A stretch of DNA of 64,000 nucleotides from Streptomyces sp. NBC_01216. GTDB lineage: Bacteria > Actinomycetota > Actinomycetes > Streptomycetales > Streptomycetaceae. The notes beneath the pieces were generated by a model. That model was not told the origin of the DNA and searched no databases. It saw only the letters and a list, made by a program, of their open reading frames with translations. The DNA lies in assembly GCF_035994945.1 (NCBI RefSeq), contig NZ_CP108677.1, positions 6,634,001 through 6,698,000 of the forward strand, read 5' to 3'. The translations under genes and the position numbers were made by a program. Below, in pieces: positions 1 to 64,000 of the stretch (position 1 is its first letter; each line of letters begins with the position of its first letter).

Positions 1-798
1 GGCGCGGCTGTTCGACGAATCGCCGAGGTCAACCCGGCCCTGGCCGCCATCGAGCACGCGGCCCGCATGTCGGGGCAGACCCTCCTGGCGGCCTCCACGG
101 ACTTCAACGAGGCCAGGGAACACGAGATTCTCGTCTCCATGTGTCGGCAGCGCCTCGACGGCATCATCGTCGAGCCGATCGGCGAGAACCACGCCTACCT
201 GCAGCCGGAGCTCGAAGCGGGCATGCCCTTGGTCTCCATGGACCGGCCGATGGCCGGGATCTCAGCGGACTGCGTCATGTCGGACAACGCCGCGGGCATC
301 GGCACGGCCTTCCATCACCTGTACCGGCACGGGCACCGCCGGATCGCCTACATCGGCGACAGCGAGCGCGTTTTCTCCGGCCGGGAGCGCGCCGCGGCCT
401 TCCGGGCCGCGCTGGGCGCCCACGGCCGGCCCGCCGAGGGTCTGGTGCACCCCGGCGAGATCACCCCCGAACGCGTTGCCGCCACGCTGGAGGCCGCGTT
501 GCACGGCCCGGAGCCGGCGACCGCGCTGGTCACCGGCACCATGGACACCACGCTGGCGGTGCTGCGGCACCTCGGCCCACAGGCGGCCTCCCGGCTGGGC
601 ATCGTCGCGTTCGACGAGGTGCCGCTCGCCGACCTCATCCAGCCCGCGCTCACCGTGGTCGCCCAGGAGACCTCCACCGTCGGCCGCACGGCCGTGGAAC
701 TGCTGCACGCGCGCATCGCCGATCCGGACCGCCCTGCGCAGACCGTGATCGTCCCGGTCACCCTAAAGGTCCGCGGCTCCGGCGAGGTGCCGGCCTGA
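1..798 (+). CDS. LacI-family transcriptional regulator, 5' end missing
   Basis: The reading frame is open from the first base, so the N-terminal helix-turn-helix lies outside the window. What remains (about 265 residues) is the periplasmic-binding-protein-like sensor and dimerisation region of LacI/GalR regulators. It shows the usual landmarks: 'CRQRLDGIIVEP', 'DRPMAG', 'DNAAGIGTAFHHLYRHGHRRIAYIGD', split here by position, and near the C-terminus 'IVAFDEVPLADLIQPALTVV'. It lies just upstream of a secreted glycosidase, an AGE isomerase and a PfkB kinase on the same strand, with a LacI-like palindrome in the gap (866-875). I infer that it represses that sugar operon. The ligand cannot be read from the sequence. 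Confidence 0.9.
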   Translation, partial: GAAVRRIAEVNPALAAIEHAARMSGQTLLAASTDFNEAREHEILVSMCRQRLDGIIVEPIGENHAYLQPELEAGMPLVSMDRPMAGISADCVMSDNAAGIGTAFHHLYRHGHRRIAYIGDSERVFSGRERAAAFRAALGAHGRPAEGLVHPGEITPERVAATLEAALHGPEPATALVTGTMDTTLAVLRHLGPQAASRLGIVAFDEVPLADLIQPALTVVAQETSTVGRTAVELLHARIADPDRPAQTVIVPVTLKVRGSGEVPA

Positions 799-1149
799 CC
801 CTCGGGCCGGTCAGGATCGGGGACGATGTCTTGACAGACGGCCGAGGCAGCGGCCATCGTTCGCGATAACGTTATTTCAGCGCGGCCGTGATCCTCTCAG
901 ACGTCGGCGGTCGGCGGCTCTCGAGCCGCCGACCGCGTCATCACTGCCCGGATGTGCGCCGACGCAGCCACAACGTCCAGGTGCGCGCAGTCGCCTCTTC
1001 CGGCAGTCCCGCCCAGACACCTCCCCCTGATTCCCCGCCGAGGCACGATGCCGCGCTTCGCCTGACAGCGCGGCCCGAGCGCGACCTCGACAGCGGCCTC
1101 CCGACTGTCATGCTCCGCACCCGGATTCACCCATCTCAAAGGAGAGACG
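799..1149 (+). other. Intergenic promoter region of the glycosidase operon
   Basis: This stretch of about 350 bases lies between the LacI regulator and the glycosidase. I see no convincing gene. Frames that stay open here show no family-like protein and lack coherent third-position bias. It contains one perfect palindrome (866-875) and ends with a good Shine-Dalgarno sequence (AAAGGAGAG, about 1138-1146). Confidence 0.6.
862..879. promoter_or_regulatory. Putative LacI-family operator
   Basis: ATAACGTTAT at 866-875 is a perfect 10-bp palindrome with the central CG typical of LacI/GalR operators. It stands out in the surrounding high-GC DNA. It lies about 70 bp after the regulator gene and about 275 bp before the glycosidase start. 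Assignment to the adjacent regulator is inference. Confidence 0.5.
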
Positions 1150-4002
1150 ATGACGGACCACAGCGCAGGCTCATTGCCTCCGGACAGAAGAACAGTCCTC
1201 GCCGGTGCCGTCGTGGCAGCCGGCACCGCGGTGCTGACGGCGGGTCCCGCCGCGGCGCTGTCCGGGCCCGCGGACGAACGGCACCGCGGTACGACAGTGC
1301 TCCCGACCGCAAGGCAGCGCTGGTCGAAGCTTCAGGCGAAGCTGTCCGGCATCACCGGCCAGTGGACGGACCAGACGTACAGCGGCGCAATCACGACCAG
1401 GATGCCCAATACGGCGCTCCTCGGCAACGGCGATGTCGGCGTCACCTCCGGCGGCAGCATAGGCGTGAAGACGTTCCACATTTCCAAGGGCGACTTCTGG
1501 AACGGAAACGGCAAAATCCAGCCGCTCCCGATCGGCGGCATCACGCTGAAGTCGACGGCAGCGGGCAGCGACAACCTCGCGCTCGGGGCCAAAGCGACCG
1601 CGAGCAGCGCCCTCTTCTCGCCCGACCGTGCGGTCAACGGCCAGTGGGCCCCGGGCTACGAAGGCTGGGTCTCCACCGTCGGCAAGCCCCAGTGGATCGC
1701 CCTCGACCTGGGCTCCGAGCAGAAGATCGCACGGTACGTCATCCGCAACGACGAAGCCGCCCGCCCCGGCAACCAGGCATTCAACACCCAAGACCTCACC
1801 GTGCAGATCAGCCCGGACGGCAACACCTGGACCGACGTCGACATCGTCACCGGCAACACCGCCGCGGTGATCGGCCGGAACGTCGAAGCGTTCACCACGC
1901 GCTACCTGCGGCTTTACATCACCGAACCCACCCAGGGCACCACCGACGACTCGATCCGCAACCCCCGTGCACGCATAGGCCAGTTGGAGCTGTACACGCT
2001 GCCGAACACCCCACCGGATCCGGGCGCACCGAGCCGGGACGCCTTCCACGAAGTGCAGCGAATCCTCGATGCCCACATCACCACGTCCGTCGTGATGGGC
2101 GGCGCCACACTGGCGCTGGACACCTGGCTCGCGGCCGAGGACAACATCCTCGTCGTCACCGTGACCTCGAAGAGCACTTCACCGGTGGAGCTGGTGGCCC
2201 AGACATGGGCCCACGCAAACTCCCCCTCGTACCCGGCGACCGCCGGGGTCAGCGGTGACACGGCCTGGGCACAGCGGTCGACCGCCGCCGGTACCAACTG
2301 GGTGTCGACAGCCGCCTTGGGCACTCGGGTGTTGGGCGCCCACTCCGCGCAGGCCCCGACGGTGAAGGGTGCGACCGCGAGCACCGTGTTCACCCTGCGG
2401 CCCGGCCGGACCGTGACGATCGTGACGACCGTCGGCAGCGGCAAAGACGCCAGCGGGGTGCAGACGGACGCGGTCCGGGCAGCGGGCTCGCAGAACAGAC
2501 GCACGCTTTCCACACTCGCAAGGAAGCACGCCCGATGGTGGAAGCGGTACTGGCTGGCGTCCGGCATCGACATCGGCAACCCGGTGCTGGAGAAGTACTA
2601 CTACGCGGCCCAGTACTTCATCGGCTCCGCCAGCCGCCCGGGAAAGGTAGTCCCCGGCATCTTCGGTATCTGGACGACCACGGATCAGGCATCCTGGAAC
2701 GGCGACATCCATCTGAACTACAACGCCGAGGCCCCGTTCTACGGGGTCTATTCCAGCAACCGCCCCGAACTCGCCCTCCCCTTCCACGACGTAATCCTCG
2801 ACTACGTACCGGAAGCACAACGCCGGGCACAACACGACTTGGCCCGGGTGAATCGGGACTACGTCGCGCAGCGCTTCCCGAGCGGTGGCGTCCCGACGGG
2901 GGTGCTCTTCCCCGTGGGCATCGGACCGTTCGGGTCGACGACGGGCAACACTTACATGCAGCAGGTCGCCAACAGCCTCTTCGCGGCGACCCAGTTCTGC
3001 GCCTACTACGAGTACACGCGGGACATCGACTTCCTGCGGGACAAGGCGTATCCGTACCTCAAGCTGGTTGCGGCCTTCTTCGCGCACTGGCTGGAGTGGA
3101 ACGCGGGCGCGGGGCAGTACGTGCTGTGGAGCGGGCCCCATGAGCTTTCGTGGGGGAAGAACTCCACCGCCGACATCGGCATGCTCAAGCAGACACTGAC
3201 CACGCTGATCGAGGCGAGCCACGAACTGGGCATCGACTCGGCCGCACGGCGGGACTGGCAGAACATGCTCGACCACCTGCCGGCCCAGCCGACCAGCGTC
3301 TACCGGGGCGCCACCGTGTACTCCCTGGTGGAGCCCGGCTCGATGCAGGGCGGGGACACCCGGGACATCCGGCCGGGGGAAAACACGGTGAACCTCGAGT
3401 TCATTCACCCGGCCGAGGTGCTGGGGATCACCTCACCCGCCGCGGAGCGGAAGATCGCCATCGACACGGTGGACGTGATGAACTCGTGGCGTCAGTTCAA
3501 CAGCTTCCCGAAGGTGTTCACGCAGGCCGCCCGCGTGGGATACCCCGCCGCATCGCTCATCGCGCACTTCGAGCAGACCATCCAGCCGCGGCTCGCGGCC
3601 AACCTGAGGATCGACGACGGGGGCCACGGCATCGAGAAGTCCGGTGCCACCGAGGCGATCAACAGCATGCTGGTGCAGAGCTTCCAGGGAACCATGATGC
3701 TCTTCCCGGTGTGGCCGACCGACCGGGACGCGAGCTTCCACGGGCTGCTCCAGCCGGGCGCCTTCGAGGTGTCGGCCGCGCTGCTGAACAAAACCGTGGC
3801 CTACGCCGAGATCACCAGCCGAGTCGGGGGCATTCTGCGCCTGACCAACCCCTGGGCGGACACCCGGCATCCCACCGTGACCGATCACCGCGGCTGCCGT
3901 GTCCGCTTCTCCCTGAAGGACGGAATCATCACGGTGAAGACGCGGGCCGGCGGCAGATACCTCTTCCGCGCGGCACACCCCACTTCGACGTCGGGCGGCT
4001 GA
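1150..4002 (+). CDS. Secreted glycosidase with F5/8-type C domain, GH95-like catalytic domain
   Basis: A 950-residue protein. The N-terminus has a twin-arginine-like signal ('DRRTVLAG' followed by an Ala-rich hydrophobic stretch ending 'AAALSG'), so export is expected. Near residues 80-130 comes the 'LLGNGDVGV...ISKGDFW' opening typical of GH95/GH65-like proteins. Residues about 140-280 form a discoidin (F5/8 C) carbohydrate-binding domain inserted in the N-terminal part. The rest is an (alpha/alpha)6 barrel with 'NGDIHLNYNAEAPFYG' and 'YMQQVANSLFAATQFCAYY'. GH95 enzymes are mostly alpha-L-fucosidases or galactosidases, so L-fucose or a related sugar is a plausible product, but specificity is not shown here. 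The start is fixed by AAAGGAGAG about 4 bases upstream. It leads a group with an isomerase and a kinase. Confidence 0.8.
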   Translation: MTDHSAGSLPPDRRTVLAGAVVAAGTAVLTAGPAAALSGPADERHRGTTVLPTARQRWSKLQAKLSGITGQWTDQTYSGAITTRMPNTALLGNGDVGVTSGGSIGVKTFHISKGDFWNGNGKIQPLPIGGITLKSTAAGSDNLALGAKATASSALFSPDRAVNGQWAPGYEGWVSTVGKPQWIALDLGSEQKIARYVIRNDEAARPGNQAFNTQDLTVQISPDGNTWTDVDIVTGNTAAVIGRNVEAFTTRYLRLYITEPTQGTTDDSIRNPRARIGQLELYTLPNTPPDPGAPSRDAFHEVQRILDAHITTSVVMGGATLALDTWLAAEDNILVVTVTSKSTSPVELVAQTWAHANSPSYPATAGVSGDTAWAQRSTAAGTNWVSTAALGTRVLGAHSAQAPTVKGATASTVFTLRPGRTVTIVTTVGSGKDASGVQTDAVRAAGSQNRRTLSTLARKHARWWKRYWLASGIDIGNPVLEKYYYAAQYFIGSASRPGKVVPGIFGIWTTTDQASWNGDIHLNYNAEAPFYGVYSSNRPELALPFHDVILDYVPEAQRRAQHDLARVNRDYVAQRFPSGGVPTGVLFPVGIGPFGSTTGNTYMQQVANSLFAATQFCAYYEYTRDIDFLRDKAYPYLKLVAAFFAHWLEWNAGAGQYVLWSGPHELSWGKNSTADIGMLKQTLTTLIEASHELGIDSAARRDWQNMLDHLPAQPTSVYRGATVYSLVEPGSMQGGDTRDIRPGENTVNLEFIHPAEVLGITSPAAERKIAIDTVDVMNSWRQFNSFPKVFTQAARVGYPAASLIAHFEQTIQPRLAANLRIDDGGHGIEKSGATEAINSMLVQSFQGTMMLFPVWPTDRDASFHGLLQPGAFEVSAALLNKTVAYAEITSRVGGILRLTNPWADTRHPTVTDHRGCRVRFSLKDGIITVKTRAGGRYLFRAAHPTSTSGG

Positions 4003-4716
4003 CGCCCCGCCTGCCTCATCCGGCCGGATACCCGATCAGCGTGCAGCGTCGGGGACCGCGCGCCAGACAGGGGGTGGTTCCATACCGGTTCGACGGAACC
4101 ACCCCCCGCCACAATCGTGGCTGTCGGGCAAGCCTGGGCCGAGATCCGCGCACGATCGCCCCGATCACGGAATCGTCCTGGATTCGGCTCTGTTCAGTGG
4201 TCGATGGTGGCGCTGAGTCTGCCCTTGTGATCACGAGGCATGAATAACGTCAACTCTCTTGCAGGTGTGGTGCCTTCCGGGTTGTCGAGGATGCGGCGGA
4301 TGGCGGCGAGATGGTCCGGGTCACTGCTCGGACGCGGGATGTTCCGTGCCCCCGGTGTACGGGATGCACAAGTGCCGGTTGCCGGTGGCGATCCGGGTCG
4401 CGTCACGAATTGTGCAGTGCGCCGAATCCGCTGATCCGGGACACCGAGAAGGTCGGTGAGAACCAGGAACGGCACGGTGTCGGCGACGTCCCGAACGAGT
4501 TCCGCGTGCCCCTGCTGAACGACGGTGTCGAGGCGCGTGGGCACGGGTGGCATCCCGCGACCTGGGCAGGCCGATCAGCGCCGGGCGCGAGCCCGTCACC
4601 GCCCTCGGCGGGCGTGGCGCTCGCCGTCCACGCGCGACCTCGCGTTCTCGCTCACGAGACGCCGACACCGGAAGACGTCGTTGCCCCACCCCACCGGATC
4701 GACCTTGAGGAGCCCG
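4003..4716 (+). other. Gap with a degenerate P450-like fragment
   Basis: About 700 bases between the glycosidase and the AGE isomerase. Apart from the minus-strand fragment annotated separately, no intact gene is visible. Base composition is less regular and somewhat lower in GC than in neighbouring genes, as in decayed DNA. The isomerase may therefore have its own promoter rather than being co-transcribed with the glycosidase. Confidence 0.5.
4260..4553 (-). pseudogene. Possible cytochrome P450 remnant
   Basis: On the minus strand a short frame reads 'HAELVRDVADTVPFLVLTDLLGVPDQRIR'-like sequence (quoted in part). This resembles the stretch in bacterial P450s before helix C, where 'DLV..VA.PLPVLVI.ELLGVP' is usual. 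No heme-ligand cysteine loop, I-helix or ExxR motif is found downstream, and flanking translation is not P450-like. I read this as a short relic about 100 residues long. The call is tentative because it rests on one motif. Confidence 0.35.
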
Positions 4717-5976
4717 ATGACAGACGACGCCAAGTACCCTCCCCCGCAACCGGCCGCACCGAGGCTTGCGGGCCTGGTGGGTGACCCCGCCTGGCTCGCC
4801 GCCGAGCGGGCCAGGCTGCTGGACTTCGCCCGCGCCGCGCGTGTGCCCAACGGGTTCGGCTGGCTCGACGATCGCGGTGCCGTGCGGGACGACGGGTGTG
4901 TCCACACGTGGATCACCTGCCGCATGACCCACGTCTTCGCCCTCGCCCACCTCTGCGGCGACCCCGATGCGGCGAACCTGGTGGACCACGGGCTCGCCGC
5001 CCTGTCGGGACCGCTGTACGACCGCGAACACGGCGGCTGGTACACCGGGGCGGACGGCGACGGCCGGCCGCTCTCCACCGAGAAGTCCGCCTACACACAC
5101 GCGTTCGTGGTCCTGGCGGCGGCCGGTGCCACGGCCGCCGGCCGACCGGGGGCCCGGGACCTGCTGACCCGATCGCTGAACACGATCGAGTGGCACTTCT
5201 GGAGCGAGGAGGAGGGCCGGCTCCTCGAGAGCTGGGACCTGCCCTGGCAACTGTGCGAGAACTACCGCGGAGCGAACGCCAACATGCACGCCGTCGAGGC
5301 GTTCCTGGCTGCAGGAGACGTCACCGGCGAACCCGTCTGGCATGCGCGAGCCCTGCGCATCGCCCGGCACGTGGTCCACGAACACGCCCGAGCCGCCCGA
5401 TGGCGCATCGTCGAACACTTCGACGCCCATTGGACGCCGCAGTACGAGTACAACTGGGACCGGCCCGACGACCCGTTCCGGCCATTCGGATCCACCGTCG
5501 GGCACTGGTTCGAATGGGCCCGACTCCTGCTCGGCCTCCACGCCGGCATGCCGACCCCACCCGACTGGCTGCTCCACGACGCCGAGGCGCTCTTCGCCGC
5601 AGGCGTCCGCGAGGGCTGGAACGTCGACGGGGAACCGGGGTTCGTCTACACCGTGGACTGGGCCGGCGAGCCGGTCGTCGGAACCCGCATGCACTGGGTC
5701 CTCGCCGAGGCGATCGCGGCAGCCGCCGTCCTCCACCGCGTCACCGGCAACGACGAGTATCAGCACTGGTACCACACCTGGTGGGCACACGCGGACCAAG
5801 TCTTCGTCGACCGCGCCGACGGCAGTTGGCACCACGAGCTCACGCCCCGAAACACCCCCGCGGCGACCGTGTGGCCCGGCAAACCGGATATCTACCACGC
5901 ACTCCAGGCCACACTCATTCCCCGACTCCCGCCGGCTCCCGCGATCGCCGAGGCACTGCGCCGGAGACTTTCGTGA
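4717..5976 (+). CDS. AGE-family (N-acylglucosamine 2-epimerase superfamily) sugar isomerase
   Basis: A 419-residue protein of the AGE superfamily, which includes mannose isomerase, sulfoquinovose isomerase (YihS) and cellobiose 2-epimerase. These are (alpha/alpha)6 barrels that interconvert aldoses and ketoses or C2 epimers. Conserved landmarks are 'HTWITCRMTHVFALA', 'EKSAYTHAFVVLAAA', 'NANMHAVEAFLAA', 'VGHWFEWARLLLGLH' and 'GTRMHWVLAEAIAAAA', supplying the usual Arg/His/Glu active-site set. The ATG at 4717 is preferred over upstream starts because GAGGAG lies 4-9 bases ahead. The PfkB kinase starts 110 bp downstream. An aldose-ketose isomerase followed by a fructokinase-like kinase suggests conversion of mannose (or a relative) to fructose and then fructose phosphate. 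The substrate is inferred. Confidence 0.85.
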   Translation: MTDDAKYPPPQPAAPRLAGLVGDPAWLAAERARLLDFARAARVPNGFGWLDDRGAVRDDGCVHTWITCRMTHVFALAHLCGDPDAANLVDHGLAALSGPLYDREHGGWYTGADGDGRPLSTEKSAYTHAFVVLAAAGATAAGRPGARDLLTRSLNTIEWHFWSEEEGRLLESWDLPWQLCENYRGANANMHAVEAFLAAGDVTGEPVWHARALRIARHVVHEHARAARWRIVEHFDAHWTPQYEYNWDRPDDPFRPFGSTVGHWFEWARLLLGLHAGMPTPPDWLLHDAEALFAAGVREGWNVDGEPGFVYTVDWAGEPVVGTRMHWVLAEAIAAAAVLHRVTGNDEYQHWYHTWWAHADQVFVDRADGSWHHELTPRNTPAATVWPGKPDIYHALQATLIPRLPPAPAIAEALRRRLS

Positions 5977-6086
5977 ACACCCGCAGGTCCCGCTCATGTG
6001 CAGGGGCCGGGCCCGCTGAGAAGGGGCAGGCTCACCTCACACGATGTGCACAGCCCACGCAGCAGAGACCCAGGAGTAGGCCGAGC

Positions 6087-7037
6087 ATGTTCCTTGTCGT
6101 CGGAGAAGCCGTCGTGGACATCGTGAAGTCCGGCCAAGGAGACACCGCCGCCTACCCGGGCGGCAGCCCTGCCAACGTGGCGGTCGGCCTGGGCCGGCTG
6201 GGCAACCCGGTCTCACTGCTCACCCGGTACGGCCGCGACCCCTACGGAGAGATGCTCGCAGCCCACTTCGCCGACAGCTCGGTCACGCTGCTCGGGGACA
6301 CCACCGCCGACGGCCTTCCCACCAGCACGGCGATCGCGCGGACGGACACCGCGGGTGCCGCCACGTACGAGTTCGTCATCTCCTGGGACCTGGCGCCGAT
6401 ACCGGAACCGGACGAGCTCCCTGACGGGGTCGTGTGCCTGCACACCGGCTCGATCGCGGCGGCCCTGGAACCGGGCGCGACCACCGTACGACGGCTTCTG
6501 AAGCAAGCCCGCGGGCGCTGCACCGTCTCGTACGATCCCAACTGTCGTCCGACGCTGATGGGAGAGCCCATGCGGGCACGGACACTGATCGAGCATCGGG
6601 CCGCGCTTGCCGACGTGGTCAAGGTCAGCGACGACGACCTCGACTGGCTCTACCCGGGACGGGACATCGAAGACGTCGCCCGGGAATGGCTCGAACGCGG
6701 ACCAGCCCTGGTCGTGGTCACCCGAGGAGCCGCCGGCTCCTACGGCGTCTGCAGATCGGGGGGCGTCCACTGTCCGGCGCCCACCGTCGAGGTCGCCGAC
6801 ACCGTCGGCGCAGGCGACGCCTTCACAGCGGGGCTGCTCGACGCGCTGCGCCGACTCGACCTCCTCGGCGCGGGCAACGCATCCCGCCTGCGCCGTCTCG
6901 GTCCGGAAACCCTCATTGAACTGCTCGGTGAGGCATCCCTGGTCTCCGCACTCACGTGCGTCCGCCCGGGGGCCGACCCACCAACCGCACAGGAACTCGA
7001 GAGCCATCGGCACGGTGTTGTCAAGTTGTCGATGTGA
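6087..7037 (+). CDS. PfkB-family carbohydrate kinase, fructokinase-like
   Basis: A 316-residue ribokinase/PfkB-fold kinase. It has the N-terminal 'GGSPANVAVGLGRLG' substrate-binding signature (PfkB signature 1) and, near the C-terminus, 'DTVGAGDAFTAGLLDALR' (signature 2), which contains the anion hole and catalytic aspartate. Overall similarity to bacterial fructokinases ('VVGEAVVDIV', 'SYDPNCRPTLM', 'KVSDDDLDWLYPG') is strong. The start at 6087 has AGGAG at 6072-6076. It would phosphorylate the ketose made by the isomerase just upstream. Transposon debris begins directly after the stop, so the original operon end may be lost. Confidence 0.88.
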   Translation: MFLVVGEAVVDIVKSGQGDTAAYPGGSPANVAVGLGRLGNPVSLLTRYGRDPYGEMLAAHFADSSVTLLGDTTADGLPTSTAIARTDTAGAATYEFVISWDLAPIPEPDELPDGVVCLHTGSIAAALEPGATTVRRLLKQARGRCTVSYDPNCRPTLMGEPMRARTLIEHRAALADVVKVSDDDLDWLYPGRDIEDVAREWLERGPALVVVTRGAAGSYGVCRSGGVHCPAPTVEVADTVGAGDAFTAGLLDALRRLDLLGAGNASRLRRLGPETLIELLGEASLVSALTCVRPGADPPTAQELESHRHGVVKLSM

Positions 7038-7104
7038 TGGTCGCTTGAGGGTGTGTCGGGTCGGGGTGGGGGTGGGTTTCGGGACCTGGGGCAGGCCGTG
7101 GTGG

Positions 7105-7340
7105 GTCGGCTGGCCGTGCCGGTGATGTGGTCCCGGAGTGTGAAGCGGAGTGCCATCTCGAAGTGGTAATGGGTGGCGGTCAGGAGATGGCGTCGGGGCC
7201 GGAAGTGGGGCGAGATGCCGCTGAGCGCGGACAGGAATCGTTGGGCGGCGCGGCGCGGCGTGAGCGGAAGTACTTCATTGCGCGATGACCTCCGCCGGGT
7301 AGCGGTGCCCCTTGTACGACGGCGACACGCTCTCCACGAC
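7105..7340 (-). pseudogene. IS6-family transposase remnant with internal deletion
   Basis: Reading the minus strand, 'YKGHRYPAEVIA' (about 7287-7322) is the N-terminal signature of IS6/IS240-like transposases. It is followed almost at once, after a frame change, by 'AQRFLSALSGISPHFRPRRH' and 'LTATHYHFEMALRF', the C-terminal end of the same family. The whole DDE catalytic core, about 180 residues, is missing between them. The element is inactive. Confidence 0.65.
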
Positions 7341-7577
7341 AGGGCCTCCCAGCCACGACCCAACCCGAAGATCATCTCACCCCCACCGGTCAACGTGCCA
7401 GCACCGGTGAGTGAACCGGCCCCCCACCAGCCCTCATTCCGGAGGGAGGCCGGTCTGTGGTGCGGGCAATCCGGGCAGGTGACACCGGGACGCTCCTCCC
7501 GTGCAGTCGTCGGATGGCTTGCCGTACTGACCCTGGGCATTCAGCGGAATTGGGTGAACTGACGCCACGGTAGAAGC
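7341..7577 (+). other. Non-coding debris between two IS remnants
   Basis: No coding frame with family-like content is visible between the IS6 and IS1380 relics. The stretch is probably residual transposon or pre-insertion sequence. Confidence 0.4.
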
Positions 7578-7645
7578 AAAGGTGCCTTGACCTGCGAGGA
7601 TGCGAGTGTCTAGTCCGCATCCGATGTAAGAGTCAGGGCACCTTT
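7578..7645. repeat. Long hairpin at the IS1380-type element start
   Basis: Outer arms AAAGGTGCCTTGAC (7578-7591) and GTCAGGGCACCTTT (7632-7645) pair with one mismatch. Inner arms GGATGCG and CGCATCC form a second stem. This nested inverted repeat sits directly before a transposase-like N-terminal fragment, as in actinobacterial IS1380-type elements. It may be a terminal/regulatory hairpin of that element. Confidence 0.6.
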
Positions 7646-7960
7646 CCGGTGGGCGAGCGTACAGGGTGGGACCGTCGGCTGCGTGTGCGGGCCGACGGCG
7701 AGGGGCTGGTCGGGCATGCCGGGGCGGTGCTGCTGCGCCGGTGCGCGGACCGGGTGGATGCTCGCCGTGAACCTGGCCGCCGACCTCGACGCGTGGGTCA
7801 GGCTCCTGGCCTGCCCAACGTCGGCGACCCGGCCGACGCCGCCGTCACCTGACGACCCGGCCCCGTTCCGACGAAGACCAGAACGGAGAAGGACCCGCAC
7901 CACCCCGGGCCCGTGGAACCTGGCGCAGCCGCGGCGTCACGCGCCGGCCCACCCTGACCA
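7646..7960 (+). pseudogene. IS1380-family transposase remnant, internally deleted
   Basis: After the hairpin a GTG-started frame (7649) gives 'RVRADGEGLVGHAGAVLLRR', the conserved start of IS1380-type transposases. From about 7760 in another frame comes 'NLAADLDAWVRLLAC', which resembles the C-terminal 'LA.DL.AW.RLLAL' region of the same family. The catalytic middle, roughly 350 residues, is gone, so this is a dead deletion derivative. Confidence 0.6.
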
Positions 7961-8005
7961 GCAGGGGACCGCATCATGAGTCGGAGATCCGGCTGACAGT
8001 ATGAG

Positions 8006-8183
8006 ACATCGGATGAATCTGAAGCTGCCATCCGCGTTTCGCGTAGAGATTCGCCGCAGTCCTCCTCTCGAACTCTGCATCTCTGTTCTGAGTTTTCACA
8101 GGGTGCCAACAAACATCGGAGGATTTCTTGCGTCAGGCAGTCATGGCTCGTATGGTCGGAGCGGCTGCGGATTCATCCGATGT
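8006..8183. promoter_or_regulatory. Paired operator-like sites before the fucose operon
   Basis: ACATCGGATGAATC at 8006-8019 is repeated exactly in inverted orientation at 8170-8183. Each copy has a 9-bp near-palindrome core, CATC-S-GATG. The second copy runs into TGTATTGGTCG (8181-8191), which resembles TGTATTGATCG before the GntR gene (17945-17955). The pair lies 50-230 bp upstream of the first operon gene and is a good candidate operator for the operon's regulator. Confidence 0.5.
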
Positions 8184-8233
8184 ATTGGTCGATGGGGATC
8201 CTCGGCCTCTGGACCAGTGACAGGAGACACGGA

Positions 8234-9085
8234 ATGAGGCTGCTGCGACTCGGGCCGCCGGGAGCGGAGGTGCCCGCAATCCTTGACGAGGACGGTACGG
8301 CGTACGCGCTCTCGGTTCTGACGGCGGACATCGACGGAGCGTTCCTCGCTTCCGGTGGAATCGACAGGGCTCGGGCGGCACTCGCCGCGGGGACACTGCC
8401 GGTCGTAGAGGCCGCTGGCCTGCGGACCGGCGCACCGGTCGCCCGCCCGGGCAAGGTGGTGTGCGTCGGCCTCAACTACCGCGACCATGCGGAGGAGACC
8501 GGGGTAGCCGTCCCCGAACGGCCGGTCGTCTTCATGAAGGACCCGTCCACCGTGGGCGGCCCCTACGACCGGGTGCTGATCCCGCGCGATTCGGTGAAGA
8601 CCGACTGGGAGGTCGAGCTCGCCGTGGTCATCGGTCGCGAGGCCCGCTACCTGGCGAGCCCGGCCGATGTCATCCAGTACATCGCCGGCTTCGCGATCAG
8701 CAACGACGTCTCCGAGCGCGAGTTCCAGCTCGAGTACTCCGCGCAGTGGGACCTCGGCAAGTCCTGCGAGACCTTCAACCCGCTCGGCCCCTGGCTGGTT
8801 ACCCCCGATGAGGTCGGCGACCCCCAGGCGCTCGGCCTGCGGCTGGCCGTCAATGGCGAGGTCTGCCAGAACGGCGATACCAAGAACATGATCTTCGATG
8901 TCGCCTACCTGGTCTGGTACCTCAGCCAGTACATGGTGCTTCGCCCCGGCGACGTCATCAACACCGGTACTCCCGCCGGCGTGGCCCTCGGCCTGCCCGG
9001 CACCCCCTACCTGCGCGAAGGGGACGTGGTCGAGCTGTCGATCGACGGCCTCGGCACCCAGCGCCAGACGTTCGCCAACGCGTGA
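8234..9085 (+). CDS. Fumarylacetoacetate hydrolase family; probable 2,4-diketo-3-deoxy-L-fuconate hydrolase
   Basis: A 283-residue FAH-fold enzyme. The core '[17 protein letters not shown]' and metal-binding residues around '[12 protein letters not shown]' and '[11 protein letters not shown]' are intact, and '[11 protein letters not shown]' closes the active site. In the L-fucose pathway described in Xanthomonas and other bacteria, a FAH-family enzyme splits 2,4-diketo-3-deoxy-L-fuconate into pyruvate and L-lactate. The neighbours encode the preceding steps and also LutABC, which oxidises lactate, supporting this assignment. The start at 8234 has AGGAG about 8 bases upstream. It is the first gene of a nine-gene operon with overlapping junctions. 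Confidence 0.87.
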
Positions 9086-10422
9086 AAGGCACCCCGTTGT
9101 CCGCAACCACAGCGCGGATCACCGCCGTCGACACCTACGACATCCGCTTCCCCACCTCGCGGGAGCTGGACGGGTCCGACGCGATGAACCCCGACCCCGA
9201 CTACTCCGCCGCCTACGTCATCCTGCGCACCTCGGCGGGCGGCCACGAGGGCCACGGCCTCACCTTCACCATCGGCCGCGGCAACGACGTCCAGGTCGCC
9301 GCCATCGACGCGCTGCGCGACCACATCATCGGCCGTACGGTCGACGAACTGTGCGCCGACCCGGGCTCGCTCAGCCGTGACCTGATCGGCGACAGCCAAC
9401 TGCGCTGGCTCGGCCCCGAGAAGGGCGTGATGCACATGGCCATAGGTGCCGTCGTCAACGCCGCCTGGGACCTCGCGGCCAAGCGCGAGGGCAAGCCGCT
9501 CTGGCAGCTGCTCGCCGACGCCGACCCCGCGTGGCTCGTCTCCCAGATCGACTTCCGCTACATCACAGACGCCCTGAACCCTGACGAGGCCCTGGCACTG
9601 CTGAGCAAGGGCAAGCAGGGTGCGGACGGCCGGGCCGCCGAGCTGCTTCGGCGCGGTTACCCCGCGTACACCACTTCGCCCGGCTGGCTTGGCTACTCCG
9701 ACGAGAAGCTCACCCGGCTCGCCAAGGCGGCGGTGGCAGACGGGTTCACCCAGATCAAGCTGAAGGTCGGCGCCGACCTCGAGGACGACATCCGGCGCTG
9801 CCGTGCCGCCCGCCAGGCCGTCGGCCCGGACATCCGGATGGCGATCGACGCGAACCAGCGCTGGAACGTCGCCGAGGCGATCGAATGGACGAATGCCCTG
9901 GGCGAGTTCGATCCGTACTGGATCGAGGAGCCCACCAGCCCCGACGACGTGCTCGGGCACGCCGCCGTCCGGCAGGACGTGCACCCGATCAAGGTCGCCA
10001 CCGGCGAGCACGTGCAGAACCGGATCGTCTTCAAGCAACTGCTCCAGGCCGGCGCCATCGACATCCTCCAGCTGGACTCCGCGCGCGTGGCGGGCGTCAA
10101 CGAGAACCTGGCGATCCTGCTGCTGGCCGCCAAGTTCGACGTTCCGGTCTGCCCGCACGCCGGCGGCGTGGGCCTGTGCGAGCTGGTCCAGCATCTGTCG
10201 ATGTTCGACTACGTCGCTCTCTCCGGCACTACCGAAGACCGGGTGATCGAGTTCGTCGACCACCTCCACCAGCACTTCCTCACCCCTGTGGTCATCAGCA
10301 GCGGCCACTACCAGGCACCCACCGAGCCAGGCTTCTCAGCCACCATGCACCAGGCCACCATCGACACCTTCACATACCCCGGCGGCGCCTTCTGGGCGGC
10401 CGACCTGGAGGAGCGCTCATGA
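9082..10422 (+). CDS. L-fuconate dehydratase, enolase superfamily
   Basis: About 446 residues, the usual length for L-fuconate dehydratases. Mandelate-racemase-subgroup residues are visible: the KxK motif in '[10 protein letters not shown]', metal ligands in 'MAIDANQRW', '[11 protein letters not shown]' and '[10 protein letters not shown]', and the catalytic His region '[17 protein letters not shown]'. The N-terminal '[27 protein letters not shown]' region (quoted loosely) is characteristic of the fuconate group. It would dehydrate L-fuconate to 2-keto-3-deoxy-L-fuconate. The GTG at 9082 overlaps the previous stop. A TTG at 9097 with AAAGG 7-8 bases ahead is an alternative and perhaps better start. 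Confidence 0.9.
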
Positions 10423-11180
10423 CCACCGACCTCGACGGACTCACTGCCCTGGTCACCGGCGGCGCCTCCGGCATAGGTCTGGCCACTGCCAAACTGCTCA
10501 GCGAGCGGGGAGCGGACGTCGCTGTCCTCGACCTCGACCCGAGCGGTGTCCACGTCCCGCTGCGCGGCTTCACCGCTGACGTCGCCGACGACCGCTCGGT
10601 GCGCACGGCCGTCGAGGGGGCGGCCGAGGCGCTCGGCGGGATCGACATCCTGGTCAACAACGCCGGAATCGGTGCCGCGGGCACCATCGAGGACAACCCG
10701 GACGAGCAATGGCACCACGTCCTGGACGTCAACGTGCTCGGCATCGTCCGCACCACCCGCACGGCGCTGCCCTACCTGCGCCGCTCCGGCCACGCCTCCG
10801 TGGTCAACACCTGCTCCATCGCCGCCACCGCGGGACTTCCCCAGCGCGCGTTGTATTCGGCGAGCAAGGGCGCCGTCCTCTCGCTTACCCTGGCCACGGC
10901 CGCAGACCACGTCCGTGAGGGTATCCGGGTCAACTGCGTCAACCCCGGCACCGTCGACACCTTGTGGGTCTCCCGACTGCTGGACGCCGCCGAGGACCCG
11001 GCCGCCGAACGCGCCGCCCTCAACGGCCGCCAGCCGACCGGACGGCTGGTCAGCGCCGAGGAAGTTGCCGCCGCAATCGCTTACCTCGCCTCCCCGGCTG
11101 CCGGCAGCATCACCGGCACCGCCCTCGCGGTCGACGGCGGCATGGCGGGCCTGCGCCTGCGACCGGAGCCGAAGCTGTGA
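10419..11180 (+). CDS. SDR-family dehydrogenase, probable 2-keto-3-deoxy-L-fuconate dehydrogenase
   Basis: A 253-residue classical short-chain dehydrogenase. It shows '[15 protein letters not shown]' (cofactor TGxxxGxG), 'NNAG', the catalytic Ser in '[10 protein letters not shown]' and Tyr/Lys in 'YSASKGAV'. The C-terminus '[15 protein letters not shown]' is the usual SDR ending. In the oxidative fucose route this step makes 2,4-diketo-3-deoxy-L-fuconate with NAD. It overlaps the dehydratase stop by four bases (ATGA), so translation is probably coupled. Confidence 0.88.
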
Positions 11181-12175
11181 TGCTGCGCCACCACCGGCTC
11201 GGCCGCAGCACGGTTCAGGTCAGCGAGCTCGCCTTCGGCGCGGCCGGTATCGGCAACCTGTTCACCCCGGTGCCCGACGCACAGGCCGAACAGACCGTCG
11301 TCGCCGCCTGGGAGTCCGGTGTCCGGTACTTCGACACCGCCCCGCACTACGGCCTCGGCCTGTCCGAACGACGCCTCGGCCGCGTCTTGGGTGCCATGCC
11401 CCGGCACGAGTACGTGCTGTCCACCAAGGTCGGCCGCCTGCTGGAGCCAACCGCCGACGCGGATGGCGACGACCTGACCAACGGCTTCGCCGTCCCCGCG
11501 ACCCACCACCGACGATGGGACTTCAGCGCCCAGGGTGTGCGTCGGTCTATCGAGGAGAGCCTGGACCGGCTCGACCTGGACCGGCTCGACATCGCCTACC
11601 TGCACGACCCGGACGACTACGCCGACCAGGCCCTGGACCAGGCATACCCGGAGCTGGAACGCCTGCGCGCGGAAGGTGTGCTCGGCGCCATCGGCGTGGG
11701 GATGAACCAGGCCGAACTGCTCAGCCGCTTCGTCCGCGACACTGACATCGACGCCGTCCTGCTAGCTGGCCGCTACAGCTTGCTCGACCAGAGCGGCCTC
11801 ACCGAACTGCTACCGCTGGCCCACCGGCGTGGTGTCGGAGTCGTGATCGGCGGTGTCTTCAATTCCGGCCTGCTCGCCGACCCGCGTCCCGGCGCCACCT
11901 TCGACTACTCTGCGGCGCCGCCAGACCTGCTCGGCCGGGCCCTCGACCTCAGGGCCATCTGCGAGCAGCACGGCGTACCCCTGCGGGCCGCCGCTCTGCG
12001 CTTCCCGTTCGGACACCCGGCCGTCGCCAGCGTCCTGGTGGGCACTCGCAACGCGGCCGAGATGGAGGACGCCGGCGCCATGCTCCACCACCGCATCACG
12101 GACGCCCTGTGGGCCGATCTGAAGGACCGCGGGCTGCTGACCGCCGACACACCAACCCCTCTGGAGGCGGGCTGA
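11180..12175 (+). CDS. Aldo/keto reductase, probable L-fucose dehydrogenase
   Basis: A 331-residue AKR-fold protein. The catalytic set is readable: Asp and Tyr in 'YFDTAPHYGLGLSERRLG', Lys in 'LSTKVGR', and His in 'IAYLHDPDD'. AKR-type L-fucose (or D-arabinose/L-galactose) dehydrogenases oxidise the pyranose to the lactone, which matches the mutarotase and lactonase genes farther along the operon. The start overlaps the previous stop (TGATG). A GTG three bases earlier is also possible. Substrate assignment is from context. Confidence 0.87.
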   Translation: MLRHHRLGRSTVQVSELAFGAAGIGNLFTPVPDAQAEQTVVAAWESGVRYFDTAPHYGLGLSERRLGRVLGAMPRHEYVLSTKVGRLLEPTADADGDDLTNGFAVPATHHRRWDFSAQGVRRSIEESLDRLDLDRLDIAYLHDPDDYADQALDQAYPELERLRAEGVLGAIGVGMNQAELLSRFVRDTDIDAVLLAGRYSLLDQSGLTELLPLAHRRGVGVVIGGVFNSGLLADPRPGATFDYSAAPPDLLGRALDLRAICEQHGVPLRAAALRFPFGHPAVASVLVGTRNAAEMEDAGAMLHHRITDALWADLKDRGLLTADTPTPLEAG

Positions 12176-12912
12176 TGCGTATCGCCCTGTTCATCACCTG
12201 CTTCAACGACACGATGTTTCCCGGTACCGGCCGAGCCGTGGTGACCGTCCTGGAGCGCCTGGGCCACACGGTCGAGTTCCCGCAGGAGCAGACCTGCTGC
12301 GGTCAGATGCACTTCAACACCGGCTACCGCCCCGATGCCGTCCCCTTGGTGGCTCGCTTCGCCAGGACCTTCGCGGACTACGACGCCGTCGTCACGCCGT
12401 CCGCCTCCTGCGCCGGAATGGTCCGCGAGAACCACCCGCTGCTCGCGGCGGAGTACGCCCACGTCCAGCTCCAGCGGCAGGTCACCGAACTGGTGCCCCG
12501 GGTGTACGAGTTCATCGAATTTCTGACCCACGTCCTCGGGGTCACCGATGTGGGGGCGTTCTTCCCACACCGTGTCACCTACCACCCCACCTGCCACTCC
12601 CTGCGAGGACTGCGCCTCGGCGACCGGCCGCTGGAGCTGCTGCGGGCGGTCAAGGGCATCGACCTGGTCGACCTCCCGTCGGCCGACTCGTGCTGCGGCT
12701 TCGGCGGTACCTTCGCCATCAAGAACGCACATACCTCCGCCGCGATGCTCTCCGACAAGGCGGTCGGGGTGCAATCCACCGGAGCCGAGGTCCTGTGCGC
12801 CGCCGACAACTCCTGCCTGATGCACCTCGGCGGCGGACTGTCCCGGCAGGGCAGCAGCGTGCGCACCATGCACCTGGCCGAGATCCTCGCCGCTACCGAA
12901 GGGGCGGCGTGA
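12175..12912 (+). CDS. lutA: LutA-type cysteine-rich (Fe-S) protein of lactate oxidation
   Basis: A 245-residue protein with two CCG domains of the heterodisulfide-reductase/GlcF type: 'QEQTCCGQMHFNTGY' with 'PSASCAGM' in the first half, and 'YHPTCHSLRG' with 'ADSCCGFGGTFA' in the second. This is the LutA layout. LutABC is a flavin-independent L-lactate utilisation system first described in Bacillus. The SD is GGAGGCGG just before the ATG, which overlaps the AKR stop. Its presence inside a fucose operon makes sense because the pathway yields L-lactate. Confidence 0.9.
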   Translation: MRIALFITCFNDTMFPGTGRAVVTVLERLGHTVEFPQEQTCCGQMHFNTGYRPDAVPLVARFARTFADYDAVVTPSASCAGMVRENHPLLAAEYAHVQLQRQVTELVPRVYEFIEFLTHVLGVTDVGAFFPHRVTYHPTCHSLRGLRLGDRPLELLRAVKGIDLVDLPSADSCCGFGGTFAIKNAHTSAAMLSDKAVGVQSTGAEVLCAADNSCLMHLGGGLSRQGSSVRTMHLAEILAATEGAA

Positions 12913-14372
12913 TGAGCAACCGCGGTGGCCGGGGCGTCGTCTGGCTCGACTCCCCGTCCTTTCCCGACGCCGCCCGCAGTGCGCTGAAGGACCAGCGACT
13001 GCGCGCCAACCTGAAGTGTGCCACCACCACCATCCGCGACAAGCGGATCGCCGTCGCCTCGGAACTCGACGACTGGGAGGACCTGCGCGAGGCCGCAGCC
13101 GCGATCAAGCAGCGGACCTCACGCCATCTCGACCACTACCTGGTGCAGCTGGAGGCATCCGTCACCGCCGCAGGCGGCGCTGTGCACTGGGCCTCCGACG
13201 CCGCCGAGGCCAACCGGATCGTCACCACACTCGTCCGGGCCACCGGCGAGCGCGAGGTGGTGAAGATCAAGTCCATGGCGACCCAGGAGATCGGCCTCAA
13301 CGAAGCCCTCGCAGAGGCCGACATCACCGCGTACGAGACCGATCTCGCCGAACTCATTGTCCAACTCGGCGACGATCGCCCCTCCCACATCCTCGTCCCA
13401 GCGATCCACAAGAACCGCACCGAGATCCGCGACCTTTTCGCCGCAGAGATGGGCCGTTGGGGACAGCCAGCGCCTGACCGTCTGGGCGACGACCCGGCGG
13501 AGCTCGCCGACGCCGCACGCCGCCACCTGCGGGAGAAGTTCCTCTCCGCCAAGGTCGCCGTCTCCGGTGCCAACTTCGCGTGCGCCGACACCGGCACGGT
13601 CGTTGTAGTGGAGTCCGAGGGAAACGGCCGAATGTGCCTCACTCTGCCCGAGACGCTGATCACCGTCATGGGCATCGAGAAGGTGGTCCCCACCTGGTCG
13701 GATCTGGAGGTGTTCCTCCAACTGCTGCCCCGTTCCTCCACCGGCGAGCGGATGAACCCCTACACCTCCACCTGGACCGGCACCACCGAGGGTGACGGTC
13801 CCCGGGAGTTCCACCTGGTCCTGCTCGACAACGGCCGCAGCGACACTCTCGCCGACGAGGTCGGACGGCAGGTGCTGGCCTGCATCCGCTGCTCGGCCTG
13901 CCTCAACGTGTGCCCAGTCTTCGAACGCACCGGCGGCCACGCCTACGGCTCGGTCTACCCCGGGCCGATCGGTGCCGTCCTCACCCCGCAGCTGGTCGGC
14001 GTGGAGAACGCAGCCACCCTGCCGTTCGCCTCCACCCTGTGCGGGGCCTGCTACGACGCTTGCCCCGTGAAGATCAATATCCCGGAGGTGCTGGCCCACC
14101 TGCGAGCCAAGGTTGTCGAGGCCAAGCGGCTGCCCACCGCGGAGGCGATGGCGATGAAAGCCGCCGCCAGAGTGCTGGACTCCCCGCAGCTACTCGCTGC
14201 CGCGCAGACGGCGGCGAGCGTCGCCGGACGCGCCATCGCTCGGCACGGACGCATCGGCCGGCTGCCCGGCCCGCTGCACGGCTGGTCCGACACCCGCGAC
14301 ACCCCCGCGCCACCCGCCGAGTCCTTCCGCACCTGGTGGCGCGAGAACAAGGAGAAGGAGGGGGAGCGATGA
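12912..14372 (+). CDS. lutB: LutB-type Fe-S lactate oxidation protein
   Basis: A 486-residue LutB homologue. The N-terminal two-thirds is the DUF162/LUD domain, with 'KSMATQEIGLNEAL' and 'LVPAIHKNRTEIRDLF'. It is followed by two 4Fe-4S clusters: 'CIRCSACLNVCPVF' and 'CGACYDACPVKI'. Both cysteine sets are complete. It starts at an ATG overlapping the LutA stop (TGATG). It probably passes electrons from lactate oxidation to an acceptor together with LutA and LutC. Confidence 0.92.
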   Translation: MSNRGGRGVVWLDSPSFPDAARSALKDQRLRANLKCATTTIRDKRIAVASELDDWEDLREAAAAIKQRTSRHLDHYLVQLEASVTAAGGAVHWASDAAEANRIVTTLVRATGEREVVKIKSMATQEIGLNEALAEADITAYETDLAELIVQLGDDRPSHILVPAIHKNRTEIRDLFAAEMGRWGQPAPDRLGDDPAELADAARRHLREKFLSAKVAVSGANFACADTGTVVVVESEGNGRMCLTLPETLITVMGIEKVVPTWSDLEVFLQLLPRSSTGERMNPYTSTWTGTTEGDGPREFHLVLLDNGRSDTLADEVGRQVLACIRCSACLNVCPVFERTGGHAYGSVYPGPIGAVLTPQLVGVENAATLPFASTLCGACYDACPVKINIPEVLAHLRAKVVEAKRLPTAEAMAMKAAARVLDSPQLLAAAQTAASVAGRAIARHGRIGRLPGPLHGWSDTRDTPAPPAESFRTWWRENKEKEGER

Positions 14373-15004
14373 CCAGCCGAGAGGCCGTCCTCGGCCGCAT
14401 CCGCGCCGCACTCGCCGACGTCCCGTCCGACGAGACCCCGGACGACGTACTCGTGCCCCGTGACTACCGGCGCAGCCACGTCCGGGCAGACGAGGACACC
14501 GTTGCCCTCTTCGCCGAACGCGTTGCCGACTATCGCGCCACTGCCACCCGTACCAACATGGCTGGCTTGCGCGACGCCATCGCCGTCGCGCTGACCATGC
14601 GGGGCACCGCAAGCCTGGCGCTACCGGACGCGTTCCCGATCGAGCTGCTGCCGACCGGCAGCTGGGAGTGGCACCCGGAGCCACTCGACATCGAGGCACT
14701 GGACGCCCTGGACGGCGCGATCACGCTCGCCGCCGCCGGCATCGCCGTCACCGGGACCATCGTCCTCGACACCGGTGCCGGCCAGGGCCGACGCGCCCTC
14801 ACGCTCATCCCTGACTACCACCTCTGCGTCGTCCGCGCCGAACAGATCGCCGCCGACGTCCCCGACGCCCTCGCCCGCCTCGACCCGGCCCGGCCGCTGA
14901 CCTTCATCTCCGGACCCTCAGCCACCAGCGACATCGAACTCGACCGGGTGGAGGGTGTGCACGGCCCCCGCACCCTGGACGTCATCATCGTGGAGACCTC
15001 ATGA
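14369..15004 (+). CDS. lutC: LutC-type (LUD domain) lactate oxidation protein
   Basis: A 211-residue LUD/DUF162 protein, third member of LutABC. Typical features are the N-terminal 'REAVLGRIRAAL', 'GIAVTGTIVLDTGAGQGRRA' and 'TFISGPSATSDIELDRVEG', then 'VHGPRTLDVIIV' at the end. The ATG at 14369 overlaps the LutB stop and follows the purine-rich GGAGAAGGAGGGGGAG. It completes the three-gene lut unit inside the fucose operon. Confidence 0.92.
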   Translation: MTSREAVLGRIRAALADVPSDETPDDVLVPRDYRRSHVRADEDTVALFAERVADYRATATRTNMAGLRDAIAVALTMRGTASLALPDAFPIELLPTGSWEWHPEPLDIEALDALDGAITLAAAGIAVTGTIVLDTGAGQGRRALTLIPDYHLCVVRAEQIAADVPDALARLDPARPLTFISGPSATSDIELDRVEGVHGPRTLDVIIVETS

Positions 15005-15312
15005 GAATCGCCCTGCATACCCGCGTCCGCCCCGACCGGATCGCCGAGTACGAGGCCGCCCACCACGAGGTACCCGCCGAACTCGCGGCCGCCAGTCGGG
15101 CCGCCGGCGTCACCTCCTGGACGATCTGGCGCAGCGGCTGCGAGCTGTTCCACCTGCTGGACTGCGAGGACTACGGCCGGCTGCTCGCCGAACTGGAACA
15201 CCTGCCGATCAACATCGCCTGGCAAGCGCGGATGGGTGAACTCCTCGACGTGGTCCACGACTACTCGAAGGACGGTACCTCGGCCGGGCTGCCAGTGGTG
15301 TGGGAGCTGTGA
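15001..15312 (+). CDS. L-rhamnose/L-fucose mutarotase family protein
   Basis: A 103-residue RhaM-type ferredoxin-like mutarotase. Signature residues include 'MRIALHTRVRPDRIAEYEAA', the catalytic-His region 'HHEVPAEL', 'WTIWRSGCELFHLLDCEDY', and the terminal tryptophan in 'PVVWEL'. It would speed interconversion of alpha and beta anomers of the incoming 6-deoxy sugar before the dehydrogenase step. The start overlaps the LutC stop by ATGA. Confidence 0.88.
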   Translation: MRIALHTRVRPDRIAEYEAAHHEVPAELAAASRAAGVTSWTIWRSGCELFHLLDCEDYGRLLAELEHLPINIAWQARMGELLDVVHDYSKDGTSAGLPVVWEL

Positions 15313-16211
15313 CGGCCCGGCTGATCATCGACGCGCACCACCATGTCTGGGACCTCGCCGTACGGCCGCAGCCCTGGATTGCCGGCGAGGCGCTGGCCCC
15401 GCTCGCCCGGTCCTTCATGGCCGCGGACCTAGCTCCCGAGGCCAGTGCGGCCGGGGTGGTCGGCACCGTCGTCGTCCAGACCGTCTGTGTGCCCGAGGAG
15501 ACACCCGAATTGCTGGCGCTCGCGCACCGCAGCGACCTGATCGCCGGGGTCGTCGGCTGGACCGACCTCACCGCCCCGGACGTCGCCGACCGGATCGCCG
15601 AGCTGCGTGAGCTCCCGGGCGGGGAACGACTGGTGGGAATCCGCCACCAGGTGCAGGAGGAGCCGGACCCGAACTGGCTGCTGCGAGCGGACGTCCAGCG
15701 TGGGCTGACGGCCGTTGCCGAGGCCGGCCTCGCCTACGATCTCGTCGTCAAGCCGCAGCAGCTGCCCGCCGCCACGATCGCGGCCTCACAGCTCATTCCG
15801 CTGATTTTCGTCCTCGACCACTTCGGCAAGCCGCCGATCGCCACCGGCGCTCTCGAACCCTGGGCGGATGGCGTACGCCGTCTGGCCGAGCTGCCCAACA
15901 CCGTCTGCAAGCTCTCCGGGCTGGTCAACGAGGCCGCCCCTGGCTGGCGGATCGAAGACCTCGTGCCGTACGCCGATACGATCCTGGAGGCATTCGGCTC
16001 TCAGCGGCTGCTGTTCGGCTCCGACTGGCCGGTCTGCACCCTGGAGGCCGGCTACGGGGAGGTTGTCCGCGTCGCGGAGCACCTCACGGACGCGCTCGGC
16101 CCCGCCGAGCAGGAGGCGATCTTCCACCGCAACGCGATCCGGGTCTACAGCCTGCAGGTACCTGCCTGCTACTCCGCCCGGAAGATTTCAAGTCCAGCGA
16201 GACGGTCGTGA
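15309..16211 (+). CDS. Amidohydrolase, probable L-fuconolactonase, C-terminus altered
   Basis: About 300 residues of the amidohydrolase_2 fold used by L-fuconolactonases. The metal motif 'IDAHHHVWD' is at the N-terminus. 'VGIRHQVQEEPDPNW', 'FVLDHFGKPPI' and 'LLFGSDWPVCTLE' are all typical. The GTG at 15309 overlaps the mutarotase stop. A GTG at 15300 is also possible. The expected family ending '...NAIRVYSL' is reached near 16155, and the frame then runs on for about 18 residues of unrelated sequence into the IS3 region. The native last residues were probably replaced, but all catalytic motifs remain. Confidence 0.87.
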   Translation: MTARLIIDAHHHVWDLAVRPQPWIAGEALAPLARSFMAADLAPEASAAGVVGTVVVQTVCVPEETPELLALAHRSDLIAGVVGWTDLTAPDVADRIAELRELPGGERLVGIRHQVQEEPDPNWLLRADVQRGLTAVAEAGLAYDLVVKPQQLPAATIAASQLIPLIFVLDHFGKPPIATGALEPWADGVRRLAELPNTVCKLSGLVNEAAPGWRIEDLVPYADTILEAFGSQRLLFGSDWPVCTLEAGYGEVVRVAEHLTDALGPAEQEAIFHRNAIRVYSLQVPACYSARKISSPARRS

Positions 16212-16213
16212 CG

Positions 16214-17265
16214 CTATGAGGTTTGTGGTGCGGGTTCGCGGCGCTTGGCCGGGTCGTTGTTCCACGCCTTTTGGGGTATCCGGGGTGGTCGGGGGCGACG
16301 GCCGAAGCGTTCGGGGTGGCGGGCGTATGCCCCGGCGAGGGTGACGGCCCGCTGGTCGCGGACCTCCTCGGCGGTTCCGAAGGGCACGCCGGCGGGCGTG
16401 TGCCAGCCGATGCCCGAATGCCGGTGCTCGTGGTTGCAGTACGCGATGAACGCCTCGAACCACTCGCGGGCATGGGCGAGCGAATCGAAGCGTTCGGGGT
16501 AGTCGGACATGTACTTCGTGCTCTTGAAATGGGCCTCGTTGGCAGGGTTGTCGTTGGAGGTCTTCGGCCGCGAGTGCGACCAGGCGACGCCGAGGTCGGT
16601 CGGCAGCTGGGAGACCCTCTTGGAGGTCATCGAGGTGCCGCGGTCGGCCTGCACGGTCTCGGGCACGATGCCGTTGCGGGCGATGGTCTCCCCGATCAAG
16701 TCCTCGGCCCGCGCCGCTGATTCGGCCGCCTCGACGGTATGGCCGACGATGTAGCGGCTGAAGATGTCGATGATGACGTAGGCGTGATACCAGACGTCCT
16801 TGACCGGTCCGGCTGCCTTGCTGATGTCCCAGGTGAACACCTGCGAGGACCCGGTGGCGACCCGCTCGGGCACTGTCTTCGCGGGGTGGGTGGCCTGGCG
16901 GCACCGCTCGCCTACCTGTCCCTTCTCGCGCAGGGTCCGGTACATCGTGGAGACGGAGCAGTGGTAGCGCCCGGCATCCAGCTCGCGGGCCCGGATCTGG
17001 GCGGGCGGCAGCTCGGCGTACTCGTCGCTGTTCATCAGCTCCTGTACCGCCGCCCGCTCCTTGGGCGTGAGGGCCGTGGGCTGGACCTGCCGCTTGCGGG
17101 GTTCACGCGGCGGCGGCGGACGCGGCCGACAGCAGTGGGTGGCCCTGGAGCGGCCGGTCAGCCGGCAGGCCGTCGTGAGACCGAGTTCGTCCTCGACGCC
17201 GGTGAACGCGTCGTCTACCACCGGGTCGGCGGCAGCGTTCAGTCCGCGCCCTCGGAGATCATTTC
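16214..17265 (-). CDS. IS3-family transposase OrfB (DDE integrase core)
   Basis: An integrase-core (rve) transposase of about 350 residues. It has the N-terminal HTH_21-like region ('ALTPKERAAVQELMNSDEYA', 'STMYRTLREKGQVGER') and a complete DDE triad: 'FTWDISK', 'VQADRGTSMTSK', and the Glu in 'NDNPANEAHFKSTKY'. The C-terminal 'YCNHEHRHSGIGWHTPAGV' is typical. The open frame extends farther upstream (to 17482), but that part overlaps orfA out of frame. OrfB is normally made by frameshifting from OrfA, so the exact start is not defined. Confidence 0.85.
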
Positions 17266-17617
17266 CAAGAGCGCGGAAGCTTTCCCATGACCTCCAGCGC
17301 GGCCTTGTTCCGGGCCAGTTCCCCCTCCAGCCGCTCGATTTGGCGGCGCAGCTTCTCGTTCTCCGCCTCGGCGCGGACTTCTTCGGCCTCGCCGGGCTGG
17401 TGCGCTTGTCGACCAGCTTCTCCAGCCCCGGCATCCCGCGCGGCCCGCCACTCCTTGACGTGCGAGTGGTACAGGCGCTCACGACGCAGGACCGCGCCCT
17501 TCTCGTTCCTCGGTGCGGCGTCGTACTCGGTCACGATCCGCAGCTTGTACTCGGACTGAAGGAACGACGCTTCGGCCTGGGGGCCGGATCGGACTCGACG
17601 GGGTTCGTGCTGGTCAC
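17238..17617 (-). pseudogene. IS3-family OrfA, frameshifted
   Basis: From GTG at 17617 the minus strand reads 'TSTNPVESDPAPRPKRRSF', as in related OrfA proteins. The family-like continuation 'SEYKLRIVTEYDAAPRNEKG' is in another frame, consistent with loss of one base near 17552. The leucine-zipper part 'NEKLRRQIERLEGELARNKA' is intact. A second shift near 17282 separates 'ALEVMGK' from 'ASALLEMISEGAD'. With two frameshifts OrfA, and therefore the OrfAB fusion, is probably not made. Confidence 0.7.
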
Positions 17618-17660
17618 GAGGGGATGGTTCTCCTGACGTGCCCTCTCAGGCTAACCCGAC

Positions 17661-17976
17661 GAAGCGGGAGGTCTCACCCAAGGCTGACAGAGAGGGGCCT
17701 GACCGAGGACTTGGGAGATCCGATGTCCTGCCGCGCGGTGCGCGGCCACGTGACAACCAGCCGGTGAAGTGGCCATACCGTCCCAGGCCGTCTGCGGGCG
17801 CGGCTAGCACTCCCCGCCGTCCCACCGCTGAACAGCGCAAATACCGAAGTACGGCTGGAGTACTAGGGCCAGAGGTGTGACTTGGGCAGTGGCCGAAGGC
17901 GGCCGTGCAGCGGCGGACCGTACCGGGCATGGGTGGGTCTATGCTGTATTGATCGGACCATTGGAGGAACAGCGTT
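17661..17976 (+). other. Promoter region of the GntR regulator
   Basis: About 315 bases between the IS3 element and the regulator. No gene is recognised. The 3' part holds an FCD-type operator candidate (17950-17960), and GGAGG (17963-17967) lies before the GTG start. Confidence 0.5.
17945..17960. promoter_or_regulatory. Putative GntR/FCD operator
   Basis: TGATCGGACCA at 17950-17960 reads TGGTCCGATCA on the other strand, one base off a perfect TGGTC-N-GACCA palindrome and close to the FadR-subfamily consensus TNGTNNNACNA. It overlaps the ribosome-binding region of the regulator gene, which suggests autoregulation. The preceding TGTATT is shared with the fucose-operon promoter (8181-8186). 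Confidence 0.45.
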
Positions 17977-18672
17977 GTGCCAGTCACCGACGAGGCGATC
18001 GAGAAGATCAAGTCAATGATCGTCAGTGGTGAACTTCGCCCTGGCTCGCGCCTACCGAAGGAGGCCGACCTTGCCGAGCGGCTCGGTCTCTCCCGCAGCT
18101 CGCTGCGGGAGGCGGTGAAGGCCCTCTCGCTCATCCGGGTCCTCGATGTGCGCCAGGGTGACGGCACGTACGTGACAAGCCTGGAGCCCCATCTCCTGCT
18201 TGATGCGCTCGGCTTCATCGTCGACTTCCATCAGGACGACACGGTCCTGGAGTTCCTGGAGGTCCGCCGCATCCTGGAGCCCGCCGCCGCCGCGATGGCT
18301 GCCAGGATGATGTCCGACGACGACGTCGCCGCCCTGGGGGAGCTGCTGGGCAGCCTGGGTGACGACGCCTCCCTCGAGGAACTGATCGACAACGACCTCG
18401 CGTTCCATCGCGCGATCGCGGCCGGCTCGGGCAACACCGTGCTCTGCTCGTTGGCCGACGGCCTGTCCGGCCCGACCGCTCGGGCCCGGATATGGCGTGG
18501 ACTCACGGAGAAGGACGCAGTCGCCCGGACCCGTCAGCAGCACCGCGCCATCTTCGACGCCATCGCCAACCGGCGGCCCGACCTCGCCCACGCCTGGGCC
18601 ACCATTCACGTGGCCGGCGTCGAGCAGTGGCTGCGAGACACACTCGGTGCAGTCGGCTCCGCGCTCGGCTGA
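17977..18672 (+). CDS. GntR-family regulator, FadR/FCD subfamily
   Basis: A 231-residue regulator. The N-terminal winged helix-turn-helix is 'GSRLPKEADLAERLGLSRSS' followed by 'LREAVKALSLIRVL'. From about residue 90 comes the all-helical FCD effector domain with its metal/acid-binding residues ('NDLAFHRAIAAGSGN', 'QQHRAIFDAI'). FCD regulators commonly respond to sugar acids, so fuconate or lactate is a plausible ligand. It is the nearest regulator to the fucose operon and probably was its direct neighbour before the IS3 insertion. The GTG start is supported by GGAGG ten bases upstream. Confidence 0.9.
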   Translation: MPVTDEAIEKIKSMIVSGELRPGSRLPKEADLAERLGLSRSSLREAVKALSLIRVLDVRQGDGTYVTSLEPHLLLDALGFIVDFHQDDTVLEFLEVRRILEPAAAAMAARMMSDDDVAALGELLGSLGDDASLEELIDNDLAFHRAIAAGSGNTVLCSLADGLSGPTARARIWRGLTEKDAVARTRQQHRAIFDAIANRRPDLAHAWATIHVAGVEQWLRDTLGAVGSALG

Positions 18673-18840
18673 CGCCACCGGGAACCCGACGCCGACCGGC
18701 CGCCCCGTTCCCAGGGAGAGCCAGTCCGACTGAGCTTGAGTGCGTTGTGGCAAACCGGATCGTGTTCGAGCGGCAGCAGGCGACTGTCTGGACTGAGGTT
18801 CGGGTGCGGCCGCGGGCATGAGAGAACGGGCCCCTTGGTA
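18673..18840 (+). other. Gap after GntR gene
   Basis: No gene is seen. An imperfect hairpin (CCTTGGT near 18833 with ACCAAGG near 18868) marks the beginning of the IS5-type remnant that follows. Confidence 0.4.
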
Positions 18841-19290
18841 GTGACGCGGTTACGACACCAGCACGACCAAGGAAGCCCGTTGCCTGATCAGTCGAGCAGC
18901 ACCACTGTGGCTGCGTCCACCGCGATCACCCCTGGGTGTGACTGCCACGTGCACCGGTTCGGTTCGATCGCTCCAGGGCTGCGGGCAGGCTGCTATCCGA
19001 GTGATATGACGGATGCGGAGTGGGCCGAGGTCCGCTCGGCGATGCCGGTGCCGGATTGGCTCCTCAAGCGGGGCGGGCGTCCGGAGTCGTACTGCCCCGC
19101 GAGATGCTCGACGCTGTGCGTTACCGGGTCGACAACGGTGTGAAGTGGACGGCTCTGCCGGTCGACTTCCCGTACTGGCGGGCGGTCTACGACTTCTTCC
19201 GCCGCTGGCGGGCCTGCGACTACGTGCGTGAACTGCACGAACGCCTGCGCCGCACGGCGAGGGAACGCTCAGGCCGCAGAAGAAGGGTCC
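18840..19290 (+). pseudogene. IS5-family transposase remnant, frameshifted and truncated
   Basis: The plus strand encodes 'YPSDMTDAEWAEVRSAMPVP' and 'DWLLKRGGRPESY', the N-terminal DUF4096-type domain of IS5-like transposases. After a frameshift near 19097 the frame continues 'REMLDAVRYRVDNGVKW', 'LPVDFPYWRAVYDFFRRW' and 'ELHERLRRTARER'. Similarity stops near 19285, before any DDE residues, so about two-thirds of the protein is missing. The element is dead. Confidence 0.75.
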
Positions 19291-19446
19291 GGTGCGGTTC
19301 AGCTTCACCGGGGGCGTGCCGTAGTCCTTTCCCGCCTTGCGGAGGGAGGCCGCGCTGACGACGGTCCCGGGGGAGGCGGCCAGCAATTCGTGAAAGAGGA
19401 TGTCGGCCTCGGTGAGGAACCCTGACGGGGAGAATTCCAGGCGCAA
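19290..19446 (-). pseudogene. Unidentified coding fragment cut by the IS5 remnant
   Basis: On the minus strand a frame reads 'MRLEFSPSGFLTEADILFHE', then 'LLAASPGTVVSAASLRKAGK' and 'DYGTPPVKLNRTGPFF', before meeting the IS5 remnant. It looks like protein, with regular amphipathic composition, but I do not recognise the family. It may be the truncated start of a gene interrupted by the IS5-type insertion. Confidence 0.3.
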
Positions 19447-19599
19447 CCGTCACACGCACAGTCACCACTCCGACGGACTGCAATTTCCTGACGTTCCTCC
19501 GCGGATTCGCGGCCTGAACGAACTCGAACCAGCATCGCCCGCCACCCGTGCTGGTTGGGTGCTGACTTCACCGCCCTCGCACTCTTGATTCCGCAGGTC

Positions 19600-19713
19600 C
19601 TAGCCTCGATCGAATGAGTCGTCGTACCACTCGATGGTGGTGCCGATGAGACGGGCGGCCACGATCCGCGTGAGGGAACCGGGTGGCATCGGGGAGGTTG
19701 TTGCGGCGGCCAT
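19600..19713 (-). pseudogene. MHS-type MFS transporter N-terminal stub
   Basis: A 37-residue frame on the minus strand ends with 'LTRIVAARLIGTTIEWYDDS' and then a stop. 'R.V.AR.IGTTIEWYD' is the hallmark start of metabolite:H+ symporters of the MHS branch of the major facilitator superfamily. The transmembrane part is missing. It may be what is left of a transporter belonging to the nearby sugar or lactate genes. Confidence 0.55.
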
Positions 19714-20126
19714 GTGCACCACTTCCAGGCAGGTACGGGGACGATTCGATGTCGCCACACCGTAGGAAGTGGCTGGTCAGGGGTGCATGTGGTGGGGCAC
19801 CATGGTTCGTGAGGGTCAAGTGCGCTCAGCCGCCATGAGAGTCGCTCAGTCGCTCGTGGTCTCCGACCGGTCACGGCGAGCCGCGGGGGTCGGCCACGGG
19901 CGGGTGAACCGTCCCGGTTTCGAGTCCGGGTGGGCGGTGTCCGTGTCGGTGCCGCCGCTCGAACGGCAGGGGTCCGGGAACGGCCGATGATTCCGGGCCC
20001 CTGCCCGCTCGCGGGCCACACCCCGCCGGACGGGCCCGCGCTCCGGGGCCGTGGCTCGGAGCGCGGGGGTGTCGGCGACCCTCGGGTGAGGAGCGGTGCA
20101 CCGGGACGCGAGGGTTCAGCGAAAGG
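19714..20126 (+). other. Intergenic region without a recognisable gene
   Basis: About 410 bases between the transporter stub and the end of the chitinase gene. Translations on both strands are low-complexity Arg/Pro/Gly-rich products of high-GC DNA. I see nothing I can support as a gene. Confidence 0.5.
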
Positions 20127-21851
20127 TCAACGCCCCTGGAGGGACCTGACGTTGTCGCCGAAGGTCCAGCCCTTCGAGCCGTCCCAGTTGATCGACCAGG
20201 TCATGAGCCCCTTCAGCGCACCGCTGAAGGCGTTCCACGACTGGCCGACCAGGCTCGGCGTCATGTAGCCACCGCCCGCGCCCGTCTGGGCCGGCAGGCC
20301 GGGTACCTGCTTGTCGTAGGGGACCTTGATGGTGGTGCCCTGGATGGTGAGGCCGTTGTTCAGGCAGGTGGTCTGCGCGGTGAAGCCCTGCACGGTGCCG
20401 GCCTGGTAGGAGTCGCCGGAGCAGCCGTACATGCTGCCGTTGTAGTACTGCATGTTCAGCCACCACAGTCGGCCGTTGTCGACGTACTTCTTGATGATCG
20501 GCAGGTAGGAGCCCCAGATTGACCCGTAGGTGACGCTTCCGCCGGTGACGTAGGCGGTCTCGGGGGCCATGGTCAGTCCGAAGCCCGCGGGCATCTGGGC
20601 CAGCACGCCGTCGATGATGCGGATGAGGTTGGACTGCGAGGCGGACAGCGTGTCGATGTTGCCGCTTCCGGAGAGGCCGGTCTCGATGTCGATGTCGATC
20701 CCGTCGAAGTTGTACCTCTTGAGGATCGGGACGACGGTCGCCACGAAGCGGTCGGCGACGGCACTGGAGCTCAGGTCGATGCCTGCGGCGGCGCCGCCGA
20801 TCGACATCAGGATGGTCGCCCCGGCCGCCTTGGCCTGGCACATCTCGGCGGGGGTGGAGACCTTGACGTTGGCGTCCATGCCGTCCTGCCACAGGACGGT
20901 GCCGTCCGAAAGGATCACCGGGAAGGCGGCGTTGATGACGTTGTAGCCGTGCGCGGCGATCCGGCTGTCCGTGATGGGGACCCAGCCCATGCCCGGGTGG
21001 ACACCGTTCGCGGCGCCGTCCCAGTTCTCCCAGTAGCCCTGCAGGACCTTGCCGGACGGCTTGGACTTCGTGGGGCAGGTGTCGCCCGGCGGCGGGGTCG
21101 TCGGCGGCGGGCTGGTGGGGGGCTGGGTGGTAGGTGGTGCGGTGGTCGGCGGCGAAGTGGTGGGGGGCCCGGTGGTCGGCGGCGGGGTCGTCGTGGGCGG
21201 TGTGGTGGTCGGTGGTGCGGTGGTCGGGGTGGGGTCGCCGCCGGGGCCGGTGAGCTCCACCTCGTCCGCGTGGTACGCGGGCTGCCCGTACCAGCCGTGC
21301 AGGTAGACCGTCACCTGGGTGGTGTTCGCCCCCGTGGCGAAGTCGACGCTGAGCCGGCCGTACGAGGCGTTGTCCGGCGTCCAGGTGGACGTGGCGCCGG
21401 TGAGGCCGGTGCCGGTGGCACCCAGGTAGGCGTAGCTGCCCTGGACGTAGGCGCTCAGCGTGTACGAGGAGTTGGGGCGGACACTGACGGTCTGGGTGCA
21501 CCGCGCGTTGTCCATGCCGGTCGGCACGGCCTTGAGCGCGGAGGCGCCGGAGTGGACCGGGCTGACGACGGTCGATCCGGAGCCGCCGGAGCAGCTCCAG
21601 CCGGAAAGTCCGTTCTCGAAACCGGAGTTGACCACCAGGTTGGTGGTGGCGGCCCCTGCCGTGGGGGTGCCCACCACGGCGACGCCGGCCCCGATGACGG
21701 CGGCGGCGCTGATTCCCGCGAGGGAGCGCGTCAGGACGGTCGACCCGCGCCGGGCGCGACCGGTCCGGTCGTCCACGCGGCGGGCGGGGTCGGGGGGACA
21801 GGGGCGGGAACCGCCCGGCGGGCGTGGAGTGCGCGGCCTCCGACGGAACAT
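20127..21851 (-). CDS. Secreted GH18 chitinase with carbohydrate-binding module
   Basis: A 574-residue exported enzyme. A long Arg/Pro-rich n-region precedes a hydrophobic signal ending 'TPTAGAA' (about residue 68). Residues 70-205 form a beta-sandwich CBM ('TNLVVNSGFENGLSGWSC'). A Thr/Pro linker (about 208-262) follows. The GH18 catalytic barrel (about 270-574) carries the catalytic motif 'FDGIDIDIETG' (DxxDxDxE, with the acid Glu intact), 'ILMSIGGAAAG' and the terminal 'GLMTWSINWDG'. It would cleave chitin outside the cell. GGAAAGGGAG lies just before the ATG. A chitinase-type box is about 130 bp upstream. Confidence 0.95.
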   Translation of the reverse strand: MFRRRPRTPRPPGGSRPCPPDPARRVDDRTGRARRGSTVLTRSLAGISAAAVIGAGVAVVGTPTAGAATTNLVVNSGFENGLSGWSCSGGSGSTVVSPVHSGASALKAVPTGMDNARCTQTVSVRPNSSYTLSAYVQGSYAYLGATGTGLTGATSTWTPDNASYGRLSVDFATGANTTQVTVYLHGWYGQPAYHADEVELTGPGGDPTPTTAPPTTTPPTTTPPPTTGPPTTSPPTTAPPTTQPPTSPPPTTPPPGDTCPTKSKPSGKVLQGYWENWDGAANGVHPGMGWVPITDSRIAAHGYNVINAAFPVILSDGTVLWQDGMDANVKVSTPAEMCQAKAAGATILMSIGGAAAGIDLSSSAVADRFVATVVPILKRYNFDGIDIDIETGLSGSGNIDTLSASQSNLIRIIDGVLAQMPAGFGLTMAPETAYVTGGSVTYGSIWGSYLPIIKKYVDNGRLWWLNMQYYNGSMYGCSGDSYQAGTVQGFTAQTTCLNNGLTIQGTTIKVPYDKQVPGLPAQTGAGGGYMTPSLVGQSWNAFSGALKGLMTWSINWDGSKGWTFGDNVRSLQGR

Positions 21852-21981
21852 GTGGTGCTCCCTTTCCGCCGAGTGTCATGGGCATGACTGACTCATGAGG
21901 GCGCGACGCCCGGCTCTGGGTGAGGTGGGGACATGGGGAGTGTCGGACCGGATCGTAGGAGGGGCGACTCGGCGCGTCAAT

Positions 21982-21993
21982 AGGTCTGGACCA
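21982..21993. promoter_or_regulatory. Chitinase promoter box (DasR-type site)
   Basis: On the minus strand this reads TGGTCCAGACCT, identical to the 12-bp repeat known from Streptomyces chitinase promoters and very close to the DasR responsive element (ACTGGTCTAGACCA). It lies about 130 bp upstream of the chitinase start. Only one copy is present here. Regulation by DasR and GlcNAc-derived signals is inferred. Confidence 0.7.
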
Positions 21994-22033
21994 ATAGCGA
22001 GGTGTGTGGCCTGGTTCCCGACGACCCGGTGGC

Positions 22034-22384
22034 GTGGAACTGCAGCACGCGCTCAAGGAGCTGCCCGACGAGGTCCGGGACCCGCCGTATGTCGTTCCGA
22101 CGTACGGCGTCCCGTTCACCGTGGTCCCCGGGTTCTTCACCGGCTGGGTCAGTCGGTTCACAGGCGACGCGACCGACATGTTCCCCTCGCCGCACGCTGA
22201 GCGCGGTGGCGGACATGATCACCGCGTCCCGGAGCGGCCCGCCGACGACCGGGACGCCCTGGTGGAAGCCTCGTCCGATGCCCTGGGCTCGGCGGTGACC
22301 GTGGAGGACGGCGCGCGGGTCTGGGAGACCCTCACCGGTCTGCTCGACCTGGAGACCGAGAGCTTCTCCATGCACATGCGGTGA
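22034..22384 (+). CDS. Hypothetical protein
   Basis: A frame of about 116 residues (GTG at 22034; an earlier in-frame start at 22004 is possible) with strong G/C at third codon positions, suggesting real coding. It contains 'ELPDEVRDPPYVVPTYGVPF' and ends 'TGLLDLETESFSMHMR'. I do not recognise a family, signal peptide or membrane segment. No clear Shine-Dalgarno sequence is visible. It lies between the chitinase promoter and the dehydrogenase, and its middle is compositionally odd, so it may be a remnant. Confidence 0.4.
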   Translation: MELQHALKELPDEVRDPPYVVPTYGVPFTVVPGFFTGWVSRFTGDATDMFPSPHAERGGGHDHRVPERPADDRDALVEASSDALGSAVTVEDGARVWETLTGLLDLETESFSMHMR

Positions 22385-22418
22385 CGGCGTACGCGATCGC
22401 GCCCGTCTCGCGCCGTCC

Positions 22419-22474
22419 ACCGTCCGGACCCCGGCGGGGGACCGTCCGGACCCCGGCGGGGGACCGTCCGGCCC
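22419..22474 (+). repeat. 22-bp tandem repeat, about 2.5 copies
   Basis: Two exact 22-bp units (22419-22440 and 22441-22462) are followed by the first half of a third (22463-22474). Each begins ACCGTCCGGACCCC or a variant. The third copy creates GGGACCGTCCGGCCC (22460-22474), which resembles DevR/OsdR boxes. The array lies 76-131 bp upstream of the alcohol dehydrogenase start. Confidence 0.85.
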
Positions 22475-22549
22475 ATGCGCTCTGCCTCGCACGAGGTCAG
22501 GCTGAGGGTGTCCGGCAGTCCACGCGACGGGACCGGGAAGGGTGACGTG

Positions 22550-23626
22550 ATGAAGGCACTCGTCTTCCACGGCCCGGGACAGACCTCCTGGGAGGATGTT
22601 CCGGACCCGAGCATCAAGGATGCCGCCGACGCCGTCGTGCGCGTCGATGCGGTCACCATCTGCGGCACCGATCTGCACATCGTCCGAGGAGACGTGCCCG
22701 AGGTGACCGCGGGGCGGGTGCTGGGCCACGAGGCGGTCGGCACCGTGGTCGAGACGGGAAGCGGCGTCCGCGGCGTCCGGCCCGGTGACCGGGTGCTGAT
22801 CTCCTGCATATCCTCCTGCGGACGCTGCCGCTACTGCCGTGAGGGCCACTACGGACAGTGCCGCGGAGGCGGCGGCTGGGTCCTCGGGCACACCATCGAC
22901 GGGACCCAGGCCGAGTACGTCCGGGTGCCCTTCGCGGACCTCTCCGTGTACCCGCTGCCCCAGTCCGTCGACAGCCACGACGCCCTGCTGCTCGCCGACA
23001 TCTTCCCCACCGCCTACGAGGTGGGTGTGCTGAACGGCGGGGTCCGGCCGGGCGACACGGTCGTGGTGGTCGGCGCCGGACCCATCGGCCTCGCCGCCGT
23101 CACGACCGCGCGGCTCTACAGCCCCGGCCGCATCATCGCCGTGGACCTGGTCGACTCCCGGCTCGCGGCGGCCCGAACCCTCGGCGCGGACGCGACGGCG
23201 AAGGCGGACGAGGAACCCGAACGGCTCGTCGAGGACCTGACGGAAGGACTCGGCGCCGACGTCGTGATGGAGGCCGTCGGCGTCCCGGAGGCATTCGAGA
23301 CCTGCACGCGGATGGTCCGCCCCGGCGGGCACGTCGCCAACATCGGAGTGCACGGCAAACCGGCCACGCTCCACCTCGAAGACCTGTGGATCAAGGACGT
23401 CACCCTCACCACCGGGCTCGTCGACACCTACTCGACCCCGATGCTCCTGAAGATGACGGCCGCCGGACGCCTCCCGTCCGCCGCGCTGATCACCCACCGC
23501 TTCGAGCTGGGGCAGATGGAGCAGGCGTACGACGTCTTCTCCCGAGCCGCGGAGACCGGGGCCCTCAAGGTGGCGCTGGGCGGCCCCCGGCACGACGAGA
23601 TGACCATGTCGACCTCAGGGAAGTGA
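22550..23626 (+). CDS. Zinc-dependent alcohol dehydrogenase (MDR family)
   Basis: A 358-residue medium-chain dehydrogenase. Catalytic zinc ligands are in 'TICGTDLHIVRGD' and 'LGHEAVGTV'. The structural zinc lobe is complete: 'CISSCGRCRYCREGHYGQC' supplies four cysteines. The Rossmann motif is 'VVVGAGPIGLAAV'. ADHs of this type occur in the hypoxia/dormancy regulons of actinobacteria. It starts with ATG after AAGGG and overlaps the next gene (GTGA), so it is co-transcribed with the HTH-PNPOx gene. Confidence 0.92.
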   Translation: MKALVFHGPGQTSWEDVPDPSIKDAADAVVRVDAVTICGTDLHIVRGDVPEVTAGRVLGHEAVGTVVETGSGVRGVRPGDRVLISCISSCGRCRYCREGHYGQCRGGGGWVLGHTIDGTQAEYVRVPFADLSVYPLPQSVDSHDALLLADIFPTAYEVGVLNGGVRPGDTVVVVGAGPIGLAAVTTARLYSPGRIIAVDLVDSRLAAARTLGADATAKADEEPERLVEDLTEGLGADVVMEAVGVPEAFETCTRMVRPGGHVANIGVHGKPATLHLEDLWIKDVTLTTGLVDTYSTPMLLKMTAAGRLPSAALITHRFELGQMEQAYDVFSRAAETGALKVALGGPRHDEMTMSTSGK

Positions 23627-24309
23627 GCACCGTGCCCGGCACCACACCCCGGCCCATCGGCACCCACGACAGCGGACGTACGGACCTGGGCCGACGGATC
23701 GCGACCCGGCGGGAGGAGCTCGGTCTCTCCCGCGAGGAACTGGGGAGCCGCTCCGGCGTGGCCGCCTCGTACATCGCGTACCTGGAGGAACAGGCCGCCT
23801 CGCCGGCCGCCGGCTCGCTCCTGCGCGTGGCCCACGCCCTCGGGACCACCGTCGCCGACCTGAGCGGCGCGACGACCGAGCGACCGCCCGGCCGCGGGAC
23901 GGCGGGGCGGGAGACGGGGCTCGTCGAGCTCGGCGAGGCGGAGTGCAGACGCCTGCTGTCCACGCACGGCATCGGCCGCGTCGCGCTCCTCACCCCCGAG
24001 GGCCCCGCCATCCTTCCGGTCAACTACGTCGTGGCCGGGGCCGACGTCGCCTTCCGGACCGAGGAGGGATCACCGCTCGCCCGCGCCGCCGGCACCGAGG
24101 TGGCCTTCGAGGTCGACCGCATCGACGACGCGATGAGCCAGGGCTGGAGCGTCCTGGTCGTGGGCGAGGCCGCCGGCGTCACCGACGGAGAGAGGCTCCG
24201 CGGTCTGGACGCCCTGGCCCCCTCCCCGCCCTGGGCGGGTGGCCACCGTACGCACTGGATGACGGTCACCTCCGTCCGGATCACCGGTCGCCGGGTGGTG
24301 CGGGGGTGA
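23623..24309 (+). CDS. HTH-domain/PNPOx-like flavin-binding fusion protein
   Basis: A 228-residue two-domain protein. Residues about 20-75 form an XRE-type helix-turn-helix ('LGRRIATRREELGLSREELG' and 'SGVAASYIAYLEEQ'). From about 95 on is a pyridoxamine-5'-phosphate-oxidase-like split barrel ('LSTHGIGRVALLTPEGPAIL', 'PVNYVV', 'AFEVDRIDDAMSQGWSVLV') with the flavin/F420-type fold. This pairing suggests a transcription factor that senses a flavin, F420 or redox state, but no ligand can be read from sequence. It overlaps the dehydrogenase stop by GTGA. A GTG at 23632 is an alternative start. Confidence 0.85.
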   Translation: MSTVPGTTPRPIGTHDSGRTDLGRRIATRREELGLSREELGSRSGVAASYIAYLEEQAASPAAGSLLRVAHALGTTVADLSGATTERPPGRGTAGRETGLVELGEAECRRLLSTHGIGRVALLTPEGPAILPVNYVVAGADVAFRTEEGSPLARAAGTEVAFEVDRIDDAMSQGWSVLVVGEAAGVTDGERLRGLDALAPSPPWAGGHRTHWMTVTSVRITGRRVVRG

Positions 24310-24431
24310 CGGTCCCGACCGGACGGCGAAGGGCGCGCCCGGGTCCGCCCCGCGGGAGCGTCCTGCCGTGAGGGCGCGGGACCGGCCGCTTCCCGTGGGG
24401 CGTCCGGCCGGGGCGGACATCCGGCAACCGC

Positions 24432-24480
24432 ATACCCCCCGGGGTAAGATGGTCAGTGGATGACATACCCCCAGGGGTAA
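24432..24480. promoter_or_regulatory. Two CsoR/CstR-type operator palindromes
   Basis: ATACCCCCCGGGGTAA (24432-24447) and ATACCCCCAGGGGTAA (24465-24480) are near-identical copies of the TACCCC-N(1-2)-GGGGTA palindrome recognised by actinobacterial CsoR-family (DUF156) repressors. They are offset by 33 bp, about three helical turns. TAAGAT at 24444-24449 could be a -10 box between them. The first downstream gene is a rhodanese, which fits a persulfide-sensing CstR-like member better than a copper sensor. Confidence 0.65.
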
Positions 24481-24584
24481 TGTGTGGGCCTCGTGGAACT
24501 TCCTCCCGTGCGCCGCCGCACCATCCTTGCCCGTCCCCCGAGCACCCGTGCGCCGAACACGGGCCGAACCGGAAGGCCAGAAGC

Positions 24585-24956
24585 ATGATGTTCCCGTTCC
24601 GACGGAACGCCACCCCCCGCCTGGGCGTCGAAGAGGCCCGGCGCCTTACCGGCGGTGACGGGTCCGGCAGCGTCCTGCTGGACGTGCGCGAGACCTCCGA
24701 ATGGAAGGCCGGTCACGCCCCGGGGGCCGTGCACGCCCCGCTGTCGGACCTCGCCGCCGGACTTCCGCTGCCCCAGGCGGCGAGGGACCGGAAGCTGATC
24801 GTGATCTGCCGCAGTGGAAACCGCTCGCGGCAGGCGGCCGGACTCCTGGTCGAGCGAGGCGTCGACGCCGTCGACGTCAGGGGTGGGATGCACGCGTGGG
24901 CGGGCGCCGGCTACCCGGTCGTCGACGAGCGAGGGAGGAACGGCTCGATCGCGTGA
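24585..24956 (+). CDS. Rhodanese-like sulfurtransferase
   Basis: A single rhodanese domain, 123 residues. The active-site loop 'ICRSGNRSRQAAG' contains the catalytic cysteine (CRSGNRS) that carries persulfide sulfur. 'LLDVRETSEWKAGHAPGAVH' is the CH2A-type motif. No signal peptide is present, so it acts in the cytoplasm. Tandem ATG codons (24585, 24588) follow GGAAGG. The two CsoR/CstR-type boxes upstream suggest induction by reactive sulfur species or copper. No CsoR-family gene is present in this window. Confidence 0.9.
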   Translation: MMFPFRRNATPRLGVEEARRLTGGDGSGSVLLDVRETSEWKAGHAPGAVHAPLSDLAAGLPLPQAARDRKLIVICRSGNRSRQAAGLLVERGVDAVDVRGGMHAWAGAGYPVVDERGRNGSIA

Positions 24957-25062
24957 CCTCGCGCGGTCCAGGCTCCCGTCGCCGGCCTCCGGGCGCCGCC
25001 TCCTGACGACGACACGCCTGATGCGAGAGGCTGTGCCCCGGACGCGCGAAGGAGAGTACGCG

Positions 25063-25956
25063 ATGGACTGGCTGGTCACCGGCGTGGGCATGGCCCTCGT
25101 GCTGCTGATCCTGCGGGACGTCTTCCACACGCTGTGGCACCCCACCCGGCACGGAGGGCTGAGCAGGCTCGGCATGATGGCGCTGTGGCGGCTCTCCTCC
25201 CGGTCGGGCACGCGCCGGAGGGCCTCGGGGTTGGCCGGGCCGCTCGCCATGGTGTCCGTCGTCTCGCTGTGGACCCTGACCGTGGTCGCCGGATGGGCGC
25301 TCATCTACTGGCCCCACATGCCCGGGGCGTTCGTGTACGGCAACGGGCTGAGCCCCGCCGACCACGACGGGCTGCTCGACGCCCTGTACGTCTCCCTGGT
25401 CACGATCTCCACCCTCGGGCTCGGCGACATCGCGCCGACCGAAGGGTGGCTGCGGATCCTCGCGCCGATGGAGGGTCTCGTCGGCTTCGCCCTGCTCACC
25501 GCCACCGTCTCGTGGATCCTCGGCATCTATCCCGCGCTGGCCCGCAGGCGCGCGCTGGCCCTCAGGCTGTCCCATCTCGCGCGCGCCCGGCCCACGCGGG
25601 AGCAGCTGGACTCGGAGGCCGGCGCCGGGATTCTCGGCGGTCTCGCCACGGACATCGCCGGCGTGTCGGTGGATCTCCTCCAGTACGCGGAGTCCTACTA
25701 CTTCCACGACGGTGACGACGCCACCTCCCTGGCCTGCCGGATCGGGTACGCCGCGGACCTCGCCGACCAGGCGGCGGGGGCCCGTCGCCCCGAGGTGAGG
25801 CTCAGCGCCTCGGTGCTGCGTGCCGCCCTCGACGACCTCGCGGCCATCCTCGACGAACGATTCCTCCGCACCGACGGGCCGCCCGCGCGGGTGTTCGACG
25901 CGTTCGCCCGTGACCACGGACGCGGCCCGGCGGCCGGGCTCCCGGCCGGGGGATAG
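25063..25956 (+). CDS. Potassium channel family protein (two-TM type)
   Basis: A 297-residue membrane protein. The first 25 residues are a hydrophobic segment ('WLVTGVGMALVLLIL'). A helix near 65-85 and another near 140-160 flank the pore loop 'LVTISTLGLGDIAP', which contains a K+-selectivity-filter-like TLGLGD (canonical T-x-G-Y/F-G-D). The soluble C-terminal half ('TREQLDSEAGAGILGGLATD') is helical and lacks an RCK/TrkA nucleotide-binding motif. AAGGAGAG precedes the ATG. Leu in place of Tyr/Phe in the filter may change selectivity. It converges with the phosphoketolase. Confidence 0.85.
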   Translation: MDWLVTGVGMALVLLILRDVFHTLWHPTRHGGLSRLGMMALWRLSSRSGTRRRASGLAGPLAMVSVVSLWTLTVVAGWALIYWPHMPGAFVYGNGLSPADHDGLLDALYVSLVTISTLGLGDIAPTEGWLRILAPMEGLVGFALLTATVSWILGIYPALARRRALALRLSHLARARPTREQLDSEAGAGILGGLATDIAGVSVDLLQYAESYYFHDGDDATSLACRIGYAADLADQAAGARRPEVRLSASVLRAALDDLAAILDERFLRTDGPPARVFDAFARDHGRGPAAGLPAGG

Positions 25957-25967
25957 CCCCCGGCCGG

Positions 25968-25998
25968 GACAGGGGCCCGCCGCCGGCGGACCCCTGTC
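25968..25998. terminator. Bidirectional hairpin terminator
   Basis: GACAGGGG-c-CCGCCG pairs with CGGCGG-a-CCCCTGTC, giving a 14-bp stem with one mismatch and a very short loop. It lies between the convergent channel and phosphoketolase genes. No U-tract follows, as usual in Streptomyces. Confidence 0.7.
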
Positions 25999-26010
25999 GG
26001 CGCGGCGTAC

Positions 26011-28365
26011 TCAGGCCGGCCAGGTCCAGTCCGTGATCTCGGGCAGGTCCGTGCCGTGCGCGCGGATCCACGCGTGGTGCCGCAGGCGCTGGTCGGCCAT
26101 CTCCTGGCGCAGACCCGCGGCCCGGTCGGAGAGCCCCGGGACACGGTCGATCACGTCCATGACGAGCCGGAACCGGTCCAGGTCGTTGCGGACGACCATG
26201 TCGAAGGGGGTCGTCGTGGTGCCGGACTCCTTGTAGCCGCGCACATGCAGCTGAGGATGGCCGGCGCGGCGGTACGCGAGGCGGTGGATCAGCCAGGGGT
26301 AGCCGTGGTAGGCGAAGATCACCGGCCTGTCCCGGGTGAACAGGGAGTCGTACTCGGTGTCCGTCATCCCGTGCGGATGCTCCTCGCGCGGCATCAGCCG
26401 GGTCAGGTCCACCACGTTGACGACCCGCACCCCGAGGTCGGGCAGGCGGTCGCGCAGCAGCGCCGCCGCGGCCAGGATCTCCAGGGTCGGCACGTCCCCC
26501 GCGCAGGCCAGGACCACGTCGGGTTCCCGTGTCGCCCCGGCCGTTCCGGCCCACGCCCAGATCCCCGCGCCCCGCTCACAGTGGACGCGGGCCTCCTCGA
26601 CCGGGAGCCAGTCGAAGGCGGGCTGTTTGCCCGCCACCACGACGTTCACCCGGTCGCGGCTGCGCAGCACGTGGTCGGCGACGGCGAGCAGCGTGTTCGC
26701 GTCCGGGGGCAGGTAGACGCGGACGACCTCCGGGCTCTTGTTCAGGATGTGGTCCACGAATCCGGGGTCCTGGTGGGAGAAGCCGTTGTGGTCCTGGCGC
26801 CAGACGTGAGACGTGAGGAGGTAGTTGAGGGAGGCGACGGGGGCCCGCCAGGGCAGGGCGCGGGCGGTCCGCAGCCACTTGACGTGCTGCCCGGCCATCG
26901 AGTCGACGATGTGTGCGAACGCCTCGTACGTGGAGAACAGTCCGTGGCGGCCCGTGAGAAGGTACCCCTCCAGCCAGCCCTGGCAGGTGTGCTCGGACAG
27001 GATCTCCATCACCCGCCCGGTGGGGGAGAGGTGCTCGTCGGTGTCGAGCCGCTCGGCCTGCCACGCCTTGCCGGTGGCCTCGTAGAGGGCGTCGAGCCGG
27101 TTCGACGCGGTCTCGTCGGGGCCCACGACGCGAAAGTCCCTGCGGTCCGCGGTGTCGGCCATCACCTGGGCGAGGAAGCCGCCGAGCACCTTCGTGGGTT
27201 CGTGGACCCCGCTGCCCGGCCGCGTGACCTCGACGGCGTGCTCGCCGAGATCGGGCAGCGGCAGCGAGCGCAGCAGCAGTCCGCCGTTGGCGTGCGGGGT
27301 GGCTCCCAGACGGCGGCGCCCCTCGGGGACGTGGGCCAGCACCTGGCCGGCCGGGCGGCCTTCCCGGTCGAAGAGCTCCTCGGGCCGGTACGAACGCAGC
27401 CACTCCTCCAGCAGCTTCAGGTGCTCGGGGTTCTCCCGCACACCCGAGAGAGGCACCTGGTGGGCCCGCCAGGTGCCCTCGACCGGGCGCCCGTCGACGG
27501 TGGCCGGTCCGGTCCATCCCTTGGGCGTCCGCAGCACGACGACGGGCCACCGGTGTCCGTCCGCCGCTCCGCGGCCGGCGCGCGCCTTCCGCTGGATCGT
27601 GCCGATCGTGTCGAGCGCCTCGTCCAGCGCCGCCGCCATCGCCTCGTGCACGGCGAACGGGTCGTCGCCCGTCACGTGGAGGGGCCGGTAGCCGTATCCG
27701 TACAGCAGGGAGTCCAGCTCCGGCTCGGGGATCCGGGACAGCAGGGCAGGGTTCGCGATCTTGTATCCGTTCAGGTGGAGGACGGGGAGGACCGCGCCGT
27801 CGTGCACCGGGTCGAGGAACTTGTTCGAGTGCCAGGACGCCGCGAGGGGCCCGGTCTCCGCCTCGCCGTCACCGATGACGCAGGCGACGAGGAGGCCGGG
27901 GTTGTCGAAGGCGGCGCCGTAGGCGTGGGACAGGCTGTACCCGAGTTCACCGCCCTCGTGGATCGATCCCGGGGTCTCGGGCGCCACGTGGCTGGGGACA
28001 CCGCCGGGGAAGGAGAACTGCCGGAACAGGCGGGCCATCCCCTCCCGGTCGCGGCTCACGTCCGGGTAGGTCTCGCTGTAGCTGCCCTCCAGCCAGGAAT
28101 TGGCCAGCACCGCCGGCCCGCCGTGTCCCGGGCCCCAGACGCACAAGGCGTCCAGCGCGCGGTCCTTCACGATCCGGTTCAGGTGCGTGTGGACGAGGTT
28201 GAGCCCCGGAGACGTGCCCCAGTGCCCGAGCAGCCGGGGCTTGATGTGCTCGGGCAGCAGCGGACGGTCCAGGAGGGGATTGTCGAGCAGATAGATCTGG
28301 CCGGCGGAGAGGTAGTTCGCCGCACGCCAGTGGGCGTCCAGATCGGCGATCGGGTACGTGGTCAT
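26011..28365 (-). CDS. xfp: Xylulose-5-phosphate/fructose-6-phosphate phosphoketolase
   Basis: A 784-residue thiamine-diphosphate enzyme of standard length for the family. It cleaves xylulose 5-phosphate or fructose 6-phosphate with phosphate to acetyl phosphate. Typical motifs are '[17 protein letters not shown]', '[19 protein letters not shown]' (ThDP-Mg binding), '[14 protein letters not shown]', '[14 protein letters not shown]' and '[20 protein letters not shown]'. The ATG at 28365 is chosen because of GAAGGAGAAG just ahead and because the family N-terminus begins close to here. Upstream DNA carries two DevR/OsdR-like boxes shared with the divergent STAS gene. Confidence 0.96.
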
Positions 28366-28787
28366 GTGCTTCTCCTTCGTACGGCTGGGTCCCAGGCGCG
28401 AGGGGCACTCCCGCGTACCCTTCCGCCGGGCGCGTCCCGCCGGAAGGGGAAGACCGGCCCCGCCCGAGGGCCCATCGGCCCCATCCTCGGTGGCGGTGTG
28501 CCGGATTCCCGGGAGGCGCGGAGGGGCCGTAAGGGGCGGCACCCCGTGTCCGGGCGCCGGTCCCGGAGCCGGGCGTGCCGGGGCGTGACCGTCCGGACAG
28601 AGGCCGCCCACCGGCTCTCAGGGGATCGTCGGTTCGATCCGGAGTTCCGGGCCGCGGCGGAAAGGGACCTTCGGCCCACCTCTTGAGGGCCTGCGGCCCT
28701 TCAGCCGCGGTGCCCGCGTGCGATCTGGTGGGGACGGACAAGGGCGACGCACCTCGGTCCGCGAGGTGTTCACTGGGAGGACCTGCC
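28366..28787. other. Divergent promoter region, phosphoketolase/STAS
   Basis: About 420 bases without a gene between two divergent genes. The notable content is the pair of GGGAC-like boxes at 28664-28699, about 90-125 bp from the STAS start and about 300 bp from the phosphoketolase start. Confidence 0.5.
28664..28699. promoter_or_regulatory. Two DevR/OsdR-like boxes
   Basis: GGGACCTTCGGCCC (28664-28677) matches the GGGAC-N4-GGCCC pattern of actinobacterial dormancy-regulator (DevR/DosR, OsdR) sites. A second, degenerate copy GGGCCTGCGGCCC follows at 28687-28699. The same pattern appears before the universal stress protein (60966-60979). The assignment rests on consensus similarity only. Confidence 0.5.
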
Positions 28788-29108
28788 ATGACCACGACCC
28801 TGATCGCCCTGGAAGTCACCGGCCGCACGGAGTCCACGGCGGGCGCGGTGCTCAGCGGGGAGCTCGACATACACACGACGGCACATGTCGAGCCCGACCT
28901 GGTGGACCTGATCGGAACGGGTGCGCGGGAGATCGTCCTGGATCTGTCGGCACTCACCTTCTGCGACAGCTCGGGGATCGACCTCTTCGTGAAGATGCAC
29001 CGCCGAGCAGGCGAAGCCGGATCCCGGCTTCGCCTGACCCGGGTGCCCGCACTCATCGGACATTCCTTCCACGTCCTGGGGGCCGACCGTGTCGTCGCCC
29101 TGAAGTGA
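28788..29108 (+). CDS. STAS-domain protein (anti-sigma factor antagonist type)
   Basis: A 106-residue stand-alone STAS domain like SpoIIAA/RsbV. 'GELDIHTTAHVEPDLVDL' and 'LDLSALTFCDSSGIDLF' contain the conserved phosphorylatable serine in the DSSG motif. Such proteins bind anti-sigma kinases in unphosphorylated form and release a stress sigma factor. No cognate kinase or sigma factor lies beside it. GGGAGGA at 28775 supports the ATG at 28788. Confidence 0.9.
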   Translation: MTTTLIALEVTGRTESTAGAVLSGELDIHTTAHVEPDLVDLIGTGAREIVLDLSALTFCDSSGIDLFVKMHRRAGEAGSRLRLTRVPALIGHSFHVLGADRVVALK

Positions 29109-29240
29109 CTACCGACCGGGCGGACCGGCCGACTCACCGGGCGCCCACCCCGGCGCCTCCGCGACCGGACTCCGCCGGCGGGAGCCGCTCGCGGACCGCC
29201 GGCCGCCACGCGCGGACGCCCCCGGTCTCCCGGTGCCGAG

Positions 29241-29266
29241 CGGGGCGGCCGTCGTCTGCCGCCCCG
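29241..29266. terminator. Hairpin between convergent STAS and DUF6493-like genes
   Basis: CGGGGCGGC (29241-29249) and GCCGCCCCG (29258-29266) form a perfect 9-bp stem with an 8-base loop in the gap between the converging genes. Confidence 0.55.
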
Positions 29267-29283
29267 AGCCGTCGGGGAACGGG

Positions 29284-32130
29284 TCAGGCTCCGGCTCCGA
29301 GCGCCCGGTGCAGGCGCCGCGCCTCGACCACCGTCCGTGACGAGCCGCGCCGGGCGGCCAGCTCGGCCAGCCCCGGCATCCCGGCCCGGACACCGCCGTG
29401 CTCGGCGCACTCCGCCGCCACGGCCAGCAGAGCGGCGAGCCCACGCGACGGCGTCCCGACGGCCAGCAGCGGCGGCAGCGCACTCGACAGCACCGACCAG
29501 ACCGTGACCGGTGCCCCGGTCGCGGCCGTCTCCAGGGCCGCCGCGACACGGGCCGGTCCGACCTCGCCCCGCGCGATCAGCCCGGCCAGATCGGCCCCCA
29601 GCCCGGACGCGTCCAGCCGGCCCCGGGACGCGAGCGTGAGCAGCGCGTCCACCACCGCGAGCCGGTCCGGTGCCCGGCGCACACCGAGGCCATGGGCCAG
29701 GGCCAGCCGCGTCGCCGCCCCCGTGGGGCCCGGGGCCTGCGCGAGCAGCGGCAGCAGCCGGGTGACCGGCTGCTCCTCGTCCCCCGAGGCGGCCTCCGCC
29801 AGCGCCGGGACGAGATGGGCGGCCACTGCCTCCGGCTGCCCCGGGAGCATCGTCACCCAGTGGGCCGGGACCCTCGAACAGCGGAAGCGGTACGGCTTCG
29901 ACGGCTCGTACTCCGCTCCCAGCCGGGGGAGTTCGGGCAGGAGGCCGGCGAGGTCCGCGCGTCCCGGCGACACGATCACGGTCAGCTCCGCGGCGGTCCC
30001 GCGCCAGCTCGGAACGGCCCGGCGTTCCCGCTCCGCCGTCCATGGGGGCAGCGGTCCCGCCGCCAGCCAGGCCGCCAGCCGCTCGCCCTCCGGCGTGCCG
30101 AGCGCCAGGGCCTCCGCCCGCGCGGCCTCCGGCGCCGCGGGATGTCGCAGCCGCAGCAGCGCCAGCCCCAGATCGGCCCGCCCGGCACGCGCACCGTGCT
30201 CCCGGAGGGTCCGCAGCCGCTCCAGGAGCTCCTCCGCCTCCAGTTCGCCGGACGCCCGGGTGGGTGTCGCCAGCAGCAGCGGCACCGGATCGCCCGCGAG
30301 CCGCTCCGCGACCTCGAACACCCAGTCGTGCCAGGCGGCACACAGCCGGGCGTCGACGCACCGTTCGTCCTCGCGTGCCGCGTGAGCCCGCCGCACCTGC
30401 TCCGGCGTCACCCGGCCCATCGCCGCCACCATCGGCACCAGCAGCGTGACCGTGGGGTCCGTCGGCACCGACGCCGGGTGGGGGAAGTCCTCCCGGTACC
30501 GGCGCGCCACGTCCTCCAGCGCCTCGGCCAGGGCTTTCCGGTCCCGGTGCGCGAACCGCATGAGTCCGTCCAGTGCCCACGCGAACGACGCGGGGTCGTC
30601 CGTACCCGCCGTCTCCCTCGCCGAAATCCGCCCGAACCTCATGGAGCGCCCGGCTCCCCGCACGTCCGCGATCACCGCGGCGGCGAACCCGGCGGCGAAC
30701 TCGGACAGATCGGCGACGGGTGCCGGAATCGGCGAGGCGTCCGGGACCGGCGGCAGGGCGTCCCGACGTGGGACCCTCCCGCCGGAGCCCTCCTGCCTCG
30801 CGCCGGCGCCCGCTCCCGACGGGGGTCCCGAGCTGCCGCCCAGGTCGGAGTCCGGGCCCGCGCCCGCGTCCGGCGGCTCCGGACAGCCCAGCAGCCGTGC
30901 CGCGAGCGGCGTCACGCCGGGTCCGAGCGCGGCGGCGGCCGTGCCCAGCGCGGTCCGGGTGGCCTCGTCCGCGTGCTTCAGGTGACGCCCCGCCACCCGC
31001 ACGGCCCGCTCCTGAAGCGTGGTGTCCGGGAAGGCGAAGGCATCGGCGGCCACCGGCAGCAGCTCGCCGGCGGCTTCCGGCTCGCGGGCCAGCGCCTTGT
31101 CGATCCAGGACAGCTGGGCCCGCACCAGCTTCTTCTCGGGGCGCGCCAGTACCCACCCGGACAGCTCCCGCAGGGCGTCGAGTCCCATCCCGCCCTCGTC
31201 CCACAGCCCGCGCAGCGTCTCCTGCGCGAGTCCGGCCACGGGAGACGGGCCCTCCGCCGCGACGCGGGTCCAGGCGCCGACGCGGGCCGCGTGCTCCTGC
31301 CCGGTGGGGTCCAGCGCCTTCAACAGCGCGAGACGGAAGCGCACATCGGGCGCCGGCGGCCGGGCGTGCGCCAGCCCGTCGACGGCGGCGTCGACGAGCA
31401 CAGCGCGGTTCAGCACCCCCTCCACGGCGAGGCGGGCGAAGGTGGCGTCCCACTCCACCAGCGGATCCCGCCCGACGACCGACTCCCAGCCGAGCCGGTC
31501 CGCCACGCCCGGTCCCTCCAACAGGAGGGGCGCCCACACCGGGGTCATCGGGTCCTGGCGCAGCCAGGAGAGCATCGGCCGGTCGACCGGCCGTTCCCCC
31601 ACAGCGCCGCCCGCGTGGTAGGTCACCCACCGCGCGCCGTTGGCGTCGGTCATGGCCGACCACACCGCGTCCACCCAGGCCACCGCCATGGCCTGGGTGA
31701 CCGGGACCGGCCTGCCCGCCGACGCGGCCAGCCCCACGACCAGGCCGTACAGGGCGCCGGGCACCTCCGGGGCGGAGGCGACGCGCTCCGCGAGTCCGCC
31801 GCGGAACTCCGGCGTGCGGACCTCGAGGACCTCCCGCAGCAGCCCCAGGTCTCCGCGGAACACGCCGGGTGAGTCCCGCCCCAGCCACGCGGCGCACGCG
31901 GCGACGCCGGAGTGGCAGCCGGCACCGGCGAGGCTCAGCGCTCGGGCGACTCCGAAGTCCCAGCTGCCGGAGCCGTCCTTCCACCCCCGCTCGATCTCCC
32001 GCAGCGCGGGCAGGCAGGACCGCCGTTCCCCGTCGTCCATGCCGGCCAGCAGCGCCGGGACCGCCGCCGGATCCCCGGCGGCGACCGCCTTCAGCAGAGC
32101 CGCCCCCTTCTCGTTCCCCGTGCCGTTCAC
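29284..32130 (-). CDS. Large conserved hypothetical protein, DUF6493-like
   Basis: A 948-residue cytoplasmic-looking protein without signal peptide or membrane segments. It is rich in Leu/Ala/Arg helical repeats, e.g. 'GAALLKAVAAGDPAAVPALL' at the N-terminus and 'ALGVRRAPDRLAVVDALL'-like units near the C-terminus, as in HEAT-type alpha solenoids. Length and opening resemble DUF6493 proteins of actinomycetes, which often neighbour SWIM-zinc-finger proteins. No SWIM gene is present here. The GTG at 32130 is the first good start. A specific function cannot be given. Confidence 0.75.
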   Translation of the reverse strand: MNGTGNEKGAALLKAVAAGDPAAVPALLAGMDDGERRSCLPALREIERGWKDGSGSWDFGVARALSLAGAGCHSGVAACAAWLGRDSPGVFRGDLGLLREVLEVRTPEFRGGLAERVASAPEVPGALYGLVVGLAASAGRPVPVTQAMAVAWVDAVWSAMTDANGARWVTYHAGGAVGERPVDRPMLSWLRQDPMTPVWAPLLLEGPGVADRLGWESVVGRDPLVEWDATFARLAVEGVLNRAVLVDAAVDGLAHARPPAPDVRFRLALLKALDPTGQEHAARVGAWTRVAAEGPSPVAGLAQETLRGLWDEGGMGLDALRELSGWVLARPEKKLVRAQLSWIDKALAREPEAAGELLPVAADAFAFPDTTLQERAVRVAGRHLKHADEATRTALGTAAAALGPGVTPLAARLLGCPEPPDAGAGPDSDLGGSSGPPSGAGAGARQEGSGGRVPRRDALPPVPDASPIPAPVADLSEFAAGFAAAVIADVRGAGRSMRFGRISARETAGTDDPASFAWALDGLMRFAHRDRKALAEALEDVARRYREDFPHPASVPTDPTVTLLVPMVAAMGRVTPEQVRRAHAAREDERCVDARLCAAWHDWVFEVAERLAGDPVPLLLATPTRASGELEAEELLERLRTLREHGARAGRADLGLALLRLRHPAAPEAARAEALALGTPEGERLAAWLAAGPLPPWTAERERRAVPSWRGTAAELTVIVSPGRADLAGLLPELPRLGAEYEPSKPYRFRCSRVPAHWVTMLPGQPEAVAAHLVPALAEAASGDEEQPVTRLLPLLAQAPGPTGAATRLALAHGLGVRRAPDRLAVVDALLTLASRGRLDASGLGADLAGLIARGEVGPARVAAALETAATGAPVTVWSVLSSALPPLLAVGTPSRGLAALLAVAAECAEHGGVRAGMPGLAELAARRGSSRTVVEARRLHRALGAGA

Positions 32131-32426
32131 CGTCCGGTCCCCCTGACGAGGGGCGTCGTGCGTCGTGGCGTGCGGTCTGGGAGGGTGCCGGCGAGCGGGA
32201 GGACGGGCGCCACACGGTGGTGGGCCCCGTGTCCCGGGGCGGCGTACGACTCTGTGTTCGAGGACATGTGACCCACCGTAAGGTCTGCCTCGGACAGACC
32301 GCCGCGCGCCCCGGAAGCTCCTCGGCGCGGTGCCGCGCCTTGTCCCCGCCCCCGGGGCCGGGCAGGACCGGGCGGGCTACGCGAAGGACCCCGGCCGTGG
32401 GCCGGGGTCCTGTCGGGGGGAGGCGC
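32131..32426 (-). other. Gap between the DUF6493-like gene and SulP
   Basis: About 295 bases. It contains the SulP terminator hairpin at its right end and presumably the promoter of the DUF6493-like gene. No other gene is seen. Confidence 0.5.
32385..32411. terminator. Terminator of the SulP gene
   Basis: AGGACCCCGGCC (32385-32396) and GGCCGGGGTCCT (32400-32411) form a perfect 12-bp stem with a 3-base loop, 16 bp past the SulP stop codon. Confidence 0.8.
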
Positions 32427-34016
32427 TCAGTGGCTGGTCAGCTCGCCGCTGAGCTTTCCGTGGAGGTCGGCGCTGGGGGTGTTGAGGCCGGTGATCTCGA
32501 CGGTCTTGCCGCGCTGCGCGTACTTGTTCTCGATCGCGTCGAGTGCGGCGACCGAGGAGGCGTCCCAGATGTGCGCGCCGGACAGGTCGATGACGACCCT
32601 GTCCGGATCGGTCGCGTAGTCGAACTGGCCGACGAGGTCGTTGGACGAGGCGAAGAACAGCTCGCCGGTCACCGAGTACACGACGGTGGTGTCGTCGGGG
32701 TCGACCACCGAGGTGACCTCGGCGAGGTGTGCGACACGCTTGGCGAACACGACCATCGCCGTGACCGAACCCACGACGACACCGATGGCGAGGTTGTGGG
32801 TGGCGACGACACAGGCGACGGTCACGAGCATGACGGTGATCTCGCCGACGGGCATCCGCTTGAGGGTCTTCGGCGCGATGGAGTGCCAGTCGAAGGTCGC
32901 GAAGGACACCATGATCATCACGGCGACCAGGGCGGCCATGGGGATGTCGGAGACCACCGGACCGAAGACGATGCACAGCACCATCAGGAACGCACCTGCC
33001 AGGAACGTGGACAGCCTCGTCCGGGCACCGGAGACCTTCACGTTGATCATGGTCTGGCCGATCATGGCGCAGCCGCCCATGCCGCCGAAGATGCCGGTGA
33101 CGATGTTGGCGACACCCTGGCCGACGGACTCACGGGTCTTGTTCGAGTGGGTGTCGGTGATGTCGTCGACCAGCTTCGCGGTCATCAGCGACTCCATCAG
33201 TCCGACCAGCGCCATGGCGAGCGCGTACGGAGCGATGGTCGTCAGCGTGTCGAAGGTGAACGGCACGTCCGGCAGGCCGGGGACCGGCAGGGAGGAGGGC
33301 AGTTCACCCTTGTCGCCGACGGTCGGGACCGCGATCGCCGCACCCACCGTGATGACGGTGAGGATCACGATGGAGACCAGCGGCGCCGGCACCACCGTGG
33401 TGATCTTCGGGAAGAACACCATGAGCGCGAGACCGCCGGCGATCAGCGGATACACGGCCCACGGCACGTTCCGCATCTCGGGGACCTGGGCCATGAAGAT
33501 CAGGATGGCGAGGGAGTTCACGAAGCCGACCATCACCGAGCGCGGGATGAACCGCATCAGCTTCGCGACCCCGAGAGCGCCCAGGATCACCTGGAACACG
33601 CCGGCCAGGATCACCGCGGCGATCAGGTACCCGAGGCCGTGCTCCCGGTTGAGCGGCGCGATCACGAGGGCGACGGCCCCGGTGGCCGCCGAGATCATCG
33701 CGCGGCGTCCGCCGACGACGGAGATGACGACGGCCATCGTGAAGGAGGCGAACAGACCGATCGCCGGATCGACGCCGGCGATGATCGAGAAGGAGATCGC
33801 CTCGGGGATCAGTGCCAGGGCGACGACCAGGCCCGCCAGGACCTCGGTGCGCCAGACCTTCGGGTCGGCGAGCCAGTCGGGTTTCAGGCCACGCAGCCGC
33901 GCGGCCGTGGAGACGGCGGAAGCAGAAGAGGACAAGGACAGGAACCTGTCGTGCTCGGGCACGCCCCTTCGGCAGGCCGGGGCGGGCGGGAAGACGCGGT
34001 GGGGCCGGGCCGGCAC
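32427..34016 (-). CDS. SulP-family anion (sulfate) permease with STAS domain
   Basis: Up to 529 residues. About 11 hydrophobic segments start at 'LAGLVVALALIPEAISFSII'. The SulP core shows 'DPAIGLFASFTMAVVISVVG', 'MRFIPRSVMVGFVNSLAILI' and 'GGMGGCAMIGQTMINVKVSG'. The last about 100 residues are a cytoplasmic STAS domain ('VVIDLSGAHIWDASSVAALD'). SulP proteins carry sulfate, bicarbonate or other anions. The start is uncertain: GTG at 34016 or GTG at 33962, which better fits the usual short N-terminus. Neither has a strong ribosome-binding site. It is divergent from a MerR gene. Confidence 0.92.
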   Translation of the reverse strand: MPARPHRVFPPAPACRRGVPEHDRFLSLSSSASAVSTAARLRGLKPDWLADPKVWRTEVLAGLVVALALIPEAISFSIIAGVDPAIGLFASFTMAVVISVVGGRRAMISAATGAVALVIAPLNREHGLGYLIAAVILAGVFQVILGALGVAKLMRFIPRSVMVGFVNSLAILIFMAQVPEMRNVPWAVYPLIAGGLALMVFFPKITTVVPAPLVSIVILTVITVGAAIAVPTVGDKGELPSSLPVPGLPDVPFTFDTLTTIAPYALAMALVGLMESLMTAKLVDDITDTHSNKTRESVGQGVANIVTGIFGGMGGCAMIGQTMINVKVSGARTRLSTFLAGAFLMVLCIVFGPVVSDIPMAALVAVMIMVSFATFDWHSIAPKTLKRMPVGEITVMLVTVACVVATHNLAIGVVVGSVTAMVVFAKRVAHLAEVTSVVDPDDTTVVYSVTGELFFASSNDLVGQFDYATDPDRVVIDLSGAHIWDASSVAALDAIENKYAQRGKTVEITGLNTPSADLHGKLSGELTSH

Positions 34017-34335
34017 CCCGCGAGCGGCCCCGTCGGGACGGGACCGGAAGTCGTTGAGGAACGGGATCGAGCGGCTGCGCGGCGGCGCGACCCGCTCACG
34101 CCCGGGGGCGAAGCGTCACGGTGGGCAGACGGCGGCGCCGGGCGTCATGGGCTCGCGCACACGCCTCTCCTGCGGGATTCGGATCTTCGCCGGGGGCGGC
34201 ATCGGCCCCGACACGGCAGTGACGAGTCGACATCGAGCCACCCTCGCCACGGGCAACTGTACCCTAACGTTAGAGTAGAGATCGGCGGGGCACCGGACGC
34301 GTCCCGCCGCGCGAGAAGGGCTGGGACCCACAGGC
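34017..34335. other. Divergent promoter region, SulP/MerR
   Basis: About 320 bases with no gene. It holds the MerR-type palindrome at 34261-34276, about 60 bp from the MerR start. Confidence 0.5.
34261..34276. promoter_or_regulatory. MerR-type operator candidate
   Basis: ACCCTAACGTTAGAGT is a 16-bp inverted repeat with one mismatched pair and a perfect CTAACGTTAG core. It sits in the SulP/MerR divergent region. TAGAGT at its right end resembles a -10 box, so the repeat would lie within the promoter spacer, as MerR sites do. Confidence 0.6.
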
Positions 34336-34761
34336 GTGGACGGAAAGCACATGCAGATCGGCGAGGTCGCCGCGCGGACCGAACTGTCCCTGCGCACCAT
34401 CCGGCACTACGAGGAGACCGGACTCATCGTCCCCTCCGCCCGCTCCCAGGGCGGATTCCGTCTCTACACGGAGAACGACGTCCAGCGCCTGATGGTCATC
34501 CGCCGTATGAAGCCGCTCGGCTTCACCCTCGACCAGATGCGCGACCTGCTCGACGCGACCGACCGTCTCGACGACGCCGGCGCCGACATCGGCGCCGAGG
34601 AACACGACGCCCTGCTCGACCGGGTCCGCACCTACGAACGCGCCGCGGCGGAACAGGTCGACCGGCTGCACGTCCAGCTGACCCGTGCCGAGGACTTCGC
34701 CGCCACACTCCGTGCCCGCCTGGAGCAGGACGCCCCCGCCCCGACCGCCGCACGCGTCTGA
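34336..34761 (+). CDS. MerR-family transcriptional regulator
   Basis: A 141-residue MerR protein. The N-terminal winged helix reads 'MQIGEVAARTELSLRTIRHY' followed by 'EETGLIVPSARSQGGFRLY'. A dimerisation coiled coil occupies about residues 85-130 ('RTYERAAAEQVDRLHVQLTR'). No C-terminal cysteine pair for metal binding and no large ligand domain are present. It is divergent from SulP and is probably its regulator. The start is GTG at 34336 or ATG at 34351, the latter with GGAAAG close ahead. Confidence 0.9.
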   Translation: MDGKHMQIGEVAARTELSLRTIRHYEETGLIVPSARSQGGFRLYTENDVQRLMVIRRMKPLGFTLDQMRDLLDATDRLDDAGADIGAEEHDALLDRVRTYERAAAEQVDRLHVQLTRAEDFAATLRARLEQDAPAPTAARV

Positions 34762-34914
34762 ACCGCCGCCGGCCCCGAGGTGACGGCGCCGCACCCGGGG
34801 GTGACGGACCGCGGGCCCTGCCGGCCGTCCGGGGAGCGGCCGGGTGTGCCACTACGCCGTCCGGAAGATCGTTTCCATGCCTTCCGGTGACTTTGATCAC
34901 CGGAAGGCCCAACC

Positions 34915-36867
34915 GTGGATCATCTCGCGTGGTGGGCCGCGGACCGCGGCCCAAGACTCCCGGGCATGAGACATCACACCCCCCGGCACCGTACGCGTCC
35001 GCTCGGGCGGTCCGGCACCGCCGGGCTCGCCTGCGCGATGGCCCTCGCCGCCGCCCCCGTGCTCCTCCTCGGCCCGGGTGCGGCCTCCGCGGTCGCGGAA
35101 CCCCTTCCCGGAGGGCTCGGCCCCTGTGTCCCCGGGGACTGCCCCGACCCCTTCCCGGGAATCAACAACGGCCCCATCGCGGGCCGTGACAACGCGATCA
35201 GTATCTTCGTCGGTGACGACTTCAGGGTCCGGGGCTCCGCCGCAGAGGCGGAGGGGCGCGTCGTCGTCCTGGACGCCTTCGACATGGACAAGGACGCGCA
35301 GGCGAGCCAGATCTACAACGTGGGCGAAGCCGGCGTCGGTTCCCGGGTGGCGCCGCCGGCCGGGTCGGACTGGCTGACCACCGGTGGCGACATCACCGTC
35401 GCGACGGGGCAGCGGCTGCTCGCCGAGGAAGGCGTCGTGCGCTACGCGGGCACCCTGACCGGAACGGTCGAGGCCACGCTCGCCGCCGACCCGGACGCCG
35501 CCGGACCTTACACCGCTCTGCGAGACCAGCTCACCGCGGCGAGCCGCTGCTACGCGCGCGTCGACGGCGCGCCGAGAACGCCCACGGGCACGGCTGTCAA
35601 CCAGGACGGGCAGACCCTGTTCACCGGTGACGGAACCTCGCAACTCCAGGTATTCAACGTCGACTTCGACATGGCCGGATCGACCGGAGGGCAGGTGGGC
35701 GTCGCTTTCGCGGGCATCCCCGACGGCGCGACCATCCTCGTCAACGTCCTGGGAGCCGACCGTACGATCAACACCTACAGCGGCGGCATCGACGACTCGA
35801 CCGACCCCCTCAACGCCTACCGCGAGCGGCTGTTGTGGAACTTCCCCGACGCCACCTCGGTCGAACTGGCCGGAACCGGACAGTTCCAGGGCAGCTTCCT
35901 CATCGGCGAACAGACGTCGACCACGACGGTCACCCTCCCCGGCGTCAACGGACGCTTCTTCACCACCGGTTCCCTCGTCCACACCAGCGCGGCGACCGGC
36001 GGTGGCGGCCAGGAGTTCCACGCCTACCCCTTCGACGGAGACCTGCCCGACTGCGACGACACCCCCGTACCCACCACGGGTGCGGTGTCGGTGACGAAGA
36101 GGGACGCGGACACGGGGGCGGCGCTCCCGGGAGCGACCTTCCGGCTGTGGGAGGAGACGAACGGGACGGCCGGTCTGCAGACGGGCGGGACGGACCCGGA
36201 CACGCAGGTCGGGGCGGCCTGTACGACGGGTGCCGACGGGGTGTGCACGCGGACGGTGGAGACGGGCGCCTACTACTGGCAGGAGACCCAGGCCCCGGAC
36301 GGGTACCGGCTTCCTGAACCGGCGGTCTTCGGGCCGCTGGTCCTGACCGACGGGAACGCCACCGAGGGCGTGTCGGTGACGGCGGTCAACAGCCGGTCCC
36401 CCATTCCCGAGGGAAACGGCTCCGTCAAGATCCTCAAGAGTGACGCGGACAGCCACCTCCCGCTGCGCGGCGCGACGTTCGAACTGTGGCAGGAGACCAA
36501 CGGGCGGGACGGTCTGCAGACCGGCGCCGTTGATCCGGACACCCTGATCGGAACGCCATGCACGACGAACGTCGGGGGCCTGTGCTCCTTCGACGGCTTG
36601 GACGACGGCACGTACTACCTGAGGGAGACCGGTGTCCCCGACGGCTACGTCCTGCCGGCCGACCCGGTCGCGGGCCCGTACGTCATCGGCGAGAGCCAGC
36701 AGGTCGTCATCGTGCGCCTGGACAACAGCCGTGACGACGACCCCTGCGAGGACGAGGGCTACGGCGACGAGGGCTACGGAGATCACGGCTATGGAGATCA
36801 GGGCTACGGCGACGAGGGCTACGGCTCCTGCTCCGACGAGACGCGCCGGGAGCGTCACCGCGCCTGA
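34915..36867 (+). CDS. Secreted choice-of-anchor-A protein with Cna-B repeats and GYGD tail
   Basis: Up to 650 residues. The GTG at 34915 has GGAAGG seven bases upstream. An ATG at 34966 gives a more normal signal peptide ('[20 protein letters not shown]'). Residues about 80-390 resemble the choice-of-anchor-A adhesin domain ('[20 protein letters not shown]', '[16 protein letters not shown]'). Two Cna-B/SpaA-like domains follow, each opening 'V.K.D.D....[14 protein letters not shown]' and closing with 'ETG.PDGY.LP'. The C-terminus is a run of [15 protein letters not shown] units between two cysteines, then a basic tail. No LPxTG motif or C-terminal membrane helix is present, so the mode of attachment is unclear. 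Confidence 0.8.
36771..36831 (+). repeat. GYGD-encoding short repeat within the surface protein
   Basis: Five consecutive near-identical units of about 12-15 bases (GAGGGCTACGGCGAC and variants) encode [15 protein letters not shown] and GYGDE, ending GYGS. Such short exact units can change copy number by slippage. Confidence 0.75.
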
Positions 36868-36887
36868 ACCGTCCGGCCGGTGACACG

Positions 36888-36921
36888 CCGCGCTCGCCGT
36901 CCGGAGGGACGGCGAGCGCGG
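36888..36921. terminator. Strong bidirectional terminator
   Basis: CCGCGCTCGCCGTCC (36888-36902) and GGACGGCGAGCGCGG (36907-36921) form a perfect 15-bp stem with a 4-base loop between the convergent surface-protein and Nudix genes. Confidence 0.85.
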
Positions 36922-36954
36922 TCGTGCGACGGCGGATGAGCCGGGTCGTGGCCG

Positions 36955-37464
36955 TCAGGCCGCGCCACCGCGCCGGGACAGCGGATAGCGGTGGAAGGGC
37001 TCGTCCACGATGGGCAGTTCGGGGTTCCACGCCTTGAGAGCCTGTGCGGAGGGCCGGAACATCGCCTCCGGCAGACGGTCCAGCGCCGTCCACTCCCAGC
37101 GCTCGATCTTGCCGGGCTCGGCCACGACCGGGGTGCCGTCGAAGGTCCCTACCACCGCCACCGCCGTCAGGCGGGTCAGGTCCGCCGCGGTGAGGGCGTC
37201 CAGGAGGATCGCGACGATCTCCACGTCGCCGACGTCGGCCACCAGCGTGGTCTCCTCCGCCAGTTCACGGACCGCCGCCTCCTCGATGGACTCGCCGGGA
37301 TCGACCTTTCCTCCGGGCAGCTCCCACACCCCCGACGGGTGCAGCCCGAGCAGCACCCGCCCCGCACCGTCGGCCACGACCACCCCCGCGCCGAGCGAGG
37401 CTTGTGCCGTCGGCGGCCGGACGTTGCGGTCGGGTACGGACGGCTGCCGGCCAGGCGGTGTCAT
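36955..37464 (-). CDS. Nudix hydrolase
   Basis: A 169-residue Nudix protein. The Nudix box is complete: '[18 protein letters not shown]' followed by 'AEETTL' fits GX5EX7REUXEEXGU except for the final Gly. The flanking '[20 protein letters not shown]' and '[17 protein letters not shown]' resemble MutT/ADP-ribose-type Nudix proteins with unknown nucleotide substrate. GAGGAG stands just before the ATG. Confidence 0.92.
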
Positions 37465-37568
37465 GTCATCTCCTCGTAGGGCGGATCATCCGGGGTGTCC
37501 GGGACCATTCACCGGAGCGTCCGGGACGCTCCATGCGGTGCCCGCACCCGGTCGCCGCTCCCGGGGTC
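37465..37568. other. Short gap before the tiny zinc-ribbon ORF
   Basis: About 100 bases with no gene seen. Confidence 0.4.
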
Positions 37569-37652
37569 TCAGCTCTCGTCGCCGCAGCCCTGGCAACGGG
37601 TGCCGGGAACCTTCGTCGCGAAGCACTTGCCGCACTTCACCGTTTCAGCCAT
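37569..37652 (-). CDS. Tiny 27-residue zinc-ribbon-like protein
   Basis: The minus strand encodes M-A-E-T-V, then 'KCGKCFATKVPGTRCQGCGD' and a final ES. The two CxxC pairs (CGKC and CQGC) are spaced 10 residues apart, enough for a minimal zinc ribbon. GAGGTGG lies 6-7 bases before the ATG, so it has a proper ribosome-binding site. I do not recognise a named family. It could also be a conserved short protein usually missed by gene finders. Confidence 0.55.
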   Translation of the reverse strand: MAETVKCGKCFATKVPGTRCQGCGDES

Positions 37653-37916
37653 GTCGGCCACCTCGCATCCTCATATGCCGTGTTCCTCACGAGCGCCGAG
37701 CGTAGCGCCGCGGAGACGGAAGTCGGGGGGAATCCGAGGAATCCGCACGGTGCCGGACCGGACCACACCCCGTCTCACCGTCCTCACCGCATCAGCACAC
37801 CGCCCGTCATGCGGTGAGCCGGGCATCGGCTTGACGCGGCGGCCACGCCGCTCCCGGCCGTCGGCGGGAGCGCGGCGTGCGCCGGACGGTGCCGGGACCG
37901 TCGCGGGCGGCGTCGT
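37653..37916. other. Gap between the tiny ORF and the tautomerase
   Basis: About 260 bases. It should contain the promoter of the tiny ORF. No other gene is supported. Confidence 0.4.
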
Positions 37917-38132
37917 TCACCCTCCGGCGGGCCGCTGGAGCATGCCGAGGGTCAGGACGTCGCCACCGATGCCCCAGCCCCCGTCCGTGACCTCCTCGAC
38001 GAGGACCATGGTGGTGGCGCGGGCGCGCTCACCGTAGATCTCCACGTACAGGTCGGTGGTCCGCGCGACGATCTGTTCCTTCTGCTTCGCGTCGAGGGTT
38101 CCGGCCGGCACCTTGAAGTTGGCGAATGGCAT
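37917..38132 (-). CDS. 4-oxalocrotonate tautomerase-like protein
   Basis: A 71-residue tautomerase of the 4-OT superfamily. After removal of Met the chain begins with Pro ('MPFANFKVPAGTLDAKQKEQ'), the catalytic base in this family. The helix 'IVARTTDLYVEIYGERARAT' and the strand 'TMVLVEEVTDGGWGIGGDVL' follow the usual pattern. The second-position Pro and the length match the family. The substrate is unknown. AGGAAGAG precedes the start. It is divergent from the XRE regulator, which may control it. Confidence 0.9.
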   Translation of the reverse strand: MPFANFKVPAGTLDAKQKEQIVARTTDLYVEIYGERARATTMVLVEEVTDGGWGIGGDVLTLGMLQRPAGG

Positions 38133-38328
38133 GGCGGTTCTCTTCCTGTGGAGGTGAGGGTGACTCGTGACCGGGGGCGCCGTCCGGAGTGCGGAGAGTC
38201 GCCCGCCGCGCCGAGGGAGCCCCGTGTCCCTCCACGATCGACCGGTGTTCCGTCCCCGGCCAGGGCTGGACCTACCCGGGGGTCACCAACCCCTGGCTCG
38301 GACCCGCCACGCGCGTGAGGATGGGGGA

Positions 38329-39213
38329 GTGAACCTTCCCGAACTCGCCGCGTTCCTCAGATCAAGGCGCGACCGGATCCGGCCGGGGGACGTGGGCCTG
38401 CCCACCGGCCCCCGTCGCCGGGTGCCCGGACTGCGGCGTGAGGAGGTCGCGCAGCTGGCCGGCCTGTCGGCGGACTACTACACCGAACTCGAGCGCGGGC
38501 GAGGCGCTCAGCCCTCCTCACAGGTCGTGGCCGCACTCGTTCGGGCGCTACGCCTGAACCGAGACGAGCGCGACCACGTGTTCCGCCTCGCCGGCCGGCC
38601 GCTTCCCCCGTCGGCACACGGTCCGGCGGGTCTCGTCCAGGTCGCTCTGCTCAGCCTCCTGGACCGGCTCACCACCACTCCCGCCCAGGTCATCACCGAC
38701 CTGCACGAAACCCTCGTGCAGAACGAGCCGGCCGCGGCTCTCGTCGGCCGTCAGCCGACGGTGCGCGGCCCGGAGGCGAGCTTCGTCCACCGCTGGTTCA
38801 CCGACCCCGCCGCCCGTGCGCTCTACCCGCCCGATGAACACCCTTACCATTCGCGGGTCTTCGTGGCCGATCTCCAGGCGGTCGCCGGCCGCCGCGGCCA
38901 CGACGCCGAAGTCGCCGGAATGGTGACCGTGCTGCGCCGTCGGAGCCAGGAGTTCGCCACTCTCTGGGACACGCGGGACATCGCCCTGCGCCGGAACGAC
39001 CGCAAACGCATCGTCCATCCCGTCCTGGGGGTCATCGAACTCGACTGCCACAGCATGTTCAGCGAAGACGGACGCCAGCGCCTGCTGTGGTTCACCGCAC
39101 CACCCGGGTCCGAAGGCGCCGCGCAGCTGGAACTGCTCTCCGTCATCGGCACCCAGGACATGACCAGCGGCGAGGACCCTCCGGGCAGGGACACCCGCCT
39201 GCACGCCACCTGA
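38329..39213 (+). CDS. XRE-family regulator with MmyB-like ligand-binding domain
   Basis: A 294-residue regulator. The HTH is 'RRVPGLRREEVAQLAGLSAD' followed by 'YYTELERGRGAQPS'. From about residue 100 is the PAS-like MmyB domain ('LHETLVQNEPAAALVG', 'FVHRWFTDPAARALYPPDEH', 'HPVLGVIELDCHSMF'). Such proteins are common in Streptomyces, often divergent from oxidoreductases or tautomerases that they control. The GTG start has GAGG at a normal distance. Confidence 0.92.
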   Translation: MNLPELAAFLRSRRDRIRPGDVGLPTGPRRRVPGLRREEVAQLAGLSADYYTELERGRGAQPSSQVVAALVRALRLNRDERDHVFRLAGRPLPPSAHGPAGLVQVALLSLLDRLTTTPAQVITDLHETLVQNEPAAALVGRQPTVRGPEASFVHRWFTDPAARALYPPDEHPYHSRVFVADLQAVAGRRGHDAEVAGMVTVLRRRSQEFATLWDTRDIALRRNDRKRIVHPVLGVIELDCHSMFSEDGRQRLLWFTAPPGSEGAAQLELLSVIGTQDMTSGEDPPGRDTRLHAT

Positions 39214-39619
39214 CGCGTGGGGAGGTCCTTCCCGGGACGCGGCTCACCGGACGTCCCGCGCCGTCCGACGGCCCGGAGCGGGCGCGATCCGGGCCGTGCC
39301 GCACTTCGCGGGCCGGCGACGTGGTGACGCGCGCCGTCGTGCGTCGGCTGCCCCGCCCGCGCGACGAAGACCGGTGTCAGGGACCGGCTGCTACAGTCGA
39401 TGTCTGTCGCAGTCGTGGTTCCCACAGGCTTCACGTGCCCAAGTGGTGACACCACCGGGCACTTCCGTCTCCCGGGTCCCACCCGGAGGACTCCGGACGG
39501 GCGGCCACCGCGACGACACCGGATCCACACCGCGTGAGGTCCCGTCGCGCCCCCGGGGGAAAGCGGCGCAGACGCGTCCGCCGCACCTCGCGGCACGCGG
39601 CCCGTCGAGGAAGGCACCC
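39214..39619 (+). other. Long leader region of the DEAD-box helicase
   Basis: About 400 bases. TACAGT at 39392-39397 could be a -10 box, which would leave a leader of about 215 bases. A GTGGTG-A-CACCAC inverted repeat (39443-39455) lies in it. Long leaders are common on cold-inducible helicase mRNAs, but no thermosensor is demonstrated. Confidence 0.35.
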
Positions 39620-41038
39620 ATGAACCGCTCGGACCGTACCGACGACGCCCCGGCGCCCGTTCCGTCGAGCGGCGCGTCCGGGGCGGCCACCGCCACCCCC
39701 GGCCTCCCTCCCGCCGAGCGCTTCGAGGCCATGGACCTGCCCGGCGCGGTCCGGACGACGCTGACCGGCCTCGGGGTGACCACTCCGTTTCCGATCCAGG
39801 CCGCCACCCTGCCGAACGCCCTCGCGGGCCGCGACGTCCTCGGCCGCGGGCGGACCGGATCGGGAAAGACGCTCGCCTTCGGCCTGGCCCTCCTCACCCG
39901 CACCGCCGGCCGGCGTGCCGACGCCAAGAAGCCACTGGCCCTGGTCCTCGTCCCGACCCGCGAGCTGGCCCAGCAGGTCACCGACGCGCTCACGCCCTAC
40001 GCCGAGGCGCTGAGGCTGCGCATGGTCACCGTCGTCGGCGGGATGTCGATCGGCCGCCAGGCCGCCGCGCTGCGTACCGGGGCGGAGGTCCTGGTCGCCA
40101 CCCCCGGCCGGCTCCTGGACCTCGTCGAGCGCCGGGACTGCCGCCTGGACCAGGTGGGCGTCGTCGTCCTCGACGAAGCCGACCGGATGGCCGACCTGGG
40201 CTTCCTGCCCCAGGTCACCACGTTGCTCGACCAGGTACGCCCCGACGGCCAGCGCCTGCTCTTCTCGGCGACCCTGGACCACGACGTCGACGACCTGGTC
40301 CGCAGCTACCTCCACGACCCGGTGGTCCACTCCGTGGATTCCACGGCCGGGGCGGTCGGCACGATGGAACACCACGTTCTGCACGTCCACGGACCCGACA
40401 AGTTCGCGACCGCCACCGAGATCGCCGCACGCGACGGGCGCGTGATCATGTTCCTGGACACCAAGCAGGCCGTCGACCGCTTCACCCGACACCTGCTGGG
40501 CTGTGGAGTGCGGGCGGCGGCGTTGCACGGCGGCAAGTCCCAGCCACAGCGCACCCACACCCTGGACCGGTTCAGGCGGGGCGAGACCACCGTGCTGGTC
40601 GCCACCAACGTCGCCGCGCGCGGCCTGCACATCGACGACCTCGACCTCGTCGTCAACGTCGACCCGCCCGCCGATCACAAGGACTATCTCCACCGTGGCG
40701 GCCGGACGGCCCGCGCGGGGGAGTCCGGGCGGGTCGTCACCCTGGCGCTGCCCGACCAGCGCCGGGACGTCGCCCGTGTACTGGCGGACGCCGGCGTCCG
40801 CCCACGGATCACGCAGGTCCGCTCCGGTGAGGCGGAACTGACCCGCATCACCGGAGCGCAGGCCCCGGCGAACGCCGCGGCCGGCAAGGACCGCCCCCAG
40901 CGCGGTGGCGCCGCCTTCCGCGGCATCGGCACCGTCCCCGGACGGCCCGGCCGCGCCAAGAACGAGTCGCGCCGGACGGCCGAGGCACGCCGGACGGCCG
41001 AGGCACGCAAGGCGGCACGCGTGCGGCGCGGCGGCTGA
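39620..41038 (+). CDS. DEAD-box ATP-dependent RNA helicase
   Basis: A 472-residue helicase. Motifs in order: Q-motif region 'GVTTPFPIQAATLPNALAG', Walker A 'GRTGSGKT', Ia 'PTRELAQQV', Ib 'TPGRLLDL', II 'VVLDEADRMADLGF', III 'FSATL', IV-V 'VATNVAARGLHIDDLDLVVN' and VI 'HRGGRTARAG'. All are intact. The C-terminal tail is basic and repetitive ('RRTAEARRTAEARKAARVRR'), likely for RNA contact. Many Streptomyces carry several such helicases for cold and RNA turnover. GAGGAAGG precedes the ATG. Confidence 0.96.
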   Translation: MNRSDRTDDAPAPVPSSGASGAATATPGLPPAERFEAMDLPGAVRTTLTGLGVTTPFPIQAATLPNALAGRDVLGRGRTGSGKTLAFGLALLTRTAGRRADAKKPLALVLVPTRELAQQVTDALTPYAEALRLRMVTVVGGMSIGRQAAALRTGAEVLVATPGRLLDLVERRDCRLDQVGVVVLDEADRMADLGFLPQVTTLLDQVRPDGQRLLFSATLDHDVDDLVRSYLHDPVVHSVDSTAGAVGTMEHHVLHVHGPDKFATATEIAARDGRVIMFLDTKQAVDRFTRHLLGCGVRAAALHGGKSQPQRTHTLDRFRRGETTVLVATNVAARGLHIDDLDLVVNVDPPADHKDYLHRGGRTARAGESGRVVTLALPDQRRDVARVLADAGVRPRITQVRSGEAELTRITGAQAPANAAAGKDRPQRGGAAFRGIGTVPGRPGRAKNESRRTAEARRTAEARKAARVRRGG

Positions 41039-41082
41039 GCGGCGGTCCGGTGGACGAGGCGTCCGGCGTGGCACCGCACCGT

Positions 41083-41880
41083 TCAGGCGCACCGGTACAC
41101 GAAGCGGCCGGTGGCCGTGGCCCCCGCGGGTGAGGTGATCACCAGGGTGGCCGCGGCCTGATGGGTGCCCCGGCCGTGGAAGGTCCACAGCAGGTGCAGT
41201 GTGGCCTCCCGCTGCCCCCGGGCGACCCGCTCCCGCAGCAGGCCGGACGTCGAGCCGTCGCTGCGGTCCCAGCGGTAGGTGATCGTGCCCGGCCGGCCGT
41301 TCGTCCGCACCACTCCCACGACGTCCGCCGTGGCGTCACAGGCCAGCGGCTCCCGCGGGGCCGTGACGGCCGTCTCACGCAGGGACAGGGGCGGGCCGAA
41401 ACGCTGCCAGCCGAGGTAGCCCAGGACCGCCAGCAGCACGACGAGTGCCAGGGCGTAGCGGCGCAGCACCCGCAGTACCCCGGGGCGGCGGGGTGGCGGC
41501 GGGGCCGTGCCGGGGTCGGCACCGGGCAGGGTGCCGTGCCAGATCATGCGGGTCGTGAGGGACGGAGCGCCGCCGCTCCCGAGCGCGGCCGCCGTCACCC
41601 CCGGTCCGAACCGGAGGACTTCGCCCTCGACCCGGTCCGGGACGACCTCGCCGCCGGGTCCGCCCGGAGCGGCGTCCGCGTCCCGGTCCGGAACGGTCTC
41701 GTCCACGGGCCTTTCGAACCAGTGGCTGCCCAGCACCGTGGCGCTGTACTCGTCGGCGGGGGAACCCGGACCGGGCTCGGGCCCACCGGGTGCCGGGACC
41801 GGCACCGGGACCGGCGCCGCGCCGGGACCGCTGTGCCGTACCGTCTCGTCGGGGTCGTAGGGGACCCGGGGATCGTTCAT
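41083..41880 (-). CDS. Single-pass membrane protein co-encoded with a Ser/Thr kinase
   Basis: A 265-residue protein. A Pro/Gly-rich cytoplasmic part (about 1-140) leads to one membrane segment ('YALALVVLLAVLGYLGWQ'). An external domain of about 110 residues follows, with two cysteines (near 'REPLACDATADVVG' and the terminal 'VYRCA'). The ATG at 41880 overlaps the kinase stop (ATGA), so the two are translationally coupled. Its C-terminal domain ('GTITYRWDRSDGSTSGLLRE', 'TLHLLWTFHGRGTHQAAATL') looks like the external sensor module of the kinase, so it may be its substrate or partner. I do not recognise a named family. Confidence 0.75.
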   Translation of the reverse strand: MNDPRVPYDPDETVRHSGPGAAPVPVPVPAPGGPEPGPGSPADEYSATVLGSHWFERPVDETVPDRDADAAPGGPGGEVVPDRVEGEVLRFGPGVTAAALGSGGAPSLTTRMIWHGTLPGADPGTAPPPPRRPGVLRVLRRYALALVVLLAVLGYLGWQRFGPPLSLRETAVTAPREPLACDATADVVGVVRTNGRPGTITYRWDRSDGSTSGLLRERVARGQREATLHLLWTFHGRGTHQAAATLVITSPAGATATGRFVYRCA

Positions 41881-43535
41881 GTCAGCGTGCACCGCCGGGT
41901 CAGGACCTGCTGCGAGGAACCGCCGTTCGCCGCGGCCGGGTCGGTCGTGGCGCGGACCCCCCAGTAACAGCCGCCGCGGAAGGCGTGGGTGAGGGTGAGC
42001 GTGTACCGGGTCGCTCCGCTGCGCCGGTAGGCAGCGGAGCCGTCGGCGGTGCCGAGGTCGCCCTTGACGTTCCCGGAGTACCAGGCGACGACCAGGGTGA
42101 CCGGTCCGGGGCCGTCGGTGGTGACCGTGAACGTCGCCTCCGCGCTCCCGTCGCCGGTGTCACGCAGGCTGGTCACCGAGACCGACCGCACACCGACGGG
42201 CGCCGGCGACGACGGCGAGGCGGACGCGGTGCGATCCGTAGGCGGAACGGACGGTGACACCGTCGTGGGTGGCGCGCTCGTGGGCGGGGCGGTGGAGCCG
42301 GGCGGAGCCGTCGGCGTCGGGGTGTCCGGTGCGGGGACCGGGTCCGCCGTGCCGGACGCGGAGGCCGAGGTGTCCGGGGTCGTCGCGGTCGCCGTGGGCG
42401 TCGCGGATCCCGGGACCTCCGAGGACGGGACCGGGTCCGTCGGCGACGGCGGCTCGACGGGCCCGGCCGTGGTGACGGCGAACGCCCGGTCCGTCGTCCG
42501 GACCTCGGGCCCCGCACCGCCCGCGCGGGCCCCGAGCGTGATCAGCACGGCCAGTACGAGCGCCGCCGCACCCGCGAGGACCCCCTGCCGGCCCCGTCGG
42601 CCGAAGCGCCGGGGCGCCTCCGGCAGACGGGTCGTGGCGAGCGCCGTGGTGCCTTCGGCCGCGCTGCCCCCGGAGGGCAGCAGCAGCGGCAGCAGGGCGA
42701 CCAGCGCGGCCAGCCTCCGCTTCCCGCGTTCCTCCCAGTCCGGTCCGTACCCGGCCGCGGCGGCCGTCTCCAGCTCGGTGACGAACTCCGCCGCGTCCCC
42801 CGGCCGTTCCTCCGGATGCTTCGCGAGACCACGCCGGATCAGCGGACGCAACGGCTCTGGGGCCGCCGCGTCGGGAACGGGCGCGTCGAGGTGCTGGAGT
42901 GCCAGTTCGGCGAAGTTCTCGCCGGAGTACGGCTTGCGTCCGGTCAGGCACTCGAAGAACGTCGCGGTCGCCGCGTACACGTCGGCCGCGGGGGAGGCGG
43001 GCTCGCCGTTCCACTGTTCCGGAGCCATGTAGGCGGGGGTGCCCGCGACGCCCGGCCGGCTGCCGTCGTCGACCGCGATGCCGAAGTCCACCAGCTTGGA
43101 GTGGCCGTCGGGCGAGACCAGGACGTTCTCGGGCTTGTAGTCGCGGTGCACGACTCCCGCCCGGTGCGCCGCGGCCAGACCGAGCAGAGACCCCTTCAGG
43201 ACGACGAGCGCGGCCTCGGGTCCGGTCGATCCCTCCCGCGCCAGCAGCGCGCGCAGCGCGACGCCGTCGACGAGTTCCATGACGATCGCCGCGCCGCCCG
43301 GCGCCTCCACGTACTCGTACAGGCCGACGACGTACGGCGAGCGCAGGGCGCCCAGGAGCCGCGCCTCCGCGCGGAAGTCCCGCACGAAGGAGGCGTCCGT
43401 CCGCATCCGCTCACTGAGGTACTTGACCGCCACCGGGATGCCGGTCCCGTCGTGCACGGCGAGCACGACCCGTCCACTGCCGCCGGATCCGAGCTCCCGG
43501 GCCTCGGTGTAGCCCGGTACCGTCCATGCGCTCAT
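41877..43535 (-). CDS. Membrane Ser/Thr protein kinase (PknB-like)
   Basis: A 552-residue Hanks-type kinase. The N-terminal catalytic domain has the glycine loop 'ELGSGGSGRVVLAVH', the lysine 'PVAVKYLSERM', a catalytic loop 'HRDYKPENVL' (HRDLKPEN is usual) and 'DFGIAV', then 'GTPAYMAPEQW'. After about residue 270 comes a linker, a membrane segment ('GVLAGAAALVLAVLITLGA'), a Ser/Thr/Pro-rich stalk and an external domain of about 110 residues. That domain ends with the pattern '...YWGVRATTDPAAANGG'. The ATG at 43535 has GAGGGGGCGGG ahead. No PASTA repeats are present. Confidence 0.93.
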   Translation of the reverse strand: MSAWTVPGYTEARELGSGGSGRVVLAVHDGTGIPVAVKYLSERMRTDASFVRDFRAEARLLGALRSPYVVGLYEYVEAPGGAAIVMELVDGVALRALLAREGSTGPEAALVVLKGSLLGLAAAHRAGVVHRDYKPENVLVSPDGHSKLVDFGIAVDDGSRPGVAGTPAYMAPEQWNGEPASPAADVYAATATFFECLTGRKPYSGENFAELALQHLDAPVPDAAAPEPLRPLIRRGLAKHPEERPGDAAEFVTELETAAAAGYGPDWEERGKRRLAALVALLPLLLPSGGSAAEGTTALATTRLPEAPRRFGRRGRQGVLAGAAALVLAVLITLGARAGGAGPEVRTTDRAFAVTTAGPVEPPSPTDPVPSSEVPGSATPTATATTPDTSASASGTADPVPAPDTPTPTAPPGSTAPPTSAPPTTVSPSVPPTDRTASASPSSPAPVGVRSVSVTSLRDTGDGSAEATFTVTTDGPGPVTLVVAWYSGNVKGDLGTADGSAAYRRSGATRYTLTLTHAFRGGCYWGVRATTDPAAANGGSSQQVLTRRCTLT

Positions 43536-43862
43536 CCCGCCCCCTCGGTGTCGTGGTCCGACCGCTCCCCTCTGGGGACAGTTTCCGGTCATCCGCGGTT
43601 CCCGTCCACGGCCCCGGCCCCGGTGACGCGGGCCGCGGAGCGCGCGGGAATCCTCGCACGGGCCCGTGGCCCGCCCGCCGACCGGCCCCCGGGCCGCGGC
43701 GCCGCCCTACGGCGGATCGGGGCGTGCGGGGCGCGAACGGCTCCGTTCACGTCCCGCACCACGCCCCCACGCGTCCAGGCCACGCGCCCGTCCCCTCCCT
43801 CACTGTTCTTTGGCCTGCCCGGACCACCGTTCCCCGGATATCCCCCAGAGGTGCACGGGCAC
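43536..43862 (+). other. Gap upstream of the phospholipase C relic
   Basis: About 325 bases. It contains the kinase promoter on the minus strand. No other gene is recognised. Confidence 0.4.
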
Positions 43863-44199
43863 ATGACCGAAGCCAAGCGGCGCCGCTTCCCGCAGATCGC
43901 CGGCGCCACCGCCGCTCTCGCGGCCCTGAACACCGGCATCGCCCGGGCCGCCGCCATCCCGGCCGCCCGTACCTCCGGCACGCTCGCGTATTCCCGGGGG
44001 ACGTACGAGCTGACGGTCACCGGACCCAACGGCTTCCTGCGCGGCTTCCGGGGACCCGGCACGACCGCGGGCCCCGAGGTGACGGCACGTCATGACGCGT
44101 TCTCCGGAGACCTGGTGCTCACGCTGACCAACCAGAGCGCCACGGACGTCCGCCTCACGGTCTCCCAGGCCGCCGCCTACGGCGGCCGATCGCCGGCCC
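43863..44199 (+). pseudogene. Phosphocholine-type phospholipase C, internally deleted
   Basis: The frame starts 'MTEAKRRRFPQIAGATAALA', the twin-arginine signal of bacterial phosphocholine-specific phospholipase C, and continues only to 'RAAAIPAARTSGTLA'. It then jumps to 'YELTVTGPNGFLRGFRGPG' and 'VTARHDAFSGDLVLTLTNQS', which belong to the C-terminal domains of the same enzyme. The catalytic domain, about 400 residues, is missing, and the C-terminal end runs out before the divergent DeoR gene. This is a deletion pseudogene. Confidence 0.7.
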
Positions 44200-45003
44200 T
44201 CAGACGGCGACGACCTCCACTCCGGCGTCCGTGAGCCGCCGCACCGCCTCCGCCGGGATCGTCGTGTCCGTCACCAGGACGTCCACCCGATCCGTCCCGC
44301 AGATGCGGGCGAAGGCCCGCCGCCCCATCTTCGATGCGTCGGCGGCCACGACGACCCGGCTCGCCCGCTCGGCGAAGAGCCGGCTGATGCCCGCCTCGTC
44401 CTCGTGGTGCGCCATGATGCCGAGTTCCGGGTCGATGCCGTCGACACCCAGCACCACGACGTCGAGCACCACCTCGCCGAGCACCCCGGCGGCGAGCGGG
44501 CCGACCAGTTCGTAGGTCTGCGCGCGGGCGACACCGCCGGACACCACGAGTTTGATCCGGGGGCGTACGGCGAGTTCGGCGGCGATGTTCAGGGCGTTGG
44601 TGACCACGGTCAGGGCCGGCGGGACGGGGGAGCCGGGGGGCCCCGCCGGACTCCCGCCTCCGAAGCCCAGGGCCAGGGCGCGCGCGACCTCGGTGGTCGT
44701 CGTACCGCCGTTGAGGCCCACCACCTCGCCCTCGTGGACGAGACCGGCCACCGCGGCGGCGATCCGCTGCTTCTCGGAGGCGTGCCGGGAGGACTTGTAG
44801 CGCAGCGGCAGTTCGTACGAGACGCCGTGCGGGACCGCGCCGCCACGGGTGCGCACCAGCAGTCGCTGCTCCGCGAGTTCATCGAGATCGCGGCGGATCG
44901 TGGCCGGCGAGACGTCGAGGGTCACCGCCGCCTCCTCGACCTCCAGCCGGCCGGTGGCCGCCAGCAGTTCGAGGAGCGTGTTCCAGCGCTCGTGTTTCGC
45001 CAT
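44200..45003 (-). CDS. DeoR-family regulator (AgaR-like)
   Basis: A 267-residue regulator. The N-terminal HTH reads 'RWNTLLELLAATGRLEVEEA' and 'SPATIRRDLDELAEQRLLVR' (the DeoR signature), followed by 'TRGGAVPHGVSYELPL'. The C-terminal DeoRC sensor shows 'GLNGGTTTTEVARAL', 'VVTNALNIA', 'VVSGGVARAQTYELVGPLAA' and 'VDGIDPELGIMAHHEDEAGI'. It is divergent from an AgaS-like isomerase and an aldolase, with a tandem-repeat operator candidate in the shared promoter. GGAAGGAAT precedes the ATG. Confidence 0.93.
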   Translation of the reverse strand: MAKHERWNTLLELLAATGRLEVEEAAVTLDVSPATIRRDLDELAEQRLLVRTRGGAVPHGVSYELPLRYKSSRHASEKQRIAAAVAGLVHEGEVVGLNGGTTTTEVARALALGFGGGSPAGPPGSPVPPALTVVTNALNIAAELAVRPRIKLVVSGGVARAQTYELVGPLAAGVLGEVVLDVVVLGVDGIDPELGIMAHHEDEAGISRLFAERASRVVVAADASKMGRRAFARICGTDRVDVLVTDTTIPAEAVRRLTDAGVEVVAV

Positions 45004-45254
45004 CGGGATTCCTTCCGGGCGGCGCTTCGCGCGCCGTGCGTGATCGCGAGTCTAAGGGCTGGTCCGTCATTCCCGTCGGGATCGGGGCGAGGCGCCGGAC
45101 GCGGTGCGCCACAAGGCGACGGGTCGCCGCAGTAGGGGTCGTATCCGGGCGATTCCGTACCCGGCGTGGGGGCGCGGCACCCGCGCCGTGACCCCATGCC
45201 GTCGTGCGTCCGCCGAGGGCGCAGGGGCAGCTCTGAGTGCCGCGTTCCCGTGGC

Positions 45255-45324
45255 CCGGACCGGCCCGGCCCGGCCCGGACCGGACCGGCCCGGCCCGGCC
45301 CGGACCGGACCGGACCGGCCCGGC
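45255..45324. repeat. (CCGGN)14 pentamer array
   Basis: Fourteen uninterrupted pentamers, each CCGGA or CCGGC, fill exactly 70 bp. The fifth base runs A,C,C,C,A,A,C,C,C,A,A,A,C,C. It lies in the DeoR/SIS divergent region, about 45 bp from the tandem operator candidate. Its extreme GC regularity suggests slippage-prone or structure-forming DNA. Confidence 0.9.
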
Positions 45325-45367
45325 CTCTGGACCGGGCGTGTCCCCTCATGCATACTGCACCTCATTG

Positions 45368-45387
45368 GATGCTCGAAGATGCTCGAA
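45368..45387. promoter_or_regulatory. Tandem GATGCTCGAA operator candidate
   Basis: GATGCTCGAA occurs twice head-to-tail (45368-45377, 45378-45387) in an AT-richer island just upstream of the SIS gene. DeoR-family regulators such as AgaR often bind direct repeats. This is the likely operator of the divergent AgaR-like protein. Confidence 0.6.
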
Positions 45388-45441
45388 ACCTTATCAATTC
45401 ACGCATGAGAGAGCAGGTTGCTCTCTGTGAAGGAGTCTGAC

Positions 45442-46452
45442 GTGTCCACCACGGGTCACTCCCGCACCGCGGCCGAGATCGCCTCCCAGCCCGCCTCCTG
45501 GCGCGAGGCCGCCGCCACCCTCGCCCTGCACCGCGCCGTCCTTCCCGCGCGCGGCGAGCGCGTCGCCGTCGTCGGCTGCGGGACCTCCTGGTTCATCGCC
45601 CAGGCATACGCCCGGTTGCGCGAGGGCGGCGGCCACGGCGAGACCGACGCCTTCGCCGCCTCGGAGTTCCCTCTCGGGCGCCGGTACGACCGGATCCTCG
45701 CCCTCACCCGCTCGGGCACCACGACCGAGGTGCTCGACCTGCTCCGCGCGGTCGCGGGCGGCGTGCCGACCGGCGCCCTCACCGCCGACCCCGCGACCCC
45801 GGTCATGACGGCGGCCGACACGGTGGCGGTGCTGGACTTCGCCGACGAGGAGTCGGTGGTGCAGACCCGGTTCGCCACGACCGCCCTCGCTCTGCTCCGC
45901 GCGCACCTGGAGTCCGAGGGCGCTCTGCCGGCCGGGACCCGCACGATGGAGCAGGCGGCCCGGGACGCCGAACGGGCCCTGGCCGAGCCGCTGCGCGACG
46001 CCGTCGTCGATGCCGAGCAGTTCACCTTCCTCGGGACCGGCTGGACCTACGGCCTGGCCCTGGAGGCCGGACTGAAGATGCGCGAGGCGGCCGGTGCCTG
46101 GACCGAGGCGTACCCGGCCATGGAGTACCGGCACGGACCGATCAGCATCACCGGGCCCGGCCGCGTCGCCTGGGTGCTCGGCCCTGTCCCCACCGGGCTC
46201 GCGGACGACGTCGCCCGGGTCGGAGGCACGCTCGTCGCGGACTCAGCCCCCTCGGACTCCGCCTTCCCGCCGGGCTCCGGCTCCGCGCCCGGCGGAGGGA
46301 CGATCCGGACCGGTGGGCTCGACCCGCTCGCCGACCTCGTCCGCGCGCAGCGTCTCGCCGTCCTGCTCGCCGAAGCCCAGGGCCAGGACCCGGACCGGCC
46401 CCGCAACCTCACCCGTTCCGTCGTCCTTCCGGCCGCGGGGGAGAGCGACTGA
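45442..46452 (+). CDS. SIS-domain sugar isomerase/deaminase, AgaS-like
   Basis: A 336-residue protein with two SIS domains. Landmarks are 'VAVVGCGTSWFIAQAY', 'LTRSGTTTEVLDLLRAV', 'FLGTGWTYGLALEAGLKMRE' and 'YPAMEYRHGPISI', as in AgaS (galactosamine-6-phosphate deaminase/isomerase) proteins. The GTG at 45442 has AAGGAG at 45430-45435. It overlaps the aldolase start and would feed a tagatose phosphate to it. A kinase for tagatose-6-phosphate is not found here. Confidence 0.9.
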   Translation: MSTTGHSRTAAEIASQPASWREAAATLALHRAVLPARGERVAVVGCGTSWFIAQAYARLREGGGHGETDAFAASEFPLGRRYDRILALTRSGTTTEVLDLLRAVAGGVPTGALTADPATPVMTAADTVAVLDFADEESVVQTRFATTALALLRAHLESEGALPAGTRTMEQAARDAERALAEPLRDAVVDAEQFTFLGTGWTYGLALEAGLKMREAAGAWTEAYPAMEYRHGPISITGPGRVAWVLGPVPTGLADDVARVGGTLVADSAPSDSAFPPGSGSAPGGGTIRTGGLDPLADLVRAQRLAVLLAEAQGQDPDRPRNLTRSVVLPAAGESD

Positions 46453-47306
46453 TGCCGCTCGTACCCACCGGCGAGATCGTCCTCGGCGCCCGCGCAGCCG
46501 GCACCGGCGCCGGTGCCTTCAATGTCGTCCAGATCGAGCACGCGCAGGCGATCGTCGCCGGCGCGGAGGCGGCCGGCCGGCCGGTGATCCTCCAGATCAG
46601 CGAGAACACCGCCCGCTACCACGGCTCTCTGGAGCCGATCGCCCTCGCGACCCTCGCTTCCGCTCGCCGCGCGGCGGTTCCGGTCGCCGTCCACCTCGAC
46701 CACGCGGAATCTCCCGCGCTGGTCCATGAGGCCGTGCGGCTCGGCTTCGGATCGGTGATGTTCGACGCGTCGAGGCTCCCCTACCGGGAGAATCTGGCCG
46801 CCACCCGCGAGACGGTCGGCCACTGCCACGGCCACGGCGTCTGGGTGGAGGCCGAACTCGGTGAGGTCGGCGGCAAGGACGGTGCGCACGCCCCCGGCGT
46901 GCGCACCGATCCCGACGAGGCGCGGCATTTCGTCGCCGCCACCGGGGTGGACGCCCTCGCCGTCGCCGTCGGCAGCTCCCACGCCATGCTCACCCGGGAC
47001 GCCGTCCTGGACCTCACGCTCGTCGCGGCGCTGCGCGACGCCGTGCCCGTCCCGCTCGTGCTGCACGGTTCGTCGGGCGTGGGTGACGCGGACCTGGTGC
47101 GGGCGGTCGGCGCGGGCATGACGAAGGTGAACGTCGCCACCCATCTGAACAAGGCGTTCACCCGGGCCGTGCGGGACCACCTGAGGGAGCACGCCGGTAC
47201 CGTCGATCCGCGCCGTTACCTCGGCCCGGCCCGCACGGCCGTCGCGGAGGCGGTGACCCACCTGCTCGGGGTGCTGGGGTCGGACGCGCCGCTCATGCGC
47301 AGGTGA
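46452..47306 (+). CDS. Class II fructose/tagatose-bisphosphate aldolase family
   Basis: A 284-residue zinc-dependent class II aldolase of the KbaY/GatY/FbaA family. Metal-binding and active-site residues are visible in 'VAVHLDHAESPALVHEAV', 'VEAELGEVGGKDGAHAPG', 'AVAVGSSHAML' and 'PLVLHGSSGVGDADLVRAV'. It starts at ATG overlapping the SIS stop (TGATG), so the two form an operon. In context it probably splits tagatose 1,6-bisphosphate. Its 3' end overlaps the convergent VanW gene by 14 bases. Confidence 0.92.
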   Translation: MPLVPTGEIVLGARAAGTGAGAFNVVQIEHAQAIVAGAEAAGRPVILQISENTARYHGSLEPIALATLASARRAAVPVAVHLDHAESPALVHEAVRLGFGSVMFDASRLPYRENLAATRETVGHCHGHGVWVEAELGEVGGKDGAHAPGVRTDPDEARHFVAATGVDALAVAVGSSHAMLTRDAVLDLTLVAALRDAVPVPLVLHGSSGVGDADLVRAVGAGMTKVNVATHLNKAFTRAVRDHLREHAGTVDPRRYLGPARTAVAEAVTHLLGVLGSDAPLMRR

Positions 47307-49038
47307 CGCGGTCGCGCGGAGTGTAGTGCGTGCGGAAGGTCTCCCGCCCGACCTCGGCTCCGCCGTCGTGGAACACCCGGTCCACATCGATGTCGAAGCC
47401 CTCCAGCGGTGTCTGCGGCTCGCACGCGGCTCCGGTGCCCTTGCGCTCCGCGGGCTCGGTGAGCCTGGTGCGCGGGCCCGCCACCGCCTCCACCCGGTCG
47501 TACTTCTTCGTGCCCAGAAAACTCACGGTCACCGAGTGGTCGGTGGCGCTCGCCGCGATGTAGATCGAGTGCCCGGAATCGTTGCGGAACCTCAGGTCGA
47601 GCGTGCCCCAGGCGACCGTGGCCTCCCGTCCCGCCGGGTACCGCTCGATGTAGAAGGAATGCGCTCCGTACTCGACCGGCTTGACCCCGGCGAAGAAGAT
47701 CGCGTTGAAGACCGTGGTCGCGACGGCGGAGACGCCGCCACCGGGGGCTGAGTGGTACTGCCCGTCAAGGATCATCGTGCCGTCCACGAAACCGTTGGCC
47801 TTGGTCCGTTCGCCGACGGTCCGGTTGTAGCTCCAGACCTCCCCGGGGCGGACCAGCGAGCCGTTGATCAGCTCCGCCGCCCTGCCGATGTTGGTCGTCC
47901 GGTACGGCGCAGTCGGGAACTCGACCGTGAAGGTGGACATCTGTTCCTCGATACCCATCCTCGCCGCGGACGCGCGGGTCAGCTCCGGCTCGACCCGCGC
48001 GGTGGTGACCGGTCCGGTGCGGGCCGCGTCCCCGGTCCTCGGAAGCAGCGGGCGGACGGCGTCGCCCAGGGACCGGGCTGTCACCCGGTGCCCCGTCCTG
48101 CCGTCCGACGTCACCACCACCCGGCCGTCGCGCACACCGAGCGTGGCGTCGACCGGCCCCGTGGCGAGCGCGTCGAGCGGGCGCGCCACGGCCGGATCGC
48201 GCCGCAGCCCCTCGGCGTCGAGCGACGGGACCAGCCGCCCCGTGTCGTCCGCCTTCGCCGTCAGATGGGTGGACAGTGTCGCCGCGGAGATCCGCAAGGG
48301 TTGGCCGTCGACGGTGAGCGTCACCGGTCCCGACATCGCGGGCTTGCCGAAGTCGTCCATGAAACGGGCTACTTCGGTCTCGCCCACCTCGGGAGACGAC
48401 ACCTCGGCCGGCAGCGTCACCCGGCCCCGGCCGGCCCAGGGGTAGACCTCCCTGATCGTGGCGACGGCCCGGGTGGTGTCCAGTCGCTGCCCCGCGCGCG
48501 CCTCGGCCGGCACCGCCTTGCCGGACGCGAAGGTGACGGCACCCTCGGTCATCTCCCGGTCGTACGTCCGGGAGGCCACCGTCAGTGCCGCCGCCGCCCT
48601 GGCCTCGTCGAAGGCGACGACGGGTTCGACGTCGCGCTCCCCCGAGGAGAAGAGACGGCCGATCACCGTCAGCGGGTCGCGCGCGGCGTCCGCGGCCCGC
48701 TCGACGGTCTTCGCGGTGTCGACACCGAGGCCGGCGGACCGGGGATCGAGGGTGCCGGTGCTCTCACCGACCCGCACCGGTATGGCGCGGGTCCAGGACG
48801 ACGGTGCCGAGGTGTCCAGCTTCGACTTCGCCTCGGCACGGCTCATCCCTCCGATGTCCACCCCGTCGACCCGGGTGCCCTGGGATATCTCGTCCCCCGC
48901 GGCGACGAGTCCGGCGCCGTACAGGCCGCCGCCGACGGCGACGGCCGCTCCGGCCACCAGGACCGCGATACGTGTGCGACTGCCGCGTCCCGACAGGGGC
49001 GAGGGGGGTGTGTCGACGTCGGCGAAGGGGCGGCGCAC
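47293..49038 (-). CDS. VanW-family membrane-anchored protein with peptidoglycan-binding-4 repeats
   Basis: A 581-residue protein. An N-terminal membrane anchor ('IAVLVAGAAVAVGGGLYGAG') is followed by two PG_binding_4 repeats ('GTRVDGVDIGGMSRAEAKSK' opens the first). The VanW domain includes 'NIGRAAELINGSLVRPGEVW', 'SYNRTVGERTKANGFVDG' and 'GGGVSAVATTVFNAIFFAG'. The protein faces the cell wall. VanW occurs in vancomycin clusters but is widespread, and its function is unresolved. GTG at 49038 follows GGAGACC. Confidence 0.92.
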   Translation of the reverse strand: MRRPFADVDTPPSPLSGRGSRTRIAVLVAGAAVAVGGGLYGAGLVAAGDEISQGTRVDGVDIGGMSRAEAKSKLDTSAPSSWTRAIPVRVGESTGTLDPRSAGLGVDTAKTVERAADAARDPLTVIGRLFSSGERDVEPVVAFDEARAAAALTVASRTYDREMTEGAVTFASGKAVPAEARAGQRLDTTRAVATIREVYPWAGRGRVTLPAEVSSPEVGETEVARFMDDFGKPAMSGPVTLTVDGQPLRISAATLSTHLTAKADDTGRLVPSLDAEGLRRDPAVARPLDALATGPVDATLGVRDGRVVVTSDGRTGHRVTARSLGDAVRPLLPRTGDAARTGPVTTARVEPELTRASAARMGIEEQMSTFTVEFPTAPYRTTNIGRAAELINGSLVRPGEVWSYNRTVGERTKANGFVDGTMILDGQYHSAPGGGVSAVATTVFNAIFFAGVKPVEYGAHSFYIERYPAGREATVAWGTLDLRFRNDSGHSIYIAASATDHSVTVSFLGTKKYDRVEAVAGPRTRLTEPAERKGTGAACEPQTPLEGFDIDVDRVFHDGGAEVGRETFRTHYTPRDRVTCA

Positions 49039-49413
49039 ACGGTCTCCGGTTGCGATCGAGGGTCAGGACATACTCGGACGAGAGTACGCCAAACGGGTGG
49101 GAATCTCCTGAGACGCCGCCCCGCCTGGGGAGTGCGGTCGTGCGGAACGGCGGCACCGCGCCCGCGCCCCGGCCGGCCCCGGGCCGCCTCCTCCGCGCCG
49201 TCCTCCGTCGGGCCGGGCGCCGTGTCCGGGGAGCGCCGCCGCCCGCGGAGGCTCCGCCCTTCGAGCCGCGCCGCCCGGATCGTGGGTGAGCGTCCGGGCG
49301 CGTCCGGTCACGGGCCTGGGGCGTCCGTCGTCCAGTGGGGCCGCCGAGGGGTATGGGAGCGCTCCCGTCGGGATAGGGTCGGCGACACACCGGCAGGCGA
49401 GGGGAGACAGCGG
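49039..49413. other. Gap between VanW and CebR-like genes
   Basis: About 375 bases without a gene. It contains the CebR-type palindrome near its right end. Confidence 0.5.
49354..49367. promoter_or_regulatory. CebR-type operator
   Basis: TGGGAGCGCTCCCG contains the perfect palindrome GGGAGCGCTCCC and matches the CebR box (TGGGAGCGCTCCCA) in all but the last base. It lies 47-60 bp upstream of the LacI-family gene it probably autoregulates. Confidence 0.8.
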
Positions 49414-50442
49414 ATGGCGGCGAGCGGGCGTCGGACCGGCAGACCCACCCTGGAGGAGGTCGCGGCCAGGGCCGGGGTCGGGCGCGGCACGGTCTCGCGG
49501 GTGATCAACGGCTCGCCCCGGGTGAGCGAGCAGGCGAGGACGGCGGTCCAACGGGCGGTCGCCGAACTCGGCTACGTGCCCAACCGTGCGGCCCGTGCCC
49601 TGGCCGGCAGTCGTACCGACGCGGTCGCCCTGGTCATCCCCGAGACCGAGGCCCGGCTCTTCACCGAGCCCTACTTCCTCGACATCGTCCGCGGGGTGAG
49701 CGGCGAACTCGCCGAGGCCGACAAGCAGTTGCTACTCACGCTGATCCGTGACGACAAGGAGCGGCAGCGCTTCGAACAGTACCTCGCCGCGCAGCGGGTG
49801 GACGGGGTGCTCCTCGTCTCCGTGCACCGGGACGATCCGCTGCCCGACCGGGTTCGGATGCTGGGCCTGCCCGCCGTGCTCAACGGACGCCGGTCCGAGG
49901 CTGAGCCGGTGGCCTTCGTCGACTCCGACAACGTCGGCGCGGGCCGTTCCGCCGTCGCGCATCTCGCCGGGCGGGGTCGCCGTCGCATCGCCACCGTCAC
50001 CGGCCCGCTCGACATGTACGTCGCCCGGTGCCGGCTCGACGGCTACCGGGCGGGTCTGGCGGAGGTCGGTCTCGTGCCCGACGCGTCGCTGGTGGCGACG
50101 GGGGACTTCACCGAGGAGGGCGGGCGTCGGGCGATGCGGGAACTCCTGGAGCGCGCGCCCGAGCTGGACGCGGTCTTCGCGGCCTCCGACGTGATGGCGG
50201 CGGGCGCGCGCTCGGTGCTGCGCGCGGCGGGCCGCCGCGTGCCAAAGGACGTCGCACTCGTCGGCGTCGACGACTCGGCCGTGGCCCGGCACATGGACCC
50301 GCCGCTGACCAGCGTGCGCCAGCCCATCGAGGAGATGGGACGCACCATGGCGCGCCTGTTGCTCCAGGAGATCACGGAGGAGTCCGTCGAACAGCCGCGC
50401 CGCGTGCTGCCGACGGAGCTGGTCATCCGCGCCTCGTCCTGA
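49414..50442 (+). CDS. LacI-family regulator, CebR-like
   Basis: A 342-residue full-length LacI protein. The N-terminus 'RPTLEEVAARAGVGRGTVSR' and 'NGSPRVSEQARTAVQRAVAE' closely follow CebR, the cellobiose-sensing repressor of Streptomyces. The sensor domain contains 'EPYFLDIVRGVSGELAEADK', 'DDKERQRFEQYLAAQRVDG' and 'VTGPLDMYVARCRLDGYRAG', also CebR-like. CebR normally sits with the cebEFG-bglC cellobiose operon. Here it stands alone beside xylose genes, so it is probably a paralogue. GAGGGGAGA precedes the ATG. Confidence 0.9.
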   Translation: MAASGRRTGRPTLEEVAARAGVGRGTVSRVINGSPRVSEQARTAVQRAVAELGYVPNRAARALAGSRTDAVALVIPETEARLFTEPYFLDIVRGVSGELAEADKQLLLTLIRDDKERQRFEQYLAAQRVDGVLLVSVHRDDPLPDRVRMLGLPAVLNGRRSEAEPVAFVDSDNVGAGRSAVAHLAGRGRRRIATVTGPLDMYVARCRLDGYRAGLAEVGLVPDASLVATGDFTEEGGRRAMRELLERAPELDAVFAASDVMAAGARSVLRAAGRRVPKDVALVGVDDSAVARHMDPPLTSVRQPIEEMGRTMARLLLQEITEESVEQPRRVLPTELVIRASS

Positions 50443-50514
50443 GCCCGGCGCGCCCGCCCGCGCGGGGCGTCGACCGCGTCGTGGTGCCCGAAGCCGCGGG
50501 AGTCCCGGGCGTCG

Positions 50515-51684
50515 TCACCGCGCCGCGAGGAGGTGCTCCAGTGCCAGCTGGTCCAGTCGCTCGAAGGCCGACGACCGCGCGGCCACCGCGACCGCGTCGA
50601 AGTCCTCGTAGGCCGACCGGTCCGCGAGGAGCCCGCCGAGACCGTCGGCGGCCGTCGGGACGGACAGCTCGGGAACGCGTGCGGCGGCCAGCGCCTCCAG
50701 GACGTCGGGATCCGCGCGGAACGAGGCGGCTCGCTCCTTCAGGATCAGGTAGTTGCGCATGCAGTTCCGCGCGGATTCCCACACGCCGTCGGAGCCGTCG
50801 GTGCGCGCGGGCTTGAAGTCGAAGTGCCGGGGGCCCTCGTAGCCGGCCGACTCGAGCAGATCCACGAGCCAGAATGCCTGACGCAGGTCCCCGGCCCCGA
50901 ACCGGAGGTCCTGGTCGTACTTGGCGCCCGACTGGCCGTTGAGATCGATGTGGAAGAGCTTGCCCGCCCACAGCGCCTGCGCGACGCCGTGCGGGAAGTT
51001 CAGCCCCGCCATCTGCTCGTGGCCGGTCTCCGGGTTGACGCCGACCAGTTCCGGCCGTTCCAGGCGTTCGATGAAGGCGAGGGCGTGCCCGATCGTGGGA
51101 AGCAGGATGTCGCCGCGCGGCTCGTTCGGCTTGGGCTCGATCGCGAAGCGCAGGTCGTAGCCCTGCGTGGTGACGTGGTCGCCCAGGAGGTCGAATGCCT
51201 CCTTCATGCGGTCGAGTGCCACCCTGACGTCCTTCGCCGCGCCCGACTCCGCGCCCTCCCGGCCGCCCCAGGCGACATAGGTGGCCGCACCGAGCTCGAC
51301 GGCCAGGTCGATGTTCCGGATCGTCTTGCGCAGGGCGAAGCGCCGTACCTCGCGGTCGTTGGCGGTGAAGCCGCCGTCCTTGAAGACCGGGTGTGAGAAG
51401 AGGTTCGTGGTCGCCATCGGCACCTTCAGGCCGGTGCCGTCGAGTGCGGCACGGAAACGTGCGACCGCCCTCGCGCGGTCCGCGTCTGACGCGCCGAAGG
51501 GGATGAGGTCGTCGTCGTGGAACGTCACGCCGTACGCGCCGAGCTCCGCGAGACGCCCGACCGACTCGACGGGGTCGAGGGCCGCCCGGGTGGCGTCGCC
51601 GAAGGGGTCTCGGCCCTGCCAGCCGACGGTCCACAGGCCGAAGGTGAAACGGTCGGCGGGGGTGGGGGCGCATCGGGTGGGCAT
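50515..51684 (-). CDS. xylA: Xylose isomerase
   Basis: A 389-residue xylose isomerase of the standard Streptomyces length. It has the N-terminal '[20 protein letters not shown]', metal ligands in '[20 protein letters not shown]' and '[20 protein letters not shown]', '[20 protein letters not shown]' and '[20 protein letters not shown]'. The catalytic His is in '[13 protein letters not shown]'. It converts D-xylose to D-xylulose for the divergent xylulokinase. AGAGGA precedes the ATG at 51684. It converges with the CebR-like gene. Confidence 0.98.
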
Positions 51685-51857
51685 GGGGCGTCCTCTCGGT
51701 CGGCGGCCTGGATCTCCGATTTGTTTTCTGAAATAACTAATACGGTACCGACAGGCGCCACGCCAGTGGGCCCGGCCCCTGGCCTCGAACCCGACCTTGA
51801 AACGCGAACCTGACCTTGGACGCGAACCCGGCAGGACACCGACCCCGAGGAGGCGCC
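51685..51857. other. xylA/xylB divergent promoter region
   Basis: About 170 bases, noticeably AT-richer than the rest of the window around 51719-51745. Confidence 0.5.
51719..51742. promoter_or_regulatory. Xyl operator candidate (ROK/XylR type)
   Basis: An AT-rich imperfect inverted repeat with half-sites TTTGTTTT (from 51720) and AAATAACTAA (51731-51740) lies midway between xylA and xylB. It resembles the XylR/ROK operator layout TTTGTTT-N(3-5)-AACAAACTAA of xylose genes in other Gram-positives. No ROK regulator gene is in the window. Confidence 0.55.
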
Positions 51858-53384
51858 ATGCCCGAGCGGAATCCCGTGGTGATCGGCGTGGACAGTTCCA
51901 CGCAGTCGACGAAGGCGGCCGTGGTGGACTCCGCCACCGGCGCACTGCTGGCCGTCGGGCGCGCCCCGCACACGGTCACCGGCACGGACGGCGCGCGCGA
52001 GAGCGACCCCGGGCAGTGGTGGTCCGCCCTGCGCGACGCGGTCGGCCGGGGCCTGCGGGACGCGGGCGTCCCGGCACGCGCCGTCGTCGCGATCGCCGTG
52101 GCCGGACAGCAACACGGCCTGGTCGTGCTCGACGGCGACGGGACACCGCTGCGGCCCGCGCTGTTGTGGAACGACGTCCGTTCGGCGCCCCAGGCCGTCG
52201 CCCTCACCGATGCGCTCGGCGGCCCCCGGCCCTGGCTGGCGAGGACCGGTTCCGTACCCGTCGCCGCCATGACCGCCGCCAAATGGGCGTGGCTGCGCGC
52301 CCACGAGCCCGCCACCGCCGCCGCGGCGGCCCGCATCCGGCTTCCGCACGACTTCCTCACCGAGCGGCTGACCGGCGAGGCCGTGACCGATCCCGGAGAC
52401 GCCTCCGGCACCTGCTGGTACTCCACCGCCGCTCACGCCTACGACGCCGGACTGCTCGACCTCCTCGGGATCGACCCGGGCCTGCTGCCCGCGGTCGCTC
52501 CCACCGGCGCTACCCGTGTGGGCACCCTCGCGCCTTCCGCCGCCCGCGCCCTCGGCCTCCCCGGACACGTCGCCGTCGCGGCCGGCACCGGTGACAACAT
52601 GGCCGCTGCCGTCGGGCTCGGTCTCGGCGCGCACGGACTGCTCGACCACCCCGTCGTCAGCCTCGGCACCTCCGGGACGGTCTACGCGGCCACCCGCACC
52701 CGTCCCGCCGCCCCCGGCCTCGCCGGGTTCGCCGCCACCGACGCCACGTACCTCCCGCTGGGCTGCACACTCAACTGCACCCTGGCCGTGGATCGGTTCG
52801 CCCGGCTCCTCGGTCTCGACCGCGAACAGGCCGTGCCCGGCGGCGGCGTGGTGGTCCTGCCGTATCTCGACGGCGAACGCACACCCGACCTGCCCCACGC
52901 GGGCGGCCTCCTCACCGGCCTGCGGCACGACACCGCGTCCGGCGCCGTGCTCGGCGCGGCCTACGAGGGCGCCGCCTTCAGCGTGCTGCGCGTCCTCGAC
53001 GGCCTCCTCGACGTCTGTACCCCCGATCCCGCGGCGGTGGCTGACCGCCCCCTGCGCCTCATCGGCGGAGGAGCCCGGGGGCGCTTCTGGCGGGACACCG
53101 TCCGCAGGCTCTCCGGACGTCCGCTCCTCGTGCCCGCCGTCACCGAACCGGTCGCCTACGGGGCCGCCGCGCTCGCGGCGGGCGCGCTCACGGGCGCCGA
53201 CCCGGTCGCACCGGCCGTCGCCTGGGGTGCGGGGGGCGGCGCCGTCCTGCCTCCGGTGCGGCGGGACACGGAGACCTGGGAGCGGATCGCGGCGGTTCTG
53301 GAGGGTGCGGAGCCTCTCCTGGCCCGTGGGCCGGGCACTCCGGGCCACGCCCATGGTCCGTGCCGCCGGTCCCCGAGACCGTGA
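51858..53384 (+). CDS. xylB: Xylulokinase
   Basis: A 508-residue FGGY kinase. The ATPase-fold motifs are '[17 protein letters not shown]', '[17 protein letters not shown]', '[13 protein letters not shown]' and the FGGY region '[20 protein letters not shown]'. Also present are '[13 protein letters not shown]' and '[17 protein letters not shown]'. It phosphorylates D-xylulose to xylulose 5-phosphate. GAGGAGG precedes the ATG. With xylA it forms a complete xylose entry into the pentose phosphate pathway, and a phosphoketolase able to use the product lies at 26-28 kb. Confidence 0.97.
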
Positions 53385-53570
53385 CCGCGTTCGCGGCGTC
53401 TGCCCGAGCGCGGCCCGCGCGGCCGTCATCGGCCCGGCGGTCCGTCCCCGCCCGTGTCCGCTCGGGCCTGTCCCCGTGGCCCACTCCGGGCCGCCCGGCG
53501 TGCGCTCTTCGGCGTGTCGTTCGGGTGCCTCCAGCGGGCGCGCGGCGGCACGCCGGGTTCGAATCGGGAC
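53385..53570 (+). other. Gap between xylB and the PAP2 gene
   Basis: About 185 bases. No gene is seen. Confidence 0.4.
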
Positions 53571-54590
53571 ATGGCTCCCTACGACAGGCCGCGCACGGAC
53601 GGCTTCCCCTCGACACCGGCGACCGGCACCTGGTGGTACGCGGCCGTGGCCGGGGAAGCGGCCGGTTCCTTCAGCGCCCGTGTCCGCAACCGGATGCGGG
53701 CCGCCTGCCTCGGCTCGGTCGCCCTGCTGGCCGTCCTCTACGCCTGGCTGGTCCTCACGGCGACGGGCCAGCGCTGGGAGAACGCGGCGCTGGCCGGACG
53801 GCTGGCCGACGGGCCACTGGCCGCCGCGCGGTCGGCCCACCCCGGGCTCCGGCGGCTCACCCTCGCCTCCCTCGCCGTCGGCGTCCTGGTGGTGGCCCTC
53901 ATCGGCGTGCTGCGGCAGCGGTACGCCCTCACGCTCGTCGCGCTCGGCACCGTCACCGGATCACTGCTGCTGACCGAGGTGCTCCAGCTGTACGTCCTGG
54001 GCCGGCCCGACCTGATCGAGGCACTGCCGCACCTCCTGGGCAACACCTTCCCCAGCGGACACACCACCATCGCGGTGAGCGTGCTGTTCGGCCTGCTGGT
54101 GGTCGTCCCCCACCGGATGCGCCTCCCGGCCGCAGGCATCGGCGCCCTGTGGGTCACGGCCGTCGGCGCCTACACCCTCGCCGCGGGATGGCACCGGCCC
54201 GGCGACGTCCTCGGCGCCGACCTGCTGGTCCTGGCCGTCGGCTGCGGACTGGCCGGGATGCTCGCCCGACGCGGCAGGGTCGCCCCCACGCCCCGGGCCC
54301 GCCACCCCCTGCGCACCCTGCTCGTGACCGGCCCGACGGCGCTCCTGGCCATCGCGGGCCTCGGTGTCGGGCTCGCCCTCCTGCTCGGCACGATGTTCGG
54401 CACGGCCCCCGGCGACCCGTCCCTGCCGCGGCTCGCCTACCTGGCCGGCCAGGGCATCGCCGCCGGCGCGGGCGCGGCGGTGACGCTGTCGGTCCTCGCG
54501 CTGCTGCGCCACGTCGACCTGGACGGGCGGCCCGTTCCGTACCGATGGACAGGGCCCTTTACCGAGGAGCCCGATCAGGAGATATCTTGA
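53571..54590 (+). CDS. PAP2-family membrane phosphatase
   Basis: A 339-residue integral membrane protein with about seven hydrophobic segments. The phosphatase motifs are 'LQLYVLGRPDLIEALPHL' (first), 'NTFPSGHTTIAVSVLFG' (PSGHT, second) and 'AAGWHRPGDVLGADLLVL' (third, with the catalytic His). It probably dephosphorylates a lipid phosphate. The ATG at 53571 has only a weak SD, and the hydrophilic N-terminus of about 40 residues is longer than in many relatives. Confidence 0.9.
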   Translation: MAPYDRPRTDGFPSTPATGTWWYAAVAGEAAGSFSARVRNRMRAACLGSVALLAVLYAWLVLTATGQRWENAALAGRLADGPLAAARSAHPGLRRLTLASLAVGVLVVALIGVLRQRYALTLVALGTVTGSLLLTEVLQLYVLGRPDLIEALPHLLGNTFPSGHTTIAVSVLFGLLVVVPHRMRLPAAGIGALWVTAVGAYTLAAGWHRPGDVLGADLLVLAVGCGLAGMLARRGRVAPTPRARHPLRTLLVTGPTALLAIAGLGVGLALLLGTMFGTAPGDPSLPRLAYLAGQGIAAGAGAAVTLSVLALLRHVDLDGRPVPYRWTGPFTEEPDQEIS

Positions 54591-56858
<2,268 letters not shown>

Positions 56859-56873
56859 TCCGACGGACCCGTT

Positions 56874-56907
56874 CCGCCCCGGCCGGACCCGTGTCCGGCC
56901 GGGGCGG
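56874..56907. terminator. Terminator of icd
   Basis: CCGCCCCGGCCGGAC (56874-56888) and GTCCGGCCGGGGCGG (56893-56907) form a perfect 15-bp stem with a 4-base loop, 16 bp past the icd stop. Confidence 0.85.
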
Positions 56908-56951
56908 TCGCGTCGGTGGCGCATGTGGCATCCGGGTGTGAACCTGGATGG

Positions 56952-57242
56952 ATGAGCTGGGCATCATGGACGACCGCCGGGGTCTACACCGGGCGTGGTG
57001 GGGTGCTCACCGACGAGGTCGGTGCCCTGACCGGCGACCTGACCGTGCACACGACCTGGGCGGATGACGAAGCACGTGTGGCCGTGCAGTACAGCGGCGC
57101 GTCCGACTGGTTCACCATGTCGGGCAGTCCGGTGCCGTGCGCTTCCGAAGCGGAGAGCCGCGACATCCACGAAGCGGTCATCGAGGCCGTACGGGCGGGG
57201 CACGCGGCCGTCGTACCGCGCCTGCCACATCCATCGGCGTGA
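56952..57242 (+). CDS. Small conserved hypothetical protein
   Basis: A 96-residue protein starting 'MSWASWTTAGVYTGRGGVLT' and continuing 'LTVHTTWADDEARVAVQYSG' and 'ESRDIHEAVIEAVRAGHAAV'. The codon pattern is clearly coding, and the composition is that of a small cytoplasmic alpha/beta protein. I recall similar orphan proteins in Streptomyces but no function. The upstream 'CCTGGATGG' is a weak SD. It lies between icd and the sigma-CAP fusion. Confidence 0.6.
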   Translation: MSWASWTTAGVYTGRGGVLTDEVGALTGDLTVHTTWADDEARVAVQYSGASDWFTMSGSPVPCASEAESRDIHEAVIEAVRAGHAAVVPRLPHPSA

Positions 57243-57339
57243 CGCCGGACGGAATCACGCCGAAAACCGTTATCGCGCCCGCGCCCACGGGTCTCCTCGG
57301 TACGGGGACAGAAAGGCCCAGGGACGAGGGAGCAGCGAC

Positions 57340-58899
57340 ATGTACAGCGACGAGCACGGCACCGGGCTGGTGGAAGCCGCCGCGGCCGGAGACGCGCACG
57401 CCCGGGAGCGCCTGGTCCGCGCCTATCTCCCCCTCGTCTACAACATCGTCGGACGGGCGCTCGACGGTCACGCGGACGTCGACGACCTCGTTCAGGAGAC
57501 GATGTTCCGCGCCCTCGACGGCCTGCCGGGGCTCCGCGATCCCGCCCGCTTCCGCTCCTGGCTCGTCGCGATAGCCATGAACCAGATCCGCCGTCGCTGG
57601 CACGACCGCCGGAACAGCCCGCAGCCGGGCCTCGACCTTGCCGTGGAGATCGCCGATCCCGAAGGCGACTTCGTCGACCTCGCCATCCTGCGCCTGGGCC
57701 TGTCCGGACAGCGTCGCGAGCTGGCCGAGGCGACCCGCTGGCTCGACGAGACCGACCGCGAACTCCTCGCCCTGTGGTGGCTGGAGGCCGCGGGCGAACT
57801 GACCCGGGCCGAACTGGCCGAGTCGCTCGACCTCACCGTCCAGCACGCCGCGGTCCGGGTGCAGCGGATGAAGGGCCAGCTGGAGACCGGGAGGGCGATC
57901 GTCCGGGCCCTGGCCGCCAGGCCGCCCTGCCCGGAAATGGCCGGGACGACGGCCGGCTGGGACGGCCGGCCCGCCCCGCTGTGGCGCAAACGGATCGCCC
58001 GCCACCTGCGCACCTGCGCCGTCTGCGCTCCCACGAGCGCCGGACTCGCCCCCGCCGAGGGCCTCCTCGTGGGACTCGGCCTGGTGGTGCCACCGGCCCT
58101 CGGGCAGGCGGGGCCGGTCGTCCCGGACGCGATGGCCGCCGCCGGCCGTCCCGCACCCGTCTCCCCGGACCACGCCGCCGCGGGACAGCCGGGCTCCCCG
58201 CAACCCGCCCCGGACCCCGGCGCGGTGGCCGATCCGACGGCGGGCTCTCCCTTTCCCGGGGCCGGCGGCGGCGTGAGCTCGGCGGGCCGGGCGTGGATGG
58301 CCGGCGCGGCCGCGCTCGCGGTCCTCGGCGGCGTCATCCTCCTCGTTCCACCGGAACGGACTGAGCGCCGGTCCGTACCGGCCCCTCCCACAGCGGCGCC
58401 CCCGGTCCTGGCGAGCGCCCCGGCGCCCCCAGCGCCGCGGCCCACCGCCGAGCCCCGGCCGAGCCGCACGGCCACGCCCACACCGACGCCCACGCCGACC
58501 GCGACTCCGGCACCTTCGGCCGCCGAACGGCTGACCCGGCTGGTCAACCAGCGCCGTGCGAGGGAGGGGTGCGCGCCGCTGCGGACGGACGCGCGGCTCA
58601 CGGAGGCGTCCCGCGCCTACGCCCGTGACATGGCGCGGCGCGGCTACTACGGGCACACCAGCCCCGAGGGCGAGTCCGCGGACACCCGGATCTCGGACAC
58701 GGGGTACGTCTGGAGCCGCTGGGGCGAGAACCTCGCCCGCGGCACGGGTGACCCGGCGGCGGTCTTCACGGGCTGGATGGACGGCGCGATGCACCAGGAG
58801 AACATGCTGGACTGCCGGTACCGGGACACCGGCGTCGCCGCGGTACCGGGCCCCGACGGCACCGTGTGGGTGCAGACAGTCGCCCGGCCGCGGTCCTGA
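57340..58899 (+). CDS. Sigma factor fused to ZAS-like motif, transmembrane helix and CAP domain
   Basis: A 519-residue fusion. Residues about 13-90 are sigma-70 region 2 ('LVRAYLPLVYNIVGRALDGH', 'VQETMFRALDGL'). Residues about 130-190 are region 4 ('AELAESLDLTVQHAAVRVQR'). Residues 214-230 read 'LWRKRIARHLRTCAVCA', an H-x3-C-x2-C pattern like zinc-anti-sigma motifs (H222, C226, C229). A Pro-rich linker leads to one membrane helix (about 317-336). A Pro/Thr stalk and an external CAP/SCP domain (about 395-517, with 'RDMARRGYYGHTSPEGESAD') follow. The protein would hold a sigma factor at the membrane under control of an external sensor. GAGGGAG precedes the ATG. Confidence 0.9.
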   Translation: MYSDEHGTGLVEAAAAGDAHARERLVRAYLPLVYNIVGRALDGHADVDDLVQETMFRALDGLPGLRDPARFRSWLVAIAMNQIRRRWHDRRNSPQPGLDLAVEIADPEGDFVDLAILRLGLSGQRRELAEATRWLDETDRELLALWWLEAAGELTRAELAESLDLTVQHAAVRVQRMKGQLETGRAIVRALAARPPCPEMAGTTAGWDGRPAPLWRKRIARHLRTCAVCAPTSAGLAPAEGLLVGLGLVVPPALGQAGPVVPDAMAAAGRPAPVSPDHAAAGQPGSPQPAPDPGAVADPTAGSPFPGAGGGVSSAGRAWMAGAAALAVLGGVILLVPPERTERRSVPAPPTAAPPVLASAPAPPAPRPTAEPRPSRTATPTPTPTPTATPAPSAAERLTRLVNQRRAREGCAPLRTDARLTEASRAYARDMARRGYYGHTSPEGESADTRISDTGYVWSRWGENLARGTGDPAAVFTGWMDGAMHQENMLDCRYRDTGVAAVPGPDGTVWVQTVARPRS

Positions 58900-58935
58900 G
58901 AACCAGCCGCCGTCACGGTGCCGCGGTCCGGCCGT

Positions 58936-58960
58936 GCCCCGACGGCCCACGGGCCGGGGC
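58936..58960. terminator. Hairpin between convergent CAP genes
   Basis: GCCCC-gac-GGCCC pairs with GGGCC-GGGGC around a 2-base loop, giving a 10-bp stem with a 3-base bulge. It lies between the converging sigma-CAP and CAP genes. Confidence 0.5.
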
Positions 58961-58970
58961 CGTTCCCCGG

Positions 58971-59840
58971 TCAGCGCCGGACGCCGAAGTTCTGCACCCA
59001 CCACGGGCCGTTGGGGCTCAGCGTGACCCCGACCCCGACGTCCTTGAAGGCACAGTTGAGGATGTTGCGGCGATGACCGTCGCTGTTCATCCAGTCCTCC
59101 ATCGCCCGGACAGCCGTTTTCGGTCCCCGGTGGATGTTCTCGCCCCACGCGGACCAGGCGTATCCCGCCCGGGTGATCCGGTCGCCCGCGTCCCGTCCCT
59201 CCGGGGAACCGTGGGCGTAGTAGCCGCGCGCCGCCATGTCGTCCGCGTGGGCCTGCGCCGAGACGCCCAGCCGTCGCTCCGGGCGTACCGGAGCGCACCC
59301 CGCCCGCTCGCGCTCCTCGTTGACCAGGGCGATCACCTGCTGGACGAAGTCGGCGGGCCCCCTTCCGGCGGTGACCGCCCGGTCCGCCCGCCGCCGGTCG
59401 CCGGCCGGCGGGACCGCCGCGCCGGCCGCCGCCGGGGCTCCGGCGAGCGGCGACGCGGGTGTCTCTGCGACCGTGGCGCGGACCGGGGACGAGGCCCGCG
59501 GGTCCGTCGTCCCCGCCGGCCGCGCGGCGCCGTCGGCACCGACGACGGGGGACGGACGCGTGGGCGGTACGGCCGAGGGGTCGGCTCCCGCGGCGAGTGG
59601 CCGCATCAGGGGAGCCTCCGCCGCTCGCGCGTCCCGCCCGGCCCGCGCCTCCAGGGACGCCACGTAGACGCCGGTCACCACGGTGAGAACGGCCGCCGCC
59701 GCACCCGTGAGCGACACCGCCGCCCGGAACGACGGTGCCTTCGGGGAGTGACGTCCGGTGCGCGTCCGTCCGCGGTGTCGACCGCCGCCCGCCCGCCGGG
59801 CGCGCGGGACGGGCTCGTCGTCCTGGATGTGCTGCCGCAT
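58971..59840 (-). CDS. Membrane-anchored CAP/SCP-domain protein
   Basis: A 289-residue protein. A basic N-terminus is followed by a membrane anchor ('AVSLTGAAAAVLTVVTGVYV'), an Ala/Pro/Arg linker, and a C-terminal CAP domain ('FVQQVIALVNEERERAGCAP', 'HADDMAARGYYAHGSPEGRD', 'GYAWSAWGENIHRGPKTAVR', 'WMNSDGHRRNILNCAFKDVG'). The His/Glu residues of the CAP cavity are present. The start at 59840 has GCGGAGC ahead. It faces the sigma-CAP fusion, whose external domain is of the same family. The two may sense the same wall-related ligand. Confidence 0.9.
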   Translation of the reverse strand: MRQHIQDDEPVPRARRAGGGRHRGRTRTGRHSPKAPSFRAAVSLTGAAAAVLTVVTGVYVASLEARAGRDARAAEAPLMRPLAAGADPSAVPPTRPSPVVGADGAARPAGTTDPRASSPVRATVAETPASPLAGAPAAAGAAVPPAGDRRRADRAVTAGRGPADFVQQVIALVNEERERAGCAPVRPERRLGVSAQAHADDMAARGYYAHGSPEGRDAGDRITRAGYAWSAWGENIHRGPKTAVRAMEDWMNSDGHRRNILNCAFKDVGVGVTLSPNGPWWVQNFGVRR

Positions 59841-60004
59841 GGTGCTCCGCTCTCTGTCCGAGGCCGCCGGATGGTCCGGCGAGGGGGAGAGCAGCCGGGG
59901 CGACGGCCTGACCCTGTCCGTCTTCCGCCGTCGCGACACCCCCGGTCAACACCGTGCGTCCATACTGGTTGACCATGTCCTCCGACCGGAGGGGAGTGGG
60001 CGCG

Positions 60005-60874
60005 TCAGGGGTGGGGAACCACCGCGACCGGGCAGGGCGCGAGATGCAGCGCCGCGTGCGCCACGGACCCGATCCGCGACCCGAGGGCGCCACGCCTCGC
60101 CCGGCGTCCGACCACCAGAAGCTGGGCGGCGCCCGAGGAGGACAACAGCACCTGGCCCGCGCTCCCGATCTCCACGTGCTCGATCACCTCGACCTCGGGG
60201 AAACGCTCGCGCCAGGGCGCGAGGGCCTCGTGCAGCGCCTTCTCCTCGTAGGGGACGAGCCCGCCGAGCTCGTCGGCCAGGGCCAGGGAGGCCGGGCTGT
60301 AGGCGTACAGGGGCGGCAGGTTCCAGGCCCGTACCGCGCGGACCGAGGCGCCACGGGCGGCGGCCGTCTCGAAGGCGAAGCCGAGCGCGGGCGCGCTGTC
60401 CTCCGCCCCTCCCTGCTGGCCCACGACGATCTCGGCGCCGCTGTCGGGGGTCTTTCCGTCCCGCGAGCGGACCGACACGACGGGCCGGGTGGCCTCGGCG
60501 ATGATCTGCCGGCCGTACGAACCGAGCAGGAAGCCGGTCAGGGCACCGTGCCCGCGTGAGCCGAGCACCAGCATCTCCGCCCGCTCCTCGGTGCTCAGCA
60601 GAGCGGCGACCGGTGTGTCGGGCACGACCCCGGCGGTCAGCCTCAGGCCGGGATGGCGCGCGGCGAGCGTCGCCCGTGCCGATTCGAGTACCTCGTCGGC
60701 GATCCGCTGCTGCGTCGCCCGGTCCTGCTGGAGCGGAATGTCCAGCGGCTCCCATCGCCAGGCGTGCACCAGCCGCAGCGGCAGCTGCCGGTGACCCGCC
60801 TCGCGCGCCGCCCACTCGGCCGCTGCGAGGCTCTCCGGCGATCCGTCCACTCCCGCGACGATCTCACGACTCAT
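60005..60874 (-). CDS. Universal stress protein, tandem UspA domains
   Basis: A 289-residue protein with two UspA domains. The first ('IVAGVDGSPESLAAAEWAAR') keeps the ATP-binding 'GSRGHGALTGFLLGSYGRQI'. The second opens 'IVVGQQGGAEDSAPALGFAF' and has a degenerate nucleotide loop 'VVGRRARRGALGSRIGSVAH'. Tandem USPs are common in actinobacterial dormancy regulons. A GGGAC-N4-GGCCC box (60966-60979) lies about 90 bp upstream. Confidence 0.93.
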   Translation of the reverse strand: MSREIVAGVDGSPESLAAAEWAAREAGHRQLPLRLVHAWRWEPLDIPLQQDRATQQRIADEVLESARATLAARHPGLRLTAGVVPDTPVAALLSTEERAEMLVLGSRGHGALTGFLLGSYGRQIIAEATRPVVSVRSRDGKTPDSGAEIVVGQQGGAEDSAPALGFAFETAAARGASVRAVRAWNLPPLYAYSPASLALADELGGLVPYEEKALHEALAPWRERFPEVEVIEHVEIGSAGQVLLSSSGAAQLLVVGRRARRGALGSRIGSVAHAALHLAPCPVAVVPHP

Positions 60875-60965
60875 CAGGCTGTCTCCGTGACCTCGGTGGT
60901 GGGCCGGTCCGCCGGTCGGGCCGGCCCCTTGTCCCCAGCGTGGGGCCGTCGGCCCGGCGGGGGGA

Positions 60966-60979
60966 GGGCCGGACGTCCC
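60966..60979. promoter_or_regulatory. DevR/OsdR-like box before the USP gene
   Basis: On the minus strand this reads GGGACGTCCGGCCC, i.e. GGGAC-N4-GGCCC, the same architecture as the box at 28664-28677. It lies about 92 bp upstream of the USP start. The assignment is based on consensus only. Confidence 0.5.
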
Positions 60980-61099
60980 GACATGCCGGTCCGTCCGTCC
61001 CGAAACGCTGTTCCTCCCTCCCACTCTCGCTCCGCTCCTTCTTCCCCGCTCCCCGCCTGTGAGCCCGGCTCCCGTCCGGTCGCGTCGCCCCGTCGCCTC

Positions 61100-61139
61100 G
61101 ACTCTCGCGCCCGCCTGTCGCCGAAGGCCACCCGACAGG
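61100..61139. repeat. Partial second copy of the MITE-like end
   Basis: CGCCTGTCG...CACCCGACAGGCTCT here repeats the right end of the element at 62567-62731 almost exactly over about 40 bp. The left arm is missing, so this is a truncated copy just past the epimerase stop. Confidence 0.55.
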
Positions 61140-61147
61140 CTCTCAGC

Positions 61148-62185
61148 TCAGCCGAAGCGGCCCCCGGCGAGCGGCGCGGTGGCGTCCCCGCCGCCCGCAC
61201 GCACCCCTCGCAGAAACGCGCCCAGGGCCTCCAGGGAGGTCGTCGACGGCTCCCAGCCCAGCTCTCGGCGCGCCCGCTCCGTGGACAGCACGGGAAGACG
61301 CGTCAGGGCGTCGAACAGGCCGGGGGGTGTGGCCGCCAGGCGCAGTCTCCAGGCCCCGGCGAGGGCGCCCCGGAGCGCCCCCGCGGGCAGCCTCACGGCG
61401 CGGGAACCGAGGAGCCCGGCGAGGGCCGTGGCGTCGATCACCGGATCGGCGGCCAGGTTGAACGCTCCCCGCACCTCGCGCAGCAGCGCCCGCCGGCAGG
61501 CGTCGGCGGCGTCGTCGGTGTGCAGCACCTGGAACCGCAGTTCCGGGAACGCCGGTATCAGAGGGAGCAGTTCGGGACGCAGCAGGGCGCCGGGGAAGAA
61601 CCGGCCCGCGAAGATCCGGCGCTGCTCGCTCGCCGCCTCCGCCTTGAAGAGGAAGCCTGGCCGCATCCGGACCACCCGGGTCTGCGGGTGGTCGCGTTCG
61701 AAGGTGTCCAGAACCCGTTCCAGGTATGCCTTCTCGCGGGTGTAGGCGGCGCCGGGCCAGCCGTGGGTCGGCCAGGACTCGGAGACCCCCGGCCCGTTCT
61801 TCGGGCCGGGGGAGTACGCCCCCACCGACGAGGCGTGCACCAGCACCGGTACCCGCGCCGCCGCGACCGCGTCGAACAGGCGCAGCGAACCGAGGACGTT
61901 GGTCCGCCAGGTCTCCGCCGGATCGCGGGTCGGCCGGAAGGCCCAGGCCAGGTGCACCACCGCGTCCGCGTCCTCGACGTACCGCGCGAGACGGGGCGCG
62001 TCGCGTTCCATCGAGAGATCCGCCTCCGCCCACTCGGTCTTCTCGAGGACCAGCCCGGGGCGGCGGCGGGCGAGCCCGAGGACGGAGGCGATCCGGGGCT
62101 CCCGCTCCAGTGCCCGGACCAGACTCGTCCCGACGTTTCCGGTGGCGCCCGTGACGACCACCTTCAGTCGCTCGCTCGGGTTCAT
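61148..62185 (-). CDS. NAD-dependent epimerase/dehydratase (extended SDR)
   Basis: A 345-residue extended SDR. It has a Rossmann motif 'VVVTGATGNVGTSLVRAL' (TGATGNVG), 'AVVHLAWAF', 'LVHASSVGAYSPGPKNGPGV' and the catalytic 'AAYTREKAYLERVL' (YxxxK). The substrate is not predictable. It resembles nucleotide-sugar or atypical SDR5 NAD(P)H-binding proteins of Streptomyces. GGAAGG precedes the ATG. Confidence 0.9.
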   Translation of the reverse strand: MNPSERLKVVVTGATGNVGTSLVRALEREPRIASVLGLARRRPGLVLEKTEWAEADLSMERDAPRLARYVEDADAVVHLAWAFRPTRDPAETWRTNVLGSLRLFDAVAAARVPVLVHASSVGAYSPGPKNGPGVSESWPTHGWPGAAYTREKAYLERVLDTFERDHPQTRVVRMRPGFLFKAEAASEQRRIFAGRFFPGALLRPELLPLIPAFPELRFQVLHTDDAADACRRALLREVRGAFNLAADPVIDATALAGLLGSRAVRLPAGALRGALAGAWRLRLAATPPGLFDALTRLPVLSTERARRELGWEPSTTSLEALGAFLRGVRAGGGDATAPLAGGRFG

Positions 62186-62324
62186 GACATCGACCTTCCG
62201 CCATCGGCCCGGCCCCCGCACCCCGACGGCACGGTCTCACGCAACGTGAACGTGCGAGTCGCGCGGCTGAACGCCTGCCCCGAACATGGAGCGAGGAGGG
62301 ACAGGGGCGTGCCAGGAGGACGAG

Positions 62325-62567
62325 ATGTTGCTGCCCGACAGAAACGCGATCGACCGGCTGCTGCGGCACTACCGGACACAGGAGAGGGGGGTCCTGGCCC
62401 GGCCGTGTGACCTGTCGATCCGCCGGCGCCTCGAGGACACGGCGTACACCCTGTGCGTCCTGATGGGCGAACGCACCGCCCGGGAGGCCGTCCGCGCGGC
62501 CGAGCGGTACCTCCGCCAGGGCCGTCCCGCTCCCCGCCAGGCCCTGGAGGGCGTTCCGGGCTCCTGA
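62325..62567 (+). CDS. DUF5133 small protein
   Basis: An 80-residue helical protein with 'MLLPDRNAIDRLLRHYRTQE', 'RGVLARPCDLSIRRRLEDTA' and 'YTLCVLMGERTAREAVRAAE'. This matches the DUF5133 pattern of short Streptomyces regulators/hypotheticals. AGGAGG precedes the ATG. The terminal inverted repeat of a MITE-like element begins at its stop codon. Confidence 0.85.
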   Translation: MLLPDRNAIDRLLRHYRTQERGVLARPCDLSIRRRLEDTAYTLCVLMGERTAREAVRAAERYLRQGRPAPRQALEGVPGS

Positions 62568-62731
62568 GAGCCTGTCGGGTGGCCTCTGACCGCGCGGTCA
62601 CGCCCTGCCACGCACGCTGCCGGCGTTGCCGACATACCCTGGTAGCTCCGCTACAGCAACATCCCGGCGCCTTGGAATCGCACGCGCCAGACCGCGTCCG
62701 CCTGTCGATCGAAGCTCACCCGACAGGCTCT
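62567..62731. mobile_element. MITE-like element with 15-bp perfect terminal inverted repeats
   Basis: AGAGCCTGTCGGGTG (62567-62581) and CACCCGACAGGCTCT (62717-62731) are perfect inverted termini around about 135 bp with no coding frame. The left terminus starts at the last base of the DUF5133 stop codon. A truncated relative lies at 61100-61139. It is probably mobilised in trans by an IS5-type or related transposase. Confidence 0.7.
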
Positions 62732-62793
62732 GAGCCCGTCGCCCGCCGGTCGCGGCCGGTCCGTTGTCAGTGGTCAACGGCAGGATGGACGGC

Positions 62794-64000
62794 ATGACGA
62801 CGACTCCGGTCCTTGCCGATGCCGCCGCGTACGCGCGGGCGGCCGTGGACGCCCAACAGGCTGCCGCCGCCTACTACGCGGGCGGCACGTCCCCGCTCGA
62901 CGACGACGCCTATGACCGCCTGAGCCGGTCCATAGCGGCATGGGAGGCCGCTCATCCGGACCAGGTCCACGCCGACTCGCCGACCGGCAAGGTCGCCGGC
63001 GGGGCCGCCGGCGGAGACGTCCCGCACACCCGGCCGATGCTCTCCCTGGACAACGTCTTCTCCGGAGACCAGTTCACCGCCTGGGCGTCCTCCCTCGAGC
63101 GCCGGATCGGCCGGAGCGTCGAGCGGTGGAGCGTCGAGCCCAAGCTGGACGGGCTGGCCGTCGCGGCCCGGTACGAGCGCGGTCGCCTGGCCCGGATCGT
63201 CACCCGGGGCGACGGAACCGCGGGTGAGGACGTGTCGCACGCGATCGGCACCGTCGTGGGCCTTCCGGAGCGGCTGGCCGAGGAGGCCACGCTGGAGGTC
63301 CGCGGCGAAGTGCTCATGACCACTGATCAGTTCGAGGCGGCCAACCCCGTGCGGGTGGCCCACGGTGGCGAGCCCTTCGCCAATCCGCGCAACGCCGCGG
63401 CGGGCACGCTGCGGGCCAGGGACCGGGCGTACACCGTCGAGATGACCTTCTTCGCCTACGACGTGCTGCCGTCGGGTGAGGCCGGGGGGCCCGCCGGGGC
63501 CACGGCCGTCGAGCCTGCCGCCGGGGGCCTGGAGCACTGGCCCCACAGCGAACTCCTCGCGTACGCGGCGGCCCTGGGGCTGCACACCTCCGCGGCCACC
63601 GCCGTTCCGGGCCGCGTGGTCACCGGGGCGGGGGTAGTGCTGGACCGGGTCGCTGAGATAGCCGCCCTCCGAGCCGAACTGCCCTTCGGCATCGACGGCA
63701 TCGTGATCAAGGCCGACCTCGCGGCCGACCGGAGGGACGCCGGTTCCGGTTCGCGCGCGCCACGCTGGGCCGTCGCCTACAAGCTGCCCGCCGTGGAGAA
63801 GATCACCCGGCTGCTCGGCGTCGAGTGGAACGTCGGGCGCACGGGCATCATCGCGCCCCGCGCCGTCCTGGAGCCGGTGGAGATCGACGGCAGCACCGTC
63901 ACCTACGCCACGCTGCACAACCCCTCGGACATCACCCGTCGCGATCTGCGCCTGGGCGACCACGTGATGGTCTACAAGGCGGGGGACATCATTCCCAGGG
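62794..64000 (+). CDS. NAD-dependent DNA ligase (LigA family), 3' end outside window
   Basis: At least 402 residues are visible. The N-terminal domain Ia ('[20 protein letters not shown]', '[16 protein letters not shown]') leads to the adenylation site '[20 protein letters not shown]', with the catalytic lysine of KLDG. Next are '[17 protein letters not shown]', '[19 protein letters not shown]', '[12 protein letters not shown]' and '[19 protein letters not shown]'. The OB fold is entered at '[15 protein letters not shown]'. It seals nicks using NAD. The N-terminus is shorter and more divergent than in housekeeping LigA, so it may be a second ligase (LigA2-like). The start is ATG 62794 or 62785. 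Confidence 0.93.

Follow-up and report, generated by a model that had tools for sequence, protein, structure and literature searches.

Domain architecture of sigma-CAP

The window analyzed here, 64,000 nucleotides of Streptomyces sp. NBC_01216 (contig NZ_CP108677.1, positions 6,634,001–6,698,000), contains a gene whose product joins an ECF sigma factor, a ZAS-like segment, a membrane helix and a CAP domain (sigma-CAP). The features of the locus, in window coordinates, are as follows.

57269–57296, + strand: bipartite motif GTTATC-N16-GTCTCC (GTTATC 57269–57274, GTCTCC 57291–57296), candidate −35/−10 boxes
57340–58899, + strand: sigma-ZAS-membrane-CAP fusion gene, whole gene, 519 aa; from the open frame, Pfam and NCBIfam matches, and relatives
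57340–57909, + strand: ECF sigma part, residues 1–190, with region 2 at 25–91 and a region 4-like HTH at about 135–182
57910–58089, + strand: ZAS-like segment, residues 191–250, with C197, H222, C226 and C229
58291–58347, + strand: membrane helix, residues 318–336; from hydropathy and the positive-inside pattern in relatives
58348–58524, + strand: Pro/Thr/Ala-rich linker, residues 337–395, thought from the sequence to lie outside the membrane
58525–58896, + strand: CAP (SCP/YkwD-type) domain, residues ~396–519, with invariant H439, E463 and H485 and the pair C411/C492
58971–59840, − strand: stand-alone membrane-anchored CAP gene, convergent with the fusion gene; ATG 59840 is its likely start
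59886–59913, − strand: degenerate motif copy before the stand-alone CAP gene, with CTCTCC kept and GGTCAG in place of GTTATC

The frame from 57340 to 58899 is uninterrupted, with 519 codons and a stop. The nearest relative is 74% identical and aligns over 100% of the sigma-CAP length, and the start codons of relatives lie at the equivalent position. A hidden frameshift, which the preliminary description had raised as a possible flaw, is therefore ruled out, close relatives being full length. It is near certain that sigma part, ZAS-like segment, membrane helix, linker and CAP domain form one intact chain.

Pfam places Sigma70_r2 (PF04542) at residues 25–91 (57.2 bits, cut-off 24) and CAP (PF00188) at residues 400–512 (71.8 bits, cut-off 21.1). 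No Pfam sigma-4 family matches region 4 of sigma-CAP, all HTH matches there falling under cut-off. The TIGR02937 (sigma70-ECF) match covers residues 20–182 (69.9 bits, cut-off 42.9) and reaches profile position 162 of 165, and Escherichia coli sigma-E (1or7_A) aligns with residues 10–176 (phmmer, E 1.5e-5). The span of the sigma-E match indicates a region 4 that has diverged beyond what Pfam recognizes, and both region 2 and region 4, the marks of an ECF sigma factor, are thus found. The combination of sigma regions 2 and 4, ZAS-like motif, membrane helix and CAP domain first described for this chain is borne out. The divergence of region 4 would also fit a CAP protein lacking sigma activity, its N-terminal half being a relic or scaffold. 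We regard this as highly improbable: regions 2 and 4 are strongly conserved across 28 relatives, the alignment to sigma-E is full, and a conserved promoter motif precedes the genes (see below).

With PF00188 above its cut-off and the His and Glu residues conserved, the C-terminal domain belongs to the CAP superfamily. H439, E463 and H485, which we take to line the CAP cavity, are invariant in 28 aligned proteins (the window protein among them), as are C411 and C492. The YkwD profile spans residues 396–513 at 89.2 bits, under its family cut-off of 171. YkwD-type CAP/SCP proteins are secreted or anchored and, unlike sigma-CAP, have no sigma part.

Two small frames lie elsewhere in the window: one immediately 5′ of the fusion gene (56916–57242, +), with no Pfam or NCBIfam match, and one encoding a DUF5133 protein (62286–62564, +).

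The ZAS-like segment has a putative four-ligand pattern

C197, H222, C226 and C229 are invariant in the same 28 aligned proteins. In zinc anti-sigma proteins of the ChrR/RsrA type, a fourth ligand lies about 25 residues upstream of the Hx3Cx2C motif. C197 is placed 25 residues before H222, completing the four-ligand ZAS pattern, and its equivalent stands exactly 25 residues before the His in all 83 listed fusion genes (80 loci from named genomes, out of 548 confirmed, and three from this genome). Among the best 120 of 4589 protein matches, counting the window protein, C-x24-H-x3-C-x2-C occurs in 120. The preliminary description gave H222-x3-C226-x2-C229, which is exact; the putative fourth ligand C197 was absent from it and is new here.

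Hx3Cx2C is a signature of class I anti-sigma/ZAS proteins (PMC7406223). Members such as RsrA and ChrR share it with sigma-CAP but are separate proteins, and profile similarity to them is weak. The zf-HC2 family matches the ZAS segments of two out of 18 relatives, weakly (best E 0.0054), the window protein's own segment has no Pfam match, and a profile of the segment matched no anti-sigma structure in the PDB. The ZAS extension typical of ECF48/52/53 is therefore seen here as Hx3Cx2C plus a Cys at −25, with weak profile support. From the pattern we infer that C197, H222, C226 and C229 bind zinc, and it is likely that the segment acts as a brake on the sigma part.

Membrane topology

The peak 19-residue hydrophobic stretch of sigma-CAP begins at residue 318. 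Across the 83 listed relatives, the N-terminal flank of this helix is the more positive in 75 and equal to the C-terminal flank in six, with mean charges of +4.1 and −0.8, respectively. This asymmetry favors an orientation with the sigma part inside and the CAP domain outside the membrane, as had been proposed. A second conserved hydrophobic stretch follows the zinc motif at about residues 236–251; hydrophobicity immediately after the motif averages 1.81, little below the 2.01 of the helix, which leaves room for two helices and a CAP domain on the inner side. Hydropathy and flank charges together thus give one or two membrane helices, as in proteins of the ECF48/52/53 type.

Family distribution and paralogs

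In the protein search, 8000 candidates were scored and 4589 matched at E ≤ 0.001, some of them by the sigma or CAP part alone. Sigma70_r2 and CAP are both present in all of the best 120 of these 4589 (window protein included), so the survey of homologs returned the same architecture throughout its upper ranks. The 80 listed loci (of 548 confirmed in named genomes) comprise 76 from Streptomyces, two from Actinomadura and one each from Yinghuangia and Kitasatospora. A CAP domain follows in the same frame in 70 of the 80; seven frames reach the end of the DNA examined and three end early inside it. Sigma-CAP is a large conserved Streptomyces family.

PF00188 occurs at six places in this genome, three of them in sigma fusions: the 519-residue window protein and paralogs of 493 and 704 residues. 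To call the architecture the most unusual in the window, as was done at first, is in view of this family and its three local copies an overstatement. The genome also encodes a 672-residue protein (L013) with Sigma70_r2, zf-HC2 and NPCBM that resembles SCO4117/ECF52.

A search of 149 genomes across the phylum with the ZAS segment alignment yields relatives in 15. The readable distant sigma-ZAS-helix chains include three with a CAP domain (L196, L197 and L211) and one with an L160-type end (L212); the remaining readable sigma-ZAS chains have Pro/Ser/Thr-rich or other ends, as judged by eye. At L160 (2129–3802, +), L187 (1456–3153, +) and L212 (556–2277, −), the sigma-ZAS-membrane front end is kept and the outer domain differs. 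The C-terminal end of L160, the only one of these three that was tested, has no Pfam match.

A promoter-like motif precedes sigma-CAP genes

The window copy of the bipartite motif lies 43 nt before ATG 57340, close to the median of 46.5 nt in the listed relatives. With up to two mismatches allowed over its 12 positions, GTTRTC-N16-GTCTCC is found before 70 of the 83 listed fusion genes (40 exact, 21 with one mismatch and nine with two), these loci being related by descent rather than 83 independent cases. Random stretches of 200 bp from the same loci match in 56 of 1660 instances, some of which overlap true sites. No motif was found at this mismatch limit and spacing 16 before the other 13; four of them (L050, L054, L067 and L073) have GTTATC-N17-GTCTCC instead.

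Searches of this genome for exact GTTATC-N16-VTCTCC return two sites, before the window gene and before the 704-residue paralog, and none for the reversed pattern. Exact TGTTRTC-N16-GTCTCC has four sites, two before paralogs and two inside long open frames. The best resemblance at the ECF52-like gene L013 has four mismatches. Among the distant chains, the exact motif at spacing 15–17 is seen at L196 and L212, and is absent at L197, L211 and nine more distant loci (L199–L204, L206, L207 and L214) in the DNA examined.

The conserved motif before family genes is indirect evidence for a specific promoter used by the ECF sigma part. It is likely an autoregulated promoter of the sigma-CAP gene. As a candidate promoter for this family it appears to be new: no report tying GTTATC to a Streptomyces sigma factor promoter was found in the open-licence literature.

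Across 61 Streptomyces genomes, exact GTTATC-N16-VTCTCC occurs at 59 sites in 39 genomes, compared with three sites for the reversed pattern; the other 22 genomes have no exact site. Thirty-seven sites lie before genes that begin with the sigma-ZAS front end, most of these genes being read at the front end only, their outer end lying beyond the DNA examined; one of the 37, L160, is without a CAP end. Six further sites precede a stand-alone CAP gene. The remaining 16 include five before mutually similar Tat-type secreted proteins (L128, L132, L146, L166 and L172), two of which were tested and proved alginate-lyase-like (PF05426), and five before a second set of similar secreted proteins (L151, L157, L161, L167 and L173), of which the one tested has a sub-cut-off PATR repeat. 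Six exact sites have no evident common target (L129, L139, L143, L175, L176 and L177).

The ten secreted-protein sites among these 16, together with the motif before sigma fusions without a CAP end (L160 and L212), would be expected if the motif belonged to another regulator or sigma factor, with sigma-CAP as its target and not its driver. Such an arrangement seems unlikely to us. The two boxes keep a fixed layout, a single spacing and a single distance to the start codon predominating, as at a sigma factor promoter; the motif tracks the sigma-CAP subfamily, with at least four mismatches at the ECF52-like L013 and no exact site at the nine more distant sigma-ZAS proteins in the DNA examined; and self-activation is common among ECF sigma factors, positive autoregulation being described for most ECF operons (PMC8103513). 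Recognition of the motif by sigma-CAP itself is the reading carried forward below.

Stand-alone CAP genes as candidate targets

The fusion gene has a stand-alone CAP gene as its neighbor in many relatives, placed convergent downstream, divergent upstream or on the same strand. The motif (up to one mismatch) precedes it in 19 of 28 named loci; the corresponding figures are 35 of 660 for random stretches of 620 bp and two of 33 for the opposite strand. The 28 are what is left of 33 rows after removal of L021 (contig end), L025 (strand opposite the fusion), L078+ (not adjacent), and L053+ and L092 (where the CAP belongs to the fusion itself, read in another frame). Where the CAP gene is convergent, a motif before it cannot be the fusion gene's own promoter. 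The 493-residue paralog in this genome has a divergent CAP neighbor, whose ATG is preceded at 50 nt by a one-mismatch motif. A stand-alone CAP gene is therefore a likely common target in the sigma-CAP family, judged by motif placement; this link was absent from the preliminary description and is new here.

The window's own stand-alone CAP gene, whose longer listed frame runs to 59939 (CAP 81.7 bits on that frame, Pfam), was also searched for the motif and has only the degenerate form. It keeps CTCTCC and not GTTATC, so the link may be lost or weak here, and this particular neighbor is a doubtful target.

Local duplication as the origin of the stand-alone genes is not favored, because a fused-CAP profile gives about 184–222 bits for fused CAP domains and about 83–147 bits for convergent neighbors at the same loci (a comparison of profile scores).

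Comparison with known one-chain sigma factors

The one-chain plan of sigma factor, zinc finger, membrane helix and outer domain, at first taken to be unusual, has been published for ECF48, ECF52 and ECF53 of Actinobacteria: these carry, C-terminal to the sigma factor, a zinc finger resembling ZAS and either one or two membrane helices, and proteolytic activation has been proposed for them (PMC8999054). The outer domains of ECF52/53 named in a passage of PMC10766802 are carbohydrate-active, and CAP is not named there. Sigma-CAP is a CAP variant of this plan. No account of a CAP-bearing one-chain sigma factor was found in the open-licence literature; an earlier description in ECF classification papers is possible.

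The closest studied counterpart is SCO4117 of Streptomyces coelicolor (ECF52), which like sigma-CAP has an ECF sigma factor, a zinc-finger segment, a helix, a Pro-rich extension and an outer domain (PMC5826349). It differs in that the outer domain is a carbohydrate-binding module where the window protein has CAP, and in its proposed promoter motif, CSGY-N17-SRHA. The ECF52-like protein and the window protein are only 26% identical. Membership of the window protein in ECF52 was considered and rejected, since its C-terminal end shows only CAP and no carbohydrate-binding domain; the ECF52 counterpart in this genome is L013, with NPCBM. ECF48 and ECF53, compared by description only, likewise combine sigma, ZAS-like finger and membrane helices in one chain, and the window protein may well be an ECF53 member. 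If ECF53 includes CAP fusions, what is new here reduces to the promoter, the CAP target and the four-ligand pattern.

IutY works in iron-siderophore surface signaling, and we know of no CAP domain in it. This Pseudomonas putida protein (ECF243) resembles sigma-CAP in having sigma and membrane-bound anti-sigma parts in one chain (PMC8999054).

Proposed mechanism

We consider it rather probable that sigma-CAP is an autoregulated, membrane-held ECF sigma factor with a built-in anti-sigma segment and CAP sensor, most likely released by proteolysis, and has secreted CAP among its outputs. In the resting state, the ZAS-like segment, with its presumed zinc ligands, would mask the sigma part at the membrane. 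An envelope signal would be met by the CAP domain, outside on its Pro/Thr-rich stalk, and the sigma part would then be freed from its own brake, most likely via regulated proteolysis. The freed sigma factor would drive GTTATC-N16-[G/A/C]TCTCC promoters, starting with that of its own gene and extending in many relatives to the neighboring stand-alone CAP gene.

Release might be dispensed with if the signal altered the ZAS contact and the holoenzyme acted at the membrane without proteolysis. Neither a cleavage site nor a link to a protease was seen in sigma-CAP, and the linker between ZAS motif and helix is long and variable (30–233 residues in the 83 listed relatives), which would give a tethered sigma factor reach. 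Against this, IutY, the only studied one-chain case, is activated and released by proteolysis (PMC8999054), and SCO4117, studied in the laboratory, behaves in truncated form as release predicts (PMC8999054, PMC5826349). By analogy with these proteins, release by proteolysis is somewhat more likely than tethered action, and we judge the tethered form improbable.

One-chain sigma/anti-sigma/sensor proteins, known mostly from domain lists, gain here in the Streptomyces sigma-CAP family a predicted promoter and target gene, both open to reporter testing. CAP domains occur widely, mostly in roles still to be defined, and one wired to a sigma factor would report what such domains sense.

It is interesting to speculate whether the outer CAP domain senses a ligand that is also bound by the secreted CAP product, the sensor family being the same as the secreted output family. 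L160, L187 and L212, which share the front end and promoter class but differ in outer domain, would in that case act on genes for other secreted proteins, for example those resembling alginate lyase. We hold this homotypic envelope feedback to be rather unlikely. If true, it would describe a modular sigma family in which sensor matches output, and a simple, refutable rule would tie the sensor domain to the secreted product. In two genomes with an alginate-lyase site, the matches included L160 but no sigma-CAP (G009), and one sigma-CAP (L185) with one L160-like protein (L187), both without the exact motif at the gene start (G013).

Irregular loci

Early ends of the fusion frame were seen at three loci. 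At L053 and L092 the CAP domain is found in another frame, which may reflect a broken gene or a sequencing error. At L025 (4228–5658, Streptomyces sp. ms191), a CAP-like stretch lies in the same place on the opposite strand, an arrangement that could have arisen by inversion or by an assembly fault.
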